Below, piece after piece: positions 1-64,000 of a stretch of 64,000 bases of DNA (positions are counted from its first letter, which is position 1; every line of letters starts with the position of its first letter). Source of the stretch: Verrucomicrobiia bacterium (lineage in GTDB: Bacteria > Verrucomicrobiota > Verrucomicrobiia > Limisphaerales > JADLHS01); the NCBI GenBank assembly GCA_026125285.1, contig JAHCLO010000002.1, positions 275,115 to 339,114 on the forward strand. Direction: 5' to 3'. The position numbers were made by a program, and so were the translations under genes. The notes beneath the pieces are model-generated. The model worked only from the letters and a program-made list of their open reading frames with translations, made no database searches and was not told the origin of the DNA.

Positions 1-1
1 T

Positions 2-193
2 GCGGAAGCCAGCCGGGTGCAGCGACTCTTGACCGAGGTGAGTTTGTTTTTGAGCGGGCTGAGGAATACTGCGGAGCAGTTGAGTCCAGCGCGGTGCTGG
101 GAGCGGATTTGGGAACGGATTTTGACACCCTTCCGCATCCTGGAAGCGGCCAGCCGCACGTGGTTCGGACAATTGGCCCGGTTGCCGGCCTGA
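2..193 (+). CDS. C-terminal fragment of an unidentified protein (runs off window start)
   Basis: An open frame enters from the left edge and stops at TGA 191-193, giving about 63 residues rich in Arg, Leu and Trp (ending FGQLARLPA). An overlapping frame is also open to about 285 but has the Pro/Gly/Arg composition of a shadow frame. The basic, Trp-containing C-terminus could belong to a transposase, but no motif supports that. No function is assigned. Confidence 0.35.
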   Translation, partial: AEASRVQRLLTEVSLFLSGLRNTAEQLSPARCWERIWERILTPFRILEAASRTWFGQLARLPA

Positions 194-493
194 CCGGGGC
201 CGGATTTCGACCAAAAGTTCCGCCGATCCGGGTCGCAAGTCGCCCCGGACCGCTCCCGTTCTGTCACTTCAACCGCCGTTTTTAGGTTGAATAGCACCTC
301 GGTTATCCTGTCAGCATAGGATGCTGCCGCCGACGCCTGGCGGTGGAGCAGAATCATTTCTGTCCCGATGCTGGTTCGCCTCGAACTTTACCCCGAGCGT
401 TGAGCTATCAGGTGTATTTGGCGGTAGAACCGGCGGTCTCGAAGTCATCTTGGAACAGTATTTGGGCAGAGGCCGTGACTGAGACGCTCTCAA
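194..493. other. Intergenic stretch, no gene recognised
   Basis: The 300 bases between the left-edge fragment and the stop of the GH9 gene contain only short frames with no recognisable product. No clear terminator hairpin with a U-tract was seen. Confidence 0.5.
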
Positions 494-2521
494 TTATTGG
501 CCGCCGACACACAGCACAAACATCAGAATCGCCGAGGCGGTGCCGTCCATGGTGGGTTCGTTGGTCGAGTAATCCTGCACGTCGTCGTGGTACACAGCCA
601 GTTCGCCTTGAAACGCCGCCAGCGGGTCCGGTTCCGTGATGGCCACGCCGCGCAAGGATTTGAAGATGCGTTCATACACCGGCCCGTCCACCAGGCCACC
701 CGGCACGGTGCGCCGGGTAATTTGCATGGTCATCAGGTGCGGGTCTTTCGGAAACACCGTGCCGATTTCCGTGAACATCGTGTAGCCCCACGGATTGCGC
801 CCCAGCAACCAGTCGCGTTGCTGGGCGGCGAATTCACGATAGCGCGGGTCGCCCGTCATGCGCTCGTACATCAGGCATTGTGTCACCAGCGCCACGAGGA
901 GGTTGTTCGAGCACCAGATGAACGGCACGCCCACGCGATAGGGATTCTTCCTGCCGGCCTGCACGCAGCGTTCGATGCCGTCGCGGTAGTAGCCGGCCAG
1001 CGTTTTCTTGAATGACCGGTCCACCAGATCGTAGAGGCGGAAGTGGCCGGCGTTCATGAAGGGGTAATACTGGTAATGACCGGTTTGTTCGCGACCCATC
1101 CAGCCTTCATCCGCAGCGAGCCTGGCGTAACGCTTCGCGTCGTCGAGATAACGCCGCTCGCGCGTGGCGCGATAGAGTTCCGCCGCGCCCCATTCCATGT
1201 CGTCGGCCCAGGTGGTTTCCTCGTAACGATAAGGGGCTTTGTAGGAATTGCCCTGTTGCACGCCTTCCTTGGCGCGGCCCAGGGCATAGACTTCCCGGCC
1301 CGCTTGGAGACAACGCAATGCGAACGCGCGTTGGGCGGGATCGTCCTTCCAAATCTGATACGCCAGCGCCATGGCCGCCGCATAACGGCCGGCGAGATTG
1401 GCAATCCCCGTCGAGGCGCTCTGGTATTGCTGCAATCCTTGCGGTTGGCCGTTCGCGAAATACACCACGCGGTAACTGCCCTTGCCCCAGCCGTAATCGG
1501 CAATCTCGTTTTGCGGCAGGCGTCGGCCAATGTGGTCGCGGTCATCGGCCACCTGATGATAAAGCTGATCGGGCGCGGGGTGGAGTTTGAGCATCCATTC
1601 GAGTCCCCAACGCGCCTCGTCGAGCAGGTCGGGGATGCCGTTGGCGCCGGGCTGGCCGAGGGCGTTGAAATCGTCGGCAAGCAGGAGAGCACGGCCTCCC
1701 CTCACCCCAGCCCTCTCCCTTGAGGGGAGGGAGCGGTTGACGGCGTTCTGCGAAAGCTCGGACACGCCAGAGCTATGCTCAACGCCTCGATTGCTTCTCC
1801 CTCTCCCAGCGGGAGAGGGCCGGGGGGAGGGAGAACCGAGCGAAGCTTCCGCGAGTTGATATGCCAGCAACATCTGGGCGGTGGCGTTGGCCGAGGTGAG
1901 CAGGTATTTGAGTTGGTCGGCGGCGTCATGCCAGCCGCCGCGGGCATCGAGATACGTGCCGTTGGTCAGCGGCCCGTAAGCGGTGCGGCCATCGAACGGA
2001 TGACAGACCGCGTCGAGCCAGGGATTGTAGCCACAGCGCTGCTGTCGCATGAACTCCAGCAATGGCGCCGGCAACTCTGCGTGCGCATCGCCAATCGTGA
2101 ACGGATGCGAAACGGCATCGCCCACGCGCAGTGCGTAGCGTCCCGGTTGGCGCAGGGCCGTAAAATCCAATTCCGCGTGCAACTCGAATTGTCCCCAGCG
2201 CACGCCTTCGATGGCCCGCGTGGGGCCGGTGAAGGCAAGGCTTCCCGATTCAACTTCCGTTACGGTGAAATCTTGGGGCAATGCCGATTTGGAAAACGCG
2301 ATGCCGTGCTTCACGTCGCGAGGGCCGTAGCCGACTTGGTTGGCGCGGATGAAGATCTCATCGGCTGGGGCATTGGCCAGGCCAAGCAGCAGCCCGAGGA
2401 GGCTGAACCAAGATGCACCCGTGGGGCGGCTAACCCTTGGACCTGCCCGGCGGACGGAAGCCGCTGGGGAAATTCGGGTCGCGAGGCGGTCTGAGCAATT
2501 CGTCAACACGCACAAACTCAT
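494..2521 (-). CDS. Secreted glycoside hydrolase family 9 (endoglucanase-like)
   Basis: Predicted beta-glucan/cellulose hydrolase. After a hydrophobic export segment (SLLGLLLGLANA) comes an Ig-like cellulase N-domain opening with IRANQVGYGP, then the (alpha/alpha)6 GH9 barrel. Visible GH9 marks are GGWHDAADQLKY (catalytic-base Asp pair), NGIPDLLDEARWGLEW, GRNPWGYTMF and the C-terminal NEPTMDGTA, whose Glu is the expected proton donor. The start is uncertain: no in-frame ATG lies close to the signal peptide. ATG 2521, or GTG/TTG near 2506, would overlap the upstream gene by 75-90 bases; the frame is open to 2554. Residues encoded by about 1690-1835 are a repeat-derived insertion absent from the family fold (listed separately). 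The overlap with the deacetylase-like gene suggests a co-transcribed polysaccharide-degradation pair. Confidence 0.88.
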   Translation of the reverse strand: MSLCVLTNCSDRLATRISPAASVRRAGPRVSRPTGASWFSLLGLLLGLANAPADEIFIRANQVGYGPRDVKHGIAFSKSALPQDFTVTEVESGSLAFTGPTRAIEGVRWGQFELHAELDFTALRQPGRYALRVGDAVSHPFTIGDAHAELPAPLLEFMRQQRCGYNPWLDAVCHPFDGRTAYGPLTNGTYLDARGGWHDAADQLKYLLTSANATAQMLLAYQLAEASLGSPSPRPSPAGRGRSNRGVEHSSGVSELSQNAVNRSLPSRERAGVRGGRALLLADDFNALGQPGANGIPDLLDEARWGLEWMLKLHPAPDQLYHQVADDRDHIGRRLPQNEIADYGWGKGSYRVVYFANGQPQGLQQYQSASTGIANLAGRYAAAMALAYQIWKDDPAQRAFALRCLQAGREVYALGRAKEGVQQGNSYKAPYRYEETTWADDMEWGAAELYRATRERRYLDDAKRYARLAADEGWMGREQTGHYQYYPFMNAGHFRLYDLVDRSFKKTLAGYYRDGIERCVQAGRKNPYRVGVPFIWCSNNLLVALVTQCLMYERMTGDPRYREFAAQQRDWLLGRNPWGYTMFTEIGTVFPKDPHLMTMQITRRTVPGGLVDGPVYERIFKSLRGVAITEPDPLAAFQGELAVYHDDVQDYSTNEPTMDGTASAILMFVLCVGGQ
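1696..1835. repeat. Palindromic repeat element inserted in frame within the GH9 gene
   Basis: The two ends are inverted: CTCACCCCAGCCCTCTCCC at the left and GGGAGAGGGCCGGGGGGAGG at the right, with about 100 bases between. On the GH9 strand it reads PSPRPSPAGRGRS...SLPSRERAGVRGG, a composition unlike the rest of the enzyme. It lies between the helix ending AYQLAEASLG and the conserved NGIPDLLDEA. A relative lies in intergenic DNA at 59177-59330. Confidence 0.85.
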
Positions 2522-4055
2522 ACCCCCGGAGGGCGAGGTAGTCGAGTAATTCACCGAAGCGCGTGTGGAATTTGTCGGCGCGCCCCGGTCCCGCGCCGAG
2601 ATGCAACAGCAACAGGAAACCGTTCAGCCCCGCGGGATCATCGCGTTCGCGGGCGATGATGCTGTCAAAAATCTTCTGCGAGGAAACAAAGTTTTTGTCC
2701 GCCTCGCCCGTGTAATCGGCATTTGACCGTGTGCCGGGGGTGAAGTTGATCAGCACCCAGCCATGCGCCCGCGTCCAGTCGGCGATGTCGCGGTTGTAGT
2801 GTTCGTAGGGTGGCAGGAAGTAGCGCGAGAACCGGCGGCCCTCGCTCCAGCCGCCGGGAATTTTAGCCACGTTCGCCGCGAGGTCCGCGTGGAATTCCTC
2901 CTCCGTCACCAGCAGGGTTCGGGCTTGATCCCAATCGCAGTACAAGAGGTGTTGATCCGAGTGCGGGCCGAGGTAATGCCGTTCGTATTGAAGGCGGTCA
3001 AGCAAGCTGCTGAAGTGCGCGTTGGTCAGAAACGTGCCGGTGAGAAAGAACGAAGCCTGCGCGTCGTGCCGCGCCAGTTCATTGAGAATGTTCTCCGCAC
3101 CCTCGGCATATTCGTGCGCCGTGAACACCAAGGCCAGCCGGCGTTGGTCCCGGGGGCCGCGGATGACGGCGCCCTCGCGCATCTCGCACTGCACGCGCAC
3201 TACGGCCACGCGAGCGAAACGCTGGATTTCATTCATCGGGCTTTCTGCCAGCGTGCGCAAGGCAGGCAGGGCGGAACTTGCCTGGGTTCCAAAAGACCCC
3301 AGCGCCACTGCCGCCGCCGTCTTGACGCCCGTTTCCGGGTCGGCCAGGCAGCGCGTCAAAGCGGGGACGGTCAATTCGGGATGCGTGGCGATTTCTCCCA
3401 AGGCCTGTGCGGCTTGAGTGCGCGTCAGATGGTCCGGAGATTCCAATTCCTTCAGAAGTTGCGGCACGGCGGCGTGGGCGCGGCTCCGGGCACTGCCGAG
3501 TGCGGCAATGGCCTCCGCGCGCAAAGGTGGGTTGGTAAGGTTAAGCGCTTCGAACAGCACGGGCAGGACCTGTGGTCCACCAATGCCGCGTAACGCTTCC
3601 AGTGCTTGGAGCGCCACCAAATTGTCAGCACCAAACACCAGCGCACGCAACTCCGGGATGGCGGGTTCAGCCGCCCGCCCCAGCGCTTGGAAACCCCGCA
3701 GCGCGCGTCGCCGCTGGGCTTCGGCCAGCGAGCCGCTCAGGTCCAGATCACATGTGTCCTGCAACCAGGTGACTGATTGACTCTTCCATTCTGGGTCCTG
3801 GGATTTGAGCATCCGGAGCAGGAAGGGCAAGGCGTTCGTGCCCATCTGCTTCACCGCCTGTCGCGCGGGAAACTGCACGTTGATTCCCGTGCCCCGGCTC
3901 ACGTCAAGGTCGCGCAACCATGCGCTCAAACGCCGGCCTTCAGACACCGGCTCATGCGGAAGCACTACTGCTGTCACGGCCAGAAAGACCATCACCACTG
4001 CCACCACTCCTAAAGTGATGCGCCAACGCATATTCACAATGCGAGCGATTTTCAC
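2430..4055 (-). CDS. Membrane-anchored HEAT-repeat protein with C-terminal NodB-like (polysaccharide deacetylase) domain
   Basis: 541 residues. A single N-terminal membrane segment (residues about 12-32) is followed by HEAT-like repeats (about 65-285, e.g. AEAIAALGSAR, QAAQALGEIA, AAAVALGSFG). A NodB-homology domain follows (about 305-530). The metal-site HSDQH (365-369), RYFLPPY (near 416) and late LLLHLGAGP motifs are present. Motif 1, normally TFDDG, reads FTAHEY, so the usual catalytic-base Asp is missing. It may therefore be a divergent esterase/deacetylase or a carbohydrate-binding relic. It lies upstream of, and overlaps, the GH9 gene, consistent with a shared role on the same polymer. 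The domain calls are secure; enzyme activity is not. Confidence 0.78.
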   Translation of the reverse strand: MKIARIVNMRWRITLGVVAVVMVFLAVTAVVLPHEPVSEGRRLSAWLRDLDVSRGTGINVQFPARQAVKQMGTNALPFLLRMLKSQDPEWKSQSVTWLQDTCDLDLSGSLAEAQRRRALRGFQALGRAAEPAIPELRALVFGADNLVALQALEALRGIGGPQVLPVLFEALNLTNPPLRAEAIAALGSARSRAHAAVPQLLKELESPDHLTRTQAAQALGEIATHPELTVPALTRCLADPETGVKTAAAVALGSFGTQASSALPALRTLAESPMNEIQRFARVAVVRVQCEMREGAVIRGPRDQRRLALVFTAHEYAEGAENILNELARHDAQASFFLTGTFLTNAHFSSLLDRLQYERHYLGPHSDQHLLYCDWDQARTLLVTEEEFHADLAANVAKIPGGWSEGRRFSRYFLPPYEHYNRDIADWTRAHGWVLINFTPGTRSNADYTGEADKNFVSSQKIFDSIIARERDDPAGLNGFLLLLHLGAGPGRADKFHTRFGELLDYLALRGYEFVRVDELLRPPRDPNFPSGFRPPGRSKG

Positions 4056-4170
4056 TTAAAGCCGCCAAACGGCGAGATAATTCTTGTTCCGTTCTCTCGC
4101 CAGCCAGTTGAGTGCGCGGGAGGGCTTGGGCGTGGTGGGGGACAGTACTGTGACAAAGAAGTCTTGAGCC

Positions 4171-5696
4171 CTTGTCATTACCCACAACTTCTGCGGGCTT
4201 TTCTTTGCCGAACTTATGTCGCATTTTGCAGACGAGCCAAGTGATGGTCGCTTGGCCGCGGTTCCTCCACCGACGGCTACGCATGACCACCACCACTTTG
4301 TTGTCGCCGACCCAGTGGGCGCAGCAGGAATTCGCGCTGGCCGAACTGGGCGACCGGCGCCGCACCCAACGGCTCGTGAACCTCGCGCACGGCCTGGCCG
4401 CCCAGCCCGGCGGCACGCTGCCGCAAGCGTTTCCAGATTGGGCCGAACTCAAAGCCGCCTATCGGCTGTTGGATCGGCCGGAAACCAGTTTTCAGCGGAT
4501 CCTGGCGCCCCACCTGCAACGCACCCGCGCCGCCTGCCGGCCGCCCGGGGAGTATCTGCTGATCGAAGACACCACGCTGCTGGATTATTCGTGCGGCCCG
4601 GCGGCGCCCGAACTGGGCCGCATCGGCGATGGCCAAGGCCGGGGCTTCGAATTGCACGCGACCCTGGCCGTGCGGATCGAAGGCTGGACGCTGGCGCCAC
4701 GACCCGCCAGTCAACTGGTCGGCCTGCTGCGCCAGCGGTGTGATCGCCCGCCACCGGCCCCGCCCGGCGAAACCCGCGCCCAATGCTTGAGCCGACCGCG
4801 CCGATCGCAACGTTGGGCCGCCGCGCTCAAGGAGGCGGGCGCACCGCCCGCAGATTGCCGCTGGATTTATGTGGCGGATCGGGAGGCGGACTTTTATGAG
4901 CCGATCCAACGCTGTCAGCCACACCGGGTGGATTTTGTGATTCGCGCCTGTCACGACCGCCGCCTGGCCCAAGACGCCGGGCATCGGCACGAAACCTTGG
5001 CGCGGGCCCCGGTCTTGGGACAGACCACTGTGGAACTGCGCACGCGACCGGGTCAAGCCGCGCGCACCGCCCTCGTGGCCGTGCGCGCGGTACGGGTGGA
5101 TTTGGACGGCCCGTGGCGACCGAGTGGCTGGCAAGCGCCCCTGCGCGGCGTCTGGGCGGTGGAAGTGCGGGAGGTGCATGCGCCTCAAGGAGTGATGCAA
5201 CCGCTGCATTGGGGGTTGTTGACCTCGCTGCCCTGCGAAAGCTGGGCCGCCGGCCAACGGGTCGTCGGCCTGTATGCGGCGCGCTGGTGGATCGAAGAAT
5301 ATCATAAAGCCCTCAAGCGCGGTGCGGGCGTGGAGGCGAGCCAACTCGAACGCGGCCATCGGTTGGAGGCGCTGATCGCGGTGCTGGCGGTGGTGGCGGT
5401 GCGCTTGCTGGCGACCACACTTTTGGCCCGCAGCCGGCCGGAGGGATGGGAGGCGCCAGAGAGTTTTGGTCCCGAAGCGTTGGCTCTGCTGGCAGCCAAA
5501 CTGGGCCGACCCAAAGAAGGTTGGACCAACCAGAGCGTGTTGATCGCGACGGCACGGCTGGGCGGATTTATGGCGCGCAAGGGCGACGGACTGCCCGGCT
5601 GGCAAACCATCTGGCGCGGCTGGCAGCGTTTGAGGTGGATGTGCGAAGGAGTAGTCACGCTCAACCAAACACAAACATGATGTGGGTAATGACAGG
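4171..5696 (+). mobile_element. IS4-family (Tn5/IS50-like) insertion sequence, copy 1
   Basis: A 1526-base element with near-perfect terminal inverted repeats: left CTTGTCATTACCCACA and the reverse complement of the right end CCTGTCATTACCCACA. Borders were set by comparison with the second copy (39992-41520), which is almost identical over its full length. Left flank GTCTTGAGCC and right flank GTCTTTCAAC share only GTCTT, so there is no clean 9-12 bp target duplication around this copy. It carries one transposase gene. Confidence 0.93.
4283..5680 (+). CDS. IS4-family DDE transposase (Tn5-like), copy 1
   Basis: 465 residues from ATG 4283. The N-terminus has the Tn5-type DNA-binding pattern (ELGDRRRTQRLVNLA...LPQAFPDWAELKAAYRLL). 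The catalytic triad is D96 in EDTT, D199 in VADREAD, and E338 in the YREK motif (Y331, R334, E338, K345). All are intact, so the enzyme is predicted active. The frame is open upstream to 4172, but those residues lie in the inverted-repeat/leader region and the ATG at 4283 fits the family start better. It differs from copy 2 by a missing Gly after ELG and a few substitutions. Confidence 0.92.
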   Translation: MTTTTLLSPTQWAQQEFALAELGDRRRTQRLVNLAHGLAAQPGGTLPQAFPDWAELKAAYRLLDRPETSFQRILAPHLQRTRAACRPPGEYLLIEDTTLLDYSCGPAAPELGRIGDGQGRGFELHATLAVRIEGWTLAPRPASQLVGLLRQRCDRPPPAPPGETRAQCLSRPRRSQRWAAALKEAGAPPADCRWIYVADREADFYEPIQRCQPHRVDFVIRACHDRRLAQDAGHRHETLARAPVLGQTTVELRTRPGQAARTALVAVRAVRVDLDGPWRPSGWQAPLRGVWAVEVREVHAPQGVMQPLHWGLLTSLPCESWAAGQRVVGLYAARWWIEEYHKALKRGAGVEASQLERGHRLEALIAVLAVVAVRLLATTLLARSRPEGWEAPESFGPEALALLAAKLGRPKEGWTNQSVLIATARLGGFMARKGDGLPGWQTIWRGWQRLRWMCEGVVTLNQTQT

Positions 5697-5697
5697 G

Positions 5698-5880
5698 TCT
5701 TTCAACCAACTGCTTGCCGGCCACCCGCCGGCGACAGGCGAGCATTCGTCGGGCTCGAAGCCAAAACGCAATCGGGCCGAGTTACGGTTGGGTGAGGAAC
5801 TGGCCAAACTGCTCGTGAGCCTCGACCGCGCACTGCGCCTCGCCGCCGAACGCTGGGGCGATCAACGCGGTCGAGCCTGA
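5698..5880 (+). pseudogene. Orphan coding-like remnant abutting the IS right end
   Basis: A frame open from the IS edge to TGA 5878-5880 encodes about 60 residues ending with a helical, charged stretch (AELRLGEELAKLLVSLDRAL). It has no start codon of its own outside the IS, so it may be the tail of a gene cut by the insertion. The product is not recognised. It slightly overlaps the sigma-factor remnant. Confidence 0.3.
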
Positions 5881-6306
5881 TCCGGCGGTTGCACGATTGG
5901 GAGGACCACGCCGGTTGGCAGGAGTTCTTCGACACCTACTGGAAGCTGATCTACGCGGCGGCGGTCCGTCCCGCTCGCCAATTTGGAGGACGGCTCGACC
6001 ACGGGCACGCGCCCAATCGCCTGCGTCCCGGACCCGGCGAGCCTCGACCTGGACATCGTGTGGGAAGAGGAATGGCAGAAAAACCTGCTGGACGCCGCCA
6101 CGCAGCGGGTTCGGGCGAAGGTGCCACCGGATCAATTTCAGATCTTCTCTCTGTATGCACTCAAGGGGCTGCCAGTGGGCGAGGTGGCACGGCTCACCCG
6201 CAGCAGCCGCGCGAAGGTGTACGTGGTCAAGTATCGCCTCACCCGGATGATCCAGCAGGAAACCCGACGTTTGGAACAATCGCTTGGCGAAAGGGGCGGT
6301 GGCTGA
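5868..6306 (+). pseudogene. Decayed ECF-type RNA polymerase sigma factor
   Basis: Two pieces of one sigma-70-family gene survive in different frames. The N-terminal piece (frame from 5868) reads TRSSLIRRLHDWEDH and WQEFFDTYWKLIYAAAV, the opening of region 2. It runs directly into a second frame with DPASLDLDIVWEEEWQKN and then a region-4 helix-turn-helix (QIFSLYALKGLPVGEVARL, AKVYVVKYRL), stopping at 6306. In this planctomycete/verrucomicrobial ECF group roughly 95 residues (most of region 2) should lie between. An internal deletion plus frameshift has removed the promoter -10 recognition part. No start codon precedes the N-terminal piece. It is unlikely to be functional. Confidence 0.75.
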
Positions 6307-6361
6307 AACGTGTCCGCGCTGCGAGCGTTCCAGCGGCGCACTGCCCAAGCTGCGCGAGCCT

Positions 6362-7177
6362 TCACTGACCCTCCGACCCGTGGACGGTCGGCCAGCAACC
6401 GCGCAACGAGGGGGCATGGATGCGCAGGGTGGCGTCATCACCGAGCCAGCCGGGATGTCCGGTGGCGTCCACGAAGGCCACACCAATCGGCACGTCCGGT
6501 TGCTCATCCGCCAGTTGCGTCATCTTCGCCTCGGCTTCGTCGCTGATCGCGATCCAGGTGTTCTTGAGTACGACCGGATCCAGTGCCCGGGCCTTGATCT
6601 TATCGAGTTCGGTCGGGTTCACCCGGGCAAATCGCCGCATCATCTTCAGCAGGGAAAGCGGCGTGAACCCCGGATCCTTGCCACAGGCCGCCCAGCAGAT
6701 GGCCGCGAGTGGAAACCGTTGGTGCAGTTCGAGGATGTCCACGTAGTCGCGCGTTTCCGTGCGGGCGGACAAGGTCAGCGCTTTGTTGTTGGCCAGGTCA
6801 AACAGATGCAACCGCCAGCCGAATTGCGGATCCTGTTCAATCGGGAAGTACCGGAACGCGGAGTCCGCCGCCCAGTCAATCTCCACACTCTCGTCACCCT
6901 GGAGCACCCTGGCCTTGCGGAAGGTGCAAGTCTTCTCCCATTCGTTCTCGCGCGAAAGGGTTTGGACCGTGAAACCAGCGGCCCGCAAAACCTCGACATC
7001 CCGGCTGCTCGCGCGGGTCACTTCCTCGGCCAGTTCGTGGAAGATGTCGAAGTCGTGCGAGTAACGGGCTGAATCTTCGGCGGCGTTGAGCACCGCCCCG
7101 CCGGCGAAGTGGCTCTCCTCGCTGCGATGAGCGGCCAGCAGGGCTAATACGTCTTTCTGTAAAGCGGTGAGAGGCAT
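6362..7177 (-). CDS. AbiEii/AbiGii-like nucleotidyltransferase (toxin-family)
   Basis: About 271 residues from ATG 7177 (frame open to 7204). It has the nucleotidyltransferase signature of the AbiEii/MenT superfamily: HFAGGAVLNAAEDSARYS followed by HDFDIF, i.e. a GG loop and a D-x-D metal pair. A helical C-terminus (residues about 160-260) follows. AbiEii members modify tRNA or other acceptors and act as toxins or phage-defence effectors. No AbiEi antitoxin is next to it. Instead an 85-codon gene overlaps its start by 34 bases, so the two are probably co-translated. Whether this is a toxin-antitoxin pair or a housekeeping nucleotidyltransferase cannot be decided from sequence. Confidence 0.7.
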   Translation of the reverse strand: MPLTALQKDVLALLAAHRSEESHFAGGAVLNAAEDSARYSHDFDIFHELAEEVTRASSRDVEVLRAAGFTVQTLSRENEWEKTCTFRKARVLQGDESVEIDWAADSAFRYFPIEQDPQFGWRLHLFDLANNKALTLSARTETRDYVDILELHQRFPLAAICWAACGKDPGFTPLSLLKMMRRFARVNPTELDKIKARALDPVVLKNTWIAISDEAEAKMTQLADEQPDVPIGVAFVDATGHPGWLGDDATLRIHAPSLRGCWPTVHGSEGQ

Positions 7178-7401
7178 CGGTGCAGTTCCTGGGCTTCGCG
7201 CCACGCGCGGCGGTCGCCGTATTCCCGGAGGTGCTCAATCACCAGCCGCACATCCTCCAGGTGCCGGATGCGGGCGTCGGGATGCCAGAACCAAAAACAT
7301 TCCGAATGCTGCCGCACCAGCGTCCGCGCGCGCTCAATCAACTCCGGCGGCGCGGGCGTCGGGGCGGGAAAATCACGCAGAGCTTCCGGCCCGTCAATCA
7401 T
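7144..7401 (-). CDS. Small conserved-looking protein overlapping the AbiEii-like gene
   Basis: 85 residues, acidic N-terminus, rich in His/Arg/Trp with a C-terminal helix (REAQELHRCLSPLYRKTY). It starts at ATG 7401 and ends 34 bases inside the next gene. It has no recognised domain, export signal or membrane segment. The position and tight coupling suggest a partner (possibly an antitoxin or accessory subunit) of the nucleotidyltransferase. The product name is inference only. Confidence 0.6.
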   Translation of the reverse strand: MIDGPEALRDFPAPTPAPPELIERARTLVRQHSECFWFWHPDARIRHLEDVRLVIEHLREYGDRRAWREAQELHRCLSPLYRKTY

Positions 7402-7600
7402 GCAGCGACTCTACGGGTGCGGCGCCGTGATCGCAAGCGCGGGGTGTGCTGGCCGCCCCGCGCAGTCGCCATTTCACGACGCGCTCCAACTCAACCTGGT
7501 AAGGCCGAGGAGGCTCGTAGAATGTCCAGGAACGAAAAGCGGCAGCTCCAAGGCTGGTTCAAACGCAACCGACTGTAAGCGCGAACGCTGGCTCGCCGGT

Positions 7601-8578
7601 TCAGCGCGGCAGCCGCCTGAGTTCAAAGCGCGTCGGTTCGGTCGCCGCAGGGTCGAGACTTGCCGTCAGATAGCCGCCGTCCTTGAGCAACTCAATGCCG
7701 GCGAGCGAGGGGCACAGGCGCACGCGGAAATGTCGCCACAGGCGGGCTTCGTTTAACGCGGTGCTCATCCGACGTACGGAGTGGCCAAGGCAACGAATCA
7801 CCGGCAAGCCGGCCAGCAGGTGGCTGATTTTTAGGATGAGATTCGAGTGCAAGTGGCCGATGATGGTTTGTTCTATTTGCGGTAGTTTGCCGCGGACGAT
7901 CTCATCGCGCCACAGGAACGGCAGCGCGGTTGGGTCGTGACAAAACAGCAAGACGCGCTGGCGCGGATGCAAGGCGGCGAACGCGGTTCGCAGGTCGGCA
8001 AGATGCTCCGCGCGGAGTTGGTCCCAGGCCGGGCGCTCTTCGGGTAACAGGTCGCGCCCGAACACCGGCAGGGCCACGAGTGAGGAAACGACTGACAATA
8101 AGACGTAGTTGCCCAGTTCCAGTCGCCAGAAGGGCTGGAGGCCAAGCTCGTGGACGCAGCGTTGCCAACTGTGCAATCGCATGCCGCCGCGCGTACCCAA
8201 CAGGCGCAGTTTGCCGAGTTCGTGGTCGCCGAAGTTGGCCCGCAGCCGGTCACCGAATTGCTGGTGCAGTTTGCCAAGACATTCGCGGGCACTCTGCATC
8301 GCGGCTTCGTCGCTCAAGCCGATGGCGGCGGTGTTGCAGGAATAATCACCGTTGGCAATGACGTAATCCACTCCCCCGACTTCAGCCAGGAAACGGTCGA
8401 GCTGCCCGTTCTGGCGCAGCGGGTAGCGCAGCCAGATGTAACGGCGATAAGTCCGCAGCAGCAGGCGCAGAAGGGGATTGGCAATGGCGCGAATCTCGTA
8501 GTCATCACCAACGGTTTGTTCCGCCGGTCCCGCGTAATGGATGTCGCTCAAAATGGCGAGCGTGAAACGGCGGCTCAT
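7601..8578 (-). CDS. Calcineurin-like metallophosphoesterase
   Basis: 325 residues. The five-motif metallophosphoesterase fold is legible: SDIHY (metal ligands), NGDYS, GDHELG in place of the common GNHE, FCHDP, and IGHLHSN. A dinuclear metal hydrolase of a phosphomonoester or diester is expected; the substrate is unknown. There is no signal peptide, so it is probably cytoplasmic. It is separated by 10 bases from the histidine kinase gene transcribed ahead of it, so both are likely in one transcript. Confidence 0.85.
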   Translation of the reverse strand: MSRRFTLAILSDIHYAGPAEQTVGDDYEIRAIANPLLRLLLRTYRRYIWLRYPLRQNGQLDRFLAEVGGVDYVIANGDYSCNTAAIGLSDEAAMQSARECLGKLHQQFGDRLRANFGDHELGKLRLLGTRGGMRLHSWQRCVHELGLQPFWRLELGNYVLLSVVSSLVALPVFGRDLLPEERPAWDQLRAEHLADLRTAFAALHPRQRVLLFCHDPTALPFLWRDEIVRGKLPQIEQTIIGHLHSNLILKISHLLAGLPVIRCLGHSVRRMSTALNEARLWRHFRVRLCPSLAGIELLKDGGYLTASLDPAATEPTRFELRRLPR

Positions 8579-8588
8579 TGTTCACGGC

Positions 8589-9674
8589 TTAATGAAGGCG
8601 TGGGGTAGCTGGCAGCAGCACGGTGAAGGTGGTGCCCCGATTCAACTGGCTTCGTACCCTGATGTCACCCTTATGTTCCTGGAGAATCCGCCGGGTGATC
8701 GGCAAGCCAAGACCGGTGCCATGGTTCTTGGTGGTGAAGAACGGCTCGAACAGGCGCGCAAGATTCTCCGGCGCCACGCCAATGCCGGAATCGGTGATGG
8801 TGACGCAGATTTGCGGCGGCTCATTCGGCGATGCCGAAGGGATCACGGTTTCGGTACCCACCGTGAGTGATCCCTTGGTATCCATGGCTTCGACCGCATT
8901 CAGGAACAGGTTCACGAACGCCTGTTCGAGTTGGTAGTTGTCGCCCTGGATGGCGTCGGGTGCGGCATTAAACTGGCGGCGCAGGGTGATCTGTTTGTTC
9001 TCCAATTGATGCTGCACCATGCGCAGGGAATGGTCGAGGATGTCATGCAACTGCAAGGCGGCGAAGGTTGGCTGGGCCGGCGCGCCAAACTTGAGCAACT
9101 GGCTGACCATGGCATCAATGCGCCGCATCTCGCGCCGGACCACGTCCGTTAGTTCCGAGTCCTGGCTCTTCTCAATCAGCAAATCCACGAAGGTCTTGAC
9201 GGCCACGAGCGCGTTCTTGATTTCGTGGCCCAGGCTGGCCGACAACGTACCGATGCTGGCCAACCGGTCGAGCCGGCGCAGGTTCTCCTCCAACTGCCGG
9301 GCCACGCTGAGGTCGTTCAACACCAGCACCACCTGACAGGAACCGGCGCAGGGGATGGGCACGGCGCTGACATGTAGCTCAGTGGAGCCGCCGAAGCGGG
9401 GAGGCAAGCCCAGGCTCTGGTCAGTGAGCGCAGTCCCGGTGGAAACCACCTTGCGGATGATAGCCTGGAGCGGCTCCGGCAGGGGCGAAAGCGAACCTTG
9501 CGCGAGACTGCTGGCCGGCAACTGAAGTAGGAGGGCGGCTCTGGGCGTACAGGCCACGAGACAACCCTGTGAATCCACGACCAGCACGCCGCACGTGAGA
9601 CAATCATGCAGGGCGCTGGTTAGGTTCAACGCCTCGTGGCTCTCAGTTTTTTGGCTATGACTTGGGACTGACAC
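8589..9674 (-). CDS. Soluble PAS-type sensor histidine kinase
   Basis: 361 residues with no membrane segment. A PAS-like sensor (about 20-125) is followed by a HisKA dimerisation domain with H150 in SLGHEIKNALVAVKTF. The catalytic ATPase domain has an N-box (QAFVNLFLNAVEAM), G1 (DSGIGV), F (FEPFFTT) and G2 (GTGLGL). No response regulator gene adjoins it. The H-box region resembles that of the PhcR-like protein at 16722-17987, suggesting related kinase modules. Confidence 0.9.
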   Translation of the reverse strand: MSVPSHSQKTESHEALNLTSALHDCLTCGVLVVDSQGCLVACTPRAALLLQLPASSLAQGSLSPLPEPLQAIIRKVVSTGTALTDQSLGLPPRFGGSTELHVSAVPIPCAGSCQVVLVLNDLSVARQLEENLRRLDRLASIGTLSASLGHEIKNALVAVKTFVDLLIEKSQDSELTDVVRREMRRIDAMVSQLLKFGAPAQPTFAALQLHDILDHSLRMVQHQLENKQITLRRQFNAAPDAIQGDNYQLEQAFVNLFLNAVEAMDTKGSLTVGTETVIPSASPNEPPQICVTITDSGIGVAPENLARLFEPFFTTKNHGTGLGLPITRRILQEHKGDIRVRSQLNRGTTFTVLLPATPRLH

Positions 9675-10022
9675 GATTTATGGGCAACAAGGATACCAAC
9701 CTGCCAAGACAACAACATTTTGCCTGTGAGTTTTCAGGCAAACGTGTTTCGCGAACGGAAGCAACATAATTCTCCAGCGAGTCACCAAGGTCGCCAGCGC
9801 CAGTTCATACGCCGTCCCGGTCGTTCCGCCGGACTGTGTGTTCCCGAGAATCCCCACCGCCTGGCCGAGGAGCACCGCGTCCAGCTGCTGACTGGATTCT
9901 GAGCAAGTATGTACGTTCTTTGGGCAAGGGCAAATCTGCCCACCCCCAGATCGAAACAGAACTCCGTCAAGACAGGCGTTTTTTGGCACTTGGCATCGGG
10001 ATAGCTCAATTATTGGTCAATC
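9675..10022. other. Intergenic region between divergent genes
   Basis: About 350 bases separate the histidine kinase (leftward) and the alpha/beta hydrolase (rightward), so promoters for both should lie here. A 103-codon leftward frame occupies most of it but shows no domain, signal or convincing start. I treat it as non-coding. Confidence 0.4.
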
Positions 10023-10889
10023 ATGAAGGTTTCACAGGAAACTGTATGCTTGCGCTCCCAGGGGGATGAGCTTGCGGGTGTATTGTTTCTTCCCGAAGGC
10101 GATCATCCGGCCCCGGTCTTGATCATCTGCCACGGGGCGGGTGAGTTTAAGGAGAACTATTTCGAGTTGTGCGAGGTGCTGGCTGGGCGCGGAGTGGCGA
10201 CCCTCGCGATTGACATGCATGGGCACGGAGCCAGCGCCGGAGAACGGTATTATGTAAACATGCGGCAGTGGGTCGCGGATATTCGGGCCGCCATTGATTA
10301 CCTGCTGACGAATCCTAGAATTGACGGCCAGCGCATCGGGGCCTTTGGGCTTTCTTCGGGTGGAACGGCGATACTTGAGGCGGCAATGGTGGAACCGAGA
10401 CTCAAAGCATTGGTGACCTTGGACGCCACGGTCCGAGATTCACTCCCGTGGGGTACGGCATTGTTCCTTAAGCTTTTAGTGGTTTGTGGTCGAATCAAGA
10501 AGTGGCTGACTTGTCGCGATCTGCGGGTGCCGCTCGCGAAGTTTTCGACGGGTTGCAAGATGGCGGCGGACCCTGACGTGGAAGAGCGGTTGCAGTCGGA
10601 CCCGCGTTTGCGGGCGGCGTTTATGGACTTCCCGTTTCCGGGAGCGGAACAGGCTTTTTTCGTGGATACCTTGAGCCGTGTCTCCCAAATCGCGGTGCCC
10701 ACGTTGGTGTTGTGGGGTGAGGAGGACAAATTTGATTCACCGGAAACCGGCCGGTTGTTGTACGAAGCCCTCGCTTGCCGGAAGCAATTTCACATCATTC
10801 AGGGCAATGGCCACGTTGGTCATTTGGACCGGAATCGGGACAAAGTGTTTACGTTGACGGCGGACTGGGTTTTGAGGACTCTGGTATAG
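10023..10889 (+). CDS. Alpha/beta hydrolase (dienelactone-hydrolase/serine aminopeptidase-like)
   Basis: 288 residues. An oxyanion-hole segment (IICHGAGEFKEN) precedes the nucleophile elbow GLSSGG (Ser111). An acid-bearing strand WGEEDKFDSPETG and a C-terminal HVGHLDRN His complete the triad. A helical cap lies between about 140 and 215. There is no export signal. The following DUF2156 gene begins 4 to 37 bases after its stop, so the two are probably co-transcribed. The substrate is unknown; a small ester or peptide is typical of the fold. Confidence 0.85.
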   Translation: MKVSQETVCLRSQGDELAGVLFLPEGDHPAPVLIICHGAGEFKENYFELCEVLAGRGVATLAIDMHGHGASAGERYYVNMRQWVADIRAAIDYLLTNPRIDGQRIGAFGLSSGGTAILEAAMVEPRLKALVTLDATVRDSLPWGTALFLKLLVVCGRIKKWLTCRDLRVPLAKFSTGCKMAADPDVEERLQSDPRLRAAFMDFPFPGAEQAFFVDTLSRVSQIAVPTLVLWGEEDKFDSPETGRLLYEALACRKQFHIIQGNGHVGHLDRNRDKVFTLTADWVLRTLV

Positions 10890-10926
10890 TAAAGTGCGGC
10901 TCATTCACACCGCCGCGCACCTCAAC

Positions 10927-12087
10927 ATGGGAATCAGAGTTATTGAGGCACAAGCAGCCCGGGCGCTGGGCGCAAAGGAGAAATGGGCACTGCTGTCACC
11001 TTTTCTTCGGCAACACGGCCGCGAGGCCCTGGCTTATGCCACGCTCCAGGCTGGCATGGAGTACTTCATTGATGAGTGTGGTTATATCGCCTACACCACC
11101 GTGCGCCACCCCGTTTTTGCCCGACGTCCCAAGCGCATCGCCTTTTCGGACCCGGTGTGTGCGCCGGAACATTGGGCGCGCATATTGCGTAATTTTCTTT
11201 CGCTCGGTTCGTCGGCGGCGTTCGCCTGTGTTTCAGAACCCTGCGCGGAGGTGCTACGCAGCCTGAAATTCAAGGTCAATTGCATCGGCTACGAATCGGA
11301 GTTGCCCATCCAGTCGTACAACACCCAGGGCAATTGGAAGGAACTGGACCTCATCAAACGCGCGCGAAACGAGGCTCGCCGCCAAGCGATTGTCATTCGG
11401 GAGGAAGAAATCGAGACGGTTAACCGGGACGAGTTGGCCGCCGTTTCCTCCCGGTGGATGGGCAACAAGAAGGTGAACGACCGGGAAATCTGGATTTACG
11501 CCCGGAGGCCGGTGTTTGAAGCCGAGGAAGATGTCCGCAAGTTCGTGGCTTATGATCGCGAGGGACGCGTGGCGGGCTTTGCTTTTTACGATCCCATGTA
11601 TCGCGAGGGGCGGGTCCGCGGTTACTCGGCCAACATTCTGCGTTGCGACGAGAGCCGCTTCGGTCGCCTGGCCACGGCACTCCACATGGAGGCGATCGAA
11701 AGATTCAGGCCCGAGGGAAAGGAAGTGTTGAACCTGAACCTGGCGCCGTTCGTTAAACTAGAGAGCGGGCGCTTCAACGACGATTTTGGAGCAAGGCTCT
11801 TCTTCAAGTTGAGCGCTCGCTACGGCAATGACATCTACAATTTTCAAGGCCTGGCCTTTCACAAGTCGAAATACCGCGGTCAGGAAAGGAGTCTTTACTT
11901 TGCCTCGAACCGCCTCTGGCCGGCGAACGACATTTACCTGGCGTTTCTTTCCGCGGACATTACGCGGAATTACTTCGGCACGCTTGGACAATTGCTGAGG
12001 GGCATGGTAGCTGCTAAGAAGAGTCCGAAGCTTGCTCTCCCAGCCAGCGATCAGAATACGGGCGCTCCGGACCGGGGCTCCTCGTAA
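10927..12087 (+). CDS. DUF2156 (phosphatidylglycerol lysyltransferase C-terminal-like) protein
   Basis: About 386 residues from ATG 10927; a GTG at 10894 is an alternative start. The tandem GNAT-like fold of MprF soluble domains is suggested by FIDECGYIAY, an IGYESELPI strand, the basic helix LIKRARNEARRQ, and the C-terminal LNLNLAPFVKLES...LFFKLSARYGN...GLAFHKSKYRG. MprF proteins use aminoacyl-tRNA to modify membrane lipids. Stand-alone DUF2156 proteins lack the flippase half and their acceptor is often unknown. No membrane segment is seen. Its neighbour hydrolase could remove or process the product (inference). Confidence 0.75.
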   Translation: MGIRVIEAQAARALGAKEKWALLSPFLRQHGREALAYATLQAGMEYFIDECGYIAYTTVRHPVFARRPKRIAFSDPVCAPEHWARILRNFLSLGSSAAFACVSEPCAEVLRSLKFKVNCIGYESELPIQSYNTQGNWKELDLIKRARNEARRQAIVIREEEIETVNRDELAAVSSRWMGNKKVNDREIWIYARRPVFEAEEDVRKFVAYDREGRVAGFAFYDPMYREGRVRGYSANILRCDESRFGRLATALHMEAIERFRPEGKEVLNLNLAPFVKLESGRFNDDFGARLFFKLSARYGNDIYNFQGLAFHKSKYRGQERSLYFASNRLWPANDIYLAFLSADITRNYFGTLGQLLRGMVAAKKSPKLALPASDQNTGAPDRGSS

Positions 12088-12107
12088 AGCCGTAGAGCCG
12101 TTCACCA

Positions 12108-13571
12108 ATGCGCGAGACTATGAAAACGAAATACACGCGGAGAATCACGGCGGCCATCGGGCTGATCGTGCTCATGATGTTTGGACCTCGCGTCCTTTCC
12201 GGCGAGGCAATAGCACCACCCAAATCCGATTTCATGCGCTTCCTGGAACAGGATTATCTGCTCGGTGATTGGGGCGGCCTTCGCACCTCACTCCAGGAGC
12301 ATGGGGTGGATTTTGAATTCGTATATTTCGCCGCCGTGCCGATGAATCTCGACGGCGGACTCAAACGCGGCGGGGTGTATCAGGGCGGCTTGCTCATGAT
12401 GCTGGATCTGTATTCGGACAAACTGGTCGGATACGAGGGCGGCCAACTCCATGTGGGCGGACTTTCCATTCACAACCAATCCGACTTCGCCGAAAAGTAC
12501 ATCGGCGACCTGAATAAAGTCAGCATGCTGGATTTTCCAGATACCCTCCATCTTTGGGAGCTTTGGTATGAACAGAAGTTCTGGGGCAATCGAGTCGCCT
12601 TGAAGGCGGGCCAGTTGGTGATTGACCGGGACTTCGTGTTACCCGAGTACTACAACTCGCTTGCCGGCATCAGTCTGCTGAATCAAACCTTTTTTTACCC
12701 CACGATGGCATTCAACGTCTATGACCAGCCCTTCTTTCCCGTGGGCCATCATGCGCTGGCTTCCACTCCGTACGGCGCTCCTGGAGCGCGATTGCGGCTG
12801 GACCCCTGCTCCCACGCTTACTTTCAAGTGGGCGTTTACGATGGCAACCCGGATCGCAAACACGGAGGCACGCACGTCAAACTCAGCAGTGAGGAAGGCG
12901 CGTTGATTTATGCCGAACTGACGCTGAAGATCAATCAAAGCGATGCCGCCACGCGGCCACCCGGCAATCTCAAGCTGGGCGGCTACTATCACACCGACGA
13001 TTTCTTCGACATGTACCAGGGATCGTTTGTGGCATTCGACAACTATGTTGCCGCCCAAGGCTTTCCCCTGCCGCCCATTTCCGGAGGCACCGCACGGGAA
13101 CACGAGGGCAACTACGGGATTTATTTTCTTGCCGACCAAATGCTCTGGCGCGAGGTCGGCAAAGATGATCCGGCTCAACAGGGATTGACCGGTTTCTTCC
13201 GGGCGGCATTTGCTCCCAAGGACCGCAATCTTGCCCAGTTCGGCATTGATGGTGGCCTGGTGTACAAAGGGCTGATTCCCACCCGCGACTGGGACACGCT
13301 GGCTTTTGGGGTGTCCTATCTGGAGATCAGTGACGATCTGCGGAAAGCGCAACGGGATATCAACGCGCTGATCACCAGTTTCGGTGGCCCCGCGCCATTC
13401 TCGAAGATCGCCGATCACGAAACAGTCGTAGAACTCAGCTACAAAGCCCAACTGACTGCGTGGTGGACCGTGCAGCCAAGCCTTCAACGTGTATTCCACC
13501 CGGGGGGACGAATCTTTAACGACACGGCCGATGCGTGGGCGTTCATCGTTCAAACTTCATTGCGATTCTGA
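12108..13571 (+). CDS. OprB-family carbohydrate-selective porin
   Basis: 487 residues with a signal peptide (basic MKTKYTRR, then a hydrophobic stretch); ATG 12120 is an equally good start. The mature N-terminus has the OprB hallmark LLGDWGGLRTSLQEHGVDF. It is followed by alternating beta-strand sequence typical of a 16-stranded barrel and a terminal Phe (TSLRF), as expected for BamA-dependent insertion. It should allow sugar diffusion across the outer membrane. It lies 20 bases after the DUF2156 gene. Confidence 0.88.
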   Translation: MRETMKTKYTRRITAAIGLIVLMMFGPRVLSGEAIAPPKSDFMRFLEQDYLLGDWGGLRTSLQEHGVDFEFVYFAAVPMNLDGGLKRGGVYQGGLLMMLDLYSDKLVGYEGGQLHVGGLSIHNQSDFAEKYIGDLNKVSMLDFPDTLHLWELWYEQKFWGNRVALKAGQLVIDRDFVLPEYYNSLAGISLLNQTFFYPTMAFNVYDQPFFPVGHHALASTPYGAPGARLRLDPCSHAYFQVGVYDGNPDRKHGGTHVKLSSEEGALIYAELTLKINQSDAATRPPGNLKLGGYYHTDDFFDMYQGSFVAFDNYVAAQGFPLPPISGGTAREHEGNYGIYFLADQMLWREVGKDDPAQQGLTGFFRAAFAPKDRNLAQFGIDGGLVYKGLIPTRDWDTLAFGVSYLEISDDLRKAQRDINALITSFGGPAPFSKIADHETVVELSYKAQLTAWWTVQPSLQRVFHPGGRIFNDTADAWAFIVQTSLRF

Positions 13572-13871
13572 ATTGTGGCTCGTTTGCAGTTTCGGCCGTT
13601 TCCTGCGCCGCCGGAGTTGAAGGTCTCCGGTTCATGCGGCGGAGGATCAGTGGCTTCGTGTACCAGTTGGGTTGCACTGGTCCAGAGCGACGGTTGGAAC
13701 GTGACAGGTTTACCCCTGAAAGGAAGCGATGGCTGGCGGCGGATTCTGCTCCCTTGTTGGCGCGGATAATGTTATCGGACATCGGGGTCGCGGTGGATGG
13801 GCTTGGGGCGACCGGCGGGCCTGCAAACCGCCGCAAAATGACCGGTGGGTGTGGGTGGCGTGATTGAACCG
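13572..13871. other. Intergenic region upstream of the Phc-like operon
   Basis: About 300 bases with no convincing gene. It separates the porin from the methyltransferase gene and should contain the promoter of the signalling operon; no clear sigma-70 boxes or operator palindromes were identified by eye. Confidence 0.4.
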
Positions 13872-15302
13872 ATGGGCTCAACAAATTCCGAAATCAAAGA
13901 CAGCTCGGTGACTGGTCAAACCAGCCAGGGGATGGACTTTCGCGCCCCGTTGCTGAGATTGACCCGCCATCTGGCGGTGTTTGAAATCTACAACCCGGAA
14001 TTGGTCCTGCGGGCTTCGGAGGTCTTCAAGGATTTTCAGATCGTGTTCCAAAACCGGACCGTTTATGCGGGCCGGGCGGTGATTCGCAATCTACTCAACG
14101 CCGGTTTGGGAACCGTCTGCGAAGTCACTTTGCACGAAGGCGCGTGGAAGGATCTGGCTTTTTCCCCGGAGATGGTGGCCAACGGCGCGCTGCGCAAACA
14201 GTTTGGCGACTTCCTTGAAGAGTGGCAGAAGCTTTACCGGGTGCTGCCCGAGTACAAAGTGATCATCGCCGACATGCAGAGTTTCTTCTCGGACCTGCGG
14301 CTCTCACTGGACCAAGTGGAACTGGGGGTCAAGGCCACATCGGCTGCCAATGAGTCTCAGTTGGAACAAGCTGTCGCGGAAGAATTGAGCCAGCCCATCA
14401 TCCCGTGCGTCAACGTGCTCTTTGAGAAATTTGAGAACATCGCCGACACACTGGACGCGGAACAGCGCCCGGCCCATCAGAATTACATGCGGCGGCTTAT
14501 GCATCCGCTGGTGCTGTGCGCACCGTTCGCCAACCGCACCTTCCACAAGCCGCTGGGCTACGCGGGCGACTATGAAATGGTGAACATGATCGCGCGGAAT
14601 CAGCACGAGGGCGGCTCTTTGTTCGCCAAGGTCGTCAATACCTGGTTCCTCCGGCAGGCGCCGGCGGAGGCGCATCGCAACCGAATTCAATACCTGGAAG
14701 CGATGCTCGCCACCGAGACACTCCGAGTCCGCCGGCTTGGTCGCCCGACGCGCATCTTCAACCTGGCCTGTGGCCCGGCTCAAGAAATTCAGGCTTTTCT
14801 GGCCAAGAATCCGTTGTGCGAGCAAGCCCAACTCACGCTGCTGGATTTTAACGAGGAGACGTTGCGCTACCTCCGCAACATCCTGGACAACCTCAAGCAT
14901 CGGCATTCGCGTGGGACGCCGATCGAGTACATCAAACGATCGGTTCACCACATCATCAAGGAAAGCAGCCGGTCGAAGGATCCCGCCAGCGAGTTGCAGT
15001 ATGACTTGGTGTACTGCGCCGGACTATTCGATTATCTCTCAAACCAGGTTTGCCAGCGTTTGATGAACATCATGTACGACTCCGTGGCGCCCGGCGGTTT
15101 GCTGGTGGCCACCAATGTCGAACCCAGCAACCCGATGCGCAACGGGATGGAGCACTTGCTGGATTGGCATTTGATTTACCGAACCGCCGCGCAGATGCGC
15201 ACACTGACCCCCTCCCGCGCCCGGGCGGAGGAGGTTTGTGTCCGGGCGGATGCCACGGGCGTAAACGTGTTTTTGGAAGTTCGCAAACCGGATCATGACT
15301 GA
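13872..15302 (+). CDS. PhcB-like SAM-dependent methyltransferase (fatty-acid methyl-ester signal synthase candidate)
   Basis: About 476 residues from ATG 13872; a GTG at 13845 is an alternative start. The N-terminal part (to about 130) is a PilZ-like or uncharacterised domain (FEIYNPELVLRASEVF...RAVIRNLL). A helical middle precedes a class I methyltransferase core: SAM-binding IFNLACGPAQEIQAF, acidic strand LTLLDFNEETLRYL, and YDLVYCAGLFDYLSNQ. This architecture matches PhcB of Ralstonia, which methylates 3-hydroxy fatty acids to make 3-OH PAME/MAME quorum signals. Its stop overlaps the next gene by 8 bases, and a sensor kinase and a response regulator follow, as in the phc operon. The exact signal is unknown. 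Confidence 0.8.
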   Translation: MGSTNSEIKDSSVTGQTSQGMDFRAPLLRLTRHLAVFEIYNPELVLRASEVFKDFQIVFQNRTVYAGRAVIRNLLNAGLGTVCEVTLHEGAWKDLAFSPEMVANGALRKQFGDFLEEWQKLYRVLPEYKVIIADMQSFFSDLRLSLDQVELGVKATSAANESQLEQAVAEELSQPIIPCVNVLFEKFENIADTLDAEQRPAHQNYMRRLMHPLVLCAPFANRTFHKPLGYAGDYEMVNMIARNQHEGGSLFAKVVNTWFLRQAPAEAHRNRIQYLEAMLATETLRVRRLGRPTRIFNLACGPAQEIQAFLAKNPLCEQAQLTLLDFNEETLRYLRNILDNLKHRHSRGTPIEYIKRSVHHIIKESSRSKDPASELQYDLVYCAGLFDYLSNQVCQRLMNIMYDSVAPGGLLVATNVEPSNPMRNGMEHLLDWHLIYRTAAQMRTLTPSRARAEEVCVRADATGVNVFLEVRKPDHD

Positions 15303-16707
15303 AGTCCTGACATCACGCTCGCCGGAATTCCAAGCCGCTTTCCTCGCCAATGAACAGCAGGAAAGGGTCAACACGGGCAAGGTGGCTTCGGCCCTCGTAT
15401 TCTTCCTCATGCCTTTCGGTTGGGCGCTGGATTTCTTCATGTACGAAGAGTCCTTGGGCACTTTTCTGGTGTTGCGTTTGATCTGCTCCGCGCTGGCCGC
15501 GGTTCTTTTCTACCTGCACACCACCGAGTTCGGGAAACAGAATTACCGGCTTTTGGGGCTGCCGATTGCTTTGCTGCCGGCGGTGTTTATCGCGGTGATG
15601 ATTTATATGAAGGAGGGTCCGGCTTCACCCTATTATGCGGGACTAAACCTGATCCTTCTGGCCGTGAGCGTTGTGGTTCATTGGAGCACGCGCGAATCGC
15701 TGCTCGCCGTCTTGGGCGTGCTTCTGATCTACATAACGGTGTGCGTCCTGCATCGGCACAACCACCCAGGCGACCTCGTAGGAGGAATTTTCTACAGCAA
15801 CCTGATTTTCATGATTGAGACCGGCATCATCGTCGTGGTGGGCAACTACTTCTACAACCGGTTGCGCTTTCGCGAGTTTTCGGCGCGTTATGAACTGGCT
15901 CAGAACAAACAGACCCTCGAACAGGCCAACCAGAAGCTCGACACCCAAAACAAAGAACTGGCTGACACCCTGCAGAAACTCACCGAGGCGGAATCCCAAC
16001 TGGTGCAGTCCGAGAAGATGGCTTCCCTTGGCCGCATGAGCGCTGGCATCATTCATGAAATCAATAATCCCCTGAACTTTGCCACCACCGGCCTGTTCAC
16101 GCTCAAGAAGAAGGGTAAACACCTGCCCGCAGAACAGCGCGGAGAATACGAGGAGATTATCCGCGATGTGGGCGATGGTATCACCCGCGTCCGGGACATC
16201 GTCTCGGATTTGCGCATGTTCACGCATCCGGACACCGATAGTCACGATGAGGTGGAGGTAAACGAAGTCGTCACTTCGGCCCTGCGCTTCATGAGCAGCG
16301 AATTGACGGACAAAGTGCGACTCGAACAAAACCTGCCGGCGGCGGGTCTGGCGATCCGCGGCAACAAGAACAAGTTGATCCATGTGCTAGTGAACCTGAT
16401 CCAGAATTCCTTGGATTCGCTGCTGGCCAAGACGTTCAATGGCGAGCAGCCGACCATCTGGCTCGAGGGGCGCAGAGAGCCAGGGGGCAGTTTTCTGGTC
16501 GTGCGGGACAATGGTCTCGGCATTGAGAGCCAGCACCTGGACAAGATTTTCGATCCCTTCTTTACCACCAAGGATGTGGGCCAGGGGATGGGCCTGGGCT
16601 TGAGTATATGTTATCGCATCATGGAAGAATGTCGCGGGCGGATTTCCGTGCGCACCGAACCGGGAAAGTTCTGCGAGTTTACGCTGGAATTCCCACCGCC
16701 GGCATGA
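15295..16707 (+). CDS. PhcS-like membrane sensor histidine kinase
   Basis: 470 residues. Six predicted membrane helices (about 31-50, 55-74, 86-105, 112-130, 134-152, 162-186) are followed by a coiled coil (195-240). The kinase core has H254 in GIIHEINNPLNF, N-box VLVNLIQNSLDSL, G1 DNGLGIE, F FDPFFTTKD and G2 GQGMGLGL. Lipid-like signals are sensed by kinases of this topology (PhcS, LqsS). The start overlaps the methyltransferase stop, so synthesis of signal and sensor is coupled. It probably phosphorylates the next gene product. Confidence 0.85.
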   Translation: MTEVLTSRSPEFQAAFLANEQQERVNTGKVASALVFFLMPFGWALDFFMYEESLGTFLVLRLICSALAAVLFYLHTTEFGKQNYRLLGLPIALLPAVFIAVMIYMKEGPASPYYAGLNLILLAVSVVVHWSTRESLLAVLGVLLIYITVCVLHRHNHPGDLVGGIFYSNLIFMIETGIIVVVGNYFYNRLRFREFSARYELAQNKQTLEQANQKLDTQNKELADTLQKLTEAESQLVQSEKMASLGRMSAGIIHEINNPLNFATTGLFTLKKKGKHLPAEQRGEYEEIIRDVGDGITRVRDIVSDLRMFTHPDTDSHDEVEVNEVVTSALRFMSSELTDKVRLEQNLPAAGLAIRGNKNKLIHVLVNLIQNSLDSLLAKTFNGEQPTIWLEGRREPGGSFLVVRDNGLGIESQHLDKIFDPFFTTKDVGQGMGLGLSICYRIMEECRGRISVRTEPGKFCEFTLEFPPPA

Positions 16708-16721
16708 GAAGAAACCGTTGA

Positions 16722-17987
16722 ATGATCCCGGCCATGGAATCACAGTACGATTACAAGCAGTTCGCCATCCTTTACGTGGACGACGAGGAGAACTCGCTTA
16801 AGGCGTTCGCCCGCGCGTTCGCCGATGAGTTTCGGATTTTCACGGCCCCCACTGCCCAGGAGGGGCTGAAGCTCCTGGAACAGCACCGCCAGGAAATCGG
16901 CCTGCTCATGACCGACCAGCGCATGCCGGGGGAAAAGGGCGTTTGGTTGTTGGAACGCGCCCGGCAGTTAGAGCCGCGCATGATCCGCATCCTGGCCACC
17001 GCCTACGCGGACATGGACGCCGCCATCTCCGCCGTGAACACCGGGGCCATCTACAAATACGTCACCAAGCCGTGGGACCCCGAACAACTCGAACAAACGC
17101 TGAAACACGCCCTCGAGTTTTTCATGGTGCAACGCGAGCGCGACCAGTTGCTCTTCGAGAAGATGTCGGTCTTGCACAACATGATGATCGCCGACCGGCT
17201 TGTCAGTCTGGGGTTGCTGGCCGCCGGCCTGAGCCATCATATCCGCAATTCCCTGGTGGCGGTGAAAACCTTTCTGGACCTGGCGCCAGCCAAGATGGCA
17301 GAGGAGAAAGTGGATTTGAACGGCCTGCGGAATCCCGAATTCTGGAAAGACTATTACCAGAACGTTCAAAGCCAGGTGGAGAAGATCAACAACCTGCTCA
17401 AAGACCTTTGGGTGGCGTCCGAAGGCGGCGGCTCCCAGTTTGCGGATCGTGTCAAGTTGCACGAAATCGTGGCCGGGGTGGTGGCAGCATTGAAACCCGA
17501 ACTCGATACCAAGCAGATCGAAGTGGCGAATCAGATTCCCCCAGCTTTGCCAGAACTGAACGTGGACCGGCCAAAGTTCCAACGGCTCTTCGAATTGCTG
17601 CTCAAGGATGAACTGGCCAGCTTGCCGGCGGGCACGCGGATCACCCTGACGGCGGAGTTGCAGGAAGACGGCGCCAAGCCGGAAATTCAAGTTCAACTGA
17701 GCGACAATGGCCCCGGCCTGCCCGAGGAAGCCGTGCGCGTGCTGTTTGATCCCTTCGTTGTCCGCAGCGATACCCCCGCCGAGTACGGCATTCATTTGAT
17801 GGCCTGCTTCTTCATCGTGTACCATCACGGCGGCAAGATCGAAGCACAGAGCCAAACGGGGATCGGCACCACTTTCACACTGCGTTTGCCGCTCAACCCG
17901 GAGCGCGCCACGGTGGAACAAAACCAGGGGCTGCTGCAGAAATCCCTCCTCAACCAGACCTTCTGGGAGAAGTTGATTACCTCCTGA
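16722..17987 (+). CDS. PhcR-like response regulator with C-terminal histidine-kinase-type domain
   Basis: 421 residues. A receiver domain comes first (YVDDEE acidic pocket, phosphoacceptor D65 in LLMTDQRMPG, YVTKPW Lys). A kinase-like module follows: H172 in AGLSHHIRNSLVAVKTF and an ATPase-like domain with DNGPGLPEEAV and FDPFVVRSDTPAEYGIHL. The G2 loop is atypical, lacking GxGLGL. Receiver first and kinase second is the unusual order described for PhcR of Ralstonia. GAGAAG precedes ATG 16722 by about 9 bases; ATG 16734 is an alternative. No DNA-binding domain is present, so transcriptional output must pass through another regulator not in this window. Confidence 0.82.
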   Translation: MIPAMESQYDYKQFAILYVDDEENSLKAFARAFADEFRIFTAPTAQEGLKLLEQHRQEIGLLMTDQRMPGEKGVWLLERARQLEPRMIRILATAYADMDAAISAVNTGAIYKYVTKPWDPEQLEQTLKHALEFFMVQRERDQLLFEKMSVLHNMMIADRLVSLGLLAAGLSHHIRNSLVAVKTFLDLAPAKMAEEKVDLNGLRNPEFWKDYYQNVQSQVEKINNLLKDLWVASEGGGSQFADRVKLHEIVAGVVAALKPELDTKQIEVANQIPPALPELNVDRPKFQRLFELLLKDELASLPAGTRITLTAELQEDGAKPEIQVQLSDNGPGLPEEAVRVLFDPFVVRSDTPAEYGIHLMACFFIVYHHGGKIEAQSQTGIGTTFTLRLPLNPERATVEQNQGLLQKSLLNQTFWEKLITS

Positions 17988-18118
17988 TCAGCTTCCGCCG
18001 CCGGCTGAACCCTGTCCGCATTACTGGCTCCGCTCTCCACTCACCGCTGCAGTCCCCGCCGACCAGGTTCCGGACGAGTTTTTGTATCCATCGCCCACCA
18101 CGATGAATTGCGCCCCGC

Positions 18119-20317
18119 TCAGTAACCGAGCAATTGGGAGGATCGCACGGCGTCCTCCCCCACGCGGTACTTCGGGGCGGCTTTGAGCGAGAAGGTGAAG
18201 GCGAACGTAATGTCGTCGGAACTCTCGCGTTGGTCGCGCAGCCGTAGCGTGAACCCAGCCGTCCAACTGCGCAGATCGCGGTAGATGGTGTAGGTCTGTT
18301 CCTCCATGCGCCCGTCGCGGGCCTCGAAGTAATGCGCCGTGCGCGCCGCCCAGTTCTCGTTCAACCGAAAGAACAGAATGCTGGAGAAGAGACTGTTACC
18401 CTGCCCCAGTGCCGTGGGCGAATCGTCGAGATCGTCGCGGAGATACCAATGACCCAAGCTCCAGCTCCACCGCTCGGTCGGTTGGAATTTCAGGTTGTGG
18501 AAAGCCAACTGGAAGGTGTCGCGGTCAAGATCATAGCGCGTTTGTGACTCCAGCGTGAGCCAGGTTTGGGGACGGAGCACCAGGTCGGAATACAGGTCTG
18601 CAAACGTGGTCTGGTCACGGCGCGGATTCAACCGCCAGTCAGTGTACAAATCCCAATAGACCAGGTCCTGGACCTGGCCGGCACGTTTGGTCTGGAGTTT
18701 GTTCCGCAATCCGAAGCGCAGCACGTTTTGGCTGTCAATCGAATCAATCGAATTGTAATCGGTGAACTCGATGGGCAACAGACGCAGACTGGGCAGTTCG
18801 TAATCGAATTGCGGCAGATCGGGCGGGCGGTCCTCGGGCCGGGGCACATAGACGTAGTTGACGGACGGCTGGACAATGTGGCGCAAGCCGTCCACGGCCA
18901 GGAAACGATTCGTCGCCCCCGGCCAGAGGCGCGCGGCTTTGAAGGAGACTTCCGCCCCGGTGTTGAACACGCCACGATACACCTCGTTGTTCGTGCCGCC
19001 CGCGCCGGAGGCTTCGCTGTAGTAGGTGAAGCGTCCGCCGGCGCGCGGGGTCACGTTCAGCCAGCCGAAAAAGGTCTGGGGCAGGGTGAGTTGATGATAC
19101 GTGTCCGCGCGGCTGGCGGAGTAGTCCAGCCCGAGCGGCGGCCCGTTGGTGTCGGCAAACCGGCGGCGGTAATAGCCGGCGGAACTTTCACTGTCGTAAT
19201 ACAGGGGAGTCGCGCCGAGTTGCTGGCGGAAGCCGGTGAACTTCACCTCCGGCAACCGCTCGACCGCCTCGAAGAAGTCGTTGACGCGCGGTTCGGCGTA
19301 GAGGTCCAGGCTGAAGTTGCTCCAGACCTTGTTGACTTCTACAAAGGTGTTCGGCTGTGGATTCCGGCGATATTCACCTTCAAAGAAATCGTGCAGGATT
19401 CGTTCGTCACTCTGGTAACGGACCATGCTCTTGACGGTGAGGTTGGTGAAGGGGGTCGCGTCGTAACCGAAATGAAAGCGCTGCCGATCCGCCGGAATTG
19501 AATACCCGGCCGCCGTGGCGCTGGGATCATCGTCATGGAGGTAGTAGTACTTGAACGCCGCTTCGCCCCAGCGATCCAGATGCAGATTGAGGTCCGGCCC
19601 GCCGCCCAGCCCACGTTTGACCCGGTAATCCAGATGAAACGCGCCGTCAACCGTGTCGTTCCAAAACCAGTTGTAGCTGGTCAACAAAAACGGACCGTAG
19701 CGACTCCGATAACCGGGCGTCAGATTAAAGTTGTTGGCCCGCATGGACAGGTTGCGTTTGTAATACGGCAGCCAGAACACCGGCACGTTGCCGACATACA
19801 GTACCGCGTTACGCGCCTCGAAGGACTTGCCGGGAATGATCTTGATGGACTTCGCTCGCACCTTGGTCGCTGGCTCGGCCACGTCATCCGTAGTGATGTA
19901 GGCATTGCGCGCGGTATAGACCTCATTCGTCAGGTCGCCGGTTAGCGCCTCACCGGCCGCGAACACCGGCGACCGGCCGGTGCGAAAGTGCTCGGCTTCC
20001 ATTTGTCGCGTATGGAAGTTGTAGCGGATGTGCTCCCCCGCCCAGATTTGTTCGCCCTGCTGGACGCGCACCCGTCCCTCGGCCACGGCTTCGCCGGTCT
20101 CCTGATTCACCGTCGCGCGCTCCGCCACCAGCACCGCCTCGCCGTACCGCACCATTACCCCGTTGGTCGCCACAAACGTACCGGTCTGGAAATCGTACTC
20201 GATGTCTCCGGTCTGCGACTCCAACTCCATGGGAGGACGCTGCTGGGCACGGCTGGGCAAGGCGGGGCCGATGACAAAAGCTACGGTTGCAAGAAAGATG
20301 GCAGGCAGTTTTCGCAT
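18119..20317 (-). CDS. lptD: LPS-assembly outer membrane protein LptD (OstA/Imp)
   Basis: 732 residues from ATG 20317, chosen because it places a signal peptide (MRKLPAIFLATVAFVIG...SRAQ) at the terminus; the frame is open to 20380. An OstA/LptA-like N-domain (residues about 30-190: YDFQTGTFVATNGVMVRYGE, AEGRVRVQQGEQIWAGEHIRY) precedes a large beta-barrel with the LptD motif VPVFWLPYYKRN and GYRSRYGP. It inserts LPS into the outer leaflet of the outer membrane. Its length is near the usual 750-800 residues. No LptE or SurA gene adjoins. Together with lpxD it shows that the organism makes lipid A. Confidence 0.88.
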   Translation of the reverse strand: MRKLPAIFLATVAFVIGPALPSRAQQRPPMELESQTGDIEYDFQTGTFVATNGVMVRYGEAVLVAERATVNQETGEAVAEGRVRVQQGEQIWAGEHIRYNFHTRQMEAEHFRTGRSPVFAAGEALTGDLTNEVYTARNAYITTDDVAEPATKVRAKSIKIIPGKSFEARNAVLYVGNVPVFWLPYYKRNLSMRANNFNLTPGYRSRYGPFLLTSYNWFWNDTVDGAFHLDYRVKRGLGGGPDLNLHLDRWGEAAFKYYYLHDDDPSATAAGYSIPADRQRFHFGYDATPFTNLTVKSMVRYQSDERILHDFFEGEYRRNPQPNTFVEVNKVWSNFSLDLYAEPRVNDFFEAVERLPEVKFTGFRQQLGATPLYYDSESSAGYYRRRFADTNGPPLGLDYSASRADTYHQLTLPQTFFGWLNVTPRAGGRFTYYSEASGAGGTNNEVYRGVFNTGAEVSFKAARLWPGATNRFLAVDGLRHIVQPSVNYVYVPRPEDRPPDLPQFDYELPSLRLLPIEFTDYNSIDSIDSQNVLRFGLRNKLQTKRAGQVQDLVYWDLYTDWRLNPRRDQTTFADLYSDLVLRPQTWLTLESQTRYDLDRDTFQLAFHNLKFQPTERWSWSLGHWYLRDDLDDSPTALGQGNSLFSSILFFRLNENWAARTAHYFEARDGRMEEQTYTIYRDLRSWTAGFTLRLRDQRESSDDITFAFTFSLKAAPKYRVGEDAVRSSQLLGY

Positions 20318-20459
20318 TCGGCGGACCCAGCTAATCAAAACCCCTCGGCACTGCCAAGCGGGATTTGGTTTGCACCACACCGACTAGGCAGCAGAACGCA
20401 CCAGCGTACGCCAACCGCGTGGCATACGAACTGCGAGCTTTCGTCCGAGGAATGACAAC

Positions 20460-20714
20460 ATGGCGATGAAGATGAAATTGATGAAGTTCAGCCAGGAGGT
20501 TCACGGCTATGCGCAGATCACCAACCGTCGTCCGGCACCCCGACCGTCGGTGCTTTATCTGATGGCGTTGCGCGAACGTGCCGCGAAAGTTGTCACCCCA
20601 AGACGGCGCTTGTCGGTGGTCACTGACCCGCAAGCAGGCGCCAGCATACCGTTGCCGATCAAGATCAATCACGTCAAGTCGGGACCATCCGATCTCTCGG
20701 TCATTATCTACTGA
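20460..20714 (+). CDS. Small basic hypothetical protein
   Basis: 84 residues beginning MAMKMKLMKFSQEVHGYAQI and continuing with a Pro/Arg-rich stretch, RRLSVVTDPQAGASIPLPI and KINHVK. A GAGGA sequence sits about 8-9 bases before ATG 20460. The order (basic, proline-punctuated, then two short strands) looks more like a real protein than the overlapping 175-codon leftward frame. The family is not recognised and the role is unknown. Confidence 0.5.
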   Translation: MAMKMKLMKFSQEVHGYAQITNRRPAPRPSVLYLMALRERAAKVVTPRRRLSVVTDPQAGASIPLPIKINHVKSGPSDLSVIIY

Positions 20715-20941
20715 CTGACCGTCACCGAATCCGACGTGACTGATCAAAGGTAGGCTGACTCGCTTCCTACTGATCACCTGCTCAGACCCCCCGAATTCAC
20801 TGAAGCACTTCCGTGAGCTGGACAACTCGGGGCAGGCCACCAGCGGTCGAATTGTCAACCGTCGTTCTGATTTCGGGCAGGAGGTGACCTGCTTTGAGAC
20901 AGAGACTTGAGGATTACAAAGCAGGCGAGCCGGTGGTTGCT

Positions 20942-21532
20942 CTACGGAACAAATTCCACTACTTCAAACCCCATCTGCTTGAACAGGCTGGTCAATTGGG
21001 TCTTCGCCCGTTCATCCGCGTCCTTGAGAATTCCCGCGTTGCGTGCCGCGCGCCGGATGTCGTTCACCGCGTTTTGCCGCGCGGTTTGTTCCAAGTCCTT
21101 GTCAAACGTGCGCAGCAAACCGGTCGTGCGCTCAATGATCCGGGTCTGGCGATCATCCAGATAGAGGTCCGTGATTTGGGCGGGCGGCAGCCGGATGGAA
21201 ACCCTCGTTCCGGAAACCGTGACATCTTCGGGTTGAATCCGGCCCAGGTCCACGCCGGCCTTGACGATGCCGTGCGCCAGCATCAGGACCCGGCTGTCGC
21301 CGCCGGGATACCATTTCACATCTTCAAGCACGACGACCTTCTCCATCACGTATTTGACCGTAACGAGTTGTGAAAGCGTCTGTACCTGCTGCAACACCGT
21401 GGACGTGCCAAAAGTGCTCCTGCTGAAGGGAAGGACTCTTAGCCAACCCGGCATGACCGAGCCCAGCCAAAGTCCCACGCCCAGGACCATCACCAAGAGA
21501 ATCGCCCCTGCGATGACGTGCTGCTTCTTCAT
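20942..21532 (-). CDS. DUF4230 membrane-anchored protein
   Basis: 196 residues. One N-terminal membrane helix (about 7-29) is followed by the DUF4230 pattern: LSQLVTVKYVMEKVVVLED, VLMLAHGIVKAGVDL, then a beta-strand region and the helix-rich C-terminus ARQNAVNDIRRAARNAG. Function is unknown; topology suggests an extracytoplasmic soluble domain. It stands alone, 130 bases from divergent hemB. Confidence 0.8.
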   Translation of the reverse strand: MKKQHVIAGAILLVMVLGVGLWLGSVMPGWLRVLPFSRSTFGTSTVLQQVQTLSQLVTVKYVMEKVVVLEDVKWYPGGDSRVLMLAHGIVKAGVDLGRIQPEDVTVSGTRVSIRLPPAQITDLYLDDRQTRIIERTTGLLRTFDKDLEQTARQNAVNDIRRAARNAGILKDADERAKTQLTSLFKQMGFEVVEFVP

Positions 21533-21663
21533 GGAGTCAATCTAACGGCTTCGCGGATGAAGCAAAGCCCGAAGGCGATCCAAACCAACCTGTCCCGGGG
21601 CCGCACGCGGCTCGGCTCCACTTTCGACTTTTGGCGGCCAGCCGTGCCGCCTAAGATGCCGAC

Positions 21664-22668
21664 ATGAATTTGCATCCGGTGCCCGCCTTTCCCACGCTAC
21701 GTCCGCGACGATTGAGACAATCCGCCGCACTGCGACGACTGGTGGGTGAGACGCATCTCAACGCCGCGCAACTAGTCCTGCCGCTCTTTGTGCGTGGCGG
21801 ACGCAAACTGCGGCGGCCCATCAACGCCATGCCTGGGGTGTTTCAACTTTCTCCGGACGAAATGCTCCGCGAAGCAACCCGCGCCCAGGCGCTGGGTGTG
21901 CCCGCGGTTCTGCTGTTTGGCATCCCGAATCGGAAAGACAACCAAGCCTCCGGTGCGTATGCGTCAAACGGCATCGTGCAACAGGCGGTGCGATTGTTGA
22001 AAAGGGAACTCCCCCAACTGCTGGTCATCACCGATGTCTGTCTGTGTGAATACATGGCGCATGGCCATTGCGGTATCGTGCAGCATGGCAAGGCGGGCGC
22101 TCGGATTCTGAATGATCCCACTCTCAAACTGCTGGCCCGGGCCGCGGTCAGTCACGCCGAGGCTGGGGCGGACATTGTTGCGCCAAGTGACATGATGGAC
22201 GGTCGGGTGGCGGCCATCCGCCAGGCACTGGACCGCGCTGGATTTTCCGACACGCCCATCATGTCTTATGCGGCAAAATTTGCGTCCGCGTATTATGGTC
22301 CGTTTCGCGAAGCGGCGGAATCCACGCCGCAATTCGGCGACCGCCGCAGTTATCAAATGGATGCCGGCAATGCGAACGAAGCGTTGCGCGAAGTCGCGCT
22401 CGACCTCCAGGAAGGGGCGGACATGGTCATGGTCAAGCCCGCGCTCGCTTATCTCGACATTTTGCATCGCGTCAAAACCACCTTCGGTTATCCCACTGCC
22501 GCCTATGCCGTCAGCGCGGAATACTCGATGGTCAAAGCCGCCGCCGCCCGGGGCTGGATTGATGAACGCGCCGTCACCCTGGAAAGCCTGCTGGCGATGC
22601 GCCGCGCCGGGGCGGACATCATCATCACCTACGCGGCGGCGGACGCTGCAAAGTGGTTGGGTGAATAA
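21664..22668 (+). CDS. hemB: Delta-aminolevulinic acid dehydratase (porphobilinogen synthase)
   Basis: 334 residues. It condenses two 5-aminolevulinates to porphobilinogen in heme synthesis. The zinc-site cysteines are present (C126, C128, C136 in DVCLCEYMAHGHCG), so this is the Zn-dependent type. The two Schiff-base lysines are K205 (MSYAAKFASAYYGPFREA) and K258 (MVMVKPALAYLD). Full family length, cytoplasmic. It stands alone with FHA-protein and DUF4230 genes on the opposite strand on either side. Confidence 0.96.
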   Translation: MNLHPVPAFPTLRPRRLRQSAALRRLVGETHLNAAQLVLPLFVRGGRKLRRPINAMPGVFQLSPDEMLREATRAQALGVPAVLLFGIPNRKDNQASGAYASNGIVQQAVRLLKRELPQLLVITDVCLCEYMAHGHCGIVQHGKAGARILNDPTLKLLARAAVSHAEAGADIVAPSDMMDGRVAAIRQALDRAGFSDTPIMSYAAKFASAYYGPFREAAESTPQFGDRRSYQMDAGNANEALREVALDLQEGADMVMVKPALAYLDILHRVKTTFGYPTAAYAVSAEYSMVKAAAARGWIDERAVTLESLLAMRRAGADIIITYAAADAAKWLGE

Positions 22669-22672
22669 AGAA

Positions 22673-22694
22673 GCCGCCGAAACGAGCCGGCGGC
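22673..22694. terminator. Possible bidirectional terminator hairpin between hemB and the FHA gene
   Basis: GCCGCC and GGCGGC form a short GC stem with an 8-10 base loop in the gap between convergent hemB and the FHA-protein gene. There is no strong U-tract on either side, so the call is tentative. Confidence 0.35.
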
Positions 22695-22714
22695 AGAAGA
22701 CGTATTTACTTCAG

Positions 22715-23236
22715 TTACTGCGAGGGATTGCTCGCCGACATCAGCGCGAACAGGACCAAGCCCACGATTATCACGCCGACAACGATCGCGACAATCCAGA
22801 AAATCTTGTTAACCTTGTCATCTTTCTTAGTGAAGCCTTTGCCTGTTGTGTCCAGTCCGCCGCGCGTGCCTTGTTCGAGCTCGTTCAGGCTGACACCACG
22901 GGGTATAACCATGGTGGTTTCCACCGGTTTTTTTGAGGGTGCCGCCGCCGCGCCGGTCTCCAAACGCATCTCAATCTGACCCAGTTTCAGCGTCTGACCC
23001 GGTTTCAAGACGGCTTCCGTGACCTTCTCGCCGCCGATAAAAGTACCGTTAGTGGAATTGAGGTCTTTCACCACGACGTCGGTTCCGCGCAACAGAACTT
23101 CGCAGTGGTGACTCGACACGGAAGGCTCGGCGATCTGGAACGTGTTATCCTCCACGCGGCCGATGGTGGTCTTGTCCACCTTCAACTCATGGGAACGCCC
23201 GGTCATTCCTTCACTGAGGATAACGAGTTTGGCCAT
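22715..23236 (-). CDS. FHA-domain protein with C-terminal membrane anchor
   Basis: 173 residues. An N-terminal forkhead-associated domain binds phosphothreonine peptides: TIGRVEDNTFQIAEPSVSSHHCEV and LNSTNGTFIGGEKV carry the conserved GR, SxxH and NG positions. A flexible linker and one membrane helix (about 145-167) end in SNPSQ. The FHA domain faces the cytoplasm, so it probably recruits a Ser/Thr-kinase target to the membrane. No kinase gene is nearby. Confidence 0.88.
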   Translation of the reverse strand: MAKLVILSEGMTGRSHELKVDKTTIGRVEDNTFQIAEPSVSSHHCEVLLRGTDVVVKDLNSTNGTFIGGEKVTEAVLKPGQTLKLGQIEMRLETGAAAAPSKKPVETTMVIPRGVSLNELEQGTRGGLDTTGKGFTKKDDKVNKIFWIVAIVVGVIIVGLVLFALMSASNPSQ

Positions 23237-23358
23237 ATTCGATTATGCAAGTGCGATTATCTTCAGCATCCCGCTCAAGTCAAACGTAAATGTCCGCCTG
23301 TCCGCCGCGCGTCCAAGCCAGACCGTTTCCGCTCCCGGTTGGCAATGCCGATTCGGTT

Positions 23359-24519
23359 TCATCCTCGCCCTTGCACCATGTCGCGAAACTGCGCGAACAG
23401 CGGGGTGGAGTCATGCGGTCCCGGCGAGGCTTCGGGATGATACTGCACGCAAAACACCGGTCGCGTCTTGTGCGACAACCCTTCAACCGTCTGGTCGTTC
23501 AGATTGATCCGATTCACCGCCACGTCTGAAGGCAGCGATGCCGCATCCACCGCAAAGCCGTGATTCTGCGAGGTGATCTCGACGCGACCTGAATCCAGGT
23601 CCTTCACCGGCTGATTGCCGCCCCGGTGGCCGAACTTCAGTTTGAAAGTCCGCCCGCCCAGTGCTTGCCCGAGAATCTGATGACCCAGACAGATGCCAAA
23701 CATCGGCACGCCAGTCCTCACTAGATCGCTGACCGCCTGCACGGCGTAACCAAGCGCCGCGGGATCGCCCGGGCCATTCGAGAGGAATATCCCCGCCGGC
23801 TTGTATTTCATGGCTTCCACCGCCGGAGTAGTGGCCGGCACCACTTGCACCCGAAAGCCATGTTGCCGCAGGCGGCGCAAGATGTTGTATTTCATCCCGA
23901 AATCGTAGGCGACTATCGGAATATCCGCCGGCGGCAACGGTTGGCGTCGCTGACGCGCGTTTGCGTCGTCGTTGCCGAACACGAGCTTGAAGCTTCCGCT
24001 TCGCTCATCGCTTTCGTCCCAACGAAACGGTTCCTTATGGGTCACGTCCTTGACGAAATCCATTCCCACCATGCCTGGCCATTCCCGCGCGCGGCGGACC
24101 GCCTCCGCTTCCGTGACCTCTTCCGTGGAAATAAATCCATTGAGCGCCCCACGCACCCGCAACTTCTTGGTCAGCGCTCGGGTATCAATACCCTGAATCC
24201 CGGGGATGCCGTTACGTTCAAGATACTCCGCGAGCGAGTAATCCGCGCGCCAGTTGCTGACCACGGGCGAAAGTTCGCGGATGACAAAACCTGCCACGTG
24301 AGGCCGCCAGGATTCCACGTCCACGTCGTTGACGCCATAGTTGCCGATGAGCGGATAAGTCATCGTGACGATCTGCCCTTTGTAGGAAGGATCCGTTAGA
24401 ATCTCCTGATAGCCGGTCATCGAGGTATTGAAGCACACCTCGCCACAAGCGGAGGCTGATGCGCCAAAGCCTTCGCCGTGGAAAACCGAACCGTCTTCGA
24501 GTGCCAAAATCGCTTTCAT
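23359..24519 (-). CDS. carA: Carbamoyl-phosphate synthase small (glutaminase) subunit
   Basis: 386 residues. The N-terminal CarA domain ([38 protein letters not shown]) is followed by a class I glutamine amidotransferase with nucleophile Cys in [15 protein letters not shown] and a His-Glu pair near [12 protein letters not shown]. It supplies ammonia to CarB for arginine and pyrimidine synthesis. carB is not adjacent within the window. The FHA gene lies 120 bases downstream on the same strand. Confidence 0.96.
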
Positions 24520-24730
24520 TCCCGGACAACAACTGGCGCGATGCTAGGTGCGAACCCCCGGCGGTCAAGCGTGAATACCGCCGGTGCGCGGCATTGGTAA
24601 CCCTTCAGTCATTGGAACCAGGGCACGATCGTGACGAATCCATCTCGGAGCGGGCGTCCTAGCAAGCAAGCGCGTCTTGTGCAGCAAGCTGGTCAAGCGC
24701 CTGGCCGAAGAAGTCGAACAAAGAACCGGC

Positions 24731-27700
24731 TCAATCCTCGGCAAAGAGGTATTCCAAATCCGCCTTGGACAGGCTGCGGGCGAAACCTTCCTCGCCCAGC
24801 ACGTCGGCGATGGTCTGGGCCTTGCTTTGTTGGAGTTCCCAAATCTTCTCCTCCACGGTGCCCGGTGCAATCAGGCGGTAGGCGTTCACGGTCTGGGTCT
24901 GACCGATGCGATGCGAGCGGTCAATGGCCTGCGCTTCGACGGCGGGATTCCACCACGGATCGTAAAGCACCACGTAGCTGGCGGTCGTCAGATTCAAGCC
25001 CGTGCCGGCCGCGCGCAGGCTCAAGAGGAAGACGCCGGGGCTGGGATCATGCTGGAACGCCTGGACCACTTCCTGGCGGTCCTTGGTCTGGCCGGTGAGG
25101 ATGTGCGTGGGAATGTTGCGGAGGCGACATTCTTTCTCAAGCAGTTGCAGCATCTGAACGAACTGCGAGAAGACAAGGACCTTCTGGCCTTCCGCAATCA
25201 GGGCGTCGAGCAATTCGAACAGCGTCTCGGTCTTGCCGCTGGGGGAGTCGTTACCGACGAGTTGCGGATGGCAACACACCTGGCGCAGCCGCGTGAGGGC
25301 CGCCAGCACGTGCATTTTGCTCTTGTTAAGGCCCTGCTCCGCGACGGCCTGCATGATCTGATCGCGGCTGCGGCGCAGTTCGGCAAGGTAGAGTTTCCGC
25401 TGTTCGTCGCCGAGCGGACAATCGCGGCGTTGCTCGATGCGGTCGGGCAGATCCTTCGCGACGTGCTTCTTCAAGCGGCGCAGGAGCAATGGACGCAACT
25501 TGGCGGAGAGCCGGCGGCGCGCGATGCGTTGGGCGCCCACGGCATCCTCCCCGCCCTTCGGTTCGTAGGTTTCAATGAAATGGTCCTGCGTGCCCAGGTA
25601 GCCGGGCTGGATGAAGTCCACGATGCTCCATAAGTCAAGCAGCCGGTTCTCGAGGGGCGTGCCGGTGAGTGCCAGGCGATGTTCGGACTTGAGCTGTTTG
25701 ACGGACTGGGTGACTTGCGCGCCGGGATTCTTGATGAACTGCGCCTCATCGAGGATGACGGCCCGGAAGGCGAATTTCTGCAATTCCTCCAGGTCGCGGC
25801 GCAGCAGCGCGTAATTGGTGACGATCACGTCGTGTTGCGGAATCTGTTTGCGCAAATTGTGCCGCGCAGCGCCGCTTTCGAGGACAAGCACTCTCAGGCC
25901 GGGCGCGAAGCGACTGGCTTCGCGTTGCCAGTTGTGCAGGACGGACGCGGGACAAATCACGAGCGAGGGTTTGGGATTCTTCTTGTTGCGATCCTTGAGC
26001 CACGCCAACCACGATAGGGTTTGCAGTGTTTTGCCCAAACCCATGTCGTCGGCAAGAATTCCACCGAGCCGGATCTGGGTGAGATGCGCGAGAAAATCAA
26101 AACCGTCCTTCTGATACGGACGAAGCTCGGCCTGGATACAAGCCGGCAGGGAGATGGAAGGCACGCCGCGGAAATCTTTCACGCGGGCGCGGAGTTCGCG
26201 GGCCTGCGGAGAATCCGAGAACCGCTGTAACTGGTCTTCATCGAGGTGCGCAACGTGTTCCAACCCGACTTTCTGGGCCACGGGGATGAGGCCGTCCACC
26301 CCCATGTCCGCCATCGCTTCGTGAGCGGATTGCACCGCGGTGGTATCAAGTTCCACCCAGCCAGAATTGGGCAGTTTGACGAACCGGCTCGTGGCGGCGG
26401 CGAGTCGCTCCAGGTCCGCCTTGCTCAATTTCATGCCCTCCGCTTCCCATTCCGCAGACACAGCGAGCCAGTCAATGCCGCTGCCTTTGACGATGAGCTT
26501 GGGTTTGAGCCGGCGCGGGGTGAGGAACAAACGGTGGAACGCCGGGTTGCCGAGGTACTCGGCCTGCTTGGGACGATCAGCCCAGGTCTGCGCGAGGCTG
26601 CCCAGGAAGTTGTCGTTGGCATCGCCGACCCACAAGCCCGGTTCCGGCGTGAACCAATCAAGTTGGCGCAGCCATTGGGTCGCCGGTTCGAGGCGCGCGT
26701 CATCGAGGATTTCCGGTTTGTCGCCCGCCCGCCGTTTGCGTTCGTGGGGTTGCCAGTCCTGGCCGCTCCAGAACCACACACTCTGGTCGCGTTGACTGCG
26801 CGCGAGCAACCGCAGGCGAACGGTGTCTTCCAGCAGTTCAAAGACAAACTGCGGACTCGCCGGATGCGCCACGCAAAGCTGCGCCCAGTCCACGCCATGA
26901 CTGGACTGGGATTTACGCAGGTGCATGAGCAGGCGGTGACTGAGCTTGCGCACGGGCACGGAAGGCTTGTGTGCCCAGTGTTCGATGACGGCCGGCGGCG
27001 GGCAATTGCGCAGGAGGTAGAACGTGTGTCCCGCGAGCACCAGCGGCGGTTGCTGGTTGAAGAACTTGACCCGATCAACTGGAATTCGCTGGCCGTCCGG
27101 CAAGGATAGCCGATGGGTAAAAGCCAGTTCCTGGTTGCCGTTCTCCAGCAGCGGTTCGAGCGTCGCAAGCTGACCGTGAAATTGCAGCGGTGTGGCCTGG
27201 TCGTCGTGATCTGACTCCAGGCGCGGCGTGTGCCCCCAACGGGCGAGCCATTGCAGCAACTCCACGTCGGACAGGAGCAACGTATCGTCGCCGTCCTGCC
27301 GGGAGCGATGGGTTTCGACCAGCCACGTGATGAATTCCCAGTCGGCGGGCGGAAACAGCTCCTGCTCGTGTGCGGCGCGCGTGGCCAGATCAATCAGATC
27401 GCGCAAAGTGCGGACCTTCTCGCCTGTGCGGGGACGAAACAGCCGGAATTGGACGCCGAGGCGATGGCGCGCGGGTTGGTCTTCGTCGGGCACCGCCTTA
27501 CAAACGACGCGGAGCGTGGCGCGCGGAACATCGAGATGCGGCGGCGTGGCGGGGAACAGCCAACGCTCCAATTCCTGCACCAGTTTCTGTTCCTGTTCCG
27601 CCTCCTCGGCCCGCGCGAAGCGATCTGGATTGGCGTGGACGTTCAATTCTCCCGGCAGGGGCCGGCGCGCCCGGAGAAACAGAAAGGCCAGTTCCTCCAG

Positions 27701-28006
27701 CCGGGCGCTGCCCTGCGCGGCCAGCATCTTTGGCCACCACTCCGTGGCGGGAAAATCCTTGCGCGACAGCGACAGCTTCTCGAAGTAATCCTCCAACAAC
27801 AGCCAGGCGCGTTGCGAATCCGGGCAGACGGCGAAGCTGCGTAAGAGTTCCTCCCGCTCGGCAACGGCGCTCTTCGAGTCCGAGAGTTCGCGGCGCAAGT
27901 CCGCAAAGGCCCCATAGGTTTGGGAGAGAACCTTGTGATGCGCGTCGTATTTGGAAGTGCTTGCGCCGCGCGACCCGTTTCCGTTTTTGACTGAGGCTTT
28001 GGCCAT
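24731..28006 (-). CDS. SNF2-family DEAD/DEAH-like helicase
   Basis: 1091 residues from ATG 28006 (MAKASVKNGNG); the longer frame to 28066 is less likely. A long N-terminal region (about 1-590) of unknown fold precedes the two RecA lobes. Visible motifs are I DDMGLGKTLQTLSWLAWL, II ILDEAQFIKNP, III LALTGTPLENRL, V GTGLNLTTASYVVLYDPWWNP and VI QAIDRSHRIGQT. ATP-driven double-stranded DNA translocation or nucleoprotein remodelling is expected. It is monocistronic, between carA and lpxD on the same strand. Confidence 0.93.
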   Translation of the reverse strand: MAKASVKNGNGSRGASTSKYDAHHKVLSQTYGAFADLRRELSDSKSAVAEREELLRSFAVCPDSQRAWLLLEDYFEKLSLSRKDFPATEWWPKMLAAQGSARLEELAFLFLRARRPLPGELNVHANPDRFARAEEAEQEQKLVQELERWLFPATPPHLDVPRATLRVVCKAVPDEDQPARHRLGVQFRLFRPRTGEKVRTLRDLIDLATRAAHEQELFPPADWEFITWLVETHRSRQDGDDTLLLSDVELLQWLARWGHTPRLESDHDDQATPLQFHGQLATLEPLLENGNQELAFTHRLSLPDGQRIPVDRVKFFNQQPPLVLAGHTFYLLRNCPPPAVIEHWAHKPSVPVRKLSHRLLMHLRKSQSSHGVDWAQLCVAHPASPQFVFELLEDTVRLRLLARSQRDQSVWFWSGQDWQPHERKRRAGDKPEILDDARLEPATQWLRQLDWFTPEPGLWVGDANDNFLGSLAQTWADRPKQAEYLGNPAFHRLFLTPRRLKPKLIVKGSGIDWLAVSAEWEAEGMKLSKADLERLAAATSRFVKLPNSGWVELDTTAVQSAHEAMADMGVDGLIPVAQKVGLEHVAHLDEDQLQRFSDSPQARELRARVKDFRGVPSISLPACIQAELRPYQKDGFDFLAHLTQIRLGGILADDMGLGKTLQTLSWLAWLKDRNKKNPKPSLVICPASVLHNWQREASRFAPGLRVLVLESGAARHNLRKQIPQHDVIVTNYALLRRDLEELQKFAFRAVILDEAQFIKNPGAQVTQSVKQLKSEHRLALTGTPLENRLLDLWSIVDFIQPGYLGTQDHFIETYEPKGGEDAVGAQRIARRRLSAKLRPLLLRRLKKHVAKDLPDRIEQRRDCPLGDEQRKLYLAELRRSRDQIMQAVAEQGLNKSKMHVLAALTRLRQVCCHPQLVGNDSPSGKTETLFELLDALIAEGQKVLVFSQFVQMLQLLEKECRLRNIPTHILTGQTKDRQEVVQAFQHDPSPGVFLLSLRAAGTGLNLTTASYVVLYDPWWNPAVEAQAIDRSHRIGQTQTVNAYRLIAPGTVEEKIWELQQSKAQTIADVLGEEGFARSLSKADLEYLFAED

Positions 28007-28132
28007 CTGATTACTTGCCCATGTAAAGGGATTATCATCTCGCCAGAGAAGGGGGGCACTGGTCAATCAGAAAGCAAAAAAATTTGCGGTGCTCGCGCCG
28101 CGCCGACCCCGGATGGACTGCCTGTGCCGATC

Positions 28133-29164
28133 TCAACCTTCGGTCGAACCGGCGCGCTCCGCGAGTTTGCGCTCCAATTCCCTGACCCGGCGAATCAATG
28201 CCGGCAACTGATGTACCGCGATCATCTGGCGCTTGGCAAGGCGGTCGGGTTGCGCCGGTGAACCCAGCCACGTTTCACGGTCGGGAATGTCGTGCATCAC
28301 GCCGGACTGCGCGGCAACGGTGACTTGATGACCAAGTTGGAGATGCCCGGCCAGCCCCACCTGCCCGGCCAGCACGACGTAGTTCCCCAGCTTCGTGCTG
28401 CCGGCGATGCCCACTTGGGCAACGACCAGACAATGTTCCCCGATCTGCACGTTGTGGGCAATCTGAACCAAATTGTCTATTTTCGTGCCCTTGCCAATGA
28501 TCGTCGGGCCAAGTGCCCCGCGATCAATCGTGACATTCGCGCCAATCTCAACGTCGTCACCGATAACCACGTTGCCGATTTGGGGGACTTTGCGATGGAC
28601 GCCGGCGTCCTGCACGTAACCAAAGCCGTCCGAGCCGATGACGGTGCCCGCGTGGACCCGCACGCCGCGCCCCAGTTCAGTCCGCGGGTAAAGCGTCACG
28701 TTCGGAAATAACATCGCGCCTTCGCCCAGCCGGCAATCTTCACCCACCACCACGCCGGCGTGCAAAGCGGTGCGAGCACCGATGCGAACCCGCTCCCCTA
28801 CGACGCAGACCGGTCCGACATGAGCGGTAGGGTCAATCTGTGCCGTGGCGGCCACAACGGCCGTGGGATGAATTCCGGCAGGCAGCACCGGTTCTGGGAA
28901 GAACAATGTGAGCGCCTTGGCGAACGCGATGCGCGCGTCTGGCACTCGAATCAGCACTTTGCCGCTCACACAGGCTTGTTGTCCGACGATGATGGCGGAA
29001 GCCGCGCTTTGGGCGGCGCGAGTCAAAAATTCCTCGTTCTCCGCAAAGGTCAAATCGCCGGCTTGCGCTCGGTTCGCCGGAGCGAAGCTGTTCAACCGCG
29101 TGGCGGGATCGCCCACGACCTCCCCTCCGAGGTGGGCGGCAATTTCAGCGGCGGTAAAGGACAT
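28133..29164 (-). CDS. lpxD: UDP-3-O-acylglucosamine N-acyltransferase
   Basis: 343 residues. It adds the second R-3-hydroxyacyl chain in lipid A synthesis. The N-terminal uridine-binding domain ([18 protein letters not shown]) is followed by left-handed parallel beta-helix hexapeptide repeats ([20 protein letters not shown]...). The catalytic His lies in [15 protein letters not shown], and the C-terminal helix ([20 protein letters not shown]) is present. The order with panD upstream on the same strand may be a transcript, not a pathway. lpxA and lpxC are not in the window. Confidence 0.95.
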
Positions 29165-29219
29165 GGCAAACGGCGTGATGTCGGCGTGTGGAGGGCTTAT
29201 GAGAAAAGCCGCCCCGGGA

Positions 29220-29588
29220 TCATTTCTTCGTCCCTCGCTTGGTTATGACCTTGTTCTTCTTTCCGAGGACAATGACCCGCGGCACCCATTTTCCGGCCTG
29301 CTTGGCCTTGACCACGGCGTAACTCATGATGGTCAGGAGATCGCCAGGTTTGCCCAGCAACGCGGTGGCGCCATTGAGCACGATCTCACCGGAACCGCGC
29401 CTGCCCGGAATGGCGTAGGTTTCAAACCGCTCTCCGTTGGCCATGTTCCCGCACAAAATGCGTTCATAGGGGCAAAGCCCCACCAGGTCCATCAGGTCGG
29501 CGTCAATGGTCAGGCTGCCCTCATAGTGGACGCTGCCGCCCGTAACGCAGGCGCGGTGGAGTTTGGACTTCAGCAAGTGGATTTGCAT
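29220..29588 (-). CDS. panD: Aspartate 1-decarboxylase
   Basis: 122 residues from ATG 29588 (frame open to 29597). It makes beta-alanine for pantothenate. Using this start, the self-cleavage Gly24-Ser25 pair falls exactly at the canonical position (YEGSLTID), generating the pyruvoyl group. Other conserved parts are [30 protein letters not shown] and [10 protein letters not shown]. The C-terminal tail is Lys-rich. It lies 55 bases ahead of lpxD. Confidence 0.94.
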
Positions 29589-29672
29589 AAACCTCAAGTC
29601 GCCCGTTGACTTGAAAAATCCCGACCACTATAAAGGCGCGAGCAGCTAATTCAATCTCAACTTTACACGGCT

Positions 29673-30836
29673 ATGGCCAAAACGCTACGTGTCGGCCTGA
29701 TCGGTTACCGGTTCATGGGCAAAGCCCACTCCAACGCGTGGCGGCAGGCGCCGCGGTTCTTCCCACTCAAAGCGCACGTCGAATTGCACACCCTCTGTGG
29801 CCGTGATCGCATCGCCGTCCAATCGGTGCGATCGCAGCTTGGCTGGGAGAACGCGACCACCGACTGGCGCGAAGTGGTGGAATCGCCCTTGATTGACGTC
29901 GTGGACATCAGCACTCCGAACGATTCCCACGCGGAAATCGCCATCGCCGCCGCCCGGGCCGGCAAACATATCTTGTGCGAGAAACCGCTCGCACTGACGG
30001 TCAAGCAAGCCGAAGCCATGCTCGCCGCCGCGCAGAAATCCAAAATCGTTCACATGGTCTGCCACAACTACCGGCGCGTTCCGGCCATCGCACTGGCGCG
30101 GCGAATGATCGGGGAAGGGGCGCTCGGCGAGATTCGTCATTTCCGCGCGCGGTATGCCCAGGACTGGCTCGTGGATCCGGACTATCCCTTGAAATGGCGG
30201 CTGGATAAATCCGTCAGTGGCAGCGGAGCGCATGGCGACATTAACGTTCACATCATTGACCTGGCGCGTTACTTGGTCGGTGAATTCAAGGAAGTTTGCG
30301 GATTGATGCACACGTTCACAAAAGAACGTCCGTTGACCGGCGCCACTGGCAAGTCGCCGATCCAGGCGGCCCGGGCCCTCGAAATCAGGGGCAAAGTGAC
30401 CGTGGACGACGCCTCTCTGTTCATCGGACGATTCGCCAACGGCGCCTTGGCCAACCTGGAAGCGACCCGCTGCGCCGCCGGCAGGAAGAACCACCTCACC
30501 CTCGAACTCAACGGGAGCAAGGGTTCGTTGGGCTTCGATCTGGAAGACATGAACCGGCTCAAATTCTACGAAACCGCCAGTCCGCCGGATCGCCAGGGCT
30601 TCCGCGACGTCCTGGTCACGCAACCCAACGGCGCCCACCCCTACGTGAATCACTACTGGCGCGACGGGCACCTGCTGGGCTATGAACACACTTTTATCCA
30701 CACTGTGGCCGACTTCGTCAACGCGTGTGTCGAGGGTAAACCGGTTCACCCGACCTTTGAGGATGGCCTTAAGAACCAGCGGGTGCTGGAGGCGGTGGAA
30801 CTTTCGGTCAAGAAAAGCCAGTGGGTGAAAGTGTAG
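29673..30836 (+). CDS. Gfo/Idh/MocA-family oxidoreductase 1
   Basis: 387 residues. An N-terminal Rossmann domain (RVGLIGYRFMGKAHSNAW) has the family EKP motif (CEKPLALTVKQAE). A C-terminal substrate domain contains GDINVHIIDLARYLVG with the catalytic Asp/His. NAD(P)-dependent oxidation of a sugar or cyclitol is expected. No signal peptide is evident. Followed after 155 bases by a second member of the family, it probably belongs to a small sugar-handling cluster. The substrate cannot be named. Confidence 0.88.
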   Translation: MAKTLRVGLIGYRFMGKAHSNAWRQAPRFFPLKAHVELHTLCGRDRIAVQSVRSQLGWENATTDWREVVESPLIDVVDISTPNDSHAEIAIAAARAGKHILCEKPLALTVKQAEAMLAAAQKSKIVHMVCHNYRRVPAIALARRMIGEGALGEIRHFRARYAQDWLVDPDYPLKWRLDKSVSGSGAHGDINVHIIDLARYLVGEFKEVCGLMHTFTKERPLTGATGKSPIQAARALEIRGKVTVDDASLFIGRFANGALANLEATRCAAGRKNHLTLELNGSKGSLGFDLEDMNRLKFYETASPPDRQGFRDVLVTQPNGAHPYVNHYWRDGHLLGYEHTFIHTVADFVNACVEGKPVHPTFEDGLKNQRVLEAVELSVKKSQWVKV

Positions 30837-30990
30837 AGGTAGTCGCCGCACAAACTCCTTGAACGGAAGCCGCGCTGGTCTAGTCTGGAAGTGAAACGGA
30901 CGGCGTTTCCCAGGCTGAATCTCCAAATGGTGACCGGGGATGAACTTAGACGGTTGCAGCAAAACAAACGAACAATCAAAGGAAGAATCT

Positions 30991-32181
30991 ATGTCGAACA
31001 AACCTATCAATGTCGGTTTGGTGGGCGGTGGCAAAGGCGCGTTCATTGTCAACCCCCATCAAAAAGCCATCCACTTTGACGGCACGCGCCGCGTGACGGC
31101 TGGCGCGCTGTTCCCCGATCCCAAGATCGCCCTCGAAGAGGCGGCGAACTGGCCTTATCCAATCAAGGGTTACGGCTCCTACACGGAAATGATCGAAGCC
31201 AACGCCAGCCTGCCCGAGGATCAGAAACTCAGTTACCTCGTCATCGTCACGCCGAACCACGTGCATTTCGATCCGGCGATGAAGGCCATCAATGCCGGCA
31301 TCCCGGTGTTCTGCGAGAAGCCGCTTTGCTTGAACCTCAAGGAAGCCAACGCGCTCGTGAAAGCCGTGCGCAAACACAACATCCCCTTTGGCGTGGCGCA
31401 CACGTACTTGGGCCACTGGACCAGCCGCTTCGCGCGCTACATCATTCGCGCCGGGTTGCTGGGCGAAGTCCGCTGGGTGGACTCTTACTACCTCCAAGGC
31501 TGGCTCGCGACCAAACTCGAAGCCACCGGCCAGATGCAGGCCACTTGGCGCACAAACCCGAAGCTGGCAGGCGGCTCTGGTTGCGGCGGCGACATAGGCA
31601 CGCACGCCCTCATGCAACTTCGCTACGTGACCGGCCTGGACGTCACACAGGTTTCTGCCCAGCTCGAGACCTTCGTCGAAGGCCGCATGTTGGACGATCA
31701 CTTCACGATCTACTGCCAGTTGAGCAACGGCGGCAAAGCCCTGGTGCGCGCGTCGCAGATTTGCATTGGCCACAAGAACGATCTGGGCATCGAAATCAGC
31801 GGCACCAAAGGCACGCTCGTCTGGCGGCAGGAAGAGCCGGAGAGCATCACGATTCATCTCGCCAACCAACCCGATCGCGTCTATTGGCGCGGCGCGGTCA
31901 CCCCGGGCGACGGCTTCCTGCCCAAGAACGTGCCGGCGGACCTCATGGCCGAGCCGACCATTCCTCCGGGCCATCCCGAAGCGTTCCACGATGCCTACGC
32001 CCGGCTGCATCGCTGCTTCGAGGCTGACGTGCGCAAATGGCAGGCCGGCAAATCATTCGCTTGCGATGGCTCGAAATACGCCAGTGTCGAAGACGGCTGG
32101 ATGGGCATCGCGTTCATCGAAACCTGCGTCAAGAGCAGCGCAAAGAGGGGCAGTTGGACTGCCTTGCCGAAGAGAATTTAA
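30991..32181 (+). CDS. Gfo/Idh/MocA-family oxidoreductase 2
   Basis: 396 residues from ATG 30991, preceded by AAAGGAAG at a good distance; the in-frame ATG at 30940 has no such site. Rossmann start [23 protein letters not shown] motif [13 protein letters not shown], and [16 protein letters not shown] in the substrate domain. Sequence divergence from the upstream paralogue implies a different substrate, possibly successive steps on one sugar. A strong terminator follows. Confidence 0.88.
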
Positions 32182-32197
32182 CCGGCGCTCGCACTCG

Positions 32198-32235
32198 AAA
32201 ACGGGACGGCACATTCACACCGTCCCGTTTGTTCT
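32198..32235 (+). terminator. Rho-independent terminator after oxidoreductase 2
   Basis: A perfect 10-11 base stem AAACGGGACGG / CCGTCCCGTTT with a 10-base loop, followed by TGTTCTG, begins about 17 bases after the stop at 32181. Confidence 0.75.
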
Positions 32236-32490
32236 GTACCCCCGGCTGGTGGGAATAACGCATCTGATCTCAGCCATGACAACTCACATCCAAGGGGACG
32301 GAGCACGGTCTGGAAGTGGCTTCTTGCAGCCGAAAGGCCCAGACTGGTCATAGACCGCCGCTCCGAGAGGTGGTCTTTCATGAGGAATGGGAGACGTCCG
32401 GACCAGACGCGCCTGCACCCACGTATCAACCTGATCCGGCCGCATACTCCGGTCTTTCAAACCCTCGTGGATGGGATAATCCTTGGGCCG

Positions 32491-33735
32491 ATGCCAGACG
32501 CGCGCTGCACTCAAGAAACCTATCGTTGCGAGCGCTGGCGCGCCCTGTCCGCCGGAATTCTGGAAACCGCGGGGACCACCTTTCTGCTGCTCATTGCCGT
32601 GCGTCACTACGAAGCCGGGCCGTTTGCCAAGGCGCTCGTGGCGGCCGGCGGCAGCCTGGGGTTGATGCTCTCGCCCTGGGTGGTGACCCGCGTGGCGGCG
32701 CTGGGCTGGCCGACGGCGCAGGCTTCGGCGCGGCTGGCCGTGGTGGGCGCGGGTTGTTTTCTGATCATGGCGTTGGTGCCGGTGTTGCCGGTGTTCGTAA
32801 TCGGCGCCGTACTGGCCATGACGACTTCCTCGGCGGTGATTCCGTTACTGACGCAAATCTACCAGGAGAATTATCCCGAGCGGCAGCGCGGCAAGTTGTT
32901 CTCCCGCGCCTTCATCATCCGGATCGCCACGGCGGCGCTCTTCAGCGAGCTTGCCGGGCGCGCGTTGTCGAACCGCATTGGATATTTCCCCTGGCTGCTG
33001 GCGGTGTTTGCCGGGGCGTTTGCTTTTGCCGCGTTTACTTTGGTGCGCATCCCGTCGCGCCCGCTGGCAACATTGGCAGGCACGCATCCGTTCCGCTCCC
33101 TCCGCTATGCGCGCGATGACCGGCTGTTCCGGCAAACGCTCATCTCCTGGATGTTCCTCGGGTTTGCGACGTTGATGATGCTGCCGCTGCGCGTCGAGTA
33201 TCTGGCCAACGAAAAACACGGCGTGCTGCTGGACGGAAAGCCGTTGACGGCCGCCACCATTGCCATGCTCACGGGCGTGATTCCCAATGTGGCGCGACTG
33301 GTGCTCAATCCCCTGTGGGGCTGGCTGTTTGATCGGATGAATTTCTTTACGTTGCGCATCACACTCAATATCGGCTTCGCGCTGGGAGCGCTATCCTTCT
33401 TTGTCGGCGGCAGCCTGCCCTGGCTGGTGCTGGGCGCGGTGTTGTTTGGCATTGCCAACGCGGGGGCCGACCTGGCGTGGAGCTTGTGGGTGACGAAGTT
33501 TGCGCCGCCGGAGCGGGTGGCGGATTACATGAGTGCCCACACGTTCTTCACGGGCCTGCGCGGCCTGTTCGCACCGCTGGTGGCGTTTTACGTCCTGGCG
33601 GGAATGCCGCTGCACTTCGCCGGCTGGATTTGCGCGGGTTTGATTTTGGTTGGCACCGGATTCCTCATCCCCGAAATCAAACACGGTCGTCGCGCCCGGC
33701 CAGCCAGCGCCTTGGTGGAGGAGGTTTCCGAGTAA
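32491..33735 (+). CDS. MFS transporter
   Basis: 414 residues from ATG 32491; the frame is open to 32380. About 11-12 hydrophobic helices span residues 20-395, e.g. LMLSPWVVTRVAALG, CFLIMALVPVLPVFVIGAVLAM, FPWLLAVFAGAFAFAAF and LSFFVGGSLPWLVLGAVLF, with a basic C-terminal tail. The cytoplasmic loop PERQRGKLFSRAFI resembles the MFS loop 2-3 region. Its substrate is unknown; the preceding oxidoreductases make a sugar or sugar acid plausible. It converges with the gsp operon. Confidence 0.8.
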   Translation: MPDARCTQETYRCERWRALSAGILETAGTTFLLLIAVRHYEAGPFAKALVAAGGSLGLMLSPWVVTRVAALGWPTAQASARLAVVGAGCFLIMALVPVLPVFVIGAVLAMTTSSAVIPLLTQIYQENYPERQRGKLFSRAFIIRIATAALFSELAGRALSNRIGYFPWLLAVFAGAFAFAAFTLVRIPSRPLATLAGTHPFRSLRYARDDRLFRQTLISWMFLGFATLMMLPLRVEYLANEKHGVLLDGKPLTAATIAMLTGVIPNVARLVLNPLWGWLFDRMNFFTLRITLNIGFALGALSFFVGGSLPWLVLGAVLFGIANAGADLAWSLWVTKFAPPERVADYMSAHTFFTGLRGLFAPLVAFYVLAGMPLHFAGWICAGLILVGTGFLIPEIKHGRRARPASALVEEVSE

Positions 33736-33774
33736 CGCAAAGGACGGCACTGCACCGGTCACCACCGGCGGCGC

Positions 33775-34866
33775 TCACTTCCAATAGAAGCTGAGAATCT
33801 GCACGTCGCGGGGGCTGTTGCGACCAAGGATGGCGAAGAACTGGCGTTTGTAGCTGCCGATTTCCACGTCCACCTGCACCTCGAACGTCCGGCTGCGCAC
33901 GTCGCACATACGCTGGAGCTCCGGGATGATCTGCGGGTTCATGCCGGGGACGTTGATGAGTTCCCCGGGATTACTGAAGGGCGTGTCGTCTTCGGTGCCG
34001 TCCACCCCGTCCGGTCCCGAACGCAAGCGGATGATCTCCGAGGCGATGTTCTCATCCACAAATGGGATCAATTGCAGCGTCATCAGCGAGGCGGTGTTGA
34101 GGTTGATGCGTCCGGTGGAAAGCGGCGTGAACAAGTCCACCAAGCCGACGGGATGCGCCAGGGCCGAACCTGGACGGACAAAGCCGAGCCGGTTTTGAAA
34201 GGCGGATTGGGGGTGACTGGCCGCGCTGGGGCCCCAATATATCTCCGGCGTCACGCCGCGTACCAACAGCAGTTCGGACAGATCGTCAATCGGCAGGTTC
34301 TTGGCGAAATACGGCGGGTCCAGGGTTTCGTAGTAATGGCTCTCGGCGCCGCCAATTCGCTCCAGATCGTCGGCGTCCGTCCAGTCCAGAATCGCGTTGG
34401 CGATGGCGGTAAAATCGCCGGCGTCCACCCCGATGAGCCGGAGCGCCTGCTCGAAGACGCGTTCCCGCAGTTGGTCGGGGCCGGCGTTGATGTTCCACTT
34501 TCGTTCGAGGTCCACGATCTTCACGGAGAACCGGCCATTGCCCAGTTCGTAGTTATCGAGTGAGATGAAAGCGAGTGGAGTGTTGGTGGCAAACATACTG
34601 CCCGGCCCGCCCGCCCAAACTTGATTGAGCGCATCATACGGTTCCTGAGTGACCGCCATTTGTTGCGCGAGAACGTAGCGGGCCAGTTCCACGCCCGACA
34701 AACCCAGCCAGGTCATTTCCGTGTCCGATCCCGAGTTCTGCGCCAGTTTGGTTTCCACCTTCATGGAATACGCGAAGCCGGCCGCCAGAAGGGCGAGCAC
34801 CGTGATGCAGATCATCACAATGATCAGCGCAATGCCGGCGGGGCGGTGGTGGACAACTGGTTTCAC
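33775..34866 (-). CDS. gspK: Type II secretion minor pseudopilin GspK
   Basis: 363 residues from GTG 34866, whose GTGA overlaps the stop of gspJ. The N-terminal helix (GIALIIVMICITVLALLAAGF) lacks the typical Phe+1/Glu+5 pattern, as is usual for GspK. The large soluble domain contains DWTDADDLERIGGAE and a helix-hairpin-helix-like GRINLNTASLMTLQLIPFVDE, both expected for GspK. It caps the pseudopilus tip with GspI and GspJ. The frame is open to 35091, but that part lies inside gspJ. Confidence 0.87.
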   Translation of the reverse strand: MKPVVHHRPAGIALIIVMICITVLALLAAGFAYSMKVETKLAQNSGSDTEMTWLGLSGVELARYVLAQQMAVTQEPYDALNQVWAGGPGSMFATNTPLAFISLDNYELGNGRFSVKIVDLERKWNINAGPDQLRERVFEQALRLIGVDAGDFTAIANAILDWTDADDLERIGGAESHYYETLDPPYFAKNLPIDDLSELLLVRGVTPEIYWGPSAASHPQSAFQNRLGFVRPGSALAHPVGLVDLFTPLSTGRINLNTASLMTLQLIPFVDENIASEIIRLRSGPDGVDGTEDDTPFSNPGELINVPGMNPQIIPELQRMCDVRSRTFEVQVDVEIGSYKRQFFAILGRNSPRDVQILSFYWK

Positions 34867-35612
34867 GGCGCGGGCACAATTGGCGTGGGCGTGACCGGCG
34901 GAGGCGTACCGGGCGCTCCCGGGCGTCCCGGAGGACCTGGCATCTGCCAGGTGACGGGCACTGTAATGGAAGGCAGAGCCACGATCCGGGTGACTTCCTC
35001 GCGGGTCTGGGAATAACGCTGGCGCTGACTTGGATTCTGAAACTGCACGGTGACTTTGACCAGCTTGGGAAGCTGGTTGGTTTGTTTCCATTCATCCACC
35101 CAGTCATTCAGGCGCGTGTCCCAGAAGCCGAACTCCATCCCGCTCACCCCCTTGGCGAGCACCAACGGATACCTCTTCTCGTCCTCGTCCAGGTCCATCA
35201 GGATGGGGTTCTGACGCACCACCAACTCGCGTGTCGCGTCGGGACCGCTGACCAGCGTGAACGTCACGCGGCGCACGTCCAAGCCGTGGAACTTCCCGCT
35301 GCGGGGAAACGATTCCGGCAGACGGGCCACGAAACTGATCAGCGCGTCGTCACCGTTTTCGGCATAGAATCCATAACTCTGTGGGTCGGTGGCAAAGGAG
35401 CGGGTGGCGGTGAGCGCGTCCTCAATCACCCGGATGGCCATGCGCTCGCGTTGCACCTGAGCCGCGGCGGCCAGGCCAATCTTCGAGGACTTCAATATCA
35501 GAGTCCAGGTGGCGTAGATGGCGATCAGCACCAGGCCCAGGATGGCCATGGCCATCATGATTTCAATGAGCGTGAAGGCGGCGGAGCGGCGCGCAGGGTG
35601 GTTCCGGCTCAT
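34863..35612 (-). CDS. gspJ: Type II secretion pseudopilin GspJ
   Basis: 249 residues. Prepilin peptidase site and helix are AAFTLIEIMMAMAILGLVLI with Phe at +1 and Glu at +5. Size and position between gspI and gspK fit GspJ. The C-terminus is Pro/Gly-rich (about 225-249), not typical of the family and possibly an unstructured tail. The start ATG overlaps the stop of gspI and the stop overlaps the start of gspK, indicating translational coupling. Confidence 0.82.
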   Translation of the reverse strand: MSRNHPARRSAAFTLIEIMMAMAILGLVLIAIYATWTLILKSSKIGLAAAAQVQRERMAIRVIEDALTATRSFATDPQSYGFYAENGDDALISFVARLPESFPRSGKFHGLDVRRVTFTLVSGPDATRELVVRQNPILMDLDEDEKRYPLVLAKGVSGMEFGFWDTRLNDWVDEWKQTNQLPKLVKVTVQFQNPSQRQRYSQTREEVTRIVALPSITVPVTWQMPGPPGRPGAPGTPPPVTPTPIVPAP

Positions 35613-36067
35613 CGCATCAACCCTCCGCTCAAGCTGCCGCCGGTGGATTCGGGTCGGAACAGCAGGATGCTCATCTTGGATTCCACCGGTCCGCTGCCGG
35701 AGCCGCGCTGCACGATGATGTCCACTTGAAACAAGCCGTTGGTGGCCACTTCGTAGGTGTCCCGGGTCCAGTGGTGATCGGGATACATGTCGCCGAAATC
35801 GCCGGATTCCAACCCTTCGGTGAGCTTGTTGGTGATCGAGAGTTCGGCGGCCACCAGGCCGGCGTCCACACTCTTCTTGTTTTGCAGGCCGCGCGCGTTC
35901 TTGAGGACGGTGGACATCAGGCCGAGAATGGCGAACACCGCCATGAAAAAGATCGCCAGCGCCACCATCACCTCAACCAATGAGAACGCCGCCCGGCGCC
36001 GCGGCGGAGGCGCTGCGGGTCGCACGGCGGGCGGAAGTTCCGCGGCTAGATCGTGTCTCAATCTCAC
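35609..36067 (-). CDS. gspI: Type II secretion pseudopilin GspI
   Basis: 152 residues. The leader is unusually long (about 26 residues, Pro/Arg-rich) before AAFSLVEVMVALAIFFMAVF, which carries the cleavage site and Glu+5. A short soluble domain follows (SVDAGLVAAELSITNKL). It forms the tip complex with J and K. ATG 36067 touches the gspH stop. Confidence 0.8.
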   Translation of the reverse strand: MRLRHDLAAELPPAVRPAAPPPRRRAAFSLVEVMVALAIFFMAVFAILGLMSTVLKNARGLQNKKSVDAGLVAAELSITNKLTEGLESGDFGDMYPDHHWTRDTYEVATNGLFQVDIIVQRGSGSGPVESKMSILLFRPESTGGSLSGGLMR

Positions 36068-36666
36068 TATCGGAGGAGGTTATGCGGGTTGGATTCCACG
36101 CTGGTCAAACCGGTGGTGACCTCCAGCGAGATGGCCCGCCATTCATTCTTGCTCGAACGCAGAATCAACGTCATCTCATCGCACATGCCATTCGGGAAGA
36201 AACGCACGCGAACAAAGTCCGATTCGCGGTATTCCTGCAAATTCACATCCAGCATTTCGATGGCGATGTCCTCGGCAAAACTGCCGGACTGTCCGCTCTT
36301 GGCCGCGGGCTGCGGTTGGGTAATCAGGAGCAAGCTGTCTTCGACGGTTGGGGGCGCGCCACCGACTTGAAACCGCCCTTCCAGCGGATAAAAGACCACG
36401 TCCACCGGCGAGCCGCGGAAGATTGCCTGCGCCCGGGCGTGACTGAGAACTTCCAATACATCGCTCACCGCCTGGCGCATGCCTTCCTTGTGCCAGATGC
36501 GGTAAATGGACGGAATGCCCGTGGCCAGGATCAGCCCCATGATGGCGACCACCACCATGATTTCGATGAGCGTGAAGGCGCGCGAACGGCGTACCCGGCA
36601 CCGCGGACATGACTGCCGTGTAGCTGAACGGATCGCCTTCGCCGACTCTGGACGCGGGGCCATCAT
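36067..36666 (-). CDS. gspH: Type II secretion pseudopilin GspH-like
   Basis: 199 residues with a Cys-containing basic leader (SCPRCRVRRSR) before AFTLIEIMVVVAIMGLILATG, a class III signal. The C-terminal domain (VLEVLSHARAQAIFRGSPVDVVFYP) resembles GspH/FimT. A major pseudopilin GspG role is less likely because the protein is longer and lacks the GspG calcium-loop pattern. The start overlaps the gspF stop by 4 bases. Confidence 0.77.
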   Translation of the reverse strand: MMAPRPESAKAIRSATRQSCPRCRVRRSRAFTLIEIMVVVAIMGLILATGIPSIYRIWHKEGMRQAVSDVLEVLSHARAQAIFRGSPVDVVFYPLEGRFQVGGAPPTVEDSLLLITQPQPAAKSGQSGSFAEDIAIEMLDVNLQEYRESDFVRVRFFPNGMCDEMTLILRSSKNEWRAISLEVTTGLTSVESNPHNLLR

Positions 36667-37955
36667 CGGGTCATGGAGCCGCCGACGTTGGAGATCAACG
36701 AGAACATGGCGGACAGCACGCTCAACAACAGGAACCCGACCCCCAACGCCATGGCCACGATGAGCACCGGCTCGATCATGTTGGTCATCACCCGCAGGGC
36801 GATGCTGAGTTCGTTCTCGTAGGTGTCGGCCACGTTTTTGAGCGCGCCCGGTACATCGCCGGTTTCCTCGCCAATCTTGACCAGGTCCACCATGAGCTGG
36901 GGGAAGATTTTGCTCTGGGCGAGCGGTTGCGCGAGGGTTTTGCCGTCGGTGACCGCGTCCCGGGTCTTGGCAATGGCTTCCTTGATGACGCGGTTGGGCA
37001 GAACCTGTTCAGTGATCTTGAGTGCCGTGAGCACGGGCACGCCATTCTCCAACAGGGTGGAAAGCGTGCGCGCGAACTGGCCGTAAAGATTGAGCTTCAT
37101 CACCTTGCCGAACACGGGGGCGTTCATCTTCCATTCGTCAATCTTGCGCTTGCCCGCCTCCGTTGCCTGAAAGCGTTTGAAGAGAATGAACCCGGCCACG
37201 ATCATCAGCACGATCAGCCACCAGTAACCGGTGAAGAGGTCGCTGGCCTGCACCAACAATTGCGTGGTCATCGGCAGTTGCATCTCCATGTTCTCGAACA
37301 TGCTCATGAATTTCGGGAGCATGTACGTCATGAAGAAAATGATGATCCCGATGCCCACCGCCGCCACGAACGCGGGATAGACCAGCGCGGAACTGAACTT
37401 GGACTGCACCTCCGCGAACCGCTCGAAATGATCCGCCATGCGCCGCAGGACCTCCACCAGCGAACCGGACTGCTCGCCCGCCTTCACCATGTTCACGTAG
37501 AGTTCGGAGAAAATCAGCGGTTGCCGGGCCATCGCATCCGACAGGCTCTTGCCTTCCATGACCTCCTGCTTGAGTTGGCGGCTGACTTCTGAGGAAATAC
37601 CCTTGGACTCCAGGTGGGTCATGCTGTTGAGCGCCACGGTCAGCGGCATGCCGGCTTGCAGCAGGTTGCCGAGTTGCTGGGTGAAGGTGGCCAACTCCTG
37701 CAACTTGGGTTTGCGCTTGCGTAGAAACGCCTGCCGCAGCGTCGGCGGCAACATGGCCGCAAAGGCCTCCTTCCGATTGGCGGGTTGTTTGTCCGCCGGG
37801 ACGGCCGCCGCGCCCCCCTTGGCCGCTTCCACCGCCACCGGAAACAAACCCAGCCGCTCGATCTGCATCAAAGCCGCCGCGCGGTCGGTTACTTCCAGGA
37901 CGCCCTGAACCACCTCACCGCTGCGCCGCCGTGCTCGATACGAGAATTGTGCCAT
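36663..37955 (-). CDS. gspF: Type II secretion inner-membrane platform protein GspF
   Basis: 430 residues. Two repeated cytoplasmic GspF domains (FTQQLGNLLQAGMPLTVALNSM and FARTLSTLLENGVPVLTALKITE) each have the GEQSG/GEETG signature, with membrane helices near 190-215, 240-262 and 395-420. It couples the GspE ATPase to pseudopilus assembly. It is first in a five-gene leftward operon F-H-I-J-K. gspD, gspE and gspG are not in the window, so the secretion genes are split. Confidence 0.93.
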   Translation of the reverse strand: MAQFSYRARRRSGEVVQGVLEVTDRAAALMQIERLGLFPVAVEAAKGGAAAVPADKQPANRKEAFAAMLPPTLRQAFLRKRKPKLQELATFTQQLGNLLQAGMPLTVALNSMTHLESKGISSEVSRQLKQEVMEGKSLSDAMARQPLIFSELYVNMVKAGEQSGSLVEVLRRMADHFERFAEVQSKFSSALVYPAFVAAVGIGIIIFFMTYMLPKFMSMFENMEMQLPMTTQLLVQASDLFTGYWWLIVLMIVAGFILFKRFQATEAGKRKIDEWKMNAPVFGKVMKLNLYGQFARTLSTLLENGVPVLTALKITEQVLPNRVIKEAIAKTRDAVTDGKTLAQPLAQSKIFPQLMVDLVKIGEETGDVPGALKNVADTYENELSIALRVMTNMIEPVLIVAMALGVGFLLLSVLSAMFSLISNVGGSMTR

Positions 37956-37998
37956 AGCCTAAGTATTCAAAACCAGTTTCCCGGAAAAGTTTCAAGCT

Positions 37999-38883
37999 TC
38001 ACCCCTGCGCCTTGCCCTCACCCTGCACACCCGGGGAGCGTGTTGGTTCGTTCAGACTGCCCCGCCGATACCCCTGCAAATCCAGCGTCACATGGGCATA
38101 GCCAAGCTGCTTCAAAGACTCCGCGACGCGGGCCGACAAGCCATTCGCCAACAATCGCGGCAATTCCGTCGCGCCGAGTTCAATCCGGGCCAGGTGCTGA
38201 AGCAATGCGGATTTCGGATTCCGGATTTCGGACTTCAATTCATGATGTCTCACCCGCACATCGTAAAAACCCGAATCCTTGAGCACGTTCTCCGCCGCTT
38301 CGATCATGCGCAACTTCTCCTCCGTGACGGGTTCGCCATACGGGATGCGTGAACTGAGGCAGGCCATCTGTGGTTTGTCCGCCGTGGGCAAACCAAGTTG
38401 CGCGGAGAGTTCGCGAATCTCCGCTTTCGTCAACCCGGCTTCCTTCAGCGGCGCCCGCACTTGAAATTCCTTCGCCGCCTGCGCGCCGGGCCGGAAATCG
38501 CCCACGTCGCTGGCGTTCTCGCCGTAGGCAATCACCGCGAACCCTTCCGCCCGGGCCAGCGGCGCCAATTCCTCGAACAACTCGTGCTTGCAGAAATAAC
38601 AGCGGTTGGCCGGATTCGCCAAATAGTCCGGGTTGGCGAATTCCGCCGTCTGAACCACGCGCACGGGGAAATTAAACTCACGGGCCACGGCGAGCGCGTT
38701 CTCGAGTTCCCGGCGCGGCAGGCTTGGCGAATCGGCAATCGCCGCCAGCGCGCGGGCGCCCAATACCTCGTGCGCCACCTGCGCCAGAAATACCGAATCC
38801 ACCCCGCCGGAATACGCGACGAGGCACGAACCGTAGGAGCGCAACAAAGCGCGAAGTTGATCTAATTTGTCTGACGGCACCAC
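37999..38883 (-). CDS. larE: LarE-like ATP-dependent sacrificial sulfur transferase
   Basis: About 294 residues from GTG 38883 (or 38880); the frame is open to 39108 without a likely start. A PP-loop ([16 protein letters not shown]) adenylates the substrate. [14 protein letters not shown] and [22 protein letters not shown] are characteristic, the latter holding the Cys that donates sulfur in LarE. The family builds the nickel-pincer cofactor of lactate racemase; larB, larC and larA are not in the window. A 13-15 residue insertion (SEIRNPKS) interrupts the usually continuous VRHH-LARIE segment. It is transcribed toward gspF, with 43 bases between. Confidence 0.86.
38197..38241. repeat. Short direct repeat inserted in frame in larE
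   Basis: The forward strand holds GGATTTCGGATTCCGGATTTCGG, a near-tandem of GGATTTCGGA units. On the larE strand it encodes [14 protein letters not shown] between the conserved VRHH and LARIEL. The unit resembles widespread low-complexity intergenic repeats. It adds about 14 residues at what is probably a surface loop. Confidence 0.7.
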
Positions 38884-39152
38884 CGCAGGATGGCATCTCT
38901 GGCGCAACTTGTCGAGCGCGTGCGCCGGCCAATCAGCAAGTCCATTTCGCGTATGCTCCCGCTCCAACTGAATCTGCAGAGAAGTCAAAACCGTACCGCG
39001 TCGGGGATTACGATTCATGGGGTCAAAACGGGACTTGCAATTCAAGGAATCTTCCCTCAGCCGCGGTCTCGCCGCTGCCCGGCGCAATCCACCTACAACA
39101 ATCCGCAACCGACCGGGAGCAGACCCGTCGGCGACGCACTAGGATTGCGGCC

Positions 39153-39827
39153 ATGAAAAACAGCATGGCCAAAGCAAGAGGGAATATAGCACTGGGGTTC
39201 ACACTGATTGAGCTTCTCGTCGTGATCGCGCTCATCGGGATCATCGCGGCGATGCTTTTGCCGGGCCTGGCGTGCGCCAAGGAACTGGCCAAGCGTACCT
39301 GTTGTGCGTCGAATCTGCGGCAGGTCCACCTGGCGCTCTTTGGCTACGCCGAGGATCACAACGAGAGGATGCCACCGAAGTTCGACGTGAAGAAGGCTTA
39401 GCTCAAGCCGGAAGACATCGCCAAGGGCAAGCAACTCAACACCGTCACCAACGGGAGGCAGAACCTGCTGGCGACCTATGCTTCGGCGGAGGTGTTTCAA
39501 TGTCCGTCAGACTCCGGTGACGTGCAGGACCGGACGCCCGTTTGGCGGCGGCGCGGCGTGAGTTTTGACGCCAAGGGCAGTGAGATTGGCAAGGCGGAGA
39601 AACAGAAATTCAGCGCCGCCAATTCCTTCGAGATTGCGCGTGACTTGTTCAAACCGTGGGACAGCGATGATCCCCAAAAGGTGGCGGACAAGATTAACAA
39701 GGGCGAACTTGGCCCGGTGAAGTGGCATCGCTCCACCTACAACATGGGGATGGGTGATGGCCACGTGCGCGCGATCAAAAGCAAAACGGAGGAAAAGGCC
39801 GAGAAAGGAGAAGTGGATGACGACTAG
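39153..39827 (+). pseudogene. Pseudopilin-like secreted protein with H-X9-DG tail, interrupted by an in-frame TAG
   Basis: From ATG 39153 the product begins with a class III leader and helix ([20 protein letters not shown]) and has [29 protein letters not shown], typical of verrucomicrobial/planctomycete secreted pseudopilins. A TAG at 39399-39401 interrupts it. The same frame then stays open for 141 codons: LKPEDIAKGKQLN, FQCPSDSGD, and finally HRSTYNMGMGDGHV, a perfect H-X9-DG motif, stopping at 39827. A single nonsense mutation, or a sequencing error, explains the break. The truncated N-terminal product would be 82 residues. Confidence 0.8.
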
Positions 39828-39991
39828 CCCGGCAGCCTCGGGCAATGAATCGTCCGCACGGCCAAAGCCGGCCAACCTATGGACAAGACGCCTGCGCAAG
39901 TGGCACTCGGTTCTGGGAATGGTAGCGGCGATTTTTCTGCTGGTGATTGGCGGCACCGGCATTTATCTCAATCACAAACCGTTTTCCAACC
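39817..39991 (+). pseudogene. PepSY-associated membrane protein, truncated by IS copy 2
   Basis: ATG 39817 overlaps the end of the preceding gene by 11 bases. The surviving 58 residues contain LWTRRLRKWHSVLGMVAAIF and LLVIGGTGIYLNHKP, the first helix of PepSY-TM proteins. The IS begins right after HKPFSN, and the frame then runs into IS sequence until a stop at 40065. No continuation is visible on the far side of the IS, so the rest of the gene is missing from this locus. Confidence 0.78.
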
Positions 39992-41520
39992 CTTGTCATT
40001 ACCCACAACTTCTGCGGGCTTTTCTTTGCCGAACTTATGTCGCATTTTGCAGACGAGCCAAGTGATGGTCGCTTGGCCGCGGTTCCTCCACCGACGGCTA
40101 CGCATGACCACCACCACTTTGTTGCCGCCGACCCAGTGGGCGCAGCAGGAATTCGCGCTGGCCGAACTGGGCGGCGACCGGCGTCGCACCCAACGGCTCG
40201 TGAACCTCGCGCACGGCCTGGCCGCCCGGCCCGGCGGCACGCTGCCGCAAGCGTTTCCAGATTGGGCCGAACTCAAAGCCGCCTATCGGCTGTTGGATCG
40301 GCCGGAAACCAGTTTTCAGCGGATCCTGGCGCCCCACCTGCAACGCACCCGCGCCGCCTGCCGGCCGCCCGGGGAGTATCTGCTGATCGAAGACACCACG
40401 CTGCTGGATTATTCGTGCGGCCCGGCGGCGCCCGAACTGGGCCGCATCGGCGATGGCCAAGGCCGGGGCTTCGAATTGCACGCGACCCTGGCCGTGCGGA
40501 TCGAAGGCTGGACGCTGGCGCCACGACCCGCCAGTCAACTGGTCGGCCTGCTGCGCCAGCGGTGTGATCGCCCGCCACCGGCCCCGCCCGGCGAAACCCG
40601 CGCCCAATGCTTGAGCCGACCGCGCCGATCGCAACGTTGGGCCGCCGCGCTCAAGGAGGCGGGCGCACCGCCCGCAGATTGCCGCTGGATTTATGTGGCG
40701 GATCGGGAGGCGGACTTTTATGAGCCGATCCAACGCTGTCAGCCACACCGGGTGGATTTTGTGATTCGCGCCTGTCACGACCGCCGCCTGGCCCAAGACG
40801 CCGGGCATCGGCACGAAACCTTGGCGCGGGCCCCGGTCTTGGGACAGACCACTGTGGAACTGCGCACGCGACCGGGTCAAGCCGCGCGCACCGCCCTCGT
40901 GGCCGTGCGCGCGGTACGGGTGGATTTGGACGGCCCGTGGCGACCGAGTGGCTGGCAAGCGCCCCTGCGCGGCGTCTGGGCGGTGGAAGTGCGGGAGGTG
41001 CATGCGCCTCAAGGAGTGATGCAACCGCTGCATTGGGGGTTGTTGACCTCGCTGCCCTGCGAAAGCTGGGCCGCCGGCCAACGGGTCGTCGGCCTGTATG
41101 CGGCGCGCTGGTGGATCGAAGAATATCATAAAGCCCTCAAGCGCGGTGCGGGCGTGGAGGCGAGCCAACTCGAACGCGGCCATCGGTTGGAGGCGCTGAT
41201 CGCGGTGCTGGCGGTGGTGGCGGTGCGCTTGCTGGCGACCACACTTTTGGCCCGCAGCCGGCCGGAGGGATGGGAGGCGCCAGAGAGTTTTGGTCCCGAA
41301 GCGTTGGCTCTGCTGGCAGCCAAACTGGGCCGACCCGAAGAAGGTTGGACCAACCAGAGCGTGTTGATCGCGACGGCACGGCTGGGCGGATTTATGGCGC
41401 GCAAGGGCGACGGACTGCCCGGCTGGCAAACCATCTGGCGCGGCTGGCAGCGTTTGAGGTGGATGTGCGAAGGAGTAGCCACGCTCAACCAAACACAAAC
41501 ATGATGTGGATAATGACAGG
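39992..41520 (+). mobile_element. IS4-family (Tn5/IS50-like) insertion sequence, copy 2
   Basis: A 1529-base copy of the element at 4171-5696 in the same orientation, differing by one 3-base insertion and roughly six substitutions. Left flank GTTTTCCAAC and right flank GTCTTGAGGC do not match each other. They match the opposite flanks of copy 1 (8 of 10, and 8 consecutive bases, respectively). It interrupts the PepSY-type gene. Confidence 0.93.
40104..41504 (+). CDS. IS4-family DDE transposase (Tn5-like), copy 2
   Basis: 466 residues, one more than copy 1 because of the extra Gly in ELGGDRRRTQR. The other changes are ARPGG for AQPGG, PEEGW for PKEGW and GVATL for GVVTL. The catalytic EDTT, VADREAD and YREK residues are intact, so the copy is predicted functional. 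The frame is open back into the PepSY gene but translation should start at ATG 40104. Confidence 0.92.
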   Translation: MTTTTLLPPTQWAQQEFALAELGGDRRRTQRLVNLAHGLAARPGGTLPQAFPDWAELKAAYRLLDRPETSFQRILAPHLQRTRAACRPPGEYLLIEDTTLLDYSCGPAAPELGRIGDGQGRGFELHATLAVRIEGWTLAPRPASQLVGLLRQRCDRPPPAPPGETRAQCLSRPRRSQRWAAALKEAGAPPADCRWIYVADREADFYEPIQRCQPHRVDFVIRACHDRRLAQDAGHRHETLARAPVLGQTTVELRTRPGQAARTALVAVRAVRVDLDGPWRPSGWQAPLRGVWAVEVREVHAPQGVMQPLHWGLLTSLPCESWAAGQRVVGLYAARWWIEEYHKALKRGAGVEASQLERGHRLEALIAVLAVVAVRLLATTLLARSRPEGWEAPESFGPEALALLAAKLGRPEEGWTNQSVLIATARLGGFMARKGDGLPGWQTIWRGWQRLRWMCEGVATLNQTQT

Positions 41521-41537
41521 GTCTTGAGGCATCCTGC

Positions 41538-41608
41538 GGCGCGCGTCACTCCGTGCGCACCGCAACCGGCACGTTGCTTTTCCAACGGCACGCTCAGAGT
41601 GACGCGCC
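41538..41608. repeat. Inverted-repeat element downstream of IS copy 2
   Basis: Ends GGCGCGCGTCACTC and GAGTGACGCGCC are inverted and about 70 bases apart. The core GCGCACGGAGTGACGCGC recurs inside priA at 48723-48741. It fills the gap between the IS and the esterase gene. Confidence 0.7.
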
Positions 41609-41702
41609 CTACCCGGTCCTGGCATGGGTCTGTCACGGCACCAGAATCACCGTCGTGGCAAACAGCTTGCCGTGGATTGCCGGACAAAACATGCTGGCCT
41701 GC

Positions 41703-43736
41703 ATGAAGCAGACATTTCCTCTTCTCACTGCAGTTGGTGTTCTGGTTTCAGGACTGGCAGCAAACGCACAGACTCAAGGTGGCGCCAACCCGCTGACTCG
41801 TGGTGACGAGATGCTCGCCACCTATTTCCGCACCGAAACTGCCAAGCTGGCCGAGCGTTGCCTGAGCGAGATTCATACGCTGGCGGATTGGGAAGCGCAG
41901 CGGACGGAATACCGCCGGCAGTTGCAGGAGATGCTCGGCTTGTGGCCCATGCCGGAACGGACGGAGCTGAATCCGGTCATCACGGGCACGCTTGAGCACG
42001 AGGAATTCACGGTCGAGAAACTGTATTTCCAGGCGTCGCCGCAGCTTTATGTCACGGCGAATCTGTATCTGCCAAAAAAGCTGGAGCGTCCGGCGCCGGC
42101 GATACTTTATATGTGTGGTCATTCGCGGCAGGTCAAGGACGGCGTGAGTTTCGGCAACAAGGCCGGCTACCAGCATCACGGTGCGTGGTTCGCCCGGAAT
42201 GGTTACGTGTGCCTGCTGATTGACACGCTGCAACTCGGGGAAATCGAGGGACTACATCACGGCACTTATCGCGAAGGCCAGTGGTGGTGGAATTCGCGCG
42301 GCTACACCCCGGCCGGGGTGGAGGCGTGGTTTGGCATCCGCGCCTTGGACTATCTCTGTTCGCGGCCGGAAGTGGATGCACAACGCCTCGGTATGACCGG
42401 CCGATCGGGTGGCGGCTCCTACACGTGGACGGTTGCCGCGCTGGATGATCGCGTGAAAGTGGCCGCACCGGTGGCCGGCATCACGGACCTGCAAAACCAG
42501 GTCGTGGACGGCGCCGTGGAAGGGCACTGCGACTGCATGTTCTTTGTGAATACCTATCGCTGGGATTTTGCGCCGTTGGGAGCGCTGATCGCTCCACGTC
42601 CCTTGCTCATCTGCAACACCGACAAGGACCGGATTTTCCCGCTGGACGGCGTGGTGCGGTTCCACGAACAGACGCGGCGGATTTATCAACTTCATGGAAA
42701 GCCGGATCAACTGGGGTTGCTCATCACCGAAGGTCCGCACCAGGACACGCAGGATTTGCAGGTGCCGGTTTTTCGCTGGTTCAACCGATTCTTGAAAGGC
42801 GAGCAACCGCTCATTGAGATGGCAGCGAAAAAGTTTTTCGAGCCGGCACAACTGCGCGTGTTCGATCAGTTGCCGGCGGACGCAGTCAATACGAACATTC
42901 AATCTCTTTTTGTTCCTAAAGCTGGATTGCGGACAACCGGGGAATTGAAAAGTCAACGCGAGTCACTGTTGATCACGCTCCGGGAGAAGTCGTTCGGCGG
43001 TTGGCCGGCCGAGAATGTCCCGCTTGAGGCAAAGCCGGCGTTCTCAGTTGAGCGCGAGGGATTGAAATTCAGTGCCTGGGATTTCACATGCCAGGAGCAT
43101 GTGCGTTTGCGGCTCTACTTGCTTGAACCTGATAAGCAGCGGCCCGGCACCCGGGTCATGCGTCTGAACGTGCTGGATGAGGACGGCTGGGGAAACTGGC
43201 TGGCCGGAGTACGCGCGGGTTTCGCGGATCAACTTGCGGAGGAACTCGCCGCAACGAATGTGCCGCAGGCAAACACAGAGGCGTTTGCCGGTCTGAAGAA
43301 GCTCTGGGCAACCCCGGAGCGAGCGCCCGCCTCCGCCCGCAGCGAGCCACCGGTGGATTACGCCGTCCAGGCGTTCTTCGCGCCGCGCGGCATCGGGTTG
43401 ACGGCTTGGAGCGGTGACGAAAGGAAACGCACCCAAATCCGACGCCGCTTCATGTTGCTGGGACAAACGCTTGACGGAATGCGCGTGTGGGACATCCGGC
43501 GGGCGGTGCAGATGCTTCATTCAATGCGCGGAGTGGATTCCGCCAAGGTGGAGTTGTCTTCCAGCGGCATCATGGCGGTGAACGCGGGCGTCGCGTCTCT
43601 CTTTGAACCCGGCGCACGGCTTTTCCTGACAAAGGATTTGCTGCCGCCCGAAAGCCCTCAGCCTGATTATTTGAATGTTCTCAAGCTGGTGGAGCTTTCC
43701 CAAGTGGTCGAGTTGGCGGCGGAGTTGACAGAGTAG
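41703..43736 (+). CDS. Secreted acetyl-xylan-esterase-like alpha/beta hydrolase
   Basis: 677 residues from ATG 41703, chosen because a signal peptide follows (MKQTFPLLTAVGVLVSGLAANAQ); the frame is open to 41553. A catalytic alpha/beta domain comes first: ILYMCGHSRQVKDG oxyanion region, nucleophile GRSGGGSYTW, acid region NTDKDRIFPLDG, and His in EGPHQDTQD. A second long C-terminal region (about 380-677) resembles a degenerate hydrolase half (GLTAWSGDERKR). Deacetylation of hemicellulose is likely by similarity to S9/acetyl-xylan esterase proteins of this phylum, but the substrate is inferred. Confidence 0.77.
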   Translation: MKQTFPLLTAVGVLVSGLAANAQTQGGANPLTRGDEMLATYFRTETAKLAERCLSEIHTLADWEAQRTEYRRQLQEMLGLWPMPERTELNPVITGTLEHEEFTVEKLYFQASPQLYVTANLYLPKKLERPAPAILYMCGHSRQVKDGVSFGNKAGYQHHGAWFARNGYVCLLIDTLQLGEIEGLHHGTYREGQWWWNSRGYTPAGVEAWFGIRALDYLCSRPEVDAQRLGMTGRSGGGSYTWTVAALDDRVKVAAPVAGITDLQNQVVDGAVEGHCDCMFFVNTYRWDFAPLGALIAPRPLLICNTDKDRIFPLDGVVRFHEQTRRIYQLHGKPDQLGLLITEGPHQDTQDLQVPVFRWFNRFLKGEQPLIEMAAKKFFEPAQLRVFDQLPADAVNTNIQSLFVPKAGLRTTGELKSQRESLLITLREKSFGGWPAENVPLEAKPAFSVEREGLKFSAWDFTCQEHVRLRLYLLEPDKQRPGTRVMRLNVLDEDGWGNWLAGVRAGFADQLAEELAATNVPQANTEAFAGLKKLWATPERAPASARSEPPVDYAVQAFFAPRGIGLTAWSGDERKRTQIRRRFMLLGQTLDGMRVWDIRRAVQMLHSMRGVDSAKVELSSSGIMAVNAGVASLFEPGARLFLTKDLLPPESPQPDYLNVLKLVELSQVVELAAELTE

Positions 43737-43875
43737 ATGTCGGATTGGTTTGAACTCCAACTGATTTCACCAGCTTCAATGATTTCAACACCTGAAGGCT
43801 CACGCCACGCTTGCAACCCTCCGGTATTACGGTAGGTTTTCGCCGATCAACAAAGTAACCAAACCCAGAACCACT

Positions 43876-44403
43876 ATGCTCATCAGCAAGAAAATGAATT
43901 CGGCGATCAATCAACAGGTCGGCAACGAGTTTGGCGCCTCCCTCCAATACGTCGCCATCGCGGCGCATTTTGCGAACGAAGGTTTGACGGCACTGGCGGC
44001 GCACTTCTACGAGCAGGCCGAAGAGGAGCGGGATCACGCCATGCGCTTTGTCCGCTACCTGGTGGATGCCGGCGGACGGGTCGAGATTCCGGCGATTGCC
44101 TCACCGCGCGCCACGTTCAAGAACGCCGCCGATGCCGTCCGGCTCGCCTTGAACCACGAACTGACCGTGACCAATCAGATCAATCAACTGGTGGAGCTGG
44201 CCATCAAGGAATCCGACCACATCACGAACAACATGCTGTCGTGGTTCGTGAAGGAGCAGTTGGAGGAGGTTTCCAGCATGGACAACCTGCTCAAAGTGGT
44301 GCAACGCGCCGGGGAGAGCAATCTGATCCATGTTGAGGATTACCTGACCCGCTTGCACGCCAAGACCGCCCGCATGGTCGCCGAAGCCAAGGATGAATCC
44401 TGA
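43876..44403 (+). CDS. Ferritin (bacterial non-heme)
   Basis: 175 residues, the standard ferritin length. The four-helix ferroxidase ligands are visible: Glu in NEFGASLQYVA, the EQAEEERDHAMRF pair (E-x-x-H), a Glu in ALNHELTVTNQ, and FVKEQLEEV. It forms a 24-subunit iron-storage shell in the cytoplasm. It stands alone, 90 bases before ruvC; no Fur box was recognised upstream. Confidence 0.92.
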   Translation: MLISKKMNSAINQQVGNEFGASLQYVAIAAHFANEGLTALAAHFYEQAEEERDHAMRFVRYLVDAGGRVEIPAIASPRATFKNAADAVRLALNHELTVTNQINQLVELAIKESDHITNNMLSWFVKEQLEEVSSMDNLLKVVQRAGESNLIHVEDYLTRLHAKTARMVAEAKDES

Positions 44404-44492
44404 ACCGTGGCGAACCGCAGCGACAGCGGGACTACGTTTCGTCAGCGGTCCAGTCGGTTTTCTGCTTTTGCGGCGTTCTGGGCGCTGGCACA

Positions 44493-45119
44493 TTGCCGCG
44501 CGTGGGCATCACGCTCCAGCAGTTCCAGCAAATGCAAGACCGTCTGGGTGGCCGGTCATCGGCACTCCGTAAAGCAAGGACGCTCATTGACCCGTCGCCT
44601 CGCCCGGGCGCGAAAGCGCATCAGGTCATTCTGGGTTTGGACCCCTCGTTGCGTGGCACCGGCTTCGGCGTGATTCGCCTCGCCCGGCCTTGTCCGCAAA
44701 CTCTTGCCCAGAGCACCATCTCCTGCCCGCCAACCTGGGAGCGTTCGCGATGCCTGGCACGCATCACGCAGGTGCTCCGTGACGTAATCCGTGAACATCA
44801 ACCCACCGTGGCTGTGGTGGAGGGTTTGTTTTTCGCGCAGAATCTGCAAACCGCCATCATCATGGGCGAAGCCCGCGGCGCGGCCTTGGCGGTTCTCGCC
44901 GAGGCGGGGTTGGAGATTTATGAAATTGCCCCGCGCAAGGTGAAGCAGGCCATTGTGGGGTACGGCGCCGCCCAAAAAGCAGCCGTCGGCAAAATGGTGC
45001 AACGAATGTTGCAGCTTTCCGAGGCGCCAGCGCCCGATGCCGCCGACGCGCTGGCACTGGCACTGGCGCATGCCCAGGAGGTAAGCCGATACAATGTGAA
45101 TCCGCCCAAGCGAATTTGA
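44493..45119 (+). CDS. ruvC: Holliday-junction endonuclease RuvC
   Basis: 208 residues using TTG 44493; GTG 44502 is also possible. The RNase-H-like nuclease has its acidic residues in LGLDPSLRGTGFGVI, VEGLFFAQN and DAADALALALAHA. A 40-residue N-terminal extension (ITLQQFQQMQDRLGG) precedes the usual start, so initiation may be internal; no strong ribosome site settles it. It resolves four-way junctions with RuvAB. ruvA follows after 110 bases; ruvB is not in the window. Confidence 0.93.
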   Translation: MPRVGITLQQFQQMQDRLGGRSSALRKARTLIDPSPRPGAKAHQVILGLDPSLRGTGFGVIRLARPCPQTLAQSTISCPPTWERSRCLARITQVLRDVIREHQPTVAVVEGLFFAQNLQTAIIMGEARGAALAVLAEAGLEIYEIAPRKVKQAIVGYGAAQKAAVGKMVQRMLQLSEAPAPDAADALALALAHAQEVSRYNVNPPKRI

Positions 45120-45229
45120 AACCACGATGATGAACCCGCCAGAATCCAATCCCTCACAGTCGCCAGCCGTCAGTTGCATTCGATATTGGAGGGGCGACGT
45201 CGCGGTTTGCATATTCCTCTGCTCGAGCC

Positions 45230-45835
45230 ATGATCACCTTTCTTCACGGTAAACTGGTTGAAGCCCTGCCCACACAGGTAATCGTGGACGTGAACGGCGT
45301 CGGTTACGAGGCACTGATCCCTTTGTCTTCTTTCGATAAACTTCCGCCGCCCGGCCAGGAGTTGAGATTGCTCACGCAACTGGTCATCCGTGAGGACGCC
45401 CACACGCTCTACGGGTTCATGTCCGCGTCCGAACGCGATTTGTTCCGCCTGCTCATCAACACCGTCAGTGGCATTGGACCAAAAATCGCGCTGAACATCC
45501 TCAGCGGCATGAATGTGGTTGCGTTCCGCGGTGCGGTCGCTGGTAGCGACGTGAAGGCACTCTCGCAAATTTCAGGTGTCGGCCGCAAAACCGCCGAACG
45601 CATCATTGTCGAATTGCGCGACAAGATCGGCGCGGCGGGCACTTGGGAGGCCGCAAGTGCGCAACGCGCCCTTTCACCGGCCGATCAAAAGATCAATGAC
45701 GCGGTGCTGGCCTTGATGGCGCTGGGTTTCAAACAGGTCGAGGCGCACGAAACGGTCCGCCAGGCCCAGGCGGCGTTGGGGGCGCAAGCCACCGTCGAGG
45801 AACTCGTGCGCGCGTCCTTGAAGAAAGGCGCGTGA
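45230..45835 (+). CDS. ruvA: Holliday-junction branch-migration subunit RuvA
   Basis: 201 residues. OB-fold N-domain (MITFLHGKLVEALPTQVIVDVNGVGYEALI), two helix-hairpin-helix motifs (LLINTVSGIGPKIALNIL and ISGVGRKTAERIIVELRDKI) and a C-terminal RuvB-binding domain (NDAVLALMALGFKQVEAHETV). It holds the junction for the RuvB motor. Its TGA overlaps the ATG of the DUF374 gene, so that gene is translationally coupled. Confidence 0.96.
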   Translation: MITFLHGKLVEALPTQVIVDVNGVGYEALIPLSSFDKLPPPGQELRLLTQLVIREDAHTLYGFMSASERDLFRLLINTVSGIGPKIALNILSGMNVVAFRGAVAGSDVKALSQISGVGRKTAERIIVELRDKIGAAGTWEAASAQRALSPADQKINDAVLALMALGFKQVEAHETVRQAQAALGAQATVEELVRASLKKGA

Positions 45836-46566
45836 TGGCGGCTTCCGGTCAGAAATTGGAGACTCGACCCGTCGCGCCCCCGGCGGTTCGCCGGAGTAGC
45901 GCGCGGGTAGTGCCGCATCGCGCGCGGTGGCATCAACGGCTTGCGGCATCCTTGATCTTTGCCCTCGCCCGTTGCATCGCCGCGACCATTCGTTTCCGAA
46001 TGAACGATCTGGGCGGGTACTTCTCCCACTTGCCGCAGGACAAAATCATCTTCGCGATCTGGCACAATCGTCTCGCGCTGTCGCTGATTCTCTATCGGCG
46101 CTATGTCGCGCGACGGGATCGCGCCCGGCGGTTGGTGGCGTTGGTGAGTGCCAGCCGGGATGGCGGTCTGCTGACACGGGTGCTGGAGCTGTTTGAAGTT
46201 CGACCCGTGCGCGGCTCCTCTTCGCGGCGCGGCGCACAAGCCTTGCGGGAAATGGTAACGTTGGGTCGGGCTGGCCACGATCTGGCGATTACCCCGGACG
46301 GACCCCGCGGTCCCCGCTACGTGGTGCAGGACGGTGTGATTTCCGCCGCCCAACTGACGGGATTGACGATTGTACCCGTCACGTATCATTTGAATTGGAA
46401 GCTTTGCCTCAACAGTTGGGACCGTTTTCTGATTCCGCTTCCCTTTTGCCGGTGTGACGTGATAACCGGTCTGCCCATCCGCGTGCCGCGCGAGGCGACG
46501 CCGGATGAACGGGAGGCCGCCCGCAAGCGGTTGGAAGCGGAACTGCGCCGGATCACGGGGGAGTAA
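45835..46566 (+). CDS. DUF374 lysophospholipid-acyltransferase-like protein
   Basis: 243 residues from ATG 45835. The DUF374 core has IFAIWHNRLAL (HN in place of the HxxxxD acceptor motif), LVSASRDGGLL, RGSSSRRGAQALREM and ITPDGPRGPRYVVQDGVI. The family is related to lipid acyltransferases and often accompanies LPS genes; its reaction is not established. A basic N-terminus precedes a short hydrophobic segment (LAASLIFALARCIA). It is transcribed with ruvA and probably priA, which starts 12 bases later. Confidence 0.85.
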   Translation: MAASGQKLETRPVAPPAVRRSSARVVPHRARWHQRLAASLIFALARCIAATIRFRMNDLGGYFSHLPQDKIIFAIWHNRLALSLILYRRYVARRDRARRLVALVSASRDGGLLTRVLELFEVRPVRGSSSRRGAQALREMVTLGRAGHDLAITPDGPRGPRYVVQDGVISAAQLTGLTIVPVTYHLNWKLCLNSWDRFLIPLPFCRCDVITGLPIRVPREATPDEREAARKRLEAELRRITGE

Positions 46567-46578
46567 CAAACGATTCCC

Positions 46579-48942
46579 ATGATCGCCCGTGTCAGTTTGG
46601 AAATTGCCCTCCGCAAGGAGTTCGATTATCTCGTGCCGCCCGGCCTGGTTGGCCGGGTGGAGGTGGGCAGTCGCGTGCAGGTACCGTTCGGTCCGCGTAA
46701 AGTCTTGGGCGTTGTCACCGCCCTCGCTGCGGAATCGGCCCATGCCAAACTCAAGCCAATTCTCAAGACCATCGGCACGCAAACGTTGGTTACGCCTAAA
46801 GTACTCAAACTCACGCGGTGGATTGCGGATTACTATTGCTGCGCGCCGGAAATCGCCCTCAAGAGCGTGTTGCCGGAAGTCGTGCGCCGGGAGGAATCCG
46901 GCTGGCGGGAACGTTTGTTTGTGCGCGCCCTGCCGGTGAACGGCGAGTTTCCCAAGTTGCCAAAACGACAGCAGGAGGTGTGGCACATCATTGAGGAGCG
47001 CCGGGAATTGCCGTTGGCGGAACTGCTCACTTTGGCCCAAACCACCGCCGCCACGGTGAAGCGCCTGGAGGACCGCGGCCTGATTGAGATCGCACCGCAG
47101 ATATCCGAGCGCGATCCGTACGCGCGCGAACACATCCTGCCGAGCCAGCCGTTGCCGCTCAATGAGGCCCAGGCGGCGGCTCTCGTAAGAATTACCACGG
47201 CGATGCATGGCGCGGATGACCAAAGTCGAATGGTAAATGCAGAATCGGTTGAGCCGAGCAAGGAGACCGCTTCGTCATTCGCCGCTCGGCACTCGTCATT
47301 TCTTTTGCACGGTGTGACCGGCAGCGGGAAAACGGAGATTTACTTGCAGGCCCTCGACTACTGTCTATCGCGAGGAAAGGGCGCCATCGTGCTGGTACCG
47401 GAAATTTCTCTTACGCCGCAGACGGTAGAGCGCTTCAAGGCGCGCTTTTGTCATGGGCCGCAGCAAACCCTCGTCGCCGTGTTGCACAGTCATTTGTCCG
47501 CCGGCGAGCGCCATGATGAGTGGCACAAGATTCGACAGGGCCGCGCACGCATCGTGATCGGTGCGCGTTCAGCGATTTTTGCACCCATTGAACCGCTGGG
47601 CCTCATCATCGTGGATGAGGAGCACGAACATACCTACAAGCAGGAGGAAGCGCCGCGCTATCACGCCCGCGACGTGGCCATCGTGCGCGGCCAGATGGAG
47701 AGCGCGGTGGTCGTGCTCGGGTCGGCCACACCGTCGCTCGAAAGTTTCTACAACTGCAAGCGCGGCAAGTACACGCTGCTGGAACTGCCCGAGCGCGTGG
47801 ACAATCAGAAGCTGCCGCATGTGCGCGTGGTGGACATGCGCCAGGCTGCGCGCAAGGAGAAGGGCAATTTGATTTTTTCGCCGCAACTCAAGGAAGCCAT
47901 CACGCAACGCCTGGAACGCGGCGAGCAGACCATTCTCTTCCTGAACCGGCGCGGTTACTCCACTTCATTGCAATGCCCATTATGCGGCTATGTGGCCGAA
48001 TGTCCGAATTGCAGCCTGTCGCTCACCTACCATCGGCCGGAGCAGAATCTGCGCTGTCACCTGTGCGGGCACAGGGAACCCGTGCCGGCCGCCTGTCCCA
48101 ATGAAAAGTGTCGCAACCCCGCCATCCGTTACGCCGGTTTGGGCACGCAGCGAGTGGAGGACACGCTCGCCAGACTTTTTCCGCACGCACGGGTCAAACG
48201 CATGGACGCCGATGTGATGAAGCGCAAGGACGATTACCGCCGCGTGCTGGGCGATTTTCGGACGGGCAAGATAGATATTCTGGTCGGCACACAAATGATC
48301 GCAAAAGGACTGCATTTTCCGAACGTGACGTTGGTGGGCATCATTTACGCGGACCTGGCGTTGCATCAACCCGATTTCCGCGCGGGCGAGCGGACGTTTC
48401 AATTGCTCACGCAAGTGGCCGGCCGCGCCGGCCGCGGCGACGTGGAAGGCGAGGTGTTCGTGCAGGCGTTCACGCCGTTTCATCCCGCGATCCAATACGC
48501 CCGCCGACACGACTTCGTGGGTTTCTATGAGCAGGAAATCGAATTCCGCGAACAACTCAAATACCCGCCCATCAGCCGTGCCGCGCTGCTCACGCTTAAA
48601 GGGCGCAATGAGGAAAAAGTGAAGTTCAGCGCGGAGCACGTGCGGCGGGAACTGGACAGACTCACGAAGCCGGGTGGCAGGGCGAGCAGCCCTCTGCCCG
48701 CCGCCGGGCAGAATGACGACGGCGCGCACGGAGTGACGCGCCCTACCTTCAACGACCTGGTCATCGCTGGGCCCGCACCCGCACCGCTCCCACGCGCCGA
48801 GACCTTCTATCGCTATCAACTCATGCTCCGCACGCGCGCGATGAGCAAATTAAGCCAGGCCTTGGCCGGCATAATGGCCGCGCTGACCTTGCCGGAAGAC
48901 GTAACGATCACGGTGGACATTGATCCGGTGAGTTTATCGTGA
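46579..48942 (+). CDS. priA: Primosomal protein N' (PriA helicase)
   Basis: 787 residues. It restarts collapsed replication forks. An N-terminal 3'-DNA-binding domain (VSLEIALRKEFDYLVPPGL) and winged helix precede the helicase: Walker A HGVTGSGKTEIYL, DEEHEHTYKQEEAPRYHARDVA, and motif III GSATPSLES. The zinc-binding insert has eight Cys (CPLCGYVAECPNCS...CHLCGHREPVPAACPNEKC), then GTQRVEDTL, GTQMIAKGLHFPNVTLVGI and AGRAGRGDVEGEV. Two segments look foreign to the family: before Walker A (encoded by 47227-47306) and near the C-terminal domain (48674-48747), both repeat-derived (listed separately). All catalytic motifs are intact. Confidence 0.95.
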   Translation: MIARVSLEIALRKEFDYLVPPGLVGRVEVGSRVQVPFGPRKVLGVVTALAAESAHAKLKPILKTIGTQTLVTPKVLKLTRWIADYYCCAPEIALKSVLPEVVRREESGWRERLFVRALPVNGEFPKLPKRQQEVWHIIEERRELPLAELLTLAQTTAATVKRLEDRGLIEIAPQISERDPYAREHILPSQPLPLNEAQAAALVRITTAMHGADDQSRMVNAESVEPSKETASSFAARHSSFLLHGVTGSGKTEIYLQALDYCLSRGKGAIVLVPEISLTPQTVERFKARFCHGPQQTLVAVLHSHLSAGERHDEWHKIRQGRARIVIGARSAIFAPIEPLGLIIVDEEHEHTYKQEEAPRYHARDVAIVRGQMESAVVVLGSATPSLESFYNCKRGKYTLLELPERVDNQKLPHVRVVDMRQAARKEKGNLIFSPQLKEAITQRLERGEQTILFLNRRGYSTSLQCPLCGYVAECPNCSLSLTYHRPEQNLRCHLCGHREPVPAACPNEKCRNPAIRYAGLGTQRVEDTLARLFPHARVKRMDADVMKRKDDYRRVLGDFRTGKIDILVGTQMIAKGLHFPNVTLVGIIYADLALHQPDFRAGERTFQLLTQVAGRAGRGDVEGEVFVQAFTPFHPAIQYARRHDFVGFYEQEIEFREQLKYPPISRAALLTLKGRNEEKVKFSAEHVRRELDRLTKPGGRASSPLPAAGQNDDGAHGVTRPTFNDLVIAGPAPAPLPRAETFYRYQLMLRTRAMSKLSQALAGIMAALTLPEDVTITVDIDPVSLS
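47227..47306. repeat. Low-complexity repeat-like insert in priA, ahead of Walker A
   Basis: The segment encodes MVNAESVEPSKE...SSFAARHSSF just before LLHGVTGSGKTE. The DNA contains TTCGTCATTCGCCGCTCGG and ACTCGTCATTTC, near-tandem CGTCATT units typical of intergenic repeats. Normally a short linker is found here. Confidence 0.55.
48674..48747. repeat. Palindromic repeat inserted in frame in priA C-terminal region
   Basis: Ends GGTGGCAGGGCGAGC and GAGTGACGCGCCCTACC frame a hairpin-rich core (CTCTGCCCGCCGCCGGGCAGA). The right part GCGCACGGAGTGACGCGC also occurs (reverse complement) at 41541-41560. It encodes GGRASSPLPAAGQNDDGAHG, a loop-like stretch ahead of the conserved VIAGPAPAPLPR. Confidence 0.72.
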
Positions 48943-48977
48943 AGCCTGATGCGTGAAACGCTGCGGTCATTTCACAT

Positions 48978-49895
48978 TCATGGCTTTCCCTGTGCCGCTT
49001 TCACTAGCTCCTCCACCAATTCATCACTCGTCCACTTGTTCTCGGCAAGATTGGCTTGCACGCGTCCACTGGCGTCCACCACAACCGTCCGCAAGTTGTG
49101 GCTGATCGAGCCGTCCTGGTCGCGCCAGAACAACAGGCCGAACTGTTCGGCGATGGCCGTGATGTCAATCAGTTCGCCGGTGAGAAAACTCCAGTGCCGG
49201 GGATCGTAACGATACGTCTCCGCGTAACCCTTCAACCGCGTAGGCGTGTCGAACTCCGGATCGAAAGAAATCGTGAGCAAATGCCAGTTGGTTGGCGGGT
49301 TGGGCATCCTCAGCAGCGCTTCCTGCGTCTCGCGGAAATTATTCGACATCAGCGGGCAGTACGTGGGCAACGGACAACGCGTGAAAATGAATGTAATCGC
49401 CAGCGCGGTCCCGCGGAATCGGTGCAGGTTCACGGCCTGGCCGAGCTGGTTGGTGAAACGGTAATCCGGCAACAAATCGCCGATGTCCAGCGGGTCCACA
49501 TCGCGCACCACGCGGAATGGGCCGGTGGTGGGGAGATTAGTGTTCACCGGTGCGTTGAGTTTCTGCACCTGGTCAATCCACGCATCGTTTTCCGTGACAA
49601 TCATGCGGAAGCTCACCGGATCGCCGGCCTCCAGCTTGTCCAGTTCCCGCAGGTCCTTCACCTCGAAGGGCATGGTCATGGCCGGCATGTAACCGGGGAT
49701 TTCCTCATGCTTGATGCGGACAGTGTTGGCGGCGAGCTTCAGTTCCACGACCGTGCCTTTGACTTGAAAGACCTGGGCATCGGAGCCGCCGATTTGAATC
49801 GTCTGCGGCGCCGGTGGCGGGGTGACTTCCTTCGAGCAAGAACACGCAACCCCCAAGACCACCACGGTGAGTAGAGAGAGCCAGCCATCTTTCAC
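48978..49895 (-). CDS. CusF-like copper-binding domain fused to SCO1/SenC protein (lipoprotein)
   Basis: 305 residues. A lipobox near the N-terminus (VLGVACSC) predicts lipid anchoring. Residues about 40-115 resemble CusF (GTVVELKLAANTVRIKHEEI, PGYMPAMTMPFEVKD), including the MTM copper-ligand context. Residues about 140-300 are an SCO thioredoxin fold: FIFTRCPLPTYCPLMS with a C-x5-C spacing and the distal copper-ligand His in SHNLRTVVVD. It probably delivers copper to the CuA centre of cytochrome oxidase; no oxidase gene is adjacent. It is divergent from the MntR-like gene. Confidence 0.85.
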   Translation of the reverse strand: MKDGWLSLLTVVVLGVACSCSKEVTPPPAPQTIQIGGSDAQVFQVKGTVVELKLAANTVRIKHEEIPGYMPAMTMPFEVKDLRELDKLEAGDPVSFRMIVTENDAWIDQVQKLNAPVNTNLPTTGPFRVVRDVDPLDIGDLLPDYRFTNQLGQAVNLHRFRGTALAITFIFTRCPLPTYCPLMSNNFRETQEALLRMPNPPTNWHLLTISFDPEFDTPTRLKGYAETYRYDPRHWSFLTGELIDITAIAEQFGLLFWRDQDGSISHNLRTVVVDASGRVQANLAENKWTSDELVEELVKAAQGKP

Positions 49896-49987
49896 GGTTC
49901 AATGATGGCGCAAACCCGCGTCCACGGCAAGGCGTGCCATGCGCCCCGGCTTGCGCCCGCGCGAAAACCGTGTTTAATGCCCGCGTC

Positions 49988-50425
49988 ATGCCGACGCACG
50001 CATCGCCGAGCCAGAGCGCCGAGGATTACTTGGAGCGTATTCACGAACTCATCGAGGGCAAAGGCTACGCCCGCGTGGTGGACATTGCCTCCTCGCTCAA
50101 GGTGCGCCAGGCGTCCGTAACCAACATGGTCAAGAAGCTCGGCGAAGCGGGTTATCTGAACTACGAAAAATATCGCGGATTGGTGCTCACCGAATCGGGC
50201 CGGAAGGTCGCGCGCAAGATTCAGCATCGCCATGCCACGCTTTCGCGTTTCTTCTCTTTGTTCGGGCTCGACGCCGACACGCAGCGGCTGGACATTGAGG
50301 GCATCGAACATCACCTCAGCCCAGCCACGCTGGGGATGCTGGCGGACCTGGCGAATTTCTTTGAGGCCAATCCCGATTTGTTGCGAGCCTTTCAGCAATC
50401 CCGCAAGCGCCGCCGCAAGCGTTGA
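49988..50425 (+). CDS. MntR/DtxR-family metal-dependent transcriptional regulator
   Basis: 145 residues from ATG 49988. The winged helix-turn-helix matches MntR: SAEDYLERIHELIEGKGYARVVDIA, ASVTNMVKKLGEAGYLNYEKYRG. It is followed by a dimerisation domain with metal-ligand candidates (HRHATLSRFF, DIEGIEHHLSP). There is no SH3-like third domain, as in MntR. It should repress manganese uptake genes; no such target adjoins. The basic C-terminal tail SRKRRRKR is unusual. The frame is open to 49934. Confidence 0.88.
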   Translation: MPTHASPSQSAEDYLERIHELIEGKGYARVVDIASSLKVRQASVTNMVKKLGEAGYLNYEKYRGLVLTESGRKVARKIQHRHATLSRFFSLFGLDADTQRLDIEGIEHHLSPATLGMLADLANFFEANPDLLRAFQQSRKRRRKR

Positions 50426-50477
50426 AGCTTACGCCGGCGGTACGTCCACCTCCTGCGATCGATTTCGCAATCTCTCC

Positions 50478-50849
50478 ATGGCCCCGGACTGGCAAGAACT
50501 GCTAACGCTGGCGACAACGGAGGTAGAGGCCACGTTGGCCGCCCTGCCGGCGCCGTTGCGCGAACAGGCGCGCAAACTGCCCGTCACTTTCGAGCGCCAG
50601 CCGAACCGGGAATTGCAGGACGACGGCATCGAGCCGGACACACTGGGCTTGTTCGTTGGGCCGGAGTTCGCGCACGAGAGCGACGTGCCGATGCCACCGC
50701 AGATCATTTTGTTCCTCGAAAACCTTTGGGCCTTTGCCGAAGGCGTCGAAGACATTTTTGTGGAGGAAGTTCACACCACGCTGCTCCATGAACTGGGGCA
50801 TTATCTCGGCCTGGATGAGGACGATCTGACCGAGCGTGGGCTGGAATAG
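50478..50849 (+). CDS. Zinicin-like small zinc metallopeptidase (DUF1025 family)
   Basis: 123 residues from ATG 50478. The C-terminal HTTLLHELGHYLGLDEDDL is the HExxHxxGxxE zinc-binding signature of the PF06262 family. The N-terminal helix and strands PVTFERQPN and LGLFVGPEF are typical. It is cytoplasmic, and its peptide substrate is unknown. It follows the MntR-like gene by about 50 bases and may share its transcript. Confidence 0.87.
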   Translation: MAPDWQELLTLATTEVEATLAALPAPLREQARKLPVTFERQPNRELQDDGIEPDTLGLFVGPEFAHESDVPMPPQIILFLENLWAFAEGVEDIFVEEVHTTLLHELGHYLGLDEDDLTERGLE

Positions 50850-50993
50850 GCTCATGCTCTGCGCCAGCCGCCGCCCGGCTCAAGCGAACGAAGTTGATTT
50901 GGTGTTTGGATGGTGGTGGTTTGCAGCGAACCGCACCTCGGCGTTTGGAGTGAGAATTCCCCGAACCCAGATTCGCGCATTGAACCCCCGAAC

Positions 50994-51066
50994 CGTAGCC
51001 GCCGATGTGAGGAGGCGGATTCCCCTGAGTTGCAACGATGTCCGCTTCCTCACGTCGGCGGCTACG
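50994..51066. repeat. Inverted-repeat element (GTAGCCGCC type)
   Basis: Left arm GTAGCCGCCGATGTGAGGAG (50995-51014, pairing on to 51019) and right arm CCTCACGTCGGCGGCTAC (51048-51065, pairing from 51041) are nearly perfect inverted repeats around a 21-base centre. It is non-coding. Confidence 0.75.
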
Positions 51067-51129
51067 AGCATAGGGTTCGTGGGGAGCCTCCTTTCTCTTG
51101 TTGAAGCATGCATTGGGACCATAAACCTG

Positions 51130-51238
51130 ATGTGGGGCAGGCTTTTCAGCCTGCCGGTTCCCCGGACTTTCCAGTCCGGGGTTCCAAGGGGCGACTGGAA
51201 AGTCGCCCGCACCGGCGGACAGGAATGTCCGCCCTACA
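51130..51238. repeat. Train of four small tetraloop hairpins
   Basis: Four consecutive perfect hairpins with 7-8 base stems and 4-base loops: 51136-51155 (GGCAGGCT stem), 51162-51179 (CCGGACT), 51190-51207 (GGCGACT) and 51214-51233 (GGCGGACA). Spacers are 6-10 bases. It is non-coding and of the same design as 63135-63190. Confidence 0.8.
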
Positions 51239-51297
51239 TTGAGAGGTTCATGGAAAGCTTCGACCTCCAACAATGGACGCGCATCGGGGACATGAAC

Positions 51298-51372
51298 CGT
51301 AGCGACGTCTCAGTAGAGCGCCGCAAACGTTCTCTCTTGAGAATGGCGGCGCTCTCCCGAGACGCCGCTACG
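51298..51372. repeat. Inverted-repeat element (CGTAGCGACGTCTC type)
   Basis: CGTAGCGACGTCTC...GAGCGCCGC at the left pairs with GCGGCGCTCTCCCGAGACG and CCGCTACG at the right, with a 21-base centre. It is non-coding and lies between the hairpin train and the PEP-CTERM terminator. Confidence 0.75.
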
Positions 51373-51472
51373 TCAAGGTTCAGGGAATGAATCTCTGAAC
51401 ACTGGTGCTATAGCTCACCCTTACCCTCGAACGCTGAACCATGCGGCACTCAATCACAGCGATTCTGCCAAA

Positions 51473-51501
51473 GAAAAAAGCCCCGGATTGCTCCGGGGCT
51501 T
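51473..51501 (-). terminator. Rho-independent terminator of the PEP-CTERM gene
   Basis: On the minus strand AGCCCCGGAGCAATCCGGGGCT forms an 8-9 base GC stem followed by TTTTTTC. It starts about 20 bases after the stop at 51520. Confidence 0.85.
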
Positions 51502-51519
51502 GATGAAGTGATAACTAAA

Positions 51520-52068
51520 TTACTTGCGACGACGGAACAGGAGCAAGCCGGCGAGGCCCAGACCAGCCAACGCGAAGGTGGACGGCTCAGGAACGACGAC
51601 CAAGCTGAAGCTCTGCAACCCAGTCAAAAGAGCGGGAGTGCCTGGCGGTTCAGCGCTTGGGTTTCCTGTCACGACTGAGAATACACTCGAGAAGCCATAA
51701 ACGTTATCCAGCCCCGAGGCCAGAGCAGCCGCATACGTAGCGCCTGCAGTCGTGTCCCACGCAAGTATCTGAATCCATGCTGTGCCTCCACCAGCAACAC
51801 CCGGAATCACCTGGGTGCCGCCGACGAAGTATCCCGCACCACCACCAGTCTGAAATGGTGCTGTTGCGATAGCCGTCAATGAATCTGCACTAGGCCCAGC
51901 CAGCAACTGTACTTGGTACTGCGCGCCTGCAAGCCTAGTTGTCCCGTCATTCTGGAAGATTGGCGCATTCACAGCTGCACCGGCGATATTTGCGAAGTTG
52001 ACCGTGCCTTGTCCATAGGCGACGATACCAACTAGCAAGCAACTCAATGTAAGCAATGTTTTTTTCAT
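51520..52068 (-). CDS. PEP-CTERM sorting-domain secreted protein
   Basis: 182 residues. The signal peptide (MKKTLLTLSCLLVGIVAYG) is followed by a Gly/Ala/Thr-rich beta domain (GTVNFANIAGAAVNAPIF, WIQILAWDTTAGATYAAAL). At the C-terminus the PEP-CTERM signal VVPEPSTFALAGLGLAGLLL ends in FRRRK. Such proteins are processed by exosortase and usually linked to extracellular matrix. The gene has its own terminator; no exosortase gene is in the window. AT content is higher than in neighbouring genes. Confidence 0.88.
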   Translation of the reverse strand: MKKTLLTLSCLLVGIVAYGQGTVNFANIAGAAVNAPIFQNDGTTRLAGAQYQVQLLAGPSADSLTAIATAPFQTGGGAGYFVGGTQVIPGVAGGGTAWIQILAWDTTAGATYAAALASGLDNVYGFSSVFSVVTGNPSAEPPGTPALLTGLQSFSLVVVPEPSTFALAGLGLAGLLLFRRRK

Positions 52069-52133
52069 AGGGTTTTCTGTTGTCTTTTTTGTTGTTCTAC
52101 AAGGATGTTTTTTCTAACACGCGACACTAAGGT

Positions 52134-52739
52134 TTATGGCTCAACCGAGAATGTTCGTGTCCAATTTGCTTCCGCACCACTGAGCACCCAGAAACCTTCT
52201 CCCACAGCAGGACTAAGTTCCGGCACCCATGAGCCAAGGTACGTTGAGGAAACATACGCACCTTCTCGGTAGAAATAAACTGTATCACCAAACCCTGCAG
52301 GAAACTGCAGATTCTCCAACGTGTCAGATTGCGGCACCTGAGAGGACTTTAGTGAGAAGCCAGTCGGAATTGGATTCGACAATTCACCCTGTAAAACCTC
52401 ACCAACGAACGTTACAGTGGAGGCAGCACCCGCCAAGTAAAACGCCCCAGTACCAGGTGCGAGTTCGAGATTCGGCGTCCAATTGCCCAAGTAAGTACTG
52501 CTGACGAATGCACCCGACTGATAAAGATAGATGGTGTCACCAAAACCTGCATCCGGAATTACTGTGTCAAGAGTATTGTCACCAGAACTTAGTGGGTTCG
52601 CGATAAGATTGAACCCTGTTGTCAGCGGGACATTAACGTAGCCAACAACGTTCAGCGAATAAACGTCGGATTGAGCCACTGAGGAGGCGAGTCCTGCGGC
52701 AAGGAAGGCAGCCGCAATTGCCAGTGTTTTTGTTCTCAT
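52134..52739 (-). CDS. Secreted protein with an internal duplication, unknown function
   Basis: 201 residues from ATG 52739 (MRTKTLAIAAAFLAAGLASSVAQ signal peptide); the frame is open to 52889. The mature part has two homologous halves: AGFGDTIYLYQSGAFVSSTY + LGNWTPNLELAPGTGAFYL and AGFGDTVYFYREGAYVSSTY + LGSWVPELSPAVGEGFWVL. The opening VYSLNVVGYVNV is a feature seen in secreted proteins of this phylum. No PEP-CTERM or other anchor is present. Function is unknown; a beta-rich structural or binding role is a guess. Confidence 0.75.
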   Translation of the reverse strand: MRTKTLAIAAAFLAAGLASSVAQSDVYSLNVVGYVNVPLTTGFNLIANPLSSGDNTLDTVIPDAGFGDTIYLYQSGAFVSSTYLGNWTPNLELAPGTGAFYLAGAASTVTFVGEVLQGELSNPIPTGFSLKSSQVPQSDTLENLQFPAGFGDTVYFYREGAYVSSTYLGSWVPELSPAVGEGFWVLSGAEANWTRTFSVEP

Positions 52740-53173
52740 TTGTTGTTTTTGTGTTACCGTGTGTAAGCAGACTATCCCAAATGGGTTGGCGACTGTCAAC
52801 GGTTTTTTGGAGTTTTTTTGAACGTTTTCCGACCGCTCAAATTCAACCGAAGAGGTTTTGCATCGCAGACAGAACAGGCAATAAGCCAATCGGGATATGC
52901 ATTGTTCTCAAGCAACCACCACGGATTGTTGGCAACGGCGCAAGAGACCGCTGCGGATTGCGGTTACTGGAGAATTATGCATTGGCCTGAAAGGTAATAC
53001 AAGACCCAAACATGACGGCCGGCTCCAGACCTGTGAATTGGGCTGTGCGTCATGCAGAGCTTCGAAGCGTCCAATCCACAGTCAAGCCGTATCTCAATCA
53101 GAGAATTCTCTGAAGACAAGGAACTTGCCTATGGAATTACGATCCGACCCCTGTCATCTTCGATTGTCCACTT
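52740..53173. other. Intergenic region, AT-richer than its surroundings
   Basis: About 430 bases upstream of the duplicated-domain gene. It holds T-rich tracts (52790-52825) that may contain its promoter. No gene, repeat or hairpin was recognised. Confidence 0.4.
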
Positions 53174-53971
53174 CTATTGCGGTATTGGAGGAGGTGACAG
53201 TGGAGTCGGTGGCAATGGCGGAAAAGCGGGGTTATTCCGGTTTTGTTCGCGTTGGACCTCCATCAAAACGATTTGTTCTTCAGGCGTAAGGACTTTCTGG
53301 GGAACTTGCGTGGTTTGCTGCGTTTGGAACTGGAGGCCAGAGGCCAACGAAGTAGCGGATGAGCCTCCACCCCGAATTGTTCGCTGCGGGATTGAGCCGG
53401 GCCTTCCACCAAGCGTCACGACACCGCCGGGAACGGGGGCGACAGGATTGGCGGCAGCCACAGGGGTCGGCACACCGGCGACTGGTCGCGTCACCCCGCC
53501 CGGGGGCGCCGTCACCGGCGGGGGAGCAGCACCTAATACCGGTTTATCCGCATCATCCTTCATGTTCAGAGTTTCCACCGTGCCGTGATTGTTGAATTTG
53601 ACCGTGCCAGCGTTTTCATCAATCGCCACCACCTCGATCTCCCCTTGCCGTTCACCCTCGCTCAAAACGTAGGATTCATCCTTGGCGGGCTGACCGGGTT
53701 TGGCGGGAGTCTGAGATTTGAACAGCACCTGGCGGCGGCCCAGAATGGTGGTCAATCCCTGCAAGCGAATTTTAGGCGGTGGATCCTTCTTCACCAAGTC
53801 TTCGGGATTGGGAGGTGGGGGCGGCGGTTTCAGGCTGAAAACGTTACGGCCCACAATTGCTTCATAAGGATTGCCTGCGTCGTTGGGTGTGACCGCCATG
53901 CTACAATGAATCGAGGTCAGAAGGATTGCAGTGGTAAGGACGTCCGTCGCGGTTCTTGAGGTGCGCGACAT
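53174..53971 (-). CDS. Secreted/periplasmic proline-rich protein, possibly GspC-like
   Basis: 265 residues from ATG 53971 (frame open to 54019), with a hydrophobic export segment (DVLTTAILLTSIHCSMA). Residues about 40-140 look like the HR domain of type II secretion GspC: YEAIVGRNVFSL, IRLQGLTTILGRRQVLF, ESYVLSEGERQGEIEVVAID and TVKFNNHGTVETLNM. The rest is Pro/Gly/Gln-rich and probably disordered, ending PPLPPTPLSPPPIP. It is distant from the gspF-K operon. The GspC relation is inference from pattern only. Confidence 0.6.
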   Translation of the reverse strand: MSRTSRTATDVLTTAILLTSIHCSMAVTPNDAGNPYEAIVGRNVFSLKPPPPPPNPEDLVKKDPPPKIRLQGLTTILGRRQVLFKSQTPAKPGQPAKDESYVLSEGERQGEIEVVAIDENAGTVKFNNHGTVETLNMKDDADKPVLGAAPPPVTAPPGGVTRPVAGVPTPVAAANPVAPVPGGVVTLGGRPGSIPQRTIRGGGSSATSLASGLQFQTQQTTQVPQKVLTPEEQIVLMEVQREQNRNNPAFPPLPPTPLSPPPIPQ

Positions 53972-54230
53972 GTTTGCCGTCCGCCACATTTGTTCCGGCG
54001 ATGACTCAATAACTTTCATGGTCGAAATATACGTTTAGAGGTTCAAAACACCATTGCGAAGATTTGGTTTCGGCTTCGTCAAATGATTTCGACGACTCAG
54101 CACAAGCAACTGAGGGGATGCCGAAGAAGCGAACCGTGGGAGCAGAGTGGATTCGGATTGCAGGGCGGCGCGCTTGAGCATAGACAGGTGTGTATTGCGG
54201 AGAAGCGGCAAGGAGTTGTAACTGTTGCGT

Positions 54231-55877
54231 TCAGCGCTTGGTTGGAGGCATTGAGGGCGCGACTGGCCTCCTTAGCTGGAAACTGGGGGGAGTCAGTGTC
54301 GTATGAAGTCCTCTTGGAAACTGGGGGGATTCCAGCCAATCCGTCAACAAGTGAAGTTCAAGCGCAGTGAGGCCGGCACTGGATTTCCGGACGAACGAGA
54401 GTCGCTGCGAACCACTCCCAGTCACCACCGTCACGGAATTGCCCATCTTGCTACCTGCAGCGGTGAACCATGCCATGCTCGCGGATGCCTTGGGCATCTG
54501 AGCTTTCTGTGAAACCAACCGAAAAACTTGACCGAGGTAAATCCACGCATCCAGTCTGGTCTGAGTGATTTCCCAGTCGTAATAAACCAAATCTGGGTGA
54601 CCAACCACACCTTCAAGCAATTCTGGTGGAATCGCATTGCTGCTCGGCAATCTGTCCCACAAGCCTGCAAAAATGAAATCCCCTTCTGGGGCGGAAACAG
54701 ACTCCAACCTAGGAGCGACAAACGGTCCGCCGCCCCAAACCACGCCGCTTCTTCCGCTCAACTGTTCCAAGCGTCCCACTCCGTTGGTTGCAAGCCAATC
54801 ATTTCCACGCTTCAGTATCACCGGCGTGGCGGATCGCAGGTGATTGCTGGACTCCGCGACAGGGACCGCCAGGTAAGTTTGCATGGGCGCACCTTGTTGC
54901 GCCCAAGTGAAAAACTGGTTCGGAACCAAGCCCGAAGTAAACTCTTTCCAGAAATCCAGTGATGCCAGCCAAGGCCGAATCCCACGAATCGCACTGAAAC
55001 TCACCAAGGGATCGCGGACGAGATTGGTCGGGATGTTCCACGGTTCCAACTCCAATGACAGCGGCTCGGAAAAGGTCAATTCTCCCCGGGAGCGAACATT
55101 CTCGCCATCACCAATCACCGCCAGAGAAATCTGCGGCCAGGCTTTTGGCAACTCCCAGTTCAGTGTTAAAGCCTCGCTCACTCGGCGCAAATCCAGGTTG
55201 GCCTCCAGCCAGTAATTAGTCGTGCGCGAGCCAAAGGGCGCGCCGTCCCGGTCAATCCGCGCCATCACGTCCCGGAGCAACGCGTTGGTATTTTGACCCG
55301 CGGCCAACAGCGTCCACTCGCCCACCCGCGCCAATTCAATCAAATTAGGCGGATCGTGTTTCTTCAACAACCATCCGACACGTCCCGCTGATGGCGGTGA
55401 GACCCGAAGACCCGTCAACGATTCCAACGCGGTCGCGAGGTTCGTCTGCCACAGCCCGGCGCTCTCGTTTGTCAATCGGATGGCCAAGGCGAATTCTCCC
55501 GGCTGGCTTCGGGCGTGGGAAACTTCAAAATAAGATTCCTCCCGCACCAAATCCTCAAGCAACGGCCGCAACAAGGCCCGTGGCGCATTGGTCACGGCGG
55601 CTTCACCCTTCCAGAACCGCCACGGCGCGACCGCGAGTTTGTCGAGCGTCTGTCCTTCAAGCCGGCTGCTCTCAGGCAGATTCCATATACCCATGAAATA
55701 GGCCGCGTTGGTTTCCCGTGCGAGCCGCTGCTTTCCCAACCAATGAATTCGCGCGACGGTTTCCGCGCCCTGCGAGCCAGAAGAGCCTGCCGCGGCAGAT
55801 TCGGATTTCTGGCAGCCTGCGTTCGGGGCCACCAGAAGCAGAGCCAGCAGACCAAGGTTGATGCGTCGCATGTCCAT
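54231..55877 (-). CDS. Large lipoprotein of unknown function
   Basis: 548 residues from ATG 55877 (55871 also possible); the frame is open to 55940. The N-terminus MRRINLGLLALLLVAPNAGC ends in a lipobox Cys followed by a Ser/Ala/Gly linker. The mature protein mixes strands and helices with many Trp and Pro residues (e.g. YFMGIWNLPESSRLEGQTL, WLEANLDLRRVSEAL, FIFAGLWDRLPSSNAIPPELL). No domain was recognised. It stands alone on the minus strand next to repeat-rich DNA. Confidence 0.65.
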   Translation of the reverse strand: MDMRRINLGLLALLLVAPNAGCQKSESAAAGSSGSQGAETVARIHWLGKQRLARETNAAYFMGIWNLPESSRLEGQTLDKLAVAPWRFWKGEAAVTNAPRALLRPLLEDLVREESYFEVSHARSQPGEFALAIRLTNESAGLWQTNLATALESLTGLRVSPPSAGRVGWLLKKHDPPNLIELARVGEWTLLAAGQNTNALLRDVMARIDRDGAPFGSRTTNYWLEANLDLRRVSEALTLNWELPKAWPQISLAVIGDGENVRSRGELTFSEPLSLELEPWNIPTNLVRDPLVSFSAIRGIRPWLASLDFWKEFTSGLVPNQFFTWAQQGAPMQTYLAVPVAESSNHLRSATPVILKRGNDWLATNGVGRLEQLSGRSGVVWGGGPFVAPRLESVSAPEGDFIFAGLWDRLPSSNAIPPELLEGVVGHPDLVYYDWEITQTRLDAWIYLGQVFRLVSQKAQMPKASASMAWFTAAGSKMGNSVTVVTGSGSQRLSFVRKSSAGLTALELHLLTDWLESPQFPRGLHTTLTPPSFQLRRPVAPSMPPTKR

Positions 55878-56086
55878 AGTGCGGGGTCTAATGCCAGAGA
55901 ACCTACGATTGCGCAAATCGAAACCGAGCGCATGCGGCAATGATGCCAGGGTGTTTTGAGGCGTGGTTGGAAGGCAAGCTTGGTGGGACTGGTCTTAAAA
56001 AGTGAAAGGCGAGGCTTGCCGGGGACTTGGGCGCTGACGAATCGCAGCTACTGTCGAATGACAAGGATTGCATCGAACAGCGCGCC

Positions 56087-56207
56087 AGCGTTTGGAGTGC
56101 GGTGGCTTTAGCACCGCTGTCGCAGGACGTGGGACATTCGCAAACACGAGGACTCACCTCACCGCCGGGGGAAAAAACGCCGCTGAAGACGAGCGCACTC
56201 CAAACGC
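56087..56207. repeat. Element bounded by AGCGTTTGGAGTGC inverted repeats
   Basis: AGCGTTTGGAGTGC at 56087-56100 and GCACTCCAAACGCT at 56194-56207 are perfect 14-base inverted repeats. The interior has a further hairpin (GGTGGCTTTAGCACC). A GCGTTTGGAGTG match also occurs at 50941-50952. Confidence 0.75.
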
Positions 56208-56429
56208 TTCGCGTCCGGCGAGGATGGGCTTGAATTCCGAGGCGTGATTGAAGGGCGAGGTGGTGAGGCCATCTTAAAAGTGGTGAAAGGCGGGGATTGA
56301 CGGGGACGCGGGCGCGGATGTGGAAGCCTTTTGCGAATCGCGGCGGCCGGGGCGAGGGTCAGGTCTCGCAGCTCCGCTCGACTCGCTTGGAGCTGGGCTT
56401 GAGGGTTCAATACACGAACCAGCGGTGAA

Positions 56430-56649
56430 CATGTCGCAGCCAGCCCCGTTAGGGGCGACATCTTTGTAGAACCGAAACCACCAAACGCCCCAAGCCCCGT
56501 CAGGGGCGGCATCAAGGAAACGCGACACGGCTACACGCGGATTGGAGATTCGCGAAAGGGGTGGCAATATGTCGCCCCTACGGGGCTGGGGGCTTTATGT
56601 TGGGCGTGGTGCTACAAAGATGCCGTCCCTAACGGGACTGGCGACGGGC
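56430..56649. repeat. Large inverted pair of CCCCGT-AGGGGCGACAT elements
   Basis: The left arm (56430-56513) contains AGCCCCGTTAGGGGCGACAT, CTTTGTAG and a second AGCCCCGTCAGGGGCGGCAT. The right arm (56567-56649) is its diverged reverse complement, with ATGTCGCCCCTACGGGGCT and CTACAAAGATGCCGTCCC. About 50 bases separate the arms. Confidence 0.78.
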
Positions 56650-56887
56650 TAACGACGCGGGCGCGAAAATGGTGAAAGGTGAGGATTGACGGGGACGCGG
56701 GCGCGGGTGTAGAAGCCTTTCACGAATCGCGGCGACCGGAGTTCGCCCCATGAGAGAGGCAGACAACCGTGAGGTCGGTGACGTTCTCTCACGGGCCGAG
56801 AGTCAGGTTTCGCAGTTCCGCTCGACTCGCTTGGGCGGGGCTTGAGGGTTCAACGCGCGAACCGGAACTACCAGCGACTAAGAAGTC

Positions 56888-57511
56888 ATGTCACCTCTAG
56901 CCTTACTCTTGATCGCGATCATAATCGCCCTGCCAACCGCCTGGCTGGCTTCGGAGTTCCGAGACAACCGTATCTTGCGAATCACCTTGGGAATTCTGGC
57001 AATCGGAGTAACCGCCACGTGCGTTTGGACACTAAACGCAGTCCTCACGCGCTTCAACTACAACGCTTGGTATGGCAGTGCGACAGGTGACTTGATTCGA
57101 ACATCACTGGCTCAAATCGAAGACGGCCATCTTGACCGTGTGCTTAAAGTCTGGCGCGGCTTCGACCAGCAATATAAACCGAGCTACGAGAACCGTGCCA
57201 ACTACAAGGGGCTCGTGGAGGAAGCGACGCGCCGGATGCGGGGGGATGTTCCGATTGATGCGGGATCACCTTGGGATGCTTCGGTGTTCCGGTCAGATAC
57301 TTGGGTAGGTCATTGGGAAGATGATTACGGATATTGGATTGTCATTAATGATCTCGGGCGACCATTCGACATTGTCCGGTCAGGTGATCCGCCAACCAAG
57401 ATGCACTCTGTGACTGTTTCGCTGGACTTCACCGTTCTCAAATTCAAAGAGGGAGATCAGTGGTCGCACACGCTTACTCTCACAAACAAGTTTGAAGCGA
57501 GTCATGATTAG
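56888..57511 (+). CDS. Membrane-anchored hypothetical protein
   Basis: 207 residues. Two N-terminal membrane helices (about 2-20 and 29-51: LALLLIAIIIALPTAWLA and ILRITLGILAIGVTATCVW) are followed by a soluble domain with helix TSLAQIEDGHLDRVLKVWRGF and a C-terminal beta region (YGYWIVINDLGRPFDIV). No family was recognised. It lies at the edge of the repeat block, 130 bases before the sugar-isomerase-like gene on the same strand. Confidence 0.65.
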   Translation: MSPLALLLIAIIIALPTAWLASEFRDNRILRITLGILAIGVTATCVWTLNAVLTRFNYNAWYGSATGDLIRTSLAQIEDGHLDRVLKVWRGFDQQYKPSYENRANYKGLVEEATRRMRGDVPIDAGSPWDASVFRSDTWVGHWEDDYGYWIVINDLGRPFDIVRSGDPPTKMHSVTVSLDFTVLKFKEGDQWSHTLTLTNKFEASHD

Positions 57512-57642
57512 TTCAATCTTCAGAAGGGCTCAACGTGGGAGACACGTCCACTGTACAAGCTCATCAGAGCGTCAGACGAGCAGAAGAAGATGATACACCA
57601 GAAAGACCCGGCTGCCTTTCCTCCCTGAGCCATGAACCACTT

Positions 57643-59067
57643 ATGAAATACCCCCTCCGCCTCGGCCTGTTCGGCATCGGCCTTGACACGTACTGGCCGC
57701 AATTCAAAGGCTTGAAAAACCGGCTCACGGGTTATCAGCGGCTCATCGCTTCCCGCATTCGCGCGAGCGGCGTGCAGTTGGTTGACGCCGGGTTGGTGGA
57801 CAGTCCGGCCAAGGCGCGCTTGGCGGCGTCGTTGTTCCGTCGCGAGGAGGTGGATTTGATTTTTCTCTATGTGTCCACTTACGCGTTGTCGTCCACGGTG
57901 CTGCCGGTGGTGCAGGCCGCGCGCGTGCCGGTGGTGGTGCTGAATCTTCAGCCTGTGCCGCAACTGGATTACGCGCGGTTCAACGCGCTGGGCGACCGCG
58001 GCTTGATGACGGGCGTGTGGCTGGAGCATTGCCAGGCGTGTTCCGCGCCGGAGATCGCGTGCGTGTTCAATCGCGCCAACATCCCGTATCATCTGGTGAC
58101 GGGCCATCTCGCGGACGAGGAGGCGTGGGCGGAGATTCAGGATTGGGTGGACGCGGCGAAGGTCGCGAGCGCGCTGCGCCGGAATCGCGTGGGCGTGCTC
58201 GGCCATTATTACTGCGGAATGCTGGACGTTTACAGCGACATGACGCAGCAATCCGCCGCGTTCGGAAATCACTTCGAGCTGATCGAGATGTGCGCGTTGC
58301 ACAAGTTGCGCGAGGCGGTGACGGCCCGACAGGTGGAGTCCAAGCTGAAACAATTCCGCCGCGAGTTCGCGGTGTCGCCGGAGTGCGAAAAGGGCGAACT
58401 GATCCGCGCGGCGAAAACTTCCTGCGCGCTGGATGCGTTGGTGAAGCAGCACGATCTCGGCGCGCTGGCGTATTACTACGAGAGTGAGGACGGCACCGCG
58501 TATCGCGACATCGTCACGTCGGTAATCGCGGGCAACACGTTGCTCACGGGCCACCACGTGCCGGTGGCGGGCGAGTGCGAGATCAAGAACGTGCAGGCGA
58601 TGAAGATCATGGACTTGTTCGGCGCGGGCGGGTCGTTCTCGGAATTTTACCTGGCGGACTTCAAGGACGACGTGGTGTTGCTCGGTCACGACGGGCCGGC
58701 GCATTTCGCGATTGCGGAAGGGCGCGTGGGTCTCGTGCCGTTGCCGGTGTATCACGGCAAGCCGGGCAAGGGCCTTTCGATTCAAATGACCGTGAAGCAC
58801 GGGCCAGTGACGTTACTGTCGGTGGTGCAGGGCGCGGGCGGGAAGCTGTCGTTGCTGGTGGCGGAAGGCGAATCGGTGGCTGGAGCGGTGCTGCAAATCG
58901 GGAACACGAACAGCCGCTACCGCTTCAGCATCGGCGCGAAGCAGTTCATGAACGAGTGGTCCAAAGCCGGTCCCGCGCATCATTGCGCGATTGGCGTGGG
59001 GCACATTGCGAACAAGATCGAGAAGCTGGGGGCGTTGGCGGGATTGGAGGCTCGAAGAGTTTGCTGA
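57643..59067 (+). CDS. L-arabinose/L-fucose isomerase-like protein
   Basis: 474 residues from ATG 57643. The opening LRLGLFGIGLDTYWPQFKGL and the central YVSTYALSSTVLPVVQAARVPVVVLN are typical of the L-fucose/L-arabinose isomerase superfamily. Candidate metal ligands sit in YYYESEDGTAYRD, HHVPVAGECEIKNV and HDGPAHFAIAEG, with a late His in PAHHCAIGVGHIANKIE. An aldose-ketose isomerisation is predicted. With GH78 and rhaM downstream, L-rhamnose or a related deoxysugar is the best guess. The isomerase activity itself is inferred. Confidence 0.75.
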   Translation: MKYPLRLGLFGIGLDTYWPQFKGLKNRLTGYQRLIASRIRASGVQLVDAGLVDSPAKARLAASLFRREEVDLIFLYVSTYALSSTVLPVVQAARVPVVVLNLQPVPQLDYARFNALGDRGLMTGVWLEHCQACSAPEIACVFNRANIPYHLVTGHLADEEAWAEIQDWVDAAKVASALRRNRVGVLGHYYCGMLDVYSDMTQQSAAFGNHFELIEMCALHKLREAVTARQVESKLKQFRREFAVSPECEKGELIRAAKTSCALDALVKQHDLGALAYYYESEDGTAYRDIVTSVIAGNTLLTGHHVPVAGECEIKNVQAMKIMDLFGAGGSFSEFYLADFKDDVVLLGHDGPAHFAIAEGRVGLVPLPVYHGKPGKGLSIQMTVKHGPVTLLSVVQGAGGKLSLLVAEGESVAGAVLQIGNTNSRYRFSIGAKQFMNEWSKAGPAHHCAIGVGHIANKIEKLGALAGLEARRVC

Positions 59068-59070
59068 GGG

Positions 59071-59168
59071 GAACATCGAACATTCAACATTCAACGCTCA
59101 ACCTCGAAGGAACCCCCGCACGCGGCACGGTTGGATGTTGGACGTTGAATGTTGAATGTTGGGTTCTT
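59071..59168. repeat. Inverted repeat of AACATTCAACATTCAAC type
   Basis: GAACATCGAACATTCAACAT and TCAACGCTCAACCTC at the left are mirrored by GTTGGATGTTGGACGTTGAA and TGTTGAATGTTGGGTTC at the right. Read in one frame it gives NIEHSTLN-type peptides known from intergenic repeats of many bacteria. Confidence 0.78.
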
Positions 59169-59176
59169 GAACCTAT

Positions 59177-59330
59177 CTCCCTCACCCCGGCCCTCTTCTG
59201 CTGGGGGAGGGAGAATCGCTCTCAGTCTCACGACAAATCGGATGACGGAATGTGCCGGAAGTCGTAGAAAGACTCAGAACGGACGAAAGCTGTTCCCGCT
59301 CTCAGCGGGAGAGGGCAAGGGTGAGGGTGA
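59177..59330. repeat. Intergenic copy of the palindromic element found in the GH9 gene
   Basis: Ends CTCCCTCACCCCGGCCCTCT and GAGAGGGCAAGGGTGAGGGT are inverted, with internal hairpin CCGCTCTCAGCGGGAGAG. Relative of 1696-1835. Confidence 0.8.
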
Positions 59331-59404
59331 GTCGTGCGGACGCCGTAAACCCTATTTGTGCGCCGAGTTATTGAGTCATCATCAGAGATCTTTGGAGGGA
59401 GATT

Positions 59405-62400
59405 ATGAACGGGACAAAACGGACATCGGGATTGGCCGCCATCATCGTGCTGACGGCCAATGTGGTTTGTGGTGCGTTGCAGCCGAAACAACTGGAATGT
59501 GAATACCGCGCAAATCCGCTCGGCATTGACACCCGGACACCGCGATTCAGTTGGATTCTTCAGAGCGACCGAAACTCTGAACGCGGCCAGGGACAGACGG
59601 CTTACCACCTGCTCGTCGCCTCCAGCGAAAGGCTTTTGAAGCCAGGCAAGGCTGACCTGTGGGACAGCGGCAGAGTTGAGTCCGATCAAAGCATCCTCAT
59701 CCCTTACGCCGGCAAGCCGCTGGTCGCGCGGCAACGCTGTTTTTGGAAGGTCCGCGTCTGGGACGTGAACGGCAGGGGCTCGGCTTGGAGCGCCACCGCC
59801 ACATGGACCATGGGATTGCTCAGTCCCGAGGATTGGTTGCCCGCGCAGTGGATTGGCGGTGCCAGCGATTCGCAGTCAGGCTTGAGCGATTGTGTCTGGG
59901 TTTGGGCCTGCGAACCGGACGCGAACGGGAAATTCCCTCCCGGCAGGCGTTACTTCAGAAGGCGCTTCTCAGTTCCTTCGGGCGTGAACGTCGCCAAGGC
60001 GCGTGTAGTCATGACGGCAGACAACAGCTTCACCCTGTTCATCAACGGAACGACGGCGGTGACGGGTGACCGATGGGAGACAGCATTCGAAGGCGAAGTA
60101 ACAGCGCTGCTTGTGGCTGGCGAAAACGTGCTGGCGGTGGAGGCGGGCAATGCCGGTTCGACACCGAACGAGGCGGGCTTGATTGGCAAACTGGAAATCC
60201 AACTCACCGACGGGCGAACGCTGGTCGTGCCGGTGGACGGTTCCTGGAAAGCCAGCGACCGCGCAACGGGAGGCTGGCACAGCGCGGCTTTCGAAGATGC
60301 TACGTGGCCGACCGCGCGCGTGCTGGGGCAATACGGCGCGCAACCGTGGGGCGAGATCAGTCAGGCATCACCGCCGCCTCCGGTGTTTCGCCGCGAGTTC
60401 GAATTGGGCAAGCCCATCCGGCGGGCGACGGTTTTTGTATGCGGCCTCGGGCATTACGAACTTCGGCTGAACGGCCAGCGCGTGGGCGATCAGGTGATTG
60501 ACCCCGGTTGGACGGATTACCGCGACACCTACCTTTACAGCACGTACGACGTCACGAGGCAATTGGAGCGTGGGCCGAACGCTTTCGGCGTCATGTTGGG
60601 CAACGGGATGTACAACGTCGTGGGCGGACGCTACGTGAAATTCCGTGGTTCATTCGGCCCGCCGAAGGTGATCTTGCAGCTTCACGTTGAACACACCGAT
60701 GGGAGTACCACCGTGGTGGGCACCGATGAGAAATGGAAGACCGCCACCGGGCCGATCACTTTTTCCTGTGTCTATGGCGGGGAGGATTACGACGCGCGGC
60801 TGGAAACGCCCGGTTGGGATCGTCCGCGATTCGACGATGGCAACTGGCAAGCCGCGCAAATCGTCGCGGGGCCGGGTGGGACGTTGCGCGCTCAAGCTGC
60901 GCCGCCCATCAAAGTCATCGAGGAGTTTACACCGGTGAAGATCACGGAGCCGGAGGCCGGTGTTTTCGTTTATGATCTGAAACAAAACGTTTCCGGCTGG
61001 CCCCAACTCACCGTGCGCGGCCCGTCAGGGGCGACAGTCAAAATGATTCCGGGTGAATTGCTGGGCGACACCGGGCTGGTTTCGCAACGCAGTTCCGGCG
61101 AGCCAGTATCGTTTTCCTATACCCTTCGCGGAAACGGCGTTGAAACCTGGTCGCCGCGCTTTTCATACTATGGTTTTCGCTATGTGCAGGTGGAGGGAGC
61201 GCAAGCCGGGAGCACCGGTCTCGCTGCCGACGGATTTCAACATTCGAGCCCGCGCCAGACACCTGCAAGGATGGCGGCACTTCCGGCAACGCAAACGCCA
61301 CGGGTGCTCGAATTGAAAAGCCAGTGGCTGCACAGTTCCGCAGAAGTCGTCGGCGATTTCGAGTGCTCGAATCCACTGATCAACCAGATTCACAAGCTCA
61401 TCCTCGCGGCCATCCGCTGCAATCTGCAAAGTGTGCTCACGGATTGTCCGCATCGCGAGAAGCTCGGCTGGCTGGAGGTCTCGCATCTGCTCGGGCGCGG
61501 TATCATGTTCAATTTCCGCACGCCCACGTTCTACGCGAAGGTCTCGCAGGACATGCGCGAGTCTCAGTTGGACAATGGTCTGGTGCCGGACATTGCCCCC
61601 GAATACACGGTGTTCAGCGGCGGCTTTCGCGATTCACCGGAATGGGGCAGCGCCGTGGCTTTCAATCCGTGGCAGGTCCGGCAGTTCTATGGAGATTCCA
61701 GTCTGCTCGAACTTCATTACGACGTGATGGCACGCTATGTTGCTTACTTGGGCAGCAAAGCGACCAACCACACTGTCGCGCATGGCCTGGGCGATTGGTA
61801 CGACATCGGGCCACGTGATCCAGGACCGTCGCAACTGACTTCCTTTGGGCTCACGGCCACGGCGATTTATTTTGGTGATCTGGTCATTGTTGCCGAGACG
61901 GCGCGCCGGTTGGGCAAACTCGAGGAAGCAACGCGGTATGAGAAACTGGCCGCCGAAGTTCGCGCGGCCTTCAATGCGCGTTTCTTCCATCCTGACACCG
62001 GCCAATACGATACCGGCAGTCAGACGGCACAAGCCATGCCGCTGGTGCTGGATTTGGTGCAAGCGGCTCATCGCGACACCGTGCTCGCATCCTTGGTTCG
62101 TTCGATTCAGGCCAACGGCAACCGGGTCACGGCGGGCGACGTGGGTTTCATGTATGTGGTGCGGGCCTTGACGAAAGCAGGGCGCAGCGACGTGCTTTAC
62201 GACATGGTCACCCAGACGAATGGACCGGGTTACGCCGATCAACTGCGCAAAGGCGCGACCACGCTGACCGAGGCGTGGGATGCGAATCCAAACTCGTCCC
62301 ACAACCATTGTATGCTCGGTCACGCGGAGGAATGGTTTTACACCGGCCTCGCCGGCATTCGTCCTGATCCGTCCGCCCCCGGGTTCAAGAGAATCATCAT

Positions 62401-62698
62401 CCGACCCGCGGTCGTTGGCGATTTGAAGTGGGTGAAGGCGCGTCACGATTCGCCCTATGGCCGCATCGCCTCTGCGTGGCGGCGGGAGGGCCGCAAGCTG
62501 ACGATGGAGGTGGAGATTCCTCCGAATACGACGGCGACAATTCACGTTCCCGCGCTGGATTCGCTCGCGATGCGCGAAGGCGGAAGCGCGCTGGCCAAGG
62601 TTCGTGATGTGAAATGGCTCCGCGCGGAACCTGGCGTGACGGTCATTGAGGCCGGCTCGGGGCAGTATCGCTTTACCAGCGAACTGCCGGTGCCATGA
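59405..62698 (+). CDS. Secreted alpha-L-rhamnosidase, glycoside hydrolase family 78
   Basis: 1097 residues with a signal peptide (TSGLAAIIVLTANVVCGA); a GGAGGGAG site lies about 8 bases before ATG 59405. An N-terminal Ig-like domain (LECEYRANPLGIDTRTPRFSW, CFWKVRVWDVNGRGSAWS) precedes a rhamnosidase N domain (FVCGLGHYELRLNGQRVGDQ, DPGWTDYRDTYLYSTYDVT). The (alpha/alpha)6 catalytic domain has DCPHREKLGWLEVSHLLGR (acidic residues of the active site) and TTLTEAWDANPNSSHNHCML. A beta-sandwich C-domain ends the protein (YGRIASAWRREGRKLTMEVE). It releases rhamnose from plant glycans such as rhamnogalacturonan. Confidence 0.93.
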   Translation: MNGTKRTSGLAAIIVLTANVVCGALQPKQLECEYRANPLGIDTRTPRFSWILQSDRNSERGQGQTAYHLLVASSERLLKPGKADLWDSGRVESDQSILIPYAGKPLVARQRCFWKVRVWDVNGRGSAWSATATWTMGLLSPEDWLPAQWIGGASDSQSGLSDCVWVWACEPDANGKFPPGRRYFRRRFSVPSGVNVAKARVVMTADNSFTLFINGTTAVTGDRWETAFEGEVTALLVAGENVLAVEAGNAGSTPNEAGLIGKLEIQLTDGRTLVVPVDGSWKASDRATGGWHSAAFEDATWPTARVLGQYGAQPWGEISQASPPPPVFRREFELGKPIRRATVFVCGLGHYELRLNGQRVGDQVIDPGWTDYRDTYLYSTYDVTRQLERGPNAFGVMLGNGMYNVVGGRYVKFRGSFGPPKVILQLHVEHTDGSTTVVGTDEKWKTATGPITFSCVYGGEDYDARLETPGWDRPRFDDGNWQAAQIVAGPGGTLRAQAAPPIKVIEEFTPVKITEPEAGVFVYDLKQNVSGWPQLTVRGPSGATVKMIPGELLGDTGLVSQRSSGEPVSFSYTLRGNGVETWSPRFSYYGFRYVQVEGAQAGSTGLAADGFQHSSPRQTPARMAALPATQTPRVLELKSQWLHSSAEVVGDFECSNPLINQIHKLILAAIRCNLQSVLTDCPHREKLGWLEVSHLLGRGIMFNFRTPTFYAKVSQDMRESQLDNGLVPDIAPEYTVFSGGFRDSPEWGSAVAFNPWQVRQFYGDSSLLELHYDVMARYVAYLGSKATNHTVAHGLGDWYDIGPRDPGPSQLTSFGLTATAIYFGDLVIVAETARRLGKLEEATRYEKLAAEVRAAFNARFFHPDTGQYDTGSQTAQAMPLVLDLVQAAHRDTVLASLVRSIQANGNRVTAGDVGFMYVVRALTKAGRSDVLYDMVTQTNGPGYADQLRKGATTLTEAWDANPNSSHNHCMLGHAEEWFYTGLAGIRPDPSAPGFKRIIIRPAVVGDLKWVKARHDSPYGRIASAWRREGRKLTMEVEIPPNTTATIHVPALDSLAMREGGSALAKVRDVKWLRAEPGVTVIEAGSGQYRFTSELPVP

Positions 62699-62813
62699 AG
62701 TTCGGGGAGTCGTCGGCCCGCTCGAAACCGAATGAATTGCACCCATCTTGATCGCTCAGGCAGCACTTGATCGCCGGGCAAAATGTCGGCACCAAACCAC
62801 GAGATAACACTCC

Positions 62814-63125
62814 ATGACCATTCGCGCATTCAAGCTGAAGCTCAAGCCGGGTTGCGAAGCGGAATACCGGCGGCGGCACGACGAACTCTGGCCGGACCTC
62901 GCGGCGCTGCTCCGGCAGTCGGGCATCTCCGATTACTCCATCTTCCTCGACGAGGAAACGCTCACGCTCTTCGCCGTGCAACGACTGGCGGAAGACCACA
63001 CGCTGGTGGCATTGCCCCAACATCCGCTCATGCGCCAATGGTGGGCATCCATGGCGCCGCTCATGGAAACGAACCCGGATCATTCTCCGCAAGAGGTTGA
63101 TCTGAGGTTATGCACGACGTCGTAA
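62814..63125 (+). CDS. rhaM: L-rhamnose mutarotase
   Basis: 103 residues, standard length. It interconverts alpha and beta anomers of rhamnose. The catalytic His22 falls at the canonical position in EAEYRRRHDELWPDL, with SDYSIFLDEETLTLFA and the C-terminal QWWASMAPLMETNPD conserved. It is located 115 bases after GH78, consistent with rhamnose release followed by metabolism. Confidence 0.95.
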   Translation: MTIRAFKLKLKPGCEAEYRRRHDELWPDLAALLRQSGISDYSIFLDEETLTLFAVQRLAEDHTLVALPQHPLMRQWWASMAPLMETNPDHSPQEVDLRLCTTS

Positions 63126-63134
63126 GTCCGATCC

Positions 63135-63190
63135 GCCGGCTGTGGGCAGCCGGCCTACAAAACCTTGTAGGCCGCGTGCCCTCACGCGGC
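63135..63190. repeat. Train of three perfect tetraloop hairpins
   Basis: Three back-to-back perfect hairpins with no spacer: 63135-63154 (GCCGGCTG stem, TGGG loop), 63155-63170 (CTACAA stem, AACC loop) and 63171-63190 (GCCGCGTG stem, CCCT loop). They lie just after rhaM and may act as its 3' end, but there is no U-tract. Confidence 0.85.
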
Positions 63191-63343
63191 GTTACTTCTG
63201 ACGTTGTGTATAGTCTTCCATCTGGACTGAGAGGCCGAGGCCAATCCCTAGCTCCGGTTTCGCCAGTGAGGGCAGGAGTGCAGTGATGCAGCGCCGCTCT
63301 TGGCCAGCCCCCTGCGGCGAGTCAAGCAGTGCTGGGAGCATAA

Positions 63344-64000
63344 CTACCAATCCTTGAGGCGTCGGCCGCCGCGGGGAGGTTTCTCCGGCGGTTTGAATTG
63401 CAGGAACTTCTCCTCGCCTGTTTGCGCGTCCAACAACTGTCGCGCTTCCTGCGGAGTCATGGCTTGCGGGGCGGTCGGAGTGGCCGGCGGGGATTCTTCC
63501 TGCTCTCCGGATTTGCCTTCCTGCTGGTCTTCCGGCGAAGCAGCCGGCTGTTGCTGGGGTTCCGATTGCGGCGATTGATCGTCCGGTTGCGGCTGGGACG
63601 ATTGATTCTGCTCCTGCTGGTCTTGTGGGTCCTGCTGGTCCGGCTCCGACTGTGATTGATCTTGCTGATCCTGTTGGTCCGGCTGCTGGTCTTGATTCTG
63701 ATTCTGCTGCTGTTGCTGTTGCTGCTGCTTCAACTCCTCCAGGCGTTGTTTGACGAAGTCTCGATTGAACTTCGCATCCGCGTCCTGGGGATCGAGTTTC
63801 AACGTGCCGTCGTAGAGCTTGAGCGCGTTTTGCCACAGTTCGGATTTCTGGTTCGGGTCCGTCGCACTGTCGCCGAGCCGATAAAGCGTGTTGCCCAGAT
63901 TGTAATAGGCCGACTGCTGAAGCTGCAAATCCTGCGCCGTCAGTGCTTCGCTAAAATGTTTTGCCGCTTCGTCAAACTGCTGGTTTTGATAAGCGGCGGC
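63344..64000 (-). CDS. TPR protein with glutamine-rich tail, BatC-like (partial, runs off window end)
   Basis: The visible 218 residues are the C-terminal part of a gene read leftward from beyond base 64000. TPR motifs (AAYQNQQFDEAAKHFSEAL, QSAYYNLGNTLYRLGD, ALKLYDGTLKLDPQDADAKF) precede a long low-complexity tail of Gln, Asp, Pro and Ser (roughly 100 residues). The end is PPEKPPRGGRRLKDW. This arrangement is that of BatC/BatE-type proteins of the Bat aerotolerance operon, whose VWA-domain partners would lie upstream. The function of Bat proteins is not settled. Confidence 0.75.
   Translation of the reverse strand, partial: AAAYQNQQFDEAAKHFSEALTAQDLQLQQSAYYNLGNTLYRLGDSATDPNQKSELWQNALKLYDGTLKLDPQDADAKFNRDFVKQRLEELKQQQQQQQQNQNQDQQPDQQDQQDQSQSEPDQQDPQDQQEQNQSSQPQPDDQSPQSEPQQQPAASPEDQQEGKSGEQEESPPATPTAPQAMTPQEARQLLDAQTGEEKFLQFKPPEKPPRGGRRLKDW

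Follow-up and report, generated by a model that had tools for sequence, protein, structure and literature searches.

The locus raises the question of whether a cell-cell signalling operon of the Phc family is present in a Verrucomicrobiia bacterium and, if so, in what form. Three plus-strand genes were read from the ORF list at positions 13872-17987 of the window (the whole 64,000-nucleotide stretch that was analysed); their products are B, S and a third protein, of 476, 470 and 421 aa respectively. The S ORF overlaps the B ORF by 8 bp, the third ORF follows after a gap of 14 bp, and a GTG at 13845 is a possible alternative start of B. A preliminary description of the sequence had seen here tightly packed genes for a methyltransferase, a six-helix kinase and a receiver-kinase-like protein, and this was borne out by the ORFs, Pfam and hydropathy. 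On balance the window is judged to hold, with fair probability, a Phc-family cell-cell signalling operon in a B-S-(R/Q) form; its features are collected in Table 1.

Table 1. Coordinates of the operon and its domains in the window
Feature	Positions	Strand	Basis or remark
B, PhcB-like SAM-dependent methyltransferase	13872..15302	+	476 aa; 37-40% identity over ~97% length to Burkholderiales PhcB
Six-stranded PilZ-fold domain of B, residues 11-92, without both c-di-GMP motifs, holds R24	13902..14147	+	AlphaFold2 model (predicted)
Class I methyltransferase core of B, residues 291-430	14742..15161	+	Pfam Methyltransf_12/25; AlphaFold2 model against PDB
S, PhcS-like membrane histidine kinase, short form	15295..16707	+	470 aa; ~31% identity over full length to PhcS
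Six-helix sensor domain of S, common to PhcS, motif SPYYAGLNL	15295..15912	+	Alignments, hydropathy
HisKA-HATPase core of S, HK2 type, predicted phospho-accepting H254	16027..16698	+	Pfam, kinase tree, alignment
Third protein: receiver, linker and degenerate histidine kinase, PhcR/PhcQ co-homologue	16722..17987	+	421 aa
Receiver domain of third protein, residues 16-129, phospho-accepting D65, PhcQ-like DQRMP and KPW motifs	16767..17108	+	
Degenerate kinase half of third protein	17175..17903	+	Alignment and motif census

Homology to the Phc operon and spread in the phylum

The canonical operon is phcBSRQ, which has been described with its parts (PMC8578825). In a tblastn search of B against plasmids, one full-length match was obtained (38% identity over 97%, on a Paraburkholderia graminis plasmid), where an ATP-binding protein gene and two response-regulator genes come next. 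When named genomes were scanned by alignment, 570 relatives were found, and 80 Burkholderiales loci were among the matches listed (Paraburkholderia, Cupriavidus, Janthinobacterium, Duganella, Massilia, Nitrotoga and other genera). In nearly every one of these loci the methyltransferase gene is followed by those for kinase, receiver(-kinase) and receiver, which is the order of phcBSRQ. Cupriavidus operons of this kind have been described as Phc systems, and Cupriavidus phcA complements Ralstonia (PMC2842291, PMC2864759). None of 18 Burkholderiaceae loci fitted the published phcB/phcS/phcQ mutation spacings of R. solanacearum GMI1000, and Cupriavidus was therefore taken as reference; the sequences used for the Phc comparison were those of Cupriavidus and Paraburkholderia relatives, not of R. 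solanacearum itself. By this comparison the first gene of the operon encodes a methyltransferase of the PhcB type; B has a single homologue in the window's genome and likewise one in each of four named genomes. In the opposite direction, a PhcS query found S as its best match in the window region (208-216 bits, against ~105 bits for the next kinase).

Full-length B was found in 17 of 289 genomes of the phylum (E < 1e-60) and in 79 of 384 genomes of the same class (E < 1e-40), and its identity to 60 phylum relatives ranged from 31 to 61%. When the window and these 60 same-phylum loci were inspected with their flanks, a kinase gene and a receiver gene lay directly behind B in 57 of 61; the exceptions are two loci truncated at a contig end, one fragmentary locus and one with a lone divergent B. 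The earlier view that chance assembly is unlikely agrees with this count, and the argument then given for it, that the receiver-kinase order is rare, does not hold in this setting, as such proteins are common in these loci. The B and S trees were correlated (Mantel r 0.57, with 0 of 999 permutations as good), of which species history may explain part or may even be all that the correlation reflects.

By sequence comparison, the operon is truly homologous to the Phc operon and is kept together as a unit. The preliminary description had gone further and equated it with the exact Ralstonia phcB-phcS-phcR set and order; homology, order and retention as a unit stand, and the exact identity falls, both because the canonical operon has four genes, phcBSRQ, and because the third protein is not specifically PhcR. 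It is not a Phc quorum-sensing operon in the strict sense, with separate R and Q genes and PhcA as output. Only one receiver gene is present, and behind it lies a convergent lptD homologue, so that the operon ends after the third gene. The query for PhcA was the presumed phcA of a Cupriavidus genome, a LysR gene beside fur and close to phcBSRQ, which is the position described for C. metallidurans (PMC2864759). It had no match in the window's genome, which is ~95% complete, so that a gene may have been missed; seven LysR-type genes are present. The absence of phcA that had been stated for the window therefore extends, as far as this search shows, to the genome.

An OprB porin gene lies upstream, its end 300 bp short of B. 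It belongs to a tight plus-strand cluster (10023-13571) with genes for an alpha/beta hydrolase and an LPG_synthase_C-type acyl/aminoacyl transferase; the same cluster precedes B in relative loci L143 and L161 and partly in L162, and in L181 a transferase-porin pair stands elsewhere near the operon. For the hydrolase, an esterase role with the signal as substrate is conceivable. A PAS-HisKA-HATPase kinase gene (8589-9674, minus strand) lies ~4 kb upstream and recurs at similar places in L143, L144, L160, L176 and L199. PF07596, a family typical of Planctomycetes/Verrucomicrobia, was found at 24 places in the window's genome and at none in 14 control genomes; together with the kinship groups, this gives indirect support for the phylum.

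The sensor kinase and the third protein

In S, Pfam found HisKA and HATPase, and hydropathy gave about six hydrophobic helices, as in Cupriavidus PhcS. H254 lies in the alignment opposite Cupriavidus H231, which corresponds to H230, a residue shown to matter in Ralstonia PhcS (PMC11960443). With homology over its full length, the sensor motif, the conserved histidine and a kinase core in the PhcS clade, S is a membrane kinase of the PhcS type. In most phylum relatives, however, the second gene encodes a TM-HK1-REC-HK2 hybrid of ~900 aa (44 loci, against 13 with a short TM-HK, the window included); the hybrids share with the window the locus, the sensor, the HK2-type core and the third gene, and S differs from them in having no HK1-REC centre. 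In the kinase tree the window core, the other short forms and PhcS fell in one clade with HK2 (97*), not HK1, and in the tree of sensor plus HK2 the window was nested among hybrids (96*, 97*); this tree was rooted on PhcS for drawing only and gives no order of PhcS and the long forms. A single clade of the 11 short forms tested was rejected (p 0.003), as was an arrangement with the short forms and PhcS on one side of a branch (p 3.5e-7). The change between hybrid and short S happened more than once, and with a single origin of the short forms rejected, the window's S and Burkholderiales PhcS came to their similar shape by separate routes. Nested as it is among hybrid kinases, S is not a simple vertical PhcS. 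The short S of the window is most simply read as the result of losing the HK1-REC centre.

A search of the window's own genome for a partner carrying the absent HK1-REC block gave no obvious candidate, as 138 generic kinase/receiver matches flood it. At L202 (G121, same phylum, other class) the hybrid kinase seems to be divided between two genes, TM-HK1 and REC-HK2, and a PhcQ-like third gene was not seen there.

The third protein gave Pfam matches to Response_reg, then HisKA and HATPase, and a RERDQLL-type linker joins the receiver to the kinase-like half. Its resemblance is mixed. The receiver is on average 43.6% identical to PhcQ, against 39.5% to PhcR receivers, and in 53 of 56 loci PhcQ gave the higher whole-protein score; the kinase half aligns to PhcR only, and in some more distant relatives the third gene is recognisable only as a receiver, like PhcQ. 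AU tests of receiver plus linker, placed with PhcQ or with PhcR, gave p values of 0.63, 0.57 and 0.52. An assignment as PhcQ was dropped because these tests separate neither placement, and one simply as PhcR because receiver and linker are nearer PhcQ and the kinase half is degenerate; given the mixed resemblance and the trees, the protein is named a co-homologue of both.

In the kinase half the H-box (LSHHIRNSL) and DNGPG are kept and the N-box asparagine is replaced (LLLKDELA). Regular-expression counts over relatives gave the same picture (N-box asparagine missing in 40 of 41, DNG kept in 40 of 41, H-box kept in at least 28 of 41), and from the loss of the N-box asparagine the third protein is probably a pseudokinase. 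Ralstonia PhcQ binds and stabilises PhcA (PMC13320629). About eight relatives (L143, L144, L157, L160, L164, L179, L182, L188) carry after the third gene a receiver-GAF-PAS-kinase gene (~690 aa; L143:1870-3912 and L144:512-2611, both on the minus strand), not found in the window, whose product is a possible output or modulator.

Set beside phcBSRQ of Cupriavidus, Ralstonia and Paraburkholderia, the window has in common the gene order, homology of B and S over their full length, the six-helix sensor, receiver protein(s) after S, the phospho-accepting histidine and the counterpart of PhcB R22. It differs in having one receiver protein rather than two (R and Q), PhcQ-like in its receiver and degenerate in its kinase half, in a short S that arose separately among hybrid kinases, and in a genome without a PhcA match.

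The methyltransferase and its N-terminal domain

The residues of B that are invariant in the family, among them KPLGYAGD, CGPAxE and YCAGLFDYL, are present. Pfam gave weak, sub-cut-off class I methyltransferase matches, and the AlphaFold2 model (27 sequences, pLDDT 80) combines a class I methyltransferase with a beta barrel and a helical part. Its best PDB match (Z 18.8, 253 residues aligned) was 3ocj, a possible exported protein of Bordetella parapertussis, which likewise has a helical and a methyltransferase part; 3ocj, however, has 300 residues, is aligned only from model residue 75 on and is 16% identical. Sequence searches of the PDB with B and separately with its N-terminus gave nothing useful, and only the fold comparison was informative.

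The N-terminal 99 residues were modelled alone (pLDDT 83.8). With VIA-align the best 19 rows were all PilZ proteins (Z 10.8-9.2), with other folds at ~8; Foldseek gave an E of only 2.5e-3. The predicted model has the six-stranded barrel of PilZ proteins such as Alg44, YcgR, MrkH and BcsA. It differs from them in its binding motifs: the pair RxxxR and [DN]xSxxG was found together in none of 142 B proteins in a motif census, and c-di-GMP binding by B is therefore not expected. R24, which sits in this domain, is the conserved counterpart of R22 of Ralstonia PhcB; the R22C exchange there is reported to lie outside known functional domains and to lower signal production (PMC6989110). No link between PhcB and PilZ was found in the open literature searched, and a PilZ-fold N-terminus as the site of the R22C counterpart is a prediction that would be new for the whole PhcB family.

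Within the genus B is the least conserved of the three (61% identity, where S and the third protein have 76-77%), so that its substrate may differ. Five other genes of the region are 72-78% identical within the genus, and the N-terminal domain is the least conserved part of B (48%). In the locus pairs L015/L187 (G131) and L038/L145 (G552) the match to B contains one TAG, possibly where the match runs past a stop, a frameshift or recoding.

Proposed function, alternatives and wider meaning

The most likely function of the operon is lipid methyl-ester quorum sensing, and it likely works like Phc. B would methylate the carboxyl group of a lipid acid (a 3-hydroxy fatty acid or similar) to give a membrane-permeant ester, its activity possibly being tuned by the PilZ-fold domain. 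The six-helix sensor of S would bind the ester and control autophosphorylation of H254 in the HK2-type core, from where the phosphate would pass to D65 of the third protein. As a probable pseudokinase, this protein may then act as a phospho-switchable binding partner of an output protein, as PhcQ does for PhcA.

An unlikely alternative, still to be taken seriously, is that the same circuit serves another methylated carboxylate (of different chain or hydroxylation, or not a fatty acid), which would make it Phc-like without sensing of 3-hydroxy fatty-acid methyl esters. With PhcB, B shares only 38% identity, and its divergence is faster than that of S; the activity in C. metallidurans may come from a structural variant of 3-OH PAME (PMC2864759); SPYYAGLNL and all family-invariant residues of B, however, are common to PhcS and PhcB, for which a similar ligand is the simplest explanation. 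It is decidedly improbable that B instead modifies a cell component, by CheR-like protein methylation or lipid methylation, and so sets the sensitivity of S in an intracellular or envelope sensor. A CheR profile that 12 of 17 relatives of B match weakly, a PilZ-fold domain suggestive of local regulation and the fact that such a signal is not known from this phylum speak for it, but PhcB, the closest homologue with genetic evidence, makes an extracellular signal (PMC6989110). That a methyltransferase happens by chance to lie beside two-component genes unrelated to it, conceivable where kinase and receiver parts are as numerous as the 138 matches in this genome, is refuted by the conserved order, the PhcS match to S and the congruent trees.

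For the Phc-family operon as read here, a joint interpretation can be given about an even chance: the Phc-type circuit would be old and widespread outside Proteobacteria, with the TM-HK-REC-HK hybrid as its commonest sensor, short PhcS-like kinases arising by repeated loss of the central HK-REC, PhcQ as a receiver-pseudokinase remnant, PhcB as a PilZ-fold-regulated methyltransferase, and outputs other than PhcA. A large independent set of homologues, in about a fifth of the sampled genomes of this class, separates what is constant (B, sensor, PhcQ-like receiver) from what is optional (HK1-REC, an active third kinase, PhcA), and offers testable explanations for the R22C allele, through the PilZ-fold domain, and for PhcQ, as a pseudokinase remnant. 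Open-access papers searched held nothing relevant on phcB in this phylum and describe no Phc-type operon from it. The operon is the first concrete candidate in the phylum for lipid-ester quorum sensing, and signalling by lipid esters may be much commoner among bacteria than is now recognised.
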